DNA of 38,940 nt from Chitinophagales bacterium (GTDB lineage Bacteria > Bacteroidota > Bacteroidia > Chitinophagales > JADIYW01), in contig JADLAJ010000101.1 of NCBI GenBank assembly GCA_020848255.1, positions 1-38,940 of the forward strand, written 5' to 3'. Under the pieces are notes generated by a model. The model ran no database searches and was not told the DNA's origin. It saw only the letters and a list, made by a program, of their open reading frames with translations. Of this stretch, positions 1 through 38,940 are shown piece by piece. Numbering within the stretch: the first letter of the stretch is position 1; every line of letters begins with the position of its first letter. Made by a program: the position numbers and the translations under genes.

Positions 1-1764
1 AAGATTGTACACAACGCCTGGAAGTCAGCAGAGCCGGGCATTTTATTCTGGGATACCATTACTCGCGAATCATTGCCGGATTGTTATGCAGATTTAGGAT
101 TTAAAACGGTATCTACCAATCCTTGCGGTGAAATTCCATTGTGTCCTTACGATTCTTGTCGTTTGCTGGCCATCAATTTATTTTCGTATGTAGAAAATCC
201 ATTTACGAAACATGCCACATTTAATTGGGATTTATTCAAACAACACATCGCCTATGCACAGCGCATCATGGATGATATCATCGATTTAGAATTAGAAAAA
301 ATTGATACGATTTTAGACAAGCTGAATAAAGATCCGGAAACGGAAGATATTAAACACACAGAAATTAATTTATGGAATAAGATTCGCAACATGGCAGTCT
401 TAGGTCGTCGCACCGGTGTGGGTATCACGGCAGAAGGAGATATGCTGGCGGCTTTAGGTCTGCGTTATGGGAGCGATGAAGGCATTACATTTGCCGTAGA
501 TATCCATAAAACAGTGGCATTGGAAGCGTACAGAGCATCGGTACATCTGGCAAAAGACAGAGGTGCATTTGAAATATTTTCTGCTGAACGCGAGAAAAAT
601 AATCCCTTCATGCTGCGATTGAAAGAAGCGGATGCTCAATTGTATTACGAGATGCTGGAACATGGCAGAAGAAATATTGCGTTGCTGACGATTGCACCAA
701 CAGGCACTACGAGCTTGATGTCGCAAACCAGTTCCGGAATTGAGCCGGTGTTTTTACCGGTATATAAAAGACGTCGTAAAGTAAATCCGAATGATAAAAA
801 TGTGCGTATTGATTTTGTGGATGAAGTAGGAGATAGCTGGGAAGAATATGTGGTGTTCCATCACCGTTTCAAAGAATGGATGGAAGTGAACGGCTATAAC
901 ACGAACAGAAATTTCTCGCAGGAAGAACTGGAAGAGTTGGTGAAAAAATCACCGTATTATAAAGCTACTTCTAACGATGTGGACTATCTGAAAAAAGTAC
1001 AAATGCAGGGTGCTATTCAGAAATGGGTAGATCATTCCATCAGCGTTACGATTAATATGCCGAACGATGTGACGGAAGAAATCGTATCGCAATGTTATAT
1101 GGAAGCCTGGAAGTCCGGTTGTAAAGGCGTTACCGTATACCGTGATGGTTCACGTTCCGGTGTGTTGATTAGCAACGAGGAAAAAAAGAAAGAAGAGACG
1201 ACAGAAGGAGCTGCACATTTCCCGATTACACGCCCTGCTTCTTTAAAAGCAGATGTGGTGCGTTTCCAAAACAACAAAGACAAATGGATTGCCTTCATTG
1301 GTTTAATGGATAATAAACCTTACGAAATTTTCACCGGGTTGAATGATGATGAAGACGGAATTTTATTGCCGCGTTGGGTGAATGAAGGCACCATCATTAA
1401 AAACAAAGAAGCAGACGGCACTTCGCGTTACGATTTTCAATACAAAAACCAACGTGGTTATAAGACGACGATTGAAGGATTATCGCACAAATTCAATCCT
1501 GAATACTGGAACTATGCGAAATTGATTTCAGGTACCTTAAGACATGGAATGCCGATAGAAAATGTGGTGGAATTAATCAGCAGTTTGCAGTTAGATGAAG
1601 CCATTAATACCTGGAAAAACGGCGTGGTACGTGCCTTGAAACGCTATGTGCCGGATGGAACGATGGCGCAGAAATCGAAATGTCCGAACTGCGGTTCTAC
1701 GAATCAGCAATATTTAGAAGGCTGTTTAACCTGCAAAGATTGCGGTGCTTCGAGATGTGGGTAG
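1..1764 (+). CDS. nrdJ: Adenosylcobalamin-dependent (class II) ribonucleoside-diphosphate reductase, C-terminal part; 5' truncated by the window edge
   Basis: Frame is open from base 1 (KIVHNAWKSAEPGILFWDTITRESLPDCYADLGF...STNPCGEIPLCPYDSCRLLAINL); the ORF-track TTG start at 73 is an artefact. RNR motif NPCGEIPL, LLTIAPTGTTSL, and C-terminal Cys-rich tail CPNCGSTNQQYLEGCLTCKDCGASRCG typical of B12-dependent RNRs. Confidence 0.93.
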   Translation, partial: KIVHNAWKSAEPGILFWDTITRESLPDCYADLGFKTVSTNPCGEIPLCPYDSCRLLAINLFSYVENPFTKHATFNWDLFKQHIAYAQRIMDDIIDLELEKIDTILDKLNKDPETEDIKHTEINLWNKIRNMAVLGRRTGVGITAEGDMLAALGLRYGSDEGITFAVDIHKTVALEAYRASVHLAKDRGAFEIFSAEREKNNPFMLRLKEADAQLYYEMLEHGRRNIALLTIAPTGTTSLMSQTSSGIEPVFLPVYKRRRKVNPNDKNVRIDFVDEVGDSWEEYVVFHHRFKEWMEVNGYNTNRNFSQEELEELVKKSPYYKATSNDVDYLKKVQMQGAIQKWVDHSISVTINMPNDVTEEIVSQCYMEAWKSGCKGVTVYRDGSRSGVLISNEEKKKEETTEGAAHFPITRPASLKADVVRFQNNKDKWIAFIGLMDNKPYEIFTGLNDDEDGILLPRWVNEGTIIKNKEADGTSRYDFQYKNQRGYKTTIEGLSHKFNPEYWNYAKLISGTLRHGMPIENVVELISSLQLDEAINTWKNGVVRALKRYVPDGTMAQKSKCPNCGSTNQQYLEGCLTCKDCGASRCG

Positions 1765-1835
1765 AATTATTATGGAAGAGATAAAAAAGACCGCAACATA
1801 ATGTTAGGTGCAATGCGGACAATCACGTTAGACAA

Positions 1836-2261
1836 ATGAAAACTGTTAAAGATTATATCACCGCAGACATAAGTTGGCTTCAGGAAAATGATCTTAAATA
1901 TCGACTTGGAGACATCAAACTGGACAATGGTTCCCTCAACATTTTATACAATGACAAATTTGCCTTAAAAATATACGACAGACTCGGACACGGATTTGGT
2001 GTGACAATTAACTTAGCGGACAAATATGACGATAGTATTTACGACAACGACAAATTCAGTTTGCACTGGGCGTTCGTATATTTTAAACTTAAGCAAAGAG
2101 CTTCCTTTGACAAGCGGACAGAAAATCAATATTTACAAAATCTGCCGAACTTAGTTAATGACATTAAAACCATTGTTCCGCGACTCAATCAAATGACTAA
2201 AGCCGACTGGGACAACATGAAAAAATGGGTGGACATAGAATCGAAAAAACAATTCAGTTAA
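1836..2261 (+). CDS. Hypothetical protein, 141 aa, single ORF of the cassette-like insert
   Basis: ATG lies 2 nt after a second GTTRRRY-like box (GTTAGAC 1827-1833). By eye it uses far more GAC/GACAAA codons than flanking genes, which prefer GAT, suggesting foreign origin. No family recognised. Confidence 0.7.
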   Translation: MKTVKDYITADISWLQENDLKYRLGDIKLDNGSLNILYNDKFALKIYDRLGHGFGVTINLADKYDDSIYDNDKFSLHWAFVYFKLKQRASFDKRTENQYLQNLPNLVNDIKTIVPRLNQMTKADWDNMKKWVDIESKKQFS

Positions 2262-2304
2262 TTGCTGACAACTAACCAGACAGAAGCACAGCATCTAACA
2301 GCAC

Positions 2305-2371
2305 CTACTTGCAATTTTTTGCGCGTTAGCGCTCAAATGCGTAACTTGACAAAGCAAAAAACTACAAGTAG
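2305..2371 (+). repeat. attC-like imperfect palindrome (long hairpin)
   Basis: CTACTTGCAATTTTTTGC (2305-2322) versus GCAAAAAACTACAAGTAG (2354-2371): 16 of 18 positions complementary, with an inner hairpin GCGC-GTTA-GCGC (2321-2332). Confidence 0.6.
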
Positions 2372-2395
2372 CCACAAAATGTTGCGGTCTTTTTT

Positions 2396-3646
2396 TTAAT
2401 TCGCTCTCAACTTAGACGGTTTCTTTCCGAAAACCATGTGGTAAATAGTTTTAATTAACACCATCCACGGACTCAGATGAATATTAGGAGCTTCACCTTT
2501 ACCAATGCGTTTCAGTTGTGCACTATACCAGGCCGTTTCCATCAATCCCATTTTGTCTACCATGCCAAAACCGGTTTTTATGGGTTTGACAGCAAGAAAT
2601 GTTTTGCCTGAAATTATTTTATTGGGTGCATCGGTTTCAATAGCTAATAGTCTGGCAAGGCCAACAAAATCTACCGCATCGGAAGAAATTGCCTGTGCCA
2701 TACCCTCTGCTGAACGGAAACCGCCGGTAACAGCTAAAGCTGTGGTACAAACTTTTCTGGCTTTTTCTGCAAAATCTAAGAAGTATGCTTCTCGTTGTAT
2801 GGTGCTTTCTTTCACTGGTTCTTTAGACGATTTAACACCAGTCATTACAGGTGCCTCGTAGGTTCCACCGGAAATTTCGATTAAGTCCATACCAGCCTCA
2901 GAAAGTACACGAATTAAATCGAGTGATTCTTCTTCGGTAAATCCGCCGCGCTGAAAATCCGCAGAATTTAATTTAATACTGATGGGAAAAGAAGCGCCTA
3001 CTTTTTCTCTCATGGCCTTATAAATTTCTAAAACAAACCGTCGGCGGTTTTCAGGATTGCCGCCATATTCATCCGTTCTGACATTGTGATGTGGTGATAA
3101 AAACTGACTCACTAAGTAACCATGTGCGCCATGAATCTGAACACCGGAGAAACCTGCTTTTTGTACAATGGCTGCAGCTGTTGCAAAACGTTGAATCAGG
3201 TCTTTTATTTCGGGTTCACTGAGTTCTCTTGGTGTTGGAAAGAATGCCTGCATATCTTTCCGGAACGGAATAGCAGATGGCGAAACGGTTTCTTTGTTTA
3301 GTCCTTTCGGTGCTTGTTTTCCGGGATGGTTGAGTTGTACCCAGCATTGTGTATTATTTTGTGTAGCTGCTTGCGCCCATTTCCGCAGTGCATTCAGATG
3401 TGTTTCATCTTCGATAATTACGTTGCCGGGTTCACCTAAAGCACGATGGTCAATCATTACATTTCCGGTCACACAGATACCAATTCCACCATTTGCCCAG
3501 GCGCCGTAAAGTGTTGCTAAATCAGGTTTCGGTGCACCATCAGATTCGCCCAGGGCTTCACTCATAGCTGATTTCAGTAAGCGGTTTTTTACGACCGTTC
3601 CGTTTTTAAGTGTGTATGGTTGAGCAATGATTGTTTTTGATGACAT
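2396..3646 (-). CDS. NADH:flavin oxidoreductase / Old Yellow Enzyme family protein
   Basis: TIM-barrel OYE motifs: LKNGTVVKNRLLKSAMSEA, CWVQLNHPGKQAP, FSGVQIHGAHGYLVSQFLSPHHNVRTDEYGGNPENRRRF, ALAVTGGFRS. Confidence 0.93.
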   Translation of the reverse strand: MSSKTIIAQPYTLKNGTVVKNRLLKSAMSEALGESDGAPKPDLATLYGAWANGGIGICVTGNVMIDHRALGEPGNVIIEDETHLNALRKWAQAATQNNTQCWVQLNHPGKQAPKGLNKETVSPSAIPFRKDMQAFFPTPRELSEPEIKDLIQRFATAAAIVQKAGFSGVQIHGAHGYLVSQFLSPHHNVRTDEYGGNPENRRRFVLEIYKAMREKVGASFPISIKLNSADFQRGGFTEEESLDLIRVLSEAGMDLIEISGGTYEAPVMTGVKSSKEPVKESTIQREAYFLDFAEKARKVCTTALAVTGGFRSAEGMAQAISSDAVDFVGLARLLAIETDAPNKIISGKTFLAVKPIKTGFGMVDKMGLMETAWYSAQLKRIGKGEAPNIHLSPWMVLIKTIYHMVFGKKPSKLRAN

Positions 3647-3760
3647 ATTCAGTTTTGTTTTGGTAAAAATACAACCTTAATTTTATAAAACAGTTTTATT
3701 AAAGCAGTAGATTTTTCTGGAGTAATATAAATTTAGACAAGGCTAAAAATATTATTAGAC

Positions 3761-3786
3761 TACATTTGTAATTTATAATACATTTG
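3761..3786 (+). promoter_or_regulatory. Two Bacteroidota-type -7 boxes (TAnnTTTG) upstream of the 3792 ORF
   Basis: TACATTTG at 3761-3768 and again at 3779-3786; the second is only 5 nt from the ATG, so the first is the more plausible promoter. Confidence 0.4.
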
Positions 3787-3791
3787 TATGT

Positions 3792-4556
3792 ATGAAAAAT
3801 ATAGCAGTACTTATTTTATGTTGTATTTCCACGTTCCTTTTTTCGCAGGAAAAGGAAGCAGAGTCTATAGGTTCTATTTCCACAGACCGTCCTGACCAGA
3901 CGGAAACACCTGATGTGGTGCCATTCAAATATTTCCAGATGGAAATGGGATTTAATATCGAAAGTCAGCATAAAGAATTGTCTTTTGTACATCCGACTAT
4001 TTTATGGAAAGCAGGAATATTTAAGTCGACGGAGATACGTTTAATTACGGATATTTCTTCATTCAAAGATTCTACCGGAAAGTACAGAAGCGGATTGTCA
4101 CCCGTTCAGATTGGATTTAAAACAGCTATTTGTGAAGAAAAAAAAGCAAGACCTAAGATTTCATTTATTGCACACATGGCGGTGCCTTATATTTCCACTA
4201 AAAATCAGCGTACCAAATATTTTGCTCCAAATTTCAGATTTACCTTGGAACATACCTTAAAAAAGAACCTCATTTTAGGATATAATGTTGGAATGGAATG
4301 GGACGGCGAATCACCGTATCCGTCGTTTATTTATACCATCGTAAACGGCGTGGATATCACGGACAAATGGTATTTCTATTATGAGTTTTTCGGAGATATT
4401 CCGGTCGATAGGAAATCCACACATACCTTTGACGGAGGTTTTGCGTACCTGATAAAAAATAATATGCAGATAGATATTTCAGGTGGTTTTCAGTTATACC
4501 CTTTTGTAAAAGGCTGGTACACTTCGATTGGATATTCTTTTCGGGTTCCGCGATGA
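3792..4556 (+). CDS. Outer-membrane transporter-like protein ('MetA-pathway of phenol degradation' type beta-barrel)
   Basis: Signal peptide then SISTDRPDQTETPDVVPFKYFQMEMGF motif; alternating beta-strand pattern; C-terminal aromatic-rich strand GWYTSIGYSFRVPR. Confidence 0.65.
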   Translation: MKNIAVLILCCISTFLFSQEKEAESIGSISTDRPDQTETPDVVPFKYFQMEMGFNIESQHKELSFVHPTILWKAGIFKSTEIRLITDISSFKDSTGKYRSGLSPVQIGFKTAICEEKKARPKISFIAHMAVPYISTKNQRTKYFAPNFRFTLEHTLKKNLILGYNVGMEWDGESPYPSFIYTIVNGVDITDKWYFYYEFFGDIPVDRKSTHTFDGGFAYLIKNNMQIDISGGFQLYPFVKGWYTSIGYSFRVPR

Positions 4557-4601
4557 TTTGAACTGATTCCATTCATAAACAAAAATCTACAGTCTGTTTA
4601 G

Positions 4602-4937
4602 TTACGGATGTACAATGATGGTTCTGCTGTTTTGCTGAAAGGTAATCAGAATAATCTGACCGGAATTGCTTTCTTTAATAATTGAATCTCCGGGTTGTAT
4701 ATAAGGTATAAATTCTTCAGGAACGTCTATTACTTTGTCATTACTTAGTTTGGCAGAACGCTGCAAAGGTCTCCCGCGTACGGTATAGATTGCTTTTACC
4801 GTGCTGTTGATGGGAGTGTCATAAAATGCCTGGGAATCTGTTTTATACAGCTTAAAAATGAGTGCGGCAAAAATGATGCATAACAGTAAAAATCCGGCAA
4901 TGATAAGTTTTGGAAGCTTCATTTTTGTTGATTTCAT
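4602..4937 (-). CDS. Small membrane-anchored hypothetical protein
   Basis: 111 aa with one N-terminal TM segment (LIIAGFLLLCIIFAALIFKLY). Confidence 0.6.
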   Translation of the reverse strand: MKSTKMKLPKLIIAGFLLLCIIFAALIFKLYKTDSQAFYDTPINSTVKAIYTVRGRPLQRSAKLSNDKVIDVPEEFIPYIQPGDSIIKESNSGQIILITFQQNSRTIIVHP

Positions 4938-4979
4938 TGTTAAGGTACTCGGCGTTGAGTCTGTCTTTTTTTCTTATTT

Positions 4980-7463
4980 TTAATTAAGTGCTTTTATAAA
5001 ATCTTTTAGTAGCTGCTCCATTTTTGTAAAATCTTTTACACTGTGGCTGAAAAATCTGAAATGATCTGCATTTTCATTTGAGTAAGTTGAATAAAAACAT
5101 TTGCTACTGCCTTTGCAGGAAATTTTAACTTCATCTACTACAGATGAACCAACAGATTTTCCAATGGTAATAATGGTATTGTTTTTTAGTTCGTTGATGT
5201 CTATGGAAGATTTATAATTTGCACCGTACACAAAAAATCCAAAATATACTTTTCCGTCTTTAACTTCTACATTTTTATAGGTTTCTGCGTTGTATGTTTT
5301 AAGGTACTCGTTCAGGTTTTTTAATGGTTCTGTGTAATTTTTATTACTTGATGTTGATGAAGTATTTTCATTAGCAGTAACTTCTTTTATTCTTATTTTT
5401 TTAAATTTAAATAGTATTCCATCAAAATAAATATCGCCATAAAACGTAAGATTATCATCATTTGGTATTATATATGTTTTTGTTTTTCCTTTTTTGCCAA
5501 TGTATTTTTTTGCTTTATCAAAATTTGGATCTGAGTTGTCAATATCTGTTAAAATAATTTCTTTATCATAAAGAATCGCACGTAATGTGCCTGTGGATTC
5601 TTTTACTTCTTTCGTTGAATTATTTAATTTTGCAGCAGCTTTTTCGAGTGCATCCCAATCTTCGTCGAAATCATCATCATTGGTTTTTGATGTAGGTTGT
5701 TGTCTTTCTTTTGCTTTTTCTTCTCTGCTTTTATTTGCAGATACTGTTGAATTATTAGTTGAAGTTTGTTTCTTGCCTAAATAGGCATCTCTGAAATTGT
5801 TTAGTAAACCTGCCAGTTCCTGATAATTATAAGAACCGCTTTGAGTAAATTGAGTATAGTCTTCCGTGCCGTTTACTTTCCAATCGGTGGAGATACATTT
5901 ATTCACACCTTTACATTTAAAAATAACACGGCTGTACTGTTCCTGTATGACAGCACCTTCTATGTCTTCCATTTTAAATTTGTTGTATTTTCCGGCTTTA
6001 AAGCGATCATAGATATAGCCATCTTTTACTTCAAAATAACCGTAATACCCATTGTCAAAAGTTTTCAGGTAATCGTTTAATTTTTTGAGTGCAGGTTCAT
6101 AGTTTCCTGTTGAAGCTGAATAACCTGATGTGCTATTCTTTGAATTGGCAGTATTAGGTTTTGAAATTTCAGACTGAGTTATTCCAGATTTGTTCCCACT
6201 GTTAGATGTATTTGAATTGCTTTTTTTTAATGTTGATATCAAATCATTTATTAGTTGAATAAATTCTTCAGTGTCAAAATTTTTATCTTGATACATTTTT
6301 AAACCTGTAGTCTTACCAGTTGTGTAGGTAGCATTCATGCAGTTCTCTCCATTCAAACATCTGATTTCAATTTTCTTATTTGTTTCAACAACATAAGCTT
6401 TATCTAAATCACTTATTAATGCACTGCAATAAGTACCTGCTTTTAATCGAATAAAAATTTCATTATTAATAACCTCAAAATATCCATAGTAACCGTTGTC
6501 AAACGTTTTGAGGTAATCGTTTAATTTTTTGAGCGCACTTTGATAATTTCCAGTAGAATTATTTTTAGTGGATGTTGTATTATTACCGTTGTTATCTGTA
6601 TTGGATTTTAAGCTTTCCTGTCTTCTTTTTTCTGCTGCATAATCAATGTTGTTTTCTCCGTCTTTATTTTTAGTGTTTGTTTCTTTACACGCAGCAACTA
6701 AATTATCCAGTAAGGAAATGAGTTCAGTGGTATTGAAGTCGGTTGATTGCGAAAAACTGAAACTGTTATAGTTCTGATTAGTGAACGTTGAAAATAAACA
6801 ATTATCAGTTCCTTTACAATAAAGTTCAACCTTGCGTTTGGGTTCCTTTTCATAGGCTTTCCCAATGTCAGATATTTTTGCTTTGCAATAGTTATTGCCA
6901 TCTTTGAACCGGTCATATAAATAACCATCCTTAATTTCCAGATAGCCGTAATAACCGGTGTCAAAAGTTTTTAAATAATCGTTTAATTTTTTAAGTGCTG
7001 TTTGATAATTACTATTAGATGATATTGAAGTTTTATTTTCAATTAAAGCAACATCATTTTTATAATTACCAGTATTTTTTTTATAAGCAGTTAGTAAGTT
7101 ATTTAATAATCCAACCAACACTTCTTTGTCAAAATATTCGGTCTGTGAAAAGCTAATATTTTTGTGATAAGAATCTGTATAAGTTGAAAATACGCAATCT
7201 TTACTATCAGTACATTCTATACTTACTTTATATTCGTTATCTAATGCAACAGCATTACCTAAATATTTTATTTCAGACTTGCTGTATTTGCCAGACGGAA
7301 ATCTGTCATATAAATAACCGTCTTTAATTTCCAGATAACCATAATAACCGTTATCAAACGTTTTCAGGAAGTCGTTTACTTTCTTAAGTTCTTCTTTGTA
7401 AGATTGGCTAAAACCAACGTAAAATAAGGTAATTAAGAGAATTGTTGCTGTTGTTTTTTTCAT
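4980..7463 (-). CDS. Secreted protein with five copies of a ~110-aa repeat domain and an inserted SH3-size domain
   Basis: Signal peptide MKKTTATILLITLFYVGFSQ; five units starting (N)YxxxLKKLNDYLKTFDNGYYGYxEVKDGYxYDRF..., each with a CX5C pair (CTDSKDC, CKGTDNC, CLNGENC, CKGVNKC, CKGSSKC). Confidence 0.85.
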   Translation of the reverse strand: MKKTTATILLITLFYVGFSQSYKEELKKVNDFLKTFDNGYYGYLEIKDGYLYDRFPSGKYSKSEIKYLGNAVALDNEYKVSIECTDSKDCVFSTYTDSYHKNISFSQTEYFDKEVLVGLLNNLLTAYKKNTGNYKNDVALIENKTSISSNSNYQTALKKLNDYLKTFDTGYYGYLEIKDGYLYDRFKDGNNYCKAKISDIGKAYEKEPKRKVELYCKGTDNCLFSTFTNQNYNSFSFSQSTDFNTTELISLLDNLVAACKETNTKNKDGENNIDYAAEKRRQESLKSNTDNNGNNTTSTKNNSTGNYQSALKKLNDYLKTFDNGYYGYFEVINNEIFIRLKAGTYCSALISDLDKAYVVETNKKIEIRCLNGENCMNATYTTGKTTGLKMYQDKNFDTEEFIQLINDLISTLKKSNSNTSNSGNKSGITQSEISKPNTANSKNSTSGYSASTGNYEPALKKLNDYLKTFDNGYYGYFEVKDGYIYDRFKAGKYNKFKMEDIEGAVIQEQYSRVIFKCKGVNKCISTDWKVNGTEDYTQFTQSGSYNYQELAGLLNNFRDAYLGKKQTSTNNSTVSANKSREEKAKERQQPTSKTNDDDFDEDWDALEKAAAKLNNSTKEVKESTGTLRAILYDKEIILTDIDNSDPNFDKAKKYIGKKGKTKTYIIPNDDNLTFYGDIYFDGILFKFKKIRIKEVTANENTSSTSSNKNYTEPLKNLNEYLKTYNAETYKNVEVKDGKVYFGFFVYGANYKSSIDINELKNNTIITIGKSVGSSVVDEVKISCKGSSKCFYSTYSNENADHFRFFSHSVKDFTKMEQLLKDFIKALN

Positions 7464-7474
7464 AAAATGGATGT

Positions 7475-9970
7475 TTATGGTATTATTTTTACGGTTACTT
7501 TTTCAAAGCTAATCACATTAAAATCAAACGTAAATTCTATCATGCCGGAATAGGTGCCGTCACCATTCGGTTTTAATGCGGTTTTGGTGGTCCCTTTTTT
7601 GCCGATATACTCTTTTAGCGTATTGTAATTTTTATCAGCATTGTCGATAGAAATAACTTCTACATACGTATCTCTTGGGATTTCTTTTTTTGTATTTGAC
7701 AAAACATCTGTCATTGTTTTTTTTATTTGTACATTTTTTTCGGTTGAATTACTTTCCGTCATTTCTTTGTACAGTTGATCTCTTTCCAGTTGATTTTTTT
7801 TCAGTTCGGCATCAATTTTCTTCAACTCATCAGCATCTGATTTAGACATTCTTACAGGAATAGTGTAAGAATAATTAGTATTGATAGAAAATCTATCATA
7901 GCCTTTTACTTCCGTCAGATATTTTATGGCTTGTGCTTCGTTCATGTTTTCATTAAAATTTGAATTCTTTAGTTTCCAGGTGCTTGATTGATATTTATCT
8001 TCAAGAATCAGTCTGTCTGCTTCTGTGAAAATCTGATTAACTGGTCCGAAAACACTTACTACACGTATCAATTCATCATCATTCGTAGCGTAATTTGAAA
8101 AATTGCCATCATACTGCAAAAGGAAGACACCTTTAAATTTATTTTTCTCGGTCCATTCTGCTTTTGCATACGCATCCTGTTTCATCTTCTCTTCACGGGC
8201 GGCCTGTTCTATGCGGTATTTTTCCATGTTCGCATCAGTGGTCGCTTTTATACTGCTGATGTAGGAAGCGTCAGGTTTATTAATATTTACATTACTTTTT
8301 GTGCAAAAATACCAGCCTTCACTACTTTTGGGTTGCATGTTTTGTGCTAAGTGATAATTTTCATTTTTGGGAACATAAATTAAATGTGTCGATCCTAAAT
8401 TAGCAAGCTGGTAGACTTTCATATCCACAAATACTGCATTTCTCTGAGCATCAATAATTTGTTTTTCCGTCTTCAAACCATCCGGCCGATATTGTACATC
8501 GCATAAATCTTTTAATTTCTTAAATTCTGCATCTGATAAGCCCAATGAGGTTTGTAATTCTTTATCACTAATATTATAACCGGCATTGTAATACTGGCCT
8601 TCAATACTTATCATATCCTGAATATATACTTCTTTTTTAGCTTGCCAGTTGCCAAAACCACCGCCTTTAAACGGTTTGTCAATGGTAAATGCAGTATAGT
8701 TAAAAGCCGGGTTCATAAAGTCCTGTATGATTTCAGCATCTACGCACATAAAGAAACCAATGCCATCATCTGACAGCATTTCTTTCGGAGCATGTTTATT
8801 GCCAGCATTTCTGATAAAAATAATAGAGTATTGTCCATAGCTCCTGTATTCTCCATTATTTTTATCTGCTCTGAAGGTTAATACTCTTTCAAACGTTAAA
8901 TTTCGGAATGCAAATTTGAACAGCGTATTGATATCCGGATAACTTTTATATAATGCTGGCCAGTTTTCATAGGCACATTGTTCCACTACCAGTTTAAGTG
9001 TCTCAGGAGTTAAGCTTGCCGCAGATGCGAGATTTTTATAATCCGATTTTTCAAAGGGTGGTTTTTGTTTTTTGGGTATGGCATTTGGATATTTTTCACT
9101 GAAAAAATCCGTTGGCCACATATACCCGCTCTTTGCTTCCAGGATTTTCAGAGTTGTGGCTGGGTCCTTTTTTACTTTGTTGATTTCTGTATTTGTTATA
9201 CTAGTTGAAGTTGGTTTTGCTCCGGTATTATTTTCAGCAAGAACATCCGTTTTGGTTTCCAGTTCCAGTTTGCCGTTTTTATACACTCTGTTACTGGTCT
9301 GTTTTGTATTGGCATTATAGAATTGAGCATTGCCGTCAATCTTATCTTCTTTCCAGATACCTGTTAAATAAGAATTATCAGGATAGGTAATCTTGCCATT
9401 TCCCTGACGAAGTCCGTTTTTGAAGTTGCCTTCAAATTTTATTTTGTCAGCGGTATACTGAATTCCATTTCCATCAAATTTGTTATTCAGTAAATTGCCT
9501 TTGTAATATAAAGCTCCATCATTATAATAACATTCGGCAGTTCCGGAAATCGCATTGGTACTGCATTTTCCTTTTATGGTATAACCAAACGTTGATTCCA
9601 CCACACAATCGCCGTTGCTGCAGTTGCCAGAAATGCAACTGAATTCAAATGAACTTAAAGGTGCTTTATTGAGGATGGTTTTCTTTACATCCGGTGCTCT
9701 GTAAAATCTCAGTTCATTGTTCATAGCTGGTGCATCGCTTAATACTTTTGTCAGCAATTCCTTTTTTTTAAAAGATAATGGAATATCATTAATGAAATTT
9801 AAAAAATCACCAACTTTTAATCCTGCTTTATCAGCCGGACTGTTTTTAAATACTTTTGTTACAATTACGGAGTCTTCTTCGTTTGTATAATAGGAAAAGC
9901 CAAAAATATTTTGGCAGTAAGATAATGTAGATATACATTGACAAAAAATTAAGAGTAGTATTCTTCTCAC
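7475..9970 (-). CDS. Secreted PDZ-domain and MORN-repeat protein, with a C-terminal domain shared with the 4980..7463 protein
   Basis: N-terminal PDZ-like VIVTKVFKNSPADKAGLKVGDFLNFINDIPL; MORN-like ALYYKGNLLNNKFDGNGIQYTADKIKFEGNFKNGLRQGNGKITYPDNSYLTGIWKEDKIDG; C-terminus IDNADKNYNTLKEYIGKKGTTKTALKPNGDGTYSG. Confidence 0.8.
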   Translation of the reverse strand: MRRILLLIFCQCISTLSYCQNIFGFSYYTNEEDSVIVTKVFKNSPADKAGLKVGDFLNFINDIPLSFKKKELLTKVLSDAPAMNNELRFYRAPDVKKTILNKAPLSSFEFSCISGNCSNGDCVVESTFGYTIKGKCSTNAISGTAECYYNDGALYYKGNLLNNKFDGNGIQYTADKIKFEGNFKNGLRQGNGKITYPDNSYLTGIWKEDKIDGNAQFYNANTKQTSNRVYKNGKLELETKTDVLAENNTGAKPTSTSITNTEINKVKKDPATTLKILEAKSGYMWPTDFFSEKYPNAIPKKQKPPFEKSDYKNLASAASLTPETLKLVVEQCAYENWPALYKSYPDINTLFKFAFRNLTFERVLTFRADKNNGEYRSYGQYSIIFIRNAGNKHAPKEMLSDDGIGFFMCVDAEIIQDFMNPAFNYTAFTIDKPFKGGGFGNWQAKKEVYIQDMISIEGQYYNAGYNISDKELQTSLGLSDAEFKKLKDLCDVQYRPDGLKTEKQIIDAQRNAVFVDMKVYQLANLGSTHLIYVPKNENYHLAQNMQPKSSEGWYFCTKSNVNINKPDASYISSIKATTDANMEKYRIEQAAREEKMKQDAYAKAEWTEKNKFKGVFLLQYDGNFSNYATNDDELIRVVSVFGPVNQIFTEADRLILEDKYQSSTWKLKNSNFNENMNEAQAIKYLTEVKGYDRFSINTNYSYTIPVRMSKSDADELKKIDAELKKNQLERDQLYKEMTESNSTEKNVQIKKTMTDVLSNTKKEIPRDTYVEVISIDNADKNYNTLKEYIGKKGTTKTALKPNGDGTYSGMIEFTFDFNVISFEKVTVKIIP

Positions 9971-10039
9971 ATTTATAGAATTTTATTACATGAAGTTAGT
10001 AATATTTCAATATTTCAAAAATACCATAAAACACGTATA

Positions 10040-10072
10040 TCAAAAAAAATGCCAACCTGGAGGCTGGCATTT
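10040..10072 (-). terminator. Rho-independent terminator of the ABC-F gene
   Basis: Minus-strand ATGCCAGCCTCCAGGTTGGCATTTTTTTT: stem plus U tract immediately downstream of the 10094..11998 stop codon. Confidence 0.75.
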
Positions 10073-10093
10073 AATTCATCTGAAGCAGATTTT

Positions 10094-11998
10094 TTAGCTT
10101 TGCAATTTTTCCCAATCTTGCATCAGTTTTTCCAATGCTTTTTTTTCTGTGCCTAATTGCAATACGATTTGTTCATCATATTTACCGTCTTCGGAAAGTG
10201 CTTCTATTTTTTCTTCCAGTTTTTTTATATCAAATTCTTTGATGCCAATTTCTTCTTCCAGTTTGGATATCTGATTTTTGATGCGTTTCGCTTCTTTATC
10301 ATCTACTTTATTTGCCGGAGCTGTAACTTCTTTTTTCTGCGGATTGTTAGTTGTCGCTTGCGGACTCAATTCCACCTCTCTGAAGTTTGCCACACGACGT
10401 TCTTCAAAGAAGGCTTCCACATCACCAACATGTTCCTGTACCACACCATCTTTAAATTCAAATGTTTTCTCCGTCAAACCCACTAAAAAGTCACGGTCGT
10501 GCGAAACCACAATCACCGTTCCGGGATATTTGGAAATAGCATCTTTCAATACATCTTTAGCGCGTAAGTCTAAGTGATTGGTCGGCTCATCGAGAATCAG
10601 TACATTGCTTGGATTCAGGAGCAGATGTGCTAAACAAACACGAGCACGTTCACCACCGCTCAATACGGATATTTTTTTGGTGGCATCGTCACCGCTAAAC
10701 ATAAAAGCACCTAAAATATTGCGCACCTGTGCACGCATATCATTTGGAGCCGTGTCTTCCATGTATTGTAAAATAGTCAACTCTTTAGGTAAATGTTCTG
10801 CATGGTGCTGCGCAAAGAAAGCGATGTTTACGTTATGTCCTATTTCTAAGTTTCCTGAATTATAATCCAACTCTTTAGCAATAATTTTTGCCATCGTGGT
10901 TTTTCCCATTCCGTTCTTTCCAATGAAAGCAACTTTATCGCCGCGTTCAATCTCTAAATTCACGTCATGAAAAACAGGTTTGTCGCCATAGCTTTTTGCC
11001 AGATTTTTTGCAGTAACTACCACCTTTCCGCTTTGTTGTCCCATCGGAAACTGAAAACGCATGGAACGTACATCATCCTGTTCCACTTCCACAATATCCA
11101 TTCTGTCCAGCTTCTTCACCAAACTCTGCGCCATACTGGCTTTACTGGCTTTCGCTTTAAAGCGTTCAATATTGCGCTCAATTTGTTTTATCTGATCCTG
11201 CTGGTTTTTAAATGTCTGTAACTGTTTCTCTCTACGCTCTTCCTTTAAAATAAGGTATTTGGAGTAATTGGCTTTATACTCGTACATTTTGCCCAATTCC
11301 AGTTCTATCGTTTTGTTACAAACGTTATCCAAAAAGGTTTTATCATGCGATACCAATACAATGGCACCTTCATATTTCTGAAAAAACTCTTCGAGCCAGA
11401 TAATAGATTCGATGTCTAAGTGATTCGTAGGCTCATCGAGCATCAGCAAATCCGGATTCTGTAATAATAATTTAGATAATTCTAAACGCATGGCCCAGCC
11501 ACCGGAAAAAGTTGAAGGAGATTTTTCAAAATCTTCGCGCTGATAACCTAAGCCCAGTAAAACCAGTTCCGTTTTCTTGTCTTTGTCATCAATATCCAGA
11601 TGCACGAGTCTGTCATTTAAATCACAAAATAGTTGTGATAAATTCATATAATCATCTGTATCGTAATCGGTACGCGTTTCCAGCTGGTGTTGCACTTTTT
11701 CCAGTTCTTCCTGTAATACGTTAATTTCTTTAAAGGCAGTTTGTGCCTCCAGCCAAACGGTCGGTTCATTTTGACCACGGATTTCCTGTTTCAAAAATCC
11801 GATGGTATAGCCACCCGGTTTAGAGATGGTTCCTTCCTGTGCAGATATTTCCCCATTTAATGCTTTCAGCAAGGTAGATTTACCCACACCATTTCGTCCT
11901 ACCAATCCGATTCTGTCGCGTGGCTGAATCGTAAAAGTAACATTGTCGAATAAAATCCGGCTCCCAAATATGATAGATAAATTTTGTGCTTGTAACAT
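10094..11998 (-). CDS. ABC-F family ATP-binding cassette protein
   Basis: Two ABC domains: GRNGVGKSTLL / TFSGGWAMRLELSKLLLQNPDLLMLDEPTNHLD and GKNGMGKTTMA / LSGGERARVCLAHLLLNPSNVLILDEPTNHLD; no TM segments; coiled-coil C-terminus. Confidence 0.95.
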   Translation of the reverse strand: MLQAQNLSIIFGSRILFDNVTFTIQPRDRIGLVGRNGVGKSTLLKALNGEISAQEGTISKPGGYTIGFLKQEIRGQNEPTVWLEAQTAFKEINVLQEELEKVQHQLETRTDYDTDDYMNLSQLFCDLNDRLVHLDIDDKDKKTELVLLGLGYQREDFEKSPSTFSGGWAMRLELSKLLLQNPDLLMLDEPTNHLDIESIIWLEEFFQKYEGAIVLVSHDKTFLDNVCNKTIELELGKMYEYKANYSKYLILKEERREKQLQTFKNQQDQIKQIERNIERFKAKASKASMAQSLVKKLDRMDIVEVEQDDVRSMRFQFPMGQQSGKVVVTAKNLAKSYGDKPVFHDVNLEIERGDKVAFIGKNGMGKTTMAKIIAKELDYNSGNLEIGHNVNIAFFAQHHAEHLPKELTILQYMEDTAPNDMRAQVRNILGAFMFSGDDATKKISVLSGGERARVCLAHLLLNPSNVLILDEPTNHLDLRAKDVLKDAISKYPGTVIVVSHDRDFLVGLTEKTFEFKDGVVQEHVGDVEAFFEERRVANFREVELSPQATTNNPQKKEVTAPANKVDDKEAKRIKNQISKLEEEIGIKEFDIKKLEEKIEALSEDGKYDEQIVLQLGTEKKALEKLMQDWEKLQS

Positions 11999-12071
11999 GG
12001 TGCAAAAATACTTTTTTAAATAGATAATTCAGTGCGGCAATTTTCTCAATAATATTAATAAAGTATTACTG

Positions 12072-12085
12072 CATAATTAATTATG
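12072..12085. promoter_or_regulatory. Perfect palindrome in the promoter region of the TPP-lyase operon
   Basis: CATAATTAATTATG, 14-bp perfect palindrome. Confidence 0.4.
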
Positions 12086-12091
12086 AGTGGC

Positions 12092-12113
12092 AAATATGAC
12101 AAGCGTCATATTT
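12092..12113. promoter_or_regulatory. CRP/FNR-family-like operator
   Basis: AAATATGAC-AAGC-GTCATATTT: perfect 9-bp arms containing the TGA-N6-TCA core, ~50 bp upstream of the 12155 ATG. Confidence 0.5.
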
Positions 12114-12154
12114 TTTGATGGTTTTAAGTGTTATTTTTCTCCAAATAAATCAAT

Positions 12155-13885
12155 ATGAACGGAGGCGAAATTATTGCTCAGTTACTCAAGAAACACGGTG
12201 TGGAATATATGTTTACCTTATGCGGAGGTCATATATCACCCATTTTCGTAGGAGCTAAAAATTGCGGTATTCAGGTAATAGACACCCGGCATGAGGCAAA
12301 TGCGGTGTTTGCTGCAGATGCTACCGCGAGATTAACCGGAAAAATAGGGGTAGCTGCGGTTACTGCCGGACCGGGTGTGACGAACACCATTACCGCCATA
12401 AAAAATGCACAGATGGCACAATCTCCTGTGCTGCTTTTGGGTGGTGCTGCTGCAACGGTTCTAAAAGGCAGGGGTTCATTGCAGGATATTGAGCAATTGT
12501 CGGTGATGCAGTCGATTACGAAATGGTGTGTGTCAGTGAAGAAGGTGAAAGATTTTGTGCCGGTCATCAATAAAGCTATTTCAATAGCCCTGGAAGGAAC
12601 ACCGGGGCCGGTTTTTGTAGAATGCCCTATTGATTTGCTGTATGAGGAAAGCCTCGTGAAAGAATGGTATCTGGCAGGAAATAAAAAGGATGCAAGTTTG
12701 TCAGATAAAGCCATTTACTGGTATTTAAATCGTCATGTGCAGGCTGTTTTTGACGGCGTAAAATCCATAGATATAAGAGCAGATATCGTGCCGGCACAAA
12801 AAGCTACACACAATAGTTCTCATATTAAATCCATAAAAAAAGCCATCGAAAAATCGGAAAAACCATTGATATTAATTGGCAGCGGCAGTTTAAATAATGC
12901 GCAACATGCTGAGTCACTGGCAGCATCCGTCAATAAAATGGGCATTCCGGTTTATTTGTCGGGTATGGCGCGGGGTTTATTGGGAAGGCATAATTTATTG
13001 CAAAAAAGACATAACAGAAAGCAAGCCTTAAAACAAGCTGATTTAATTATTCTGGCAGGTGTTCCCTGCGATTTCAGATTGGATTATGGAAGACATCTTT
13101 CAAAGAAAGCAACCTTCATTTCCATCAAGGGTAACAAGATTGATTTGTTTAAAAACAAATCACCGGATATTGCCGTGCATGCTAATCCTGCATTATTCTT
13201 AAATGAAGTAGCAGATAAAATTGATAAAAAAAATAAGTGGAAAGAATGGATAGACTCACTGGATATAAGTGACAACGAAAAAGAAATTAATATTGCTGAA
13301 CAGGCAACAGAAAAAACGAACTTAATAAATCCTATAGAGCTTTTCAGAACGTTGGATAATCTACTGCCCGAAAATACAACACTGGTGGCGGATGGCGGTG
13401 ATTTTGTGGCAACAGCTTCCTATACACTCAAACCCAGACATCCCTTATCCTGGTTAGACCCCGGAGTATTTGGCACCTTAGGTGTTGGCGGCGGTTTTGC
13501 TTTAGGTGCAAAATTATGTAACGCAAAAGATGAAGTCTGGATAATTTACGGAGATGGCTCCAGTGCATTTTCCATTGCGGAAATTGATACCATGGTGCGC
13601 CATAAATTGCCCGCCATTATTTTGATTGGCAATGATGCTTCCTGGTCTCAAATAGCGAGAGACCAACTGGATATTTTGAAAGATGATGTGGCAACCGTTT
13701 TAGCGTATTCTAATTATGAAAAAATAGGAGAGGCGTTTGGTGCAAAAGGAAAAACGGTAAAAACGCTGGAAGAATTTGTAAAGGCAGTAAAAGAAGCACA
13801 GCAAAGCGTAAAAGAAGGAATTCCTTATGTTATTAATGCACTGATTGGTAAATCAGATTTCAGAAAAGGTTCTATCAGTATGTAA
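12155..13885 (+). CDS. Thiamine-pyrophosphate-dependent enzyme, acetolactate synthase-like / 2-hydroxyacyl-CoA lyase-like (ILVBL type)
   Basis: Catalytic Glu context [25 protein letters not shown] motif [32 protein letters not shown]. Confidence 0.85.
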
Positions 13886-13900
13886 TATAAATGAAATAAT

Positions 13901-14443
13901 ATGCAGACGGGAAAATTAAACTTAGAAGATTGTCTTTTACTGGTAATAGATATTCAGGAGCGATTGATTCCGGTTATACATCAACACGAAGAGGTGATAC
14001 ATAATGCCAATATCTTACTGAAAGGCATGGAAATACTGGGTGTTCCGGTAATTGTAACCGAACAATATCCTAAAGGATTGGGAAATACCTGCAAAGAAAT
14101 TATATTGGGAGATGACGCAAAAGTAATGGAAAAAATAACGTTCAGCTGTCTCGGGAATGATCACATAAAAGAATCTGTTCAGACAGAAAAACAAATCATC
14201 ATTTGCGGGGTAGAAGCGCATATCTGTGTATTGAAAACAGCTTTGGATTTGCTGGATGAAGGATACCAAGTTCATTTAATAACAGATGCTGTTTCTTCAA
14301 GGAAAAAAGAGAATAAACAGGTTGCTATAGAACGTATGAAGCAATCCGGTGTTTTTATTTCGTCAACAGAAATGATATTGTTTCAGTTGCTCGATAAGGC
14401 AGGAACAGAAGAGTTTAAATTAATCAGTAAACTCATAAAATGA
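13901..14443 (+). CDS. Isochorismatase-like cysteine hydrolase
   Basis: LLLVIDIQERLIPVI, VIVTEQYPKGLG, IICGVEAHICVLKTALDLLDEGYQVHLITDAVSSR: D-K-C type isochorismatase fold. Confidence 0.88.
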   Translation: MQTGKLNLEDCLLLVIDIQERLIPVIHQHEEVIHNANILLKGMEILGVPVIVTEQYPKGLGNTCKEIILGDDAKVMEKITFSCLGNDHIKESVQTEKQIIICGVEAHICVLKTALDLLDEGYQVHLITDAVSSRKKENKQVAIERMKQSGVFISSTEMILFQLLDKAGTEEFKLISKLIK

Positions 14444-14447
14444 TGTT

Positions 14448-16214
14448 ATGAAAGCCATGCGATTATTTGACTATTTGCTGCAACAGAAAAACCTGAAACC
14501 AACTGCTGCTTTTCTTTCGTATAAAGATGTCAGAGATAATAAATGGAAAAGTTACACGTATCAGGAAACCTATGAAAGAGTACTGAAAGCCGCTCAGTTG
14601 CTGCTGGATGCCGGTATACAGCCAAATGATAAAGTAGCCTTGATTTCAGCAAATTGTCCTGAGTGGAATTTTGCGGATTTGGCTATTCAAATGATAGGAG
14701 GTGTTTGTGTGCCGATGTATCCTACGATAAGCAAGCACGATTATGAATTCATTTTTAAAGATGCTGAAATTAAAATTGCATTCGTCAGCAATGAAACTAT
14801 TTATAAAAAGATAGAAGCAGTTAGAATTCAATTGCCCTTGTTGCAGAAAATTATTTCATTTGATGTTATAAAAAATACCGAGCATTTTACCACCGCACTT
14901 TCTAATATAAACGCAAATGAACAACAAATAAATTCCTTATCCGAAAATGTAAACGAACAGGATTTAGCTACTATTATTTATACTTCCGGCACCACAGGAA
15001 ACCCGAAAGGGGTAATGTTATCGCATTATAATATCATCAGCAATTTAAATAGTATTCAGCAGGATTTACCCTTACTCGAAGGAAAGAAGGCATTGAGTTT
15101 TTTACCATTATGTCATAGTTTTGAGCGAACCGTTTTTTATGCATATCTGGCTAATGGCATTCATATTTGTTATGCTGAAAATTTGGAGAAAATTGCCGAC
15201 AACCTGAAAGAGATTCAGCCCTATTGTTTTACCACGGTCCCGCGTTTACTGGAAAAAGTGTTCGATAAGATTATCGATAAATCGCAGCAATTGGATACAG
15301 TAAAGAAGAAATTGTTCGATTGGGCATTACAAATAGGAATGGAATATGAGTACGGCAAAGAGAAAAAAGATATGTTGTATGCTTTGCAGATTTTTGTTGC
15401 CCGCAAATTAGTTTTTTCAAAATGGAAAGAAGCACTAGGCGGCAATATTGAATTCATTGTAACAGGCGCTGCACCCATACAGCCACGCTTAATAAGAATA
15501 TTTACTGCCGCAGGAATTGATGTGCTGGAAGGATACGGACTTACAGAAACATCGCCGGTGCTGGCTTTTAACAGAATGAATATTGAAGACAGAAAAATTG
15601 GTACGGTTGGTCTGCCGGTTCGGGGCGTAAACATTAAAATTGCGGACGACGGAGAAATTCTGGCAAAAGGTCCGAATATTATGAAAGGATATTATCACCA
15701 ACAGGCATTAACCGATGAAGTAATTGATAAAGAAGGTTGGTTTCATACCGGCGATATTGGTGAATTGACGGATGGCAAATTTCTGAAAATCACCGACAGA
15801 AAAAAAGAACTCTTTAAAACCTCTGGTGGAAAATATATCGCCCCGCAGGCAATTGAAAATAAAATGAAAGAGTCGAAATATATTGAACAGATTATGGTGG
15901 TGGGTGAATATCAGAAGTATATTTCTGCTTTGATAGTCCCGTGTTTCAGTTACCTGCATGAATTCGCAAAAGCTCATTCCATTTTATTTACTTCAAATAA
16001 TGATTTGACTGAACAACCTGCTATTATTCAGTTAATAGAGAGTGAAATTAAAAAGCTAAATACTAATTTCGGACAATGGGAACAGATTAAAAAGTTTACT
16101 CTTTTGCCGGCAGAATGGACCTCCGAATTAGGAGAGTTGACGCCCACGATGAAAGTAAAACGAAAAATTATTTCAGAAAGATACAGAAAGCAGATAGAAG
16201 AAATGTATACCTGA
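14448..16214 (+). CDS. Long-chain acyl-CoA synthetase (AMP-binding)
   Basis: P-loop-like TIIYTSGTTGNPKGVMLSHYN; VLEGYGLTETSPVLAFN; GWFHTGDIGEL; DRKKELFKTSGGKYIAPQAIE. Confidence 0.93.
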   Translation: MKAMRLFDYLLQQKNLKPTAAFLSYKDVRDNKWKSYTYQETYERVLKAAQLLLDAGIQPNDKVALISANCPEWNFADLAIQMIGGVCVPMYPTISKHDYEFIFKDAEIKIAFVSNETIYKKIEAVRIQLPLLQKIISFDVIKNTEHFTTALSNINANEQQINSLSENVNEQDLATIIYTSGTTGNPKGVMLSHYNIISNLNSIQQDLPLLEGKKALSFLPLCHSFERTVFYAYLANGIHICYAENLEKIADNLKEIQPYCFTTVPRLLEKVFDKIIDKSQQLDTVKKKLFDWALQIGMEYEYGKEKKDMLYALQIFVARKLVFSKWKEALGGNIEFIVTGAAPIQPRLIRIFTAAGIDVLEGYGLTETSPVLAFNRMNIEDRKIGTVGLPVRGVNIKIADDGEILAKGPNIMKGYYHQQALTDEVIDKEGWFHTGDIGELTDGKFLKITDRKKELFKTSGGKYIAPQAIENKMKESKYIEQIMVVGEYQKYISALIVPCFSYLHEFAKAHSILFTSNNDLTEQPAIIQLIESEIKKLNTNFGQWEQIKKFTLLPAEWTSELGELTPTMKVKRKIISERYRKQIEEMYT

Positions 16215-16239
16215 TTTACATATGTGCAACCTTATCTTT

Positions 16240-16584
16240 CTAGTTTTTACCTTCTTCCCATTCTCGTGTTTTGTCACCCAGGGTCATGCAAAATTGTTTG
16301 ATATCTTCCTGTACAAACGGATTTCCTGTTGCACGATGATAGGTATCACCCAGACTCAGCATTAATTGAAAAAAGTGCGTATGCATTTCATCCACCTGCA
16401 TATCTTTGGTCCATAAATCAAAACGCATGGTATTTTTCTCGTTGCCGTCCCACATGCCAATCATAATGCTTTTGCATTCATCTCCATCCCCCTGAGGGCC
16501 GTCTGTTGCAGTCCAGCTGATTTTTTCAGGCATATTCTGGTCGTCTAATTTTATCTTAAACTTTATCTCGGTTTCTCTTGACAT
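16240..16584 (-). CDS. gldC: Gliding motility-associated protein GldC
   Basis: Core MSRETEIKFKIKLDDQNMPEKISWTATDG...IMIGMWDGNEKNTMRFDLWTKDMQVDEMHTHFFQLMLSLGDTYHRATGN matches the GldC family as I know it; start set at the internal Met rather than ORF position 16629. Confidence 0.8.
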   Translation of the reverse strand: MSRETEIKFKIKLDDQNMPEKISWTATDGPQGDGDECKSIMIGMWDGNEKNTMRFDLWTKDMQVDEMHTHFFQLMLSLGDTYHRATGNPFVQEDIKQFCMTLGDKTREWEEGKN

Positions 16585-16701
16585 AAAAAAAATTGAAGTG
16601 CAAATATAAGCATCTGACTTCAAAGGCAATTTTATATAAATGCTACCTGTTTACCTTGATGCAAATCAATTTATAGCTCTTTACACAAACTTAACTTGCT
16701 A

Positions 16702-16749
16702 ATTAAACAAACGTTTAATTAAATTTACAACATTAAACAAACGTTTAAT
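16702..16749. promoter_or_regulatory. Tandem TetR-type operators
   Basis: ATTAAAC-AAAC-GTTTAAT at 16702-16719 and repeated identically at 16732-16749, spaced exactly 30 bp, directly upstream of the tetR ATG (16755). Confidence 0.8.
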
Positions 16750-16754
16750 TAAAA

Positions 16755-17384
16755 ATGGAAGAGACTAAAATAAGCGATAAACGTGATTATATTTTGGATG
16801 TAGCTGAGCGTTTATTTGCAGAACAGGGATTTGAAGCAATAAGTGTTCGTGAAATATCAAAAGCGGCTGATATCAACATTGCGATGGTGTCGTATTATTT
16901 CGGCTCCAAAGAAAAGCTGTATGAAGATGTGATTAACCGCAAGCTGATTTCATCGGATACGATTGCCAAATCTGTAGGACAACATACTTCAAGTATGGAC
17001 AAACTATTTGCGATGGTGGATTTATACATCGAGAAATTTTTTGAGCGCCGCTTGTTTCAGAACATTATTTTCAGGGAAATGGCCATGAATCAGCGTACAG
17101 CTATGGCTGAAAAGATTGCCGCACAGGTACATAAGAATTTTTTACTGGCATACGATATTATTCAGACTGGAATAGATAATAAGGAGTTTAAAAAAGTGGA
17201 TATAGAGTTGACGGTCATGTCCATTATCGGTATTGTTCGTATGTATACCACTTCTGGTACAATGGCTTGCAAGATTCTGAAGGTGGAAGATGAGTCGGAA
17301 GCATTTGGAAAAAAACAAAAAGACAGATTGAGAAAACATTTAAGACAACTTTTAATTAACCACCTAGGAATAGAATCAAAATAG
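16755..17384 (+). CDS. TetR/AcrR family transcriptional regulator
   Basis: N-terminal HTH: ILDVAERLFAEQGFEAISVREISKAADINIAMVSYYFGSKEKLYEDVI. Confidence 0.95.
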   Translation: MEETKISDKRDYILDVAERLFAEQGFEAISVREISKAADINIAMVSYYFGSKEKLYEDVINRKLISSDTIAKSVGQHTSSMDKLFAMVDLYIEKFFERRLFQNIIFREMAMNQRTAMAEKIAAQVHKNFLLAYDIIQTGIDNKEFKKVDIELTVMSIIGIVRMYTTSGTMACKILKVEDESEAFGKKQKDRLRKHLRQLLINHLGIESK

Positions 17385-17386
17385 AT

Positions 17387-18703
17387 ATGAAGAAGTTATT
17401 TTATTTTACAGCATTTATCGTTTTACTAAGCAATGCATTTGGACAGGATATAAAAAAAATATCATTACAGGAAGCTTTTGATTTAGCTGCACAGAACAGT
17501 AAACAATTAATGGTAGACAGCCTGAAAATACAGGCATTGGATTTTAAAAAGAAACAGGCGCAGAATGCAATGCTACCGGTAGTTGGTGTTAGTACAAGCT
17601 ATACCAGATTAAGTGGAAATATAGATGAATTACCTCCAATTAATTTCATGGGCAAAGATATAGTTTTAAATAAACAGATTTTAAATCAATATAATAACCG
17701 TGTTTCTGTACAGCAACCAATCTTCCAGGGACTAAAAAACTGGAATACGATGAAATCCATCGGTCAGTTAAAAATAGCTACGGACTTAGACAGACAAAAG
17801 GATCAGCAGGATATTAAACTGAATGTTATTCAGACGTATTACAACTTGTATAAACTACAACAGACAAAAATAGTACTGGATTCAAATATTGCACAAACGC
17901 AGGTTCGTGTGAATGATATTTCTAAATTCAAAAATGCAGGACTGGCGTTGAATAATGATGTAATGCGCGCTGAATTACAAAAAACAAATTTACTGGTTTC
18001 CCAGGCAGATGTGGAAAGCGCTATTGATATCACCAACTTTAACATGTGTATTTTGCTGGGACTGGATATCAGTACAAAAATACAAGTAGAAAACCCGGAA
18101 GTAGTGAAAGATGCGAATACGACTATTCAGTCATTAATCGCGTCCTCTTATGCAGACAGAGCCGAATTTAAAGCACAAGACTACAGAACAAAAGCTGCGG
18201 ATTATCAGGTTAAAGCATCTAAAAGCGTCTATATGCCAACGGTTAGTGCGGTAGGAAACGGTTATTATAACAATCCTAATCAACGCATTTTTCCACAGGA
18301 AAATAATTTTAAATCAACCTGGGATGTGGGAGTAAGTGTGAGCTGGAATATCGTGCAGTTATATACCGCACGTGCTATTGTAAGTGATGCAAAAAATCAA
18401 AAAGCACAATTACTGCAGGCCACTGCCCAAATTAAAGACGGAATTTCTATGGAAGTAAATGCAGCTTATGAAACATTAAAAGTGGCATTACTGAAAATTG
18501 ATTTAGCGCAGCGCGCCATTGATCAGGCAACTGAAAATAAGAGAATTCTGGATAATAGATTCGGTGCACAGGTTGCTTTATTGAGCGATGTGCTGGAAGC
18601 GGATCAGTTTTTACTGCAGGCACAAACTAATTTACTGAATGCACAGGCGGATGCTGCTATTGCCAATTATAAATTACAAAGAAGTTTAGGAGCTATTAAA
18701 TAA
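17387..18703 (+). CDS. TolC family outer membrane efflux protein
   Basis: Signal peptide; KISLQEAFDLAAQNSKQL; duplicated coiled-coil OEP architecture ending NAQADAAIANYKLQRSLGAI. Confidence 0.92.
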   Translation: MKKLFYFTAFIVLLSNAFGQDIKKISLQEAFDLAAQNSKQLMVDSLKIQALDFKKKQAQNAMLPVVGVSTSYTRLSGNIDELPPINFMGKDIVLNKQILNQYNNRVSVQQPIFQGLKNWNTMKSIGQLKIATDLDRQKDQQDIKLNVIQTYYNLYKLQQTKIVLDSNIAQTQVRVNDISKFKNAGLALNNDVMRAELQKTNLLVSQADVESAIDITNFNMCILLGLDISTKIQVENPEVVKDANTTIQSLIASSYADRAEFKAQDYRTKAADYQVKASKSVYMPTVSAVGNGYYNNPNQRIFPQENNFKSTWDVGVSVSWNIVQLYTARAIVSDAKNQKAQLLQATAQIKDGISMEVNAAYETLKVALLKIDLAQRAIDQATENKRILDNRFGAQVALLSDVLEADQFLLQAQTNLLNAQADAAIANYKLQRSLGAIK

Positions 18704-18725
18704 ATTTTATTCAAAACAGGCAATT

Positions 18726-19826
18726 ATGAAGATCAACTATCTTACAATATTATCCACTCTTTTGTTTTTTTCTTGTGCGAATACAAACAATCAGGAAATA
18801 AAACCCATTCGTAAGGATATATCTGAAATCGTATTTGCTTCCGGAAGTTTGGAGTCGGATAATAAATACAATCTTACAGCACAAACTGATGGGAATATCA
18901 TAAAGCTGAATCTGGTGGAAGGCGCTACGGTTGCTGTCAATCAGCTGGTAGCGGTAATTGATAACAAGCAAAATATCATCAGTACAAATAATGCCGCAGA
19001 ACAATTAAAAATAGCACGATATAACAATACAGATAATGCGCCTTTGTTGCAGCAAATTAAGGCAAACATAGAGGCTGCAAAAGAAAAACTAAGTCAGGAT
19101 ATCACACAGGAACAACGCTATCAGGAATTATATAACCAAAGTAGTGTTACCAAAGCAGAGCTGGAAAAAATGCAATTAAGTACCAAAACATCCAAAGCAA
19201 ATCTGGCTGCATTGGAGCAGCAATATAAATCGGTTCAGCAGCAAAATAAACAACAATATATTACACAATCCAATGCGGTAAAAGGCAGTGTTGTTAATCA
19301 GGAAAACAATCAGGTGAAAATTGTAGCTGCAGGAAAAGTGTATAAGAAAGTAAAACAAGTAGGTGATTATGTTCGCCGCGGTGATGTGATTGCAATTATT
19401 GCCAATGAAAATTTATTGTACGCTAAATTAAATGTAGACGAAAATTCAATTGATAAAGTAAAGATGGGACAAACCATAACTATTCAGCTAAACACACAAA
19501 AGAACAAAGAATATACAGGAGTGGTTAGTGAGATTTTACCTGTTTTCGATGAGCCGACACAATCTTTTATAGTAAAAGTACAATTTACCGAGAAGCCCGA
19601 TTTTACGGTAAACGGCACACAGCTGGAAGCAAATATTTTAGTAGGAGAGAAAAAGAACACATTGCTGATTCCAAGAAACTACGTGTCTTTTGGAAATAAA
19701 GTGCAATTGAAAGGCAGTGATGATTTGAAAATTATAGAAACCGGAATTGTTTCCACAGAATATGTAGAAGTACTAAACGGTTTAACTGAAAATGATATTC
19801 TGGTTCCGGTAAAACCTAAAAAATAA
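18726..19826 (+). CDS. Efflux periplasmic adaptor, MacA/HlyD-like lipoprotein
   Basis: Lipobox-like LFFSC; biotinyl-lipoyl and barrel motifs; coiled coil; position between tolC-like and ABC permease genes. Confidence 0.88.
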   Translation: MKINYLTILSTLLFFSCANTNNQEIKPIRKDISEIVFASGSLESDNKYNLTAQTDGNIIKLNLVEGATVAVNQLVAVIDNKQNIISTNNAAEQLKIARYNNTDNAPLLQQIKANIEAAKEKLSQDITQEQRYQELYNQSSVTKAELEKMQLSTKTSKANLAALEQQYKSVQQQNKQQYITQSNAVKGSVVNQENNQVKIVAAGKVYKKVKQVGDYVRRGDVIAIIANENLLYAKLNVDENSIDKVKMGQTITIQLNTQKNKEYTGVVSEILPVFDEPTQSFIVKVQFTEKPDFTVNGTQLEANILVGEKKNTLLIPRNYVSFGNKVQLKGSDDLKIIETGIVSTEYVEVLNGLTENDILVPVKPKK

Positions 19827-21067
19827 TGTCTGTAAAAAAACATCCGGTAAACGGCGAAGTGGCATACACTTATATTGTGAGTAATAAAAAACTTACGATG
19901 GTGGCTGCTTTGGGTGTTACACTGGGTATTGCGGTTTTTATTTTTATGAATTCGATGTTAGCAGGATTTGACAAATCATCTTCAGAGGCTTTTTTTAAAT
20001 CGATTCCCCACATCAGAATTTACAAAGACGATGAAATTTCTAAACCCATCGTAAATCAGTCGGGCAAAAATATTCCGGTTATTGTCAATCCAAAAGTAGT
20101 TCCTTCCAATAATACGATTGTAAATCCGAAGCAGGTTATCCAGTTATTGAAAAATCAGCCGGATGTTGCATTGGTAACACCACAATTAACTGTGGGAATA
20201 TTTTACAATAATGCAAAAACGCAGATAAGCGGACGCGCCATCGGTATTTTACCGGAAGAGGCTAATCAGATGTTCAACATGGAATCATATGTGGTGGAAG
20301 GGAATGTGAATAATCTGAAAAACAATATTAACGGAATTCTGTTAGGTTCTGGTGTCGCTGCAAAAATGAACGTCAGAGAAGGAGATAATATCAGTATCAC
20401 CTCTTCAGTTGGTATGACAAAAGTGATGAAAGTAATTGGTGTTTTTCAGACTAATAATTCTGTGGTAGATAAAACAACGGCTTACGTCAATATTGCGTTT
20501 GCACAGCAATTAATGAAAAAAAATTCCTCTTACATCACCGATATTAACGTGAATATTAAAGATTACAATAAGGCAAAAGCATACGCACCCGAACTGGCAC
20601 AGCTAACAAATTATAAAGCAGAAGACTGGGAGTCTGCCAATGAAACCTATATGGCTGCTACCAGAATGCGTGCTATCATTATTCGTTTTGTATCCATATC
20701 TATTTTACTCGTGGCAGGATTTGGTATTTATAATATTCTAAACATGACGGTGATGCAGAAAATTAATGACATTGCTATTTTAAAAGCCATCGGTTTTAAT
20801 GGCCGTGATGTTATCCGCATATTCGTATCACAGGCACTCATCATAGGGTTAATCGGAATTGTATTCGGAGTACTGTTTGCATCCATAATGGTGGCTGTTT
20901 TGCAAAATTATTATGTAGGAGGTGATATCGGTTATTTTCCGATATACTTTAAACTGAGCAATTTTTTAAAAGGTATATTTTTCGGTTTTGCCGTTACTTT
21001 TCTGGCTGGTTTTATTCCGGCGCGAAAGGCAGCTAATATTGATCCGGTTTCAATTTTCAGAAAATAA
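19826..21067 (+). CDS. ABC transporter permease, MacB/FtsX/LolC-like
   Basis: N-terminal TM, large periplasmic domain, three C-terminal TMs (IIRFVSISILLVAGFGIYNILNMTVMQKINDIAILKAIGFNGRDVIRIF ... GFIPARKAANIDPVSIFRK). Confidence 0.92.
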   Translation: MSVKKHPVNGEVAYTYIVSNKKLTMVAALGVTLGIAVFIFMNSMLAGFDKSSSEAFFKSIPHIRIYKDDEISKPIVNQSGKNIPVIVNPKVVPSNNTIVNPKQVIQLLKNQPDVALVTPQLTVGIFYNNAKTQISGRAIGILPEEANQMFNMESYVVEGNVNNLKNNINGILLGSGVAAKMNVREGDNISITSSVGMTKVMKVIGVFQTNNSVVDKTTAYVNIAFAQQLMKKNSSYITDINVNIKDYNKAKAYAPELAQLTNYKAEDWESANETYMAATRMRAIIIRFVSISILLVAGFGIYNILNMTVMQKINDIAILKAIGFNGRDVIRIFVSQALIIGLIGIVFGVLFASIMVAVLQNYYVGGDIGYFPIYFKLSNFLKGIFFGFAVTFLAGFIPARKAANIDPVSIFRK

Positions 21068-21071
21068 AGTG

Positions 21072-21767
21072 ATGAAAGAAATTATTTTAAAAACAGAATC
21101 CATTACCAAGCATTTCCACGATCCGGTGGAGTTTAAGGTGTTGGATGAGATTTCTTTCGAAGTATACAAAGGAGAATTCCTGACGGTTATCGGAAAGTCC
21201 GGCTGCGGAAAATCTACGTTGTTATACATCCTGTCTACAATGGATACAGAGTTTGACGGAGAATTATTTATCGACAACCAAAACATATCCAGGTGGAAAC
21301 AGGATAAACTGGCAGCTATCAGAAATGAAAAAATTGGATTTGTTTTTCAGTTTCATTATCTGTTGGGCGAATTTACCTGTTTGAAAAATGTAATGATTCC
21401 GGCGTTGCGTTTAGGGAAGTTACCTTACGATGTAATTGAAGAAAAAGCCTATCAGAAGCTGGAATTGCTGGGTTTGAAAGATCAGGCATTAAAACCATCC
21501 TCTAAACTTTCCGGCGGGCAGCAGCAGCGCGTTGCCATAGCACGTGCACTGATCAATGACCCTTTAATTATTATGGGGGATGAACCAACCGGAAATTTGG
21601 ACAGTATGAATACGCAAAATATATTCTCCATTTTCAAAGAACTTACACAGGAGTTCGGGCAAACCATCATTGCAGTTACACACGACCAGGATTTTGCCAA
21701 AGCATCCGACAGAACCATTGAAATGCAGGATGGAAAAATTATTAACCAGAATTATAAATTTATTTAA
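21072..21767 (+). CDS. ABC transporter ATP-binding protein, LolD/MacB-like
   Basis: Walker A GKSGCGKST, signature LSGGQQQRVAIARAL, Walker B LIIMGDEPTGNLDS. ATG at 21072 preferred over ORF-track start 20988, which overlaps the upstream permease gene. Confidence 0.95.
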   Translation: MKEIILKTESITKHFHDPVEFKVLDEISFEVYKGEFLTVIGKSGCGKSTLLYILSTMDTEFDGELFIDNQNISRWKQDKLAAIRNEKIGFVFQFHYLLGEFTCLKNVMIPALRLGKLPYDVIEEKAYQKLELLGLKDQALKPSSKLSGGQQQRVAIARALINDPLIIMGDEPTGNLDSMNTQNIFSIFKELTQEFGQTIIAVTHDQDFAKASDRTIEMQDGKIINQNYKFI

Positions 21768-21776
21768 TCAACAAAT

Positions 21777-22910
21777 ATGGAAGAGACAACACAAGAAAAG
21801 AAATCATCTAAAAAATTGCTTAAGCCAATTATAGGTATTATTATTTTAGGATGTGCGGCATTTTTTGCATACAAAAAAATATCCTATGCACAACATAACG
21901 AAGACACTGAAAACTCACAGATAGAATGTAATATTGTTCCAATAGCACCGCGTATTTCAGGTTATATTGACCAGATTTATGTAAAGGAAAATCAAGAGGT
22001 ACGCAAAGGCGATACTATTTTAAAACTAGACGACAGGGATTTAAAAATCCGTCTGCAGCAGGCAATTATAAATGCTAAAAGTGCCGGAGCAAATGTAAGT
22101 GTGGTGAAAAGTAATGCTACATCTGCAGATGCTTCTGCCAGTGCTACCTCTACGTCAATATTAACTGCACAGGCAAATATTGAAACAGCCAAAGCAAATG
22201 TAGAATCAGCTAGTGTGAGAGTATGGAATGCAACAGAAAATTTTAAACGTTACGAGCAATTATTCAATCAGACATCTGCTACTCAGGCGCAATATGATGC
22301 AGCGCTGGCAGAAAAACAATCTGCAGAAAAACAGGTGGCTGTTTTGGAAAGACAAGTACAGGTAGCACAAGCACAGTTAAAAGCAGCGCAGCAACAGTCT
22401 GCCGCGTCGCGCACTCAGGCAAACGGTGTTGGAACACAGGTAAATCTGGCAGAAGTTGGTATTCAGCAACGCAATGCAGATATTGATTTTGCAGAATTGC
22501 AATTAACCTATGCATATATCATTGCACCGTGCGACGGATTCATTTCCAAGAAAAGTGTACAGGTAGGACAGTTGGTTAATCCGGGACAAACTTTAATGAG
22601 TCTGGTAGATGATTCTCAGCTTTGGATTACCGCCAATTTTAAAGAAACGCAAATTGAGAACATGAAAGAAGGACAAGATGTGGAAGTGAAAGTAGATGCG
22701 TATGAAGGCAAAACATTCAAAGGGAAAATAGAATCATTACAGGCTGCAACAGGTTCCAAGTTTTCCTTATTGCCTGCGGATAATGCAACAGGAAACTTTG
22801 TGAAAGTAGTACAACGTGTACCGGTTCGTATTGCATTGCTGGATGATAAAAATGATAAATACGATTTACGTGCGGGGATGAACGTAACCGTTGCGGTGAA
22901 AGTAAAGTAA
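21777..22910 (+). CDS. HlyD family secretion protein, EmrA-like
   Basis: N-terminal TM, IECNIVPIAPRISGYIDQIYVKENQEVRKGDTILKLDDRDL, long Ala/Gln coiled coil, DFAELQLTYAYIIAPCDGFISKKSVQVGQLVNPGQTL. Confidence 0.92.
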   Translation: MEETTQEKKSSKKLLKPIIGIIILGCAAFFAYKKISYAQHNEDTENSQIECNIVPIAPRISGYIDQIYVKENQEVRKGDTILKLDDRDLKIRLQQAIINAKSAGANVSVVKSNATSADASASATSTSILTAQANIETAKANVESASVRVWNATENFKRYEQLFNQTSATQAQYDAALAEKQSAEKQVAVLERQVQVAQAQLKAAQQQSAASRTQANGVGTQVNLAEVGIQQRNADIDFAELQLTYAYIIAPCDGFISKKSVQVGQLVNPGQTLMSLVDDSQLWITANFKETQIENMKEGQDVEVKVDAYEGKTFKGKIESLQAATGSKFSLLPADNATGNFVKVVQRVPVRIALLDDKNDKYDLRAGMNVTVAVKVK

Positions 22911-22912
22911 AT

Positions 22913-23014
22913 AATTTGAAAGTGTGTTGATTTGAAAATGAAATGCTCATTTATAATTATCAAATTAATCCGAATTTAATTTTCAAATTATCTAATTTTC
23001 AAATTTTCAAATTC
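22913..23014. repeat. AT-rich iterated TTTGAAA/TTTCAAA intergenic repeat between emrA-like and emrB-like genes
   Basis: Several TTTGAAA copies on the left side and TTTTCAAATT copies on the right side (…TTTTCAAATTATCTAATTTTCAAATTTTCAAATTC), in inverted orientation. Confidence 0.6.
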
Positions 23015-23018
23015 TATT

Positions 23019-24599
23019 ATGACTCAAGATCAAACCAACAGCTTAATTGAACACGGCGCACGTCGTTATATCATTACCATAACCGTAGTATTATGTACAC
23101 TTCTGGAGTTAATTGACACAACCGTGGTAAATGTAGCAACGAATACCTTGATGGGGAATTTAGGCGCTACACTTTCTGAAGTAAGCTGGGTAATTGCGTC
23201 ATATGCAATTGCTAATGTAATCATTGTACCAATGAGTGGCTGGTTGTCTTCACAATTCGGAAGAAAAATTTACTTCGCCAGTTCTGTTGCCATTTTTACA
23301 TTTGCTTCATTGATGTGCGGATTGTCCGGTTCTATATGGACATTGGTATTTTGGCGATTTGTACAGGGAATTGGCGGAGGTGCTTTATTTGCTACTTCAC
23401 AAACTATTTTAAAAGAAATTTATCCTCCGGAAAAAATTGGTATGGCAATGGCAATGTTTGGAATGGGTGTAATCGTTGGTCCAACGATTGGTCCTTATTT
23501 AGGAGGGTATTTAGTGTATAATTATTCGTGGCCGGTGATTTTCTTTGTGAATATTCCCATCGGAATATTGGCAATTTTTTTGACACTGACATATATTCGC
23601 GATAATCCGTTTGATAAAAAAACAGATGCAAGCGTCGACTGGTTAGGTATCATTTTGTTAATAATTGGAATTGGTTCTTTACAATTGGTTTTGGAACAGG
23701 GTGAACGCAACGACTGGTTTGAATCGCAATACATCATAACATTCACTCTGTTAGCTGTAACAGGCATTATCGGATTTATTATAAGAGAATTAACTGCAGA
23801 AAATCCGATTGTAGATTTACGTGTGCTGGCAAAAGGAAACGTAGCGATTGCTACCATCATGAATTTTGTACTCGGATTTATTTTGTTTGGCAGCGTCTTT
23901 ATCTCTCCGATTTATATGCAGCGCTTTTTAGGATTTACAGCCCAAATGTCTGGTGCTATGTTTATTCCAGGAGCTTTGTTGAGTGGTATGCTGATGCCTG
24001 TGGTAGGTGGAATGTTATCTAAAGGCACCCCCCCTAAGTATATGATAGTTGGAGGATTTTTAATTACTGCCATATTTGTCTTTTGGTCTTCTTTTATTTT
24101 TACTACGAATACAGGAACTGAACCTATGTTCTGGCCATTATTGGTGCGGGGTTTAGGAATGGCATTTTTATTTGTTCCTCTTTCCGGTTTAACGTTGGGT
24201 GGATTAAACGGAAAAGATGTAGGGCAGGCATCCGGTATTTCTAATATGATACGACAGATTGGTGGTTCTATGAGTGTGGCGATTATTGGTGTACTGAACG
24301 AAACATTAAGTGCTGAACACCGTGCCAATATACTGGAACATGTAACACCGGATAATCCTTTGGTGAACGAACGTTTAAATGCGATGAAAGCAGGACTCAT
24401 GAGTGCTACGAGTGATGCACAAAGGGCCTCACAACAGGCACTGGCCTTTTTGGATTATAACATCAACAAACAGGCAGCCATTTTAAGTTATATAGATATC
24501 TTTCACTACCTGACAATATTTATTTTGATATCTGTTCCGCTCGTGTTGTTTGCCAGAACTTATAAACTGAATCCGGAAGCTATGAACGAAGGACATTAG
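23019..24599 (+). CDS. DHA2-family MFS drug transporter, EmrB/QacA-like
   Basis: ~14 TM segments; TLLELIDTTVVNVATNTLMGNLGATLSEVSWVIASYAIANVIIVPMSGWLSSQFGRK; motif C-like GMGVIVGPTIGPYLGGYLVYNYSWPVIFFVNIPIG. Confidence 0.95.
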   Translation: MTQDQTNSLIEHGARRYIITITVVLCTLLELIDTTVVNVATNTLMGNLGATLSEVSWVIASYAIANVIIVPMSGWLSSQFGRKIYFASSVAIFTFASLMCGLSGSIWTLVFWRFVQGIGGGALFATSQTILKEIYPPEKIGMAMAMFGMGVIVGPTIGPYLGGYLVYNYSWPVIFFVNIPIGILAIFLTLTYIRDNPFDKKTDASVDWLGIILLIIGIGSLQLVLEQGERNDWFESQYIITFTLLAVTGIIGFIIRELTAENPIVDLRVLAKGNVAIATIMNFVLGFILFGSVFISPIYMQRFLGFTAQMSGAMFIPGALLSGMLMPVVGGMLSKGTPPKYMIVGGFLITAIFVFWSSFIFTTNTGTEPMFWPLLVRGLGMAFLFVPLSGLTLGGLNGKDVGQASGISNMIRQIGGSMSVAIIGVLNETLSAEHRANILEHVTPDNPLVNERLNAMKAGLMSATSDAQRASQQALAFLDYNINKQAAILSYIDIFHYLTIFILISVPLVLFARTYKLNPEAMNEGH

Positions 24600-24608
24600 T
24601 TTTCTCTT

Positions 24609-25754
24609 TCATTTTATCCACGGAACATTATACACATCGTAGAAATAGCCAATCTTCACCTGAGAGTAATCTATCCACTTACTTTCGGTGGTGCTTTTTC
24701 TGAGTTGGTTTAAGGTATTAAAACCATTCATGGCAATACTCACCCGCTGGGCGGCATTGGCTAAATTATTTACATTAGCCGGTATTCTAATCGTATAACC
24801 CTTTGATGCTTCTTTTTCTTTATTGGTGCCAATAAAAATATCGCCAAAGAAAACAACATCATGATTCGTCATTTGTATAAGGAGTTTATCCAAATCGGCA
24901 AATTGCTGCATCATCGGTTGGTCCCACATGGGTTGTAAAATATAAATCTGTTCGTGTGCGCCAAACTGAATCGCAGCGGCTGTTTGTAAATCCATAAAGC
25001 TGTTGCAATTACCGGATTTTAAGGCATTTTCAGCCTGTTCCTGTAAGCGGAAAGCTTCCTTTGCTTCTGCTGTCAGCCATGATTCGTTCTTGATGTTTAC
25101 TGCTCCGCGATTACGGTTCAGGATACCAAGAGAGCCTATATCTTTTAACACATCAATTTGTCCCTGAATCAATATCTGTGAGGACTCCAGCATGGCGTCG
25201 GATGCATCTATATTGTTAAGTGGAATATGAATATTGTTTCTCAGCAGTACATCACGTGCCATTAAGGCCAACACTAAACCGGAACGCACTTCGTTGGCGG
25301 CAAATACTCCAAGTTGTGTCCACATAAATTCCGGATATTTTCGCTGCAGGGCATCATAGCTCATTAATACAAATGCATTTCTGGCGAGAATTACTTTTGC
25401 TTCAGAGCCATTATAAAACAAGTCGGCTTTTTGTGCCACCAAATCTGCATGCTGCTGAAAATTTGATTTTACCATTGTATAGTATTCTTCTAAAGGCAGC
25501 GTGGTGTCAATCGCAGAAGAAAGTACATCCACATCATTGGCAATGGCACGAATCTCATTCAGAAATTGCCGTTCGGCATTATGAAATTGAATGGTGTCGT
25601 GCGATAAGGGTTCAAGTGACTGAACATAAGAGTTCTTTTGCGCGGAGTTGATGCAGTCTGATATCGGGTTGTCTTTTTTACACTGAGTGAGGCTGATAAC
25701 TAAGAAAACAAAAACTACGTTTCTGAACAAATACATTCGGCTAATTTGTATCAA
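24609..25754 (-). CDS. Hypothetical lipoprotein
   Basis: N-terminal signal with lipobox FLVISLTQC; no family recognised. Confidence 0.7.
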   Translation of the reverse strand: MIQISRMYLFRNVVFVFLVISLTQCKKDNPISDCINSAQKNSYVQSLEPLSHDTIQFHNAERQFLNEIRAIANDVDVLSSAIDTTLPLEEYYTMVKSNFQQHADLVAQKADLFYNGSEAKVILARNAFVLMSYDALQRKYPEFMWTQLGVFAANEVRSGLVLALMARDVLLRNNIHIPLNNIDASDAMLESSQILIQGQIDVLKDIGSLGILNRNRGAVNIKNESWLTAEAKEAFRLQEQAENALKSGNCNSFMDLQTAAAIQFGAHEQIYILQPMWDQPMMQQFADLDKLLIQMTNHDVVFFGDIFIGTNKEKEASKGYTIRIPANVNNLANAAQRVSIAMNGFNTLNQLRKSTTESKWIDYSQVKIGYFYDVYNVPWIK

Positions 25755-25854
25755 TATTACTAAATTTTTAAAACATATAAAAATGGGGTAATAAACGCAT
25801 GAATGTTTTTAAGCTGATATTTTAATTTCAGAAAATATCATTTACCTTTAGGGT

Positions 25855-26100
25855 ATGCAATATACAGCCGAAATAAACGTCATGCCACTCAGAGAGCTTT
25901 TAGATCCTCAGGGAAAAGCCGTGGAAAGTAGTTTAAATAAATTAGGATTCCATGCTTCACATGTCAGAATCGGAAAACATATCACGCTGAAGATAGAAGC
26001 AGCTTCCAAAGAAGCTGCCACTGCACAGGTAGAAGAGGCTTGCAAAAAATTACTGCACAATCCCGTGATGGAATATTACGAGTTTGTGATTGTAGAATAA
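25855..26100 (+). CDS. purS: Phosphoribosylformylglycinamidine synthase subunit PurS
   Basis: 81-aa MQYTAEINVMPLRELLDPQGKAVESSLNKLGFHASHVRIGKHITLKIEA...NPVMEYYEFVIVE matches the PurS family pattern. Confidence 0.88.
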   Translation: MQYTAEINVMPLRELLDPQGKAVESSLNKLGFHASHVRIGKHITLKIEAASKEAATAQVEEACKKLLHNPVMEYYEFVIVE

Positions 26101-26109
26101 GTAACAAAG

Positions 26110-26162
26110 AATAATGAAAAAGAGAGCAATGCGATGTTGATCTCTTTTTTAGTTTCATTATT
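26110..26162. terminator. Bidirectional terminator between convergent purS and the 26174 gene
   Basis: AATAATGAAAAAGAGA-g-CAA...TTG-a-TCTCTTTTTTagTTTCATTATT: long imperfect stem with A/T tracts. Confidence 0.7.
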
Positions 26163-26173
26163 ACCTCTTTTAT

Positions 26174-27364
26174 TTATTTTGCTAAAAAAGATTTTAGCTT
26201 TTCTAAATCAAGGTTTTTCTCAAAATCTTTAAATGCTTGTGCTGCTAAAGGTGAAGGAAGTTGCATATCCAGCTCTATAGTAATAAATTGTGGTACTTTG
26301 TTAGATATTGTTCGATTGAAATAAGCAGGATTAAAAACAAAATAATTTCCATAAGTTGATTTGTCTGCACTCACATATCTTCTCACATCATCCATCGTTT
26401 CAAATACTGCAGCTGTAAGCCCGCCAGGTCCATAATATTCTTTGTTTAATTCTTTTGCGGAAGCCGTATTTAGATAGGCATCTATATTTTTTACCCATTT
26501 GGTGTATAAATCTACCTGTGTTTGAATTTGTTGTTTTTGTCCTACTTTAATATCTTCCAGTTGTTTTATCATATCCGTAATTATTTTTTCTGCATCCGGG
26601 AAATTCTTCCTGTAAGCAGCAAATTCATCCGACATTCGTTTCTCATAATCGGCACGAGTTTCAGGTTTGGTAAATACCAATCCTGCTTTTGTATCTTCAA
26701 TGGTTTGTAATTGATTTTTTTTACAAATTTCTAATACTTGTTTTACAGTAAGCGGAATAAATATGGGCACATCCGGTTTGCATAAAATAAAATATATTTT
26801 ATTATCTATTTGTCTGTAATATATATATTTTCCATGTTCACCAAAGGTAGTTCCTGCTTGTAGATAGTATATTTGTTGATTGTTGTATGTATCATTAACG
26901 GATACAGTTTTTGATTCTTTGCCAATTACCTTAGTTTCATCATGCTCACATTTATAAGCAATGTATTCCGAAATAAAAAAATTAAACCCAAATAAAGCTT
27001 GAATACTTGGCGTAAAGACCTCTTTAACTTTACCATTTTTGCATTGCAATAAATTTAAACCAGAAGCCAGCTCATACTTTATCAGCTTTTCACTGGTTAG
27101 ATGATTACCGCTATTAATGTAATCAACACAAGACCAGTTGCCAGCCATTCCTTTAGTTGCTGCAAAAGCAGGCTCTACAGTGGTTGTAAAAACTTTTTTT
27201 ACCAGAGCCATTTGTTCTTTATTAGCAGTTGTTATAGCTTTTACAGTACTTAACTTAGACTTAGTTGGCAGTACTTTAAGTTCATCATCCGATTTACAGG
27301 GTTGTTGTGCTAAGGTAACAGCACATAGCATATTTGCAAGGATAAAATAGAATAGTTTTTTCAT
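26174..27364 (-). CDS. Secreted hypothetical protein
   Basis: Signal peptide MKKLFYFILANMLCAVTLAQ; no family recognised; last gene of a tightly spaced minus-strand run. Confidence 0.7.
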   Translation of the reverse strand: MKKLFYFILANMLCAVTLAQQPCKSDDELKVLPTKSKLSTVKAITTANKEQMALVKKVFTTTVEPAFAATKGMAGNWSCVDYINSGNHLTSEKLIKYELASGLNLLQCKNGKVKEVFTPSIQALFGFNFFISEYIAYKCEHDETKVIGKESKTVSVNDTYNNQQIYYLQAGTTFGEHGKYIYYRQIDNKIYFILCKPDVPIFIPLTVKQVLEICKKNQLQTIEDTKAGLVFTKPETRADYEKRMSDEFAAYRKNFPDAEKIITDMIKQLEDIKVGQKQQIQTQVDLYTKWVKNIDAYLNTASAKELNKEYYGPGGLTAAVFETMDDVRRYVSADKSTYGNYFVFNPAYFNRTISNKVPQFITIELDMQLPSPLAAQAFKDFEKNLDLEKLKSFLAK

Positions 27365-27396
27365 ATTAAGGTTGTTTGTTTTTATTATTTACTTTC

Positions 27397-27846
27397 TTAC
27401 AATTCTTTTCCAGGTTTAAATTTTGCAACTTTTTTATTTTTAGGCTTTTTTGTCACAGCCGAATTTTCATCATCATCCACAGCTCCTTTTGAATTCGTTG
27501 TTACAGACGCATTGCCAGCACTAGCTGCACCAGCTGAAGATTGTTGTGTAGTAGAAGCATCAGCGGCACCTGCATTAGATTTTGGTGTTGATGATGCATT
27601 TCCTGTACCTTCTGTAGATTTTGGTGCGGTACCAGCACCTGCAGCACCTGCGTTTGATTTTGGTGTAGTGGATGCGTTACCAGCATTTTCATTAGATGTT
27701 GGCTTTGATGATGCATTTCCTGCACCGGCATTATCTATGGTAGTTTTGGGAATGACGTTTGATTTAGCATTGCCATCTGTAGTGTTTTGCGCATACATAG
27801 CTTGTGCCAATATAAATGCGAGTGAAAGTGTGATTGTTTTTTTCAT
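27397..27846 (-). CDS. Secreted low-complexity Ala/Gly/Asn/Ser/Thr-rich repeat protein with basic C-terminus
   Basis: Signal peptide MKKTITLSLAFILAQAMYAQ; degenerate NAS(S/T)TPKSNAGAA repeats; tail KKPKNKKVAKFKPGKEL. Confidence 0.65.
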   Translation of the reverse strand: MKKTITLSLAFILAQAMYAQNTTDGNAKSNVIPKTTIDNAGAGNASSKPTSNENAGNASTTPKSNAGAAGAGTAPKSTEGTGNASSTPKSNAGAADASTTQQSSAGAASAGNASVTTNSKGAVDDDENSAVTKKPKNKKVAKFKPGKEL

Positions 27847-27864
27847 AGTTTTTTAATTTAATTA

Positions 27865-29793
27865 TTAATCCCATGCTCCTATTGGTGCCTTTTCTTGTTT
27901 GGGTTTTGATTTTGGTGCTGGTTTAGGTTTTGTTGTCGGTTTTGTAGTGCTTGTCTTTGGTTTAGGTACTAATGGTACCAAGTCTTCGTCACCTTTTGGT
28001 TTATCGTACACAGTACTTGCTTTTTCTTTAGTCGGATTAGAATCTATAATCGGGCTTCCTGTTTCTTTTATAATTTTTAGTGAGAAATCTCCTGAAATAA
28101 AATGTTCAATAGAATTGGAACAACTCTTAGCCATGTCTTTATCTTCATATACTTTACCTGAAAAACTACCACTGACAGTTCCTCCGTTTCCAGGGTTGTA
28201 TTCAGTAATATTAAATTCAAATGGCACACAATTGTCTCTTCCATCACAGGTATTTCCAACCATCCATCGTAAATTTTCCGAATTGGTAAATTGTTCTCCT
28301 GTAACACCTGTCTGTACCGACATTCTGGTATCATTTCTAAAAGAAGAAGACTCATCATCGCATTTAAGAAAGATTTGACCCTTAGCCGGATTTTTAATTT
28401 TAAAATAAACTATGGTTGCTTTTTTCGCATTGTCAGGTGTCATAAAACTGCTGGTAGCAGAAATTATAAGTTCGCCATCTACTAAGAAACATTGAGATAT
28501 TGGTGCTTCCAAATTTTTTTGTGCGTTTTGCTGCATGTTTTTAATGTAAGTAGAAGAAACGCCAAACTGTAACGTGTTAGTTGTTTTGCCATCTAAAGTG
28601 TAGTTTAAGAAATTTTCGTCTGTTAAATCTATTTTTGCAACTAATCTATATTTTTGAAATTTATTATTCATATTTTTTTGTTGTGAAATTAAATTTACAT
28701 GAACGAAAACAGTTTTTCCATTTACTGAAATAGTATTTGGAGCCTTGTATTTTGCGGTAAAATCAACAGGTGTTAATGTACCAAACGAATTAGATATAGG
28801 TGCTACATTACCATTTAATGACCAAGATGATATTTTATAATTCTCTAAATAATCTTTTGGATTCCTAGTTAATGGGACAAGATCATAATCAATTATAGTA
28901 TTAACAGTAAGGTCATCTTTATAAATTTTTTTGTTTACATCGTGAAGTTTTATCTTTAAGTCGTCTATTTTTTTAACAAGTTTATATATCATCTCTTGAT
29001 TTTGTTTATTTGTATAGTACATTAAATCTTTATATGCTCCTTTAAATTCAGTATAGAGTTTTTTTTCTATTTCATTTTGTTGGGCGGTCATTTCGAACCC
29101 TTCTACAGTAAAATTTATAATCTGCCCTCTTCCTATTGTCTTATTATTAGGAATAAGTTTTAATTTACTAAAAGCTCCGTAGCCCCATTTGCTAAAATGA
29201 TTAATAAAAGCAGCTAGAGTATTTTTTTGAGTATCAGTCACGGAGCTAATATTTAAAAACCAGTCTCCATTTTTGCCTTGTGTAACAACAGTTAATTCAT
29301 CTTCATTAGAACCTTCAATTTCTTCATTTGTATATTTTAAAGTTAGAATTACTGGTTTTTTAAATTGCTGTCCTTCAGGCAATAACTGAAAAGCATTTCC
29401 ACTGCCTGTTTCTAAATCGTTTCCAATTTCTTCAATACTTATTTCTGTTTTCTCAGCAACCGCACCTGCCGGAAATTTTAATGTAATTTTTCCGTTTGCT
29501 GATTTTATTTCACCTCCTTCCGGTCCGATGAGCTTGGTTGTTTTTGTACCTATTTCAGAAGGCTTGCTTTCTGCTTGTATGGAATTTTGTACACTTGGTT
29601 TGGCGTTTTTCATTTCTTCTACACTTGTAGGTAAGCCTTTAGTGTATTGTTTCACCATTTCCTGCTCTTCCGGTGTCATGGTTTTCATCATTTCCTGCAT
29701 TTGCTTCATGGCTTTATCCAAATCACTTTGTGATTGTGCACTTACAATAAGCACAGAAAAAATTAAGCAAAAAGAAATCAGTATTTTTTTCAT
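27865..29793 (-). CDS. Secreted ZU5-like-domain protein
   Basis: Signal peptide; KLIGPEGGEIKSANGKITLKFPAGAVAEKTEISIEEI resembles ZU5; Pro/Lys/Thr-rich C-terminus. Confidence 0.72.
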   Translation of the reverse strand: MKKILISFCLIFSVLIVSAQSQSDLDKAMKQMQEMMKTMTPEEQEMVKQYTKGLPTSVEEMKNAKPSVQNSIQAESKPSEIGTKTTKLIGPEGGEIKSANGKITLKFPAGAVAEKTEISIEEIGNDLETGSGNAFQLLPEGQQFKKPVILTLKYTNEEIEGSNEDELTVVTQGKNGDWFLNISSVTDTQKNTLAAFINHFSKWGYGAFSKLKLIPNNKTIGRGQIINFTVEGFEMTAQQNEIEKKLYTEFKGAYKDLMYYTNKQNQEMIYKLVKKIDDLKIKLHDVNKKIYKDDLTVNTIIDYDLVPLTRNPKDYLENYKISSWSLNGNVAPISNSFGTLTPVDFTAKYKAPNTISVNGKTVFVHVNLISQQKNMNNKFQKYRLVAKIDLTDENFLNYTLDGKTTNTLQFGVSSTYIKNMQQNAQKNLEAPISQCFLVDGELIISATSSFMTPDNAKKATIVYFKIKNPAKGQIFLKCDDESSSFRNDTRMSVQTGVTGEQFTNSENLRWMVGNTCDGRDNCVPFEFNITEYNPGNGGTVSGSFSGKVYEDKDMAKSCSNSIEHFISGDFSLKIIKETGSPIIDSNPTKEKASTVYDKPKGDEDLVPLVPKPKTSTTKPTTKPKPAPKSKPKQEKAPIGAWD

Positions 29794-29833
29794 ATTCTAA
29801 AGTTTTATAGTATTAAATATAATGGTTTATTCT

Positions 29834-31039
29834 TTATTTATTTCGTTTTAGAAAAGCAAGCCGGTGTATGTAAATCATACTGTTATTTGTTTTTACATCT
29901 AAGCCTAAGCTTCCTGTAAATGCGGTTTGTTTTACTGTACCATTTATATAATGCAGCATGAGTGTAAAGTTGCTGATGTCGTAAGTGCCGCTGCCTGCTG
30001 GTACTGGTGCAGAATAATCATCTGCAAACATACCGTAATCAATAAAACTGCCATCTTGTTTTAATGTAATCATCGACCTATTCTTTGAATTATCATCTAA
30101 TTCCGGATCATTAATATTGTTATAAGAAGTCCAGGTGCCATTTAAGCGAACGCCATCTACAGGTTTACAACGAAAATAAGTATCACTGCTGTAAGGTTCC
30201 TGAAATTGTATCTGGTCTTTTGTTTTAAACGTGATAGCAAAAGGTGCTACCTCTTTAAACCATTGTAACGATGCTTTTCCATTTGATATACTATAGTAGC
30301 CAATTTCAGGATTGTTTTTATTGTATTTATCCATACCATCATCCGGAAGCAGTTTTGCCACTCTGCCATTGTCAAAGAATGTAATCCACTTTACCGTACC
30401 AGACGGTACTTTATCATAATAACTTTTTTTCAAATGTATTGCCATCCAAACGCCTTCTAAATTATTACCTGGCTTGAAAGATGTAGTAGTTGCAGTAGAT
30501 GTTGTTGCAGCTGAATTTGTTTTTGGTGCAGTAGAGTTTATGGACGTAGTCTTTGTTGCTGTTTTCTTTATATCAATATTTGATAAAAAATCTTCGATAT
30601 CTTTTTGGTGACTTTCATCATTTGTTAAAGATAATACGCTTGTAGTTCTTCCATATCCAACAAAAGTAGTGAGCAAAGCTAAATTACTCATTTCATTCGA
30701 TGTAAAATTTGCACCACCTGAAATAATTTCCCAGCCATCATCTTCTATTTTTTCTGTTTCTGGATCTTGCGTTATTTCAAATGGAGTTGCAACGAACTCT
30801 TTCCATTCATCCATAAATTCTTCGCCTGCATTTCCAACAGTTGCTGAGCTTGCATAAATACTGATAATACAATAGCTTCCTTTAGATTCGTCAGAAGTTG
30901 AATAACTTACTACACCTTCTTTCGTCGTTTTTTCCCAGCCTTTTGGTGCTTTGTATATAGCAATATCAAAGGTTTCTGTTTGCGCACAAGAGATGATAGT
31001 CAGCAATAGTGCAAAAATGGTAACGATGTTTTTTTTCAT
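29834..31039 (-). CDS. Secreted hypothetical protein (tandem paralog 1; possible lipoprotein)
   Basis: Start placed at the signal-peptide Met MKKNIVTIFALLLTIISCAQ (31039) rather than ORF-track 31129; close paralog of 31059..32276. Confidence 0.75.
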   Translation of the reverse strand: MKKNIVTIFALLLTIISCAQTETFDIAIYKAPKGWEKTTKEGVVSYSTSDESKGSYCIISIYASSATVGNAGEEFMDEWKEFVATPFEITQDPETEKIEDDGWEIISGGANFTSNEMSNLALLTTFVGYGRTTSVLSLTNDESHQKDIEDFLSNIDIKKTATKTTSINSTAPKTNSAATTSTATTTSFKPGNNLEGVWMAIHLKKSYYDKVPSGTVKWITFFDNGRVAKLLPDDGMDKYNKNNPEIGYYSISNGKASLQWFKEVAPFAITFKTKDQIQFQEPYSSDTYFRCKPVDGVRLNGTWTSYNNINDPELDDNSKNRSMITLKQDGSFIDYGMFADDYSAPVPAGSGTYDISNFTLMLHYINGTVKQTAFTGSLGLDVKTNNSMIYIHRLAFLKRNK

Positions 31040-31058
31040 GGCTTCGGTTTTAACATTA

Positions 31059-32276
31059 CTAATCTCGTTTGCTAAAGCGCAATCTTTGCAAATAGATGGA
31101 TTTGTTATTGGTAAATAAATCGGTGCCAAACAAACCGGTTAGTGAAATTTTTCTAACTGTACCATTGTTGTAATTTAGTGTAAGCGAAAAATTATTAATA
31201 GAGTAGGTGCCGCTGCCTGCCGGTGTTGGTGGTCTGTCAAATACAGTTTGATCTAGAATTCTTTCAAAAATTCCATAATCTGTGAAGCTTCCGTTTTTAG
31301 AGAACCGTATCATTGATTTTGCGCCATTGCCATCATCTAAAGAAGGATCATTCGGATTGGCATAACTTGTCCAGGTGCCTTCTAATTTAAGACCATCAAC
31401 AGGTTTGCAACGGTAATATGGCTGAGAGTTTATTTCAATCTGATCATTGCTTTTAAATTTAATAGTTGACCAATCTACGTTTGAATACCATTTTGATTTT
31501 GCATTGCCACCACTGATTTCATAGTAGCCTAAATCCGAAGCGTTGTAATCAAATGTTGCCGGATCATCAGGCACTGCATTTTTTATTCTTCCATTTTTAA
31601 AAAATACAATCCATTCTGGTGAGCCGCTACTGATTAAATCGCCATAATATTGTGTAGTATGCAAGCGCATCCAGGGACCTTCTAAATTATTGGATGGTTT
31701 GAAGGATGGTGTTGCTGCTGCAGTACTTTTAGTTGCGGTAGTTGTTGTTGTGCTTGTGTTTGATGTTGTAGAATTAACAGGTGCAACCTTTTTTATCGTT
31801 TTATCAATTGTTAGATTGGCTAAAAATTCTTCAATATCTTTTTGATGATTTCCATCATTTGTCAGAAAAAGAATATTTACGGTTTTACCATAGCCAACAA
31901 ATGTGGTAAGTAATGCTAAACTTTCTATTTTTCCGCTGGTGAAGTTTGCTCCACCTGAAATAATTTCCCATCCGTCATCTTCAGTTATTTCCGTTTCAGG
32001 ATCTGCTTTTATATTAAATGCGGTAGCAACCAACTCGTTCCAGTAATCCGTAAATTCTTCACCTGCATTTCCAACCGTTGGAATGCTTGTATAAATATTA
32101 ATTGCACAATAAGTTCCGTACGTTTCATCAGAAGTTAAATAGGTAACAACACCTTCTTTTGTGCTTTTTACCCAACCTTTTGGTGCTTTGTAAGTTGAGA
32201 TATCAAAGGTTTCTGTTTGCGCATAAGATATTATGGTTAACAGAAGAGCAAAAATTGTGATGCTATTTTTTTTCAT
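31059..32276 (-). CDS. Secreted hypothetical protein (tandem paralog 2)
   Basis: MKKNSITIFALLLTIISYAQTETFDISTYKAPKGWVKSTKEGVVTY... aligns along its length with the downstream paralog. Confidence 0.77.
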   Translation of the reverse strand: MKKNSITIFALLLTIISYAQTETFDISTYKAPKGWVKSTKEGVVTYLTSDETYGTYCAINIYTSIPTVGNAGEEFTDYWNELVATAFNIKADPETEITEDDGWEIISGGANFTSGKIESLALLTTFVGYGKTVNILFLTNDGNHQKDIEEFLANLTIDKTIKKVAPVNSTTSNTSTTTTTATKSTAAATPSFKPSNNLEGPWMRLHTTQYYGDLISSGSPEWIVFFKNGRIKNAVPDDPATFDYNASDLGYYEISGGNAKSKWYSNVDWSTIKFKSNDQIEINSQPYYRCKPVDGLKLEGTWTSYANPNDPSLDDGNGAKSMIRFSKNGSFTDYGIFERILDQTVFDRPPTPAGSGTYSINNFSLTLNYNNGTVRKISLTGLFGTDLFTNNKSIYLQRLRFSKRD

Positions 32277-32307
32277 AGTTTTAGTTTTTAAATAATACAG
32301 AATGCTT

Positions 32308-33555
32308 TTATGGTTCTATTCTTACTTCATACTTTCCGAATATGGCATAACTAAGGAACGCCTTATTTGTTAAAGTATTAAATAACAGGGTGGGTGTTTG
32401 TTTTTCATTATTGTATCCGCATGAAGGTCCGATACTTGGAACAGCACTAGTAATTCCCGTGCAATAGATATATCCTGAATAATCCCAGGCAGAACCTGTG
32501 TATTTTTTCACAAGGAATACACCACCTGCTGCATTCCATCCGGTAACATATGGTGTATCTGTACCCGGTACAAACGCTAAGGTAGATGATACATTGTTCA
32601 ATCCTGTGCCGTTTGATTTTACTTCAGACCATAGAATAGTTTGAACAGGATTGCCGCTCAAGTCAATAGTTTTTGGTCCTGCTTTTGCTTTTACTACTTT
32701 TACATATGAGTAGAAGGGTATGTCTGATGAGAAAACTACATAAGGTGAATTGTTTATCGGATTAAATGCAAGTGCACTTGTTGTGATACCAGTTACTTTG
32801 CCAACAGTGCCTGGTATACCATAATCATACCAGTTATTGTCACCTGCAAGACGTTTAATTGTTAAATAGCTGCTATTATTTATGAAGGCAATATATGGTT
32901 CATTGTTAGCAGGGTTAAATGCTAAGGAACAGGAGTAGTGCGGTTGATAAGGATTTGTATTACCGGTAGCAGTTCCAATAGTATTATTACCAACACTATT
33001 CCAAGTGCCAGTTCCATCAAATTTACTAACAACTACATTGTTATTATTTGTCCCATCAATGAATGTAAGAAATAATTCTTCTGTATTTGGTTTAAATACC
33101 AAGAGTGGTAAATGATGGCCAATGGCATTTTTCTGTATTTTTCCTAATTGTTCCCAGGCATTGGTTTTGTTGTTAAATTTATGTACTACATATTTATCAT
33201 TCCCATCTACATATACAACATAAGGTTCATCTGTAACAGGATTGATAACAATCGATGGTGCAAAGCTTATGTTTGAACTAAATAATCCAACCTGATTCCA
33301 CGAAATTTTAGAAATGTTACCGGATAAATTATCTGATTTCATAACAACTAATTCTGATGATGCATTTATAAATGCCGTATAAAGAACATTACTCTTAGCA
33401 CTAAATGCTAATGCCGGTGAGTAAAAAGTAGTTCCGGAATTTGGAGTATTGCCAAATTGCTTTCCAATTCGTTGCCAGGCTTGTGCAGAGATTGTAATAT
33501 TGGTGCCAATAACTAAGAGTATCAGCAACATTGTTTTAAAAGTTTGATTTTTCAT
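32308..33555 (-). CDS. Secreted probable seven-bladed beta-propeller protein
   Basis: Signal peptide; seven repeats of the form (A/S)LAFNPxxNxPYVxF: ALAFSAKSNVLYTAF, SIVINPVTDEPYVVY, LLVFKPNTEELFLTF, SLAFNPANNEPYIAF, ALAFNPINNSPYVVF, TLAFVPGTDTPYVTG, TLLFNTLTNKAFLSY. Confidence 0.7.
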   Translation of the reverse strand: MKNQTFKTMLLILLVIGTNITISAQAWQRIGKQFGNTPNSGTTFYSPALAFSAKSNVLYTAFINASSELVVMKSDNLSGNISKISWNQVGLFSSNISFAPSIVINPVTDEPYVVYVDGNDKYVVHKFNNKTNAWEQLGKIQKNAIGHHLPLLVFKPNTEELFLTFIDGTNNNNVVVSKFDGTGTWNSVGNNTIGTATGNTNPYQPHYSCSLAFNPANNEPYIAFINNSSYLTIKRLAGDNNWYDYGIPGTVGKVTGITTSALAFNPINNSPYVVFSSDIPFYSYVKVVKAKAGPKTIDLSGNPVQTILWSEVKSNGTGLNNVSSTLAFVPGTDTPYVTGWNAAGGVFLVKKYTGSAWDYSGYIYCTGITSAVPSIGPSCGYNNEKQTPTLLFNTLTNKAFLSYAIFGKYEVRIEP

Positions 33556-33598
33556 AGTTTATAATTTTACTTATCTAAAAGTAGTTTTTAATTAACTG

Positions 33599-33645
33599 AA
33601 AAAAATCCCGTAAACACGGGAGTTTTAATTTACCCTTGAATGGGT
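33599..33645. promoter_or_regulatory. Pair of short hairpins in the divergent intergenic region
   Basis: CCCGT-AAAC-ACGGG (33607-33620), followed by T7 when read on the minus strand (33599-33605), and ACCC-TTGAAT-GGGT (33632-33645). Confidence 0.5.
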
Positions 33646-33668
33646 GATTTTTGCTGATAATATCGCAA

Positions 33669-33686
33669 ATCTTAAATATTTAAGAT
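33669..33686. promoter_or_regulatory. 18-bp perfect palindrome just upstream of the first sensor-kinase start
   Basis: ATCTTAAATATTTAAGAT; ATG at 33698. Confidence 0.5.
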
Positions 33687-33697
33687 ATTTTTACTTT

Positions 33698-35653
33698 ATG
33701 AAGCATTCATTGATATATTTGCTTTTGTTGCTATTTTCTTTTGAAGATAGTTTCTGTAGTATTCTCGAATCAGATACTGTTTACAAGAGATTGATAAACA
33801 TGAAAGACGATTCGGTAAAAGTAATGAAGCTAAAATATTTTGCCGGAGATTTTATTGAAACAAACCCGGCTGTTGCAATTAAAATTTACAATGATATTTT
33901 ATCAATCAGTAAAAGAATAAAAAATAAATCATGTGAAAGCAGAAGTTTATTGTGTTTTGCAATTTTATACAGAGTAAAAGGACAGCATGATTTAGCGCGC
34001 AGCTACGACTGGAAGGCTCTGGAAGCAGCCTATGTATCCAAAAATAATGAAGATATCGGAAGGGTTTTTAATAATATTGGAAATACGTTTTATTTTCAAA
34101 ATGAACCTGACTCTGCGGTGACATACTACTTAAAATCTTTAACATTTCTTGAAAAGACAAAAAATTATTATCCGATTTCAATGGTTTACGGAAATTTATC
34201 GATGATTTTTAATAATCAACACCAACATTCAAAAGCATTACAACTAGCTAAAAAATCATTGTTATTTATAAATATGGTAAAGCCCGATATGAACGCATTA
34301 GGAACTGCATATAATAATTGCGGTGATGCTTTTGGCGGATTAAATCAACCGGATTCACAACAGTATTATTACAGAAAAGCTTTGAATTGTTTTAATAAAG
34401 ATAACGATTATACAAATCTTACAGTTTTGTACAGGTGTATGACAGATGTGGAATTAAAAAGAAATAATTTTATAAAAGCACAGGCTTTTGCAGATAGTTC
34501 ATTAAAATATTCAAAAGTAGTTGGTAATAATTATGAAATAGGATACACATTGATTAGGAATTGTGATGTGGCTTTAAAATCAAATAATATTAAAGAAGCA
34601 GAACAGTTTATAAGTGAAGCGAAAGATTATATTAAATCTGATAAGAACTGGATGTTGCACAAGGAATGGAACTATCAGATGTCTAACTTGAAAAGAAAGC
34701 AGAATAAATTTGACGAAGCATTGGCATATTATGATGACTATTTAATGTATAGAGATTCCACTGAAAATGTTGAAACAAAAAATAGAATGACTCAGTTAGA
34801 AGAAAAATATCAATTAAATAAAAAGCAAAACGAAATAATTCAATTATTAAATGAAAAAAAAATTCAACAATTAACCATACGTCAAAAGAATGTTGGATTG
34901 TATATTCTACTTGGAATACTTTTATCTCTTACAACTATTACTTTTTTATTCATTAAAAATTCAAGACGAAAACAACAACTTGCAGAACAACAATTTTTGC
35001 AATTACAACAGGAAAAAGAATTAGAAGCAACCAAAACTATCCTCAAAGTTCAGGAAGAGGAACGTGGTCGTGTTGCTAAAGATTTACACGACGGATTGGG
35101 TGGTATGTTGAGTGGAATTAAATTAAATTTATCAGCTATGAAAGGAAATGTTATTTTACAGCAACAGGATGCAGGATTATTCGCCAAATCCATCGAACAA
35201 CTCGATAATGCCATCTCTGAAATGCGCAGGGTGGCGCACAACATGATGCCCGAAAGTTTGTTAAAATTTGGCTTGCCACAAGCTATACAGGATTATTGTG
35301 AGAGCCTGAATGAAAGTAAAGTAATACAGGTTACATTTAATAATCTGAATTTACATGAACGACTCGAAAATTCTGTTGAAATAGTAATGTACAGAATCAT
35401 TCAGGAACTGGTCAATAATGTTATTAAACATGCGCAGGCACAACATATTTTTATTCAACTTTCTATAAATGAACATCAGCTTACACTCACTGTGGAAGAT
35501 GATGGGAAAGGTTTTGATGTAAATAACATAAACACCCTGAAAGGATTTGGTTTGACCAATATTCAATCGCGTGTAAATTATTTAAAAGGAAAATTAGATA
35601 TTGATTCATCTGAAGGCAAAGGAACATCTGTATTTATAGAAATTCCGGTTTAG
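33698..35653 (+). CDS. TPR-repeat sensor histidine kinase (HisKA_3 / NarL-type)
   Basis: Signal peptide at 33698 (MKHSLIYLLLLLFSF), TPR-like repeats, one TM (VGLYILLGILLSLTTITFLFI), DHp GRVAKDLHDGLGGMLSGIKLNL, HATPase N-box ELVNNVIKHAQA, VEDDGKGFD. Confidence 0.92.
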   Translation: MKHSLIYLLLLLFSFEDSFCSILESDTVYKRLINMKDDSVKVMKLKYFAGDFIETNPAVAIKIYNDILSISKRIKNKSCESRSLLCFAILYRVKGQHDLARSYDWKALEAAYVSKNNEDIGRVFNNIGNTFYFQNEPDSAVTYYLKSLTFLEKTKNYYPISMVYGNLSMIFNNQHQHSKALQLAKKSLLFINMVKPDMNALGTAYNNCGDAFGGLNQPDSQQYYYRKALNCFNKDNDYTNLTVLYRCMTDVELKRNNFIKAQAFADSSLKYSKVVGNNYEIGYTLIRNCDVALKSNNIKEAEQFISEAKDYIKSDKNWMLHKEWNYQMSNLKRKQNKFDEALAYYDDYLMYRDSTENVETKNRMTQLEEKYQLNKKQNEIIQLLNEKKIQQLTIRQKNVGLYILLGILLSLTTITFLFIKNSRRKQQLAEQQFLQLQQEKELEATKTILKVQEEERGRVAKDLHDGLGGMLSGIKLNLSAMKGNVILQQQDAGLFAKSIEQLDNAISEMRRVAHNMMPESLLKFGLPQAIQDYCESLNESKVIQVTFNNLNLHERLENSVEIVMYRIIQELVNNVIKHAQAQHIFIQLSINEHQLTLTVEDDGKGFDVNNINTLKGFGLTNIQSRVNYLKGKLDIDSSEGKGTSVFIEIPV

Positions 35654-35654
35654 T

Positions 35655-36962
35655 ATGCTCAACTTCACTGTAATATTTGATTGTATGTTTTTATCTGTGC
35701 TGCTGTACCAGATTATACATTTCACTTTGCAATATTTAGTATTAAAACGCAAGGAATTAATTTACTACAGCTTGTTCTTATTAAGTGCAGCCGCTTTTTA
35801 TTTTATTTATCAGACAGCAGGCTTTTTTCATATTTTTTTTCCTTCAGTTTTGAATACGATATTCAATGCGGTCCAAATGTCGTTTGCGTTTATCCAGAAC
35901 TACTTTTATATTACGTTTGTATTGTATTACCTGAGTTTAAAAAATACCAAATACCGTGTGTTTTATTTATTAAAGTACTACAAGGTTTATAATTTTGCTT
36001 TCATTTTTATCTTTATAGGATTAGGTTTTTTAAAGATTGAAAGCCAAAACTTATTTGGTATGATTTCGCTGCTAACAGTGCCAATATCTATAGTTCTTGT
36101 AGTTATGATTTGGAGATTGAAAATTCCTTATTCAAATATTGTTTCATTAGGAATAGTTTGTAATATTACAGGAGCCATTGCTTCATACATCTTAATTTTA
36201 AATGAAAACTATGAACAAATGCATTTGCCTTTTACTACATTTTTTCCATCACAGCTTGGTATGTTAATTGATATTATTATCCTAGGTTACGGACTATCCT
36301 TAAAAGCCGCTGAATCGGATAAAAAATTAGTAATAGCTTTACAGGCAAACCAAAAATTAATCGAAGATGAGAGAAACCGAGTAGCAAGAGATTTACATGA
36401 TGGTTTAGGTGGTCTGTTGTCTGGTGTAAAGTTGTCTTTGCTGAGCATTACCGGTAATATTATCATCTCAGATCAGCATGCAGCCGCATTTAAACGAGTT
36501 TTATTTCAGTTGGATAATGCCATTTCGGAAATGCGCCGAGTGGCACACAGCATGATGCCCGAATCGCTATTGCGTTTTGGACTAGTGCAAGCCACAGAAG
36601 ATTTCTGTTATGATATAAACGAAAGCAAAATGGTTCAGTTAAATTTCTACCATCATGGATTAGAACAACGTTTGGATAGTTCTGCAGAAATTACTTTGTT
36701 CAGAGTTATTCAGGAATTAGTTAATAATGCTATTAAACATGCTGCGGCAACCAACGTAATGATTCATCTGGTGAGAAATGAAAATCAGCTTATATTAACG
36801 GTAGAAGATAACGGGACAGGTTTTGATATCAATAACATTAAAAAAAGTAAAGGTGTCGGTTTGTCAAACATTCAGTCTCGGATTAATTTTTTAAAAGGTA
36901 ACTTAGAAATTGAATCTAAACAGGATATCGGAACTTCATTTTATATTACAATTCCCGTTTAA
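35655..36962 (+). CDS. Second sensor histidine kinase (HisKA_3) with multi-TM N-terminal sensor
   Basis: About six TM segments, then NRVARDLHDGLGGLLSGVKLSL, ELVNNAIKHAAA, VEDNGTGFD. Confidence 0.9.
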   Translation: MLNFTVIFDCMFLSVLLYQIIHFTLQYLVLKRKELIYYSLFLLSAAAFYFIYQTAGFFHIFFPSVLNTIFNAVQMSFAFIQNYFYITFVLYYLSLKNTKYRVFYLLKYYKVYNFAFIFIFIGLGFLKIESQNLFGMISLLTVPISIVLVVMIWRLKIPYSNIVSLGIVCNITGAIASYILILNENYEQMHLPFTTFFPSQLGMLIDIIILGYGLSLKAAESDKKLVIALQANQKLIEDERNRVARDLHDGLGGLLSGVKLSLLSITGNIIISDQHAAAFKRVLFQLDNAISEMRRVAHSMMPESLLRFGLVQATEDFCYDINESKMVQLNFYHHGLEQRLDSSAEITLFRVIQELVNNAIKHAAATNVMIHLVRNENQLILTVEDNGTGFDINNIKKSKGVGLSNIQSRINFLKGNLEIESKQDIGTSFYITIPV

Positions 36963-36963
36963 T

Positions 36964-37581
36964 ATGGAAAAGAAAATTTCAATATTATTAATCGATGACC
37001 ATGCTATGGTAATAGAAGGTATGAAAGCCATTCTGCAATTAATTCCATCAGTGCAGGTAAAAGCAACGGCCAATAATGCTTTTGAGGCGATGGATACACT
37101 GAAACAACTTGATATTCAACTTTGTTTCTTAGATATTAATTTGCCGGATATCAGTGGAATTGATTTATGCCTGAAAATAAAAAAAGAATTCCCGAAAGTT
37201 CATATTATTGGCTTGAGTACATTCAGTCAGCGAAGCTACATTGCCCAAATGATGCAGAATGGTGCCAGTGGTTATTTATTGAAAAGTGCAACGAAAGAAG
37301 AGATAGAAGAAGCTATAACAACGATACTGGCAGGTAAACTTTTTTTCAATATTTCATCCCTTGATGCAAATCATCATGATAAAAATGCACCTTTACTGAC
37401 ACGCAGGGAAAAAGAAATTTTAATATTGATTGCAGATGGTTTGACAAATAATGAAATTGCATCAAGATTATTTTTAAGTTCACATACTGTAGATAGCCAT
37501 AGGAAGAACCTGTTTATAAAATTTGATGTAAATAATGTGGCATTGCTTGTAAAAAAAGCATCACAAGCCGATTTGTTATAA
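36964..37581 (+). CDS. NarL/LuxR-family response regulator
   Basis: Receiver ISILLIDDHAMVIEGMKAIL, FLDINLPD, GYLLKSATKEE; HTH LLTRREKEILILIADGLTNNEIASRLFLSSHTVDSHRKNLFIKF. ATG at 36964 preferred over ORF-track 36910. Confidence 0.95.
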   Translation: MEKKISILLIDDHAMVIEGMKAILQLIPSVQVKATANNAFEAMDTLKQLDIQLCFLDINLPDISGIDLCLKIKKEFPKVHIIGLSTFSQRSYIAQMMQNGASGYLLKSATKEEIEEAITTILAGKLFFNISSLDANHHDKNAPLLTRREKEILILIADGLTNNEIASRLFLSSHTVDSHRKNLFIKFDVNNVALLVKKASQADLL

Positions 37582-37589
37582 TTGATTAA

Positions 37590-38846
37590 CTACGTCTTCT
37601 GCGGTTTTTTCTTCGCAGCAGGAAATAAAATATTATTCAGAATTAAGCGGTAACCTGCAGAGTTTGGGTGTAAATTTAAATCGGTCTGCGGGTCTCCCAC
37701 GCGGTGCTGATAATCTTCAGGGTCATGCCCGCCGTAAAATGTCCAGGTGCCTTTTCCATAAATGCCATGAATGTATTTTGCCTCATTCAGACTTTTATTT
37801 TCACCTAAAATCAACACATCTGATTTTATCAATGGTTTTTTAAATGCAGTGGTTTGTCCCATAAATCCTTTCACAATTTTCTCATGGTCCTGTGTCAGCA
37901 TGGAAGGAATCTGGTCCCACTTTGCTGAGAAATCAAACAGGCTAAAATAATCCATTTCCTTGGCAATCGGACGAATACCGGGAACATCTATCGTTGAAAA
38001 TTCATACTCATAAGGATTCGTGCTTATCTGATAATTTTGAAAAGCAAATCCCTTTGAGAAATCAATTTTATTTTGTGCATTCGGGTCGATGGCATCATGA
38101 TCGAATTGCGCAGAGCAAATATCAATGCCTTCTGCTGCCAATGCAATGTCATAGGAATCTGTGGCAGAACACATGGCAAACATATAACCGCCGCCCATAA
38201 CAAAATCGCGTATTTTTTTTGCCACCGCTAATTTTTCCTGAGACACTTTGGAGAAACCTAAAGCCGTCGCACGCGATTCATAATCCGCTACTTGTTTCCG
38301 GTACCAGTCTGCATTTTGATAGGCGGCAAAAAATTTACCATACTGACCGGTAAAATCCTCGTGATGCAAATGCAGCCAGTCGTACAAGTGTAAATTGTCA
38401 TCCAGAATTTCTTCATCGTAAATTACGGTATACGGAATTTCCGCATACGTCAATACTAATGTTACCGCATCATCCCAGGGGTTATTGGCTTTAGGAGAAT
38501 ATACGGCTACTTTGGGTGCCTTCTCCAGGCGAACGGCATCCATATTTACTTCCGGATCTGCAATGTCCTGCAAAATCTTACTCATGGAGGCGTCAGGAAT
38601 ATTTTCATATTTTACATTTCGCACCAGACATTCTTTTTCAAAATCTTTACTGTACGGGAATGTGAAACTTCCGCCGCGGTAATTCAGCAGCCAGTCTATG
38701 GGTACATTTTTTGTTAAAACCCAATAGGCAATTCCATATGCTTTTAAATGATTGCTCTGTGTTTCATCCATCGGAATTAAGATAAAAGAAGCTCTGGATG
38801 CTACAGAAATAAAAAGTAATATGGAAAGTAATAGTTTCTTCATCAT
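37590..38846 (-). CDS. Conserved Bacteroidota secreted protein (homologs, as I recall, often annotated 'asparagine synthetase B')
   Basis: Signal peptide, then SFILIPMDETQSNHLKAYGIAYWVLTKNVPIDWLLNYRGGSFTFPY...PWDDAVTLVLTYAEIPYTVIYDEEIL...YDWLHLHHEDFTGQYGKF. No visible glutamine-amidotransferase N-terminal Cys or PPi-loop SGGxDS motif. Confidence 0.6.
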   Translation of the reverse strand: MMKKLLLSILLFISVASRASFILIPMDETQSNHLKAYGIAYWVLTKNVPIDWLLNYRGGSFTFPYSKDFEKECLVRNVKYENIPDASMSKILQDIADPEVNMDAVRLEKAPKVAVYSPKANNPWDDAVTLVLTYAEIPYTVIYDEEILDDNLHLYDWLHLHHEDFTGQYGKFFAAYQNADWYRKQVADYESRATALGFSKVSQEKLAVAKKIRDFVMGGGYMFAMCSATDSYDIALAAEGIDICSAQFDHDAIDPNAQNKIDFSKGFAFQNYQISTNPYEYEFSTIDVPGIRPIAKEMDYFSLFDFSAKWDQIPSMLTQDHEKIVKGFMGQTTAFKKPLIKSDVLILGENKSLNEAKYIHGIYGKGTWTFYGGHDPEDYQHRVGDPQTDLNLHPNSAGYRLILNNILFPAAKKKPQKT

Positions 38847-38940
38847 ATCAAATTTACTACAAATCCGATTCCAATTTGGTTAAAAATTTCTAATAAGCCT
38901 GTGCTTAGTAACCATAGTGACTGAATAAACTATCTATTCC

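Follow-up and report, generated by a model that had tools for sequence, protein, structure and literature searches.

A solitary gene cassette in a split terminator and a candidate integron-like system in Bacteroidota

In a Chitinophagales genome, the two arms of what reads as one bidirectional terminator lie more than half a kilobase apart, between two convergent genes. What came between them, and which machinery could have put it there? Our window, the whole 38,940-nucleotide stretch of DNA analyzed, holds the following features around this point.

1-1764 (+): 3' part of nrdJ, the gene whose terminator is split
1783-1803 (+): left half of the split bidirectional terminator, with AAAAAAGACCGCAAC at 1783-1797, ATAAT at 1798-1802, and the junction G1803^T1804
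1804-2381 (+): cassette of 578 bp, starting TTAGGTGC and ending ...ACAAAATG
1836-2261 (+): sole open reading frame (ORF) of the cassette, 141 aa, in the same direction as nrdJ
2293-2383 (-): attC-like recombination site, bottom strand folded, matched by covariance model R1; R'' 2293-2299, spacer A2300, left arm 2301-2322, loop, right arm 2354-2375, spacer 2376-2380, G2381^TT
2314..2362 (-): wobble conserved in the family, A2314.C2362 on the top strand and T.G on the bottom strand
2382-2397 (+): right half of the split terminator, G2381^TTGCGGTCTTTTTTTT, equal to TTGCGGTC followed by T8
2396-3646 (-): Old-yellow-enzyme-like (OYE) gene, convergent with nrdJ, its stop codon overlapping the T-run of the terminator

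A cassette between the halves of a terminator

The initial annotation proposed that the terminator between nrdJ and the OYE gene had been split at a G^TT, and both a direct read and a flank-pair control bear this out. A repeat search returned the arms as a 22-nt inverted pair, 91% complementary and 569 nt apart. The rejoined flanks fold as DNA at -17.2 kcal/mol (z about -10) and restore a 14-bp stem; among 200,000 random left/right pairs of GTT flanks from the window, a 12-bp stem arose once and a 13-bp stem never. Because AATGTT is present at both insert edges (1800-1805 and 2378-2383), the breakpoint can be placed only to within these 6 bp, which contain the G^TT. An empty terminator had been anticipated behind nrdJ in relatives, which holds in part: three of five same-genus genomes (L016, L017, L018) have an intact hairpin terminator and no insert 3' of nrdJ, but the terminator has a different sequence and the OYE gene is absent, the next gene being a 254-aa gene with its counterpart at window position 3792.

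The insert has the ends of an integron cassette. Its first bases, GTTAGGT, fit GTTRRRY and its ATCTAAC fits RYYYAAC, with G^TT as the boundary, and its own start GTTAGGTGC pairs with R'' GCATCTAAC through eight Watson-Crick pairs and one G.T. To its left lies neither an attI nor an attC. End boxes and pairing thus support the earlier reading of a solitary cassette outside any array at a G^TT. Its identity as an integron cassette stands with a qualification: the insert obeys integron logic but is not of the canonical class type, belonging instead to a Bacteroidota system with a hairpin signature of its own and a recombinase that lacks the I2 region. The imperfect stem noted at its 3' end exists as well, but is longer than the 18/18 nt first given, spanning 22 positions (2301-2322 against 2354-2375). 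The window supplies a clean example of a single cassette that has left its array and disrupted a terminator.

Searches of genome contigs, viral contigs, the 61 related genomes, plasmids, Pfam, and PADLOC returned no homolog of the cassette ORF; the sole similarities were two weak matches in PHROG, and the single-sequence fold was poor (pLDDT 45). Lying co-directionally behind nrdJ with its terminator broken, the ORF is probably transcribed by read-through.

A family of attC-like sites in Bacteroidota

The site at the end of the cassette belongs to a family. An Rfam search matched nothing, the attC-like site included, and querying DNA with just the 98-bp site yielded short matches only. A covariance model of a Bacteroidota attC family (R1), in which the window is not included, matched positions 2293-2383 on the minus strand by cmsearch with 38.8 bits and E=2.9e-8, R1 E-values being rough. 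The window site has the covarying bottom-strand stem, the G.T at the family's stem position, and the 1-nt and 5-nt spacers of this family. It is among the weaker matches, being 91 nt long where a typical family attC has about 128 nt, with AACA in place of AACG with its invariant G, and one C-C mismatch in the stem. Folding favors its bottom strand (-21.3 kcal/mol, against -16.9 kcal/mol for the top strand), the probable recombination substrate.

The family was delineated in related genomes. A strict hand-made attC finder was unusable on embedded sites, since R' lies at the cassette's own start, and a seeded finder gave a signal swamped by noise; a finder restricted to the inner stem made 153 calls across 48 loci, compared with 22 when the sequence was reversed. 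On the bottom strand, 48 array attCs (alignment A1) share a 19-bp consensus stem with 18 doubly compensated pairs. In 76 further hits (A2), nearly all from loci outside the model, covariation was 0.733 against 0.18 when shuffled and 0.04-0.12 when slid, for an alignment fitted to the model. Because the attC sequences are related, counts over sites are not independent, and with this limit one G.U wobble occurs in all 48 sites of A1 and is retained in 71 of 75 further sites (A2), and oriented sites carry A.C on the top strand at 39 sites versus G.T at 7. In an ungapped stem model, such positions appear as A.C (top) or G.T (bottom) pairs rather than as extrahelical bases.

Pairing between a cassette's two ends recurs across the arrays. 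We took the 75 cassettes flanked by attCs of the covariance model on both sides; R'' agreed with the cassette's own start at five or more of six variable positions in 67 (54 perfectly), compared with 4 for the start of the next cassette and a permuted mean of 5.9. Such agreement is predicted by circular excision and re-insertion at G^TT. Sites matching R1 occur in 48 of 61 related genomes, with up to 44 per genome, and a scan of GTDB species genomes with a common attC variant had Bacteroidota alone (including Ignavibacteria) among the matches listed. Apparent solitary attCs in relatives were considered and set aside, most of them being the first cassette behind an attI.

The complete plasmid NZ_CP041688 of Chryseobacterium sp. 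carries a recombinase gene, then an attI-like site, then a cassette array, in which a near-identical gene-less cassette occupies several positions with different neighbors, always bounded by G^TT. At L139, one plasmid array holds at least two, and apparently three, near-identical copies of a gene-less cassette (7121-7294, 9217-9389, and near 11600-11770). An unusually large cassette of about 6.1 kb (L066:1674-7770, G006:C11) encodes a 915-aa protein resembling a type IIG restriction-modification enzyme and an 886-aa PHP/ATPase-like protein.

The adjacent recombinase and its known relatives

Further copies of the site and a candidate recombinase, both anticipated in the same genome, were found there: seven more attCs (E<=1.6e-4) and, as best match to TIGR02249, a 354-aa protein on contig C89 whose 189 bits fall short of the cut-off of 265. 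No canonical IntI exceeded this cut-off in the window genome, a fragmented MAG that is 86.6% complete, so that such a gene could be missing from the assembly. About 150 bp behind the C89 gene, at the contig end, lies an attI-like TTTCGCCTATTTTAGAG^TTA (...CGCCTATTTTAGAG^TTA). A separate contig of the window genome (G000:C55, L258, about 850-1615) has a second attI-like site, TTGCGTATATTTGAGAG^TTAGTGG, and one cassette.

Relatives of the C89 protein repeat this layout, with the gene followed by CGTATATTTGAGAG^TTA or CTATATACAAG^TTA and then by cassettes. We compiled 25 attI sites beside recombinase genes, attI-like by sequence; attCs of this family are present in 25 of the 34 recombinase neighborhoods fetched, in 23 cases 3' of the gene and co-oriented with it. 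In the other two (L160, G009:C3; L162, G015:C20), attI and array lie 5' of the recombinase gene and divergent from it, the layout of class 1 integrons. The attC model found no match in 95 kb of control loci. An attI beside a recombinase gene with cassettes behind it is the arrangement of an integron platform, and the link of this recombinase to the attCs is one of adjacency.

The family keeps the active site of tyrosine recombinases and lacks a region that characterizes IntI. All catalytic residues are present and the active-site columns are invariant, the SP[L/F]D tail is shared with IntI, and among solved structures IntI4 (PDB 2a3v) is the closest fold match. I2 (about 40 aa) is absent from all 46 aligned members, which have 74-77 aa between the motifs compared with 116 in IntI1/IntI3 and 81-82 in Xer-like proteins, and TIGR02249 scores of 189-194 bits stay below the cut-off, so neither the I2 region nor the score of a canonical IntI is found. 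XerA, XerC, and XerD (4a8e, 5hxy, 1a0p) likewise have no I2 and give similar HMM scores, but the family falls below the Xer cut-offs, its neighbors are attI sites and cassettes, and a quick tree places IntI, three Xer-like proteins, and the new family on separate sides, with the branching order unsettled. Unlike IntI, its members also carry an additional N-terminal domain of about 75 aa (residues 1-75 in C89) with a weak resemblance to DUF5710, possibly an arm- or hairpin-binding domain.

At the level of the cassettes, the likeness to integrons of classes 1-3 and of chromosomes covers the cut at G^TT, the RYYYAAC and GTTRRRY boxes, the complementarity of R'' and the own start, the imperfect hairpin, the arrays beside a tyrosine recombinase, and the content of mostly one or few ORFs. 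In contrast to class 1-3 attCs, the Bacteroidota sites combine 1- and 5-nt spacers with the G.T wobble and a typical length of about 128 nt; R1 misses the class 1 and class 3 loci tested, and the recombinase gene is usually followed on its 3' side by attI and a co-oriented array.

I2 has been described as necessary for cassette capture, as conferring single-strand recombination, and as occurring in no other protein (eLife 2020, PMC7790495), although direct causal proof is wanting because deletion of I2 kills IntI1 (PMC7790495). Strand choice in canonical attCs is mainly set by extrahelical bases, and deleting these keeps recombination and blurs strand choice (PMC2727003), which makes a variant free of extrahelical bases and I2 mechanistically conceivable. 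A survey of tyrosine recombinases, in the portion available to us, notes that conservation of the insertion is incomplete within an “integron-like” subgroup and calls it essential for integron function (PMC8138268); the insertion-less members are described in that portion without cassettes, in contrast to the family here. IntegronFinder 2 reported one complete integron in Bacteroidetes proper, in Salinibacter ruber (PMC9024848). We found no earlier description of an I2-less cassette system of Bacteroidota in the literature, with preprints and most subscription journals outside the scope of the search.

The origin of the insert and its target

The cassette ends, the attC signature, the split hairpin, the arrays, the attI sites, and the I2-less recombinase with its full set of catalytic residues are all directly legible in the DNA. 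We suggest that the insert is a gene cassette from an integron-like capture system of Bacteroidota, in which a tyrosine recombinase of the IntI/Xer branch without I2 would join a folded bottom-strand attC to the attI beside its own gene. Cassettes would thereby enter between G and TT and pile up in arrays; here, one cassette would instead have entered the nrdJ/OYE terminator hairpin, at a secondary G^TT located in the pair that closes its loop. That this I2-less system made the insert, by secondary-site insertion at the terminator, we regard as very probable. The I2-less recombinase is the likely catalyst of cassette movement.

Could a canonical integron, with an I2-containing IntI in the present or a former host, have made the cassette, the I2-less recombinase being unrelated? 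Canonical integrons do share the G^TT cut and the GTTRRRY and RYYYAAC boxes, and secondary-site insertion by canonical IntI1 is known (PMC10127599, PMC12901181). Yet a canonical IntI exceeds the TIGR02249 cut-off in one of the 61 genomes (G030:C40:3592-4530, 422 bits), which has no R1 sites, while 48 others have them; two plasmid stretches from class 1 and class 3 integrons gave no R1 match; and R1 sites lie directly behind I2-less recombinase genes. We consider a canonical origin improbable. More improbable still is insertion of a short transposon or MITE that duplicated a 6-bp target. It would leave AATGTT at both insert ends, as observed, but the element has no terminal inverted repeats of its own, the strongest end repeat being the target's hairpin arms, and the attC match together with the own-start complementarity already accounts for both ends. 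Least credible of all is an ordinary chromosomal segment whose flanking hairpin halves pair by chance. The cassette ORF is unique, so there is no second copy to prove mobility, but the 14-bp split stem surpasses the best of the random flank pairs, and the attC match (E=2.9e-8) also speaks against this reading.

Within the preferred reading of secondary insertion by the I2-less system, a sharper version holds that the terminator hairpin was a preferred ectopic target, its extruded form, with AA^C in the stem by the loop, being used like an attC. An attI-like target can be ruled out at the insertion point, where the sequence scores like any GTT; 36% of random GTTs score equally on the attI matrix. 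GTTs spanned by a stem of at least 12 bp are rare (1 in 6,262 intergenic GTTs and 1 in 30,935 overall), and accidental landing in one is unlikely. Hairpin rarity and the non-attI-like target together favor targeting of the folded terminator, although they do so on one event, noticed afterwards. The hairpin also has no equivalent of the L-box beyond its loop and supplies only an R-box-like stem with AA^C. A scan for further split hairpins with cassette logic in 2.18 Mb of fetched loci returned the window alone (the control gave 1), and no second ectopic insertion emerged convincingly from joined-flank ORF tests. Recognition of the folded terminator is plausible, and the preferred-target version, on balance, falls somewhat short of an even chance. 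Lone cassettes at a non-att G^TT are known from reports on attG and secondary-site insertion (Loot et al. 2024 via PMC12901181; aadB into RSF1010 via PMC10127599), compared with which the present case differs in its terminator hairpin target and its I2-less system.

A wider proposal, which we put forward tentatively and would not yet bet on, is a Bacteroidota integron that may recombine single-stranded attCs without I2. The asymmetric spacer and G.T wobble of the site would themselves determine which strand is chosen and prevent second-strand exchange; the system would represent an ancestral pre-I2 state or an independent route, and its off-targets would include terminator hairpins. A natural I2-less recombinase family beside hundreds of cassette sites makes the need for I2 directly testable. 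Given attC-like sites in so many genomes of one Bacteroidota lineage, current tools have probably missed a large cassette pool, which includes apparent restriction-modification genes (one cassette). Elsewhere in the window, positions 4980-7463 (-) encode a secreted-looking protein of 827 aa in which a NDYLKTFDNGYYGY unit is repeated about four or five times.
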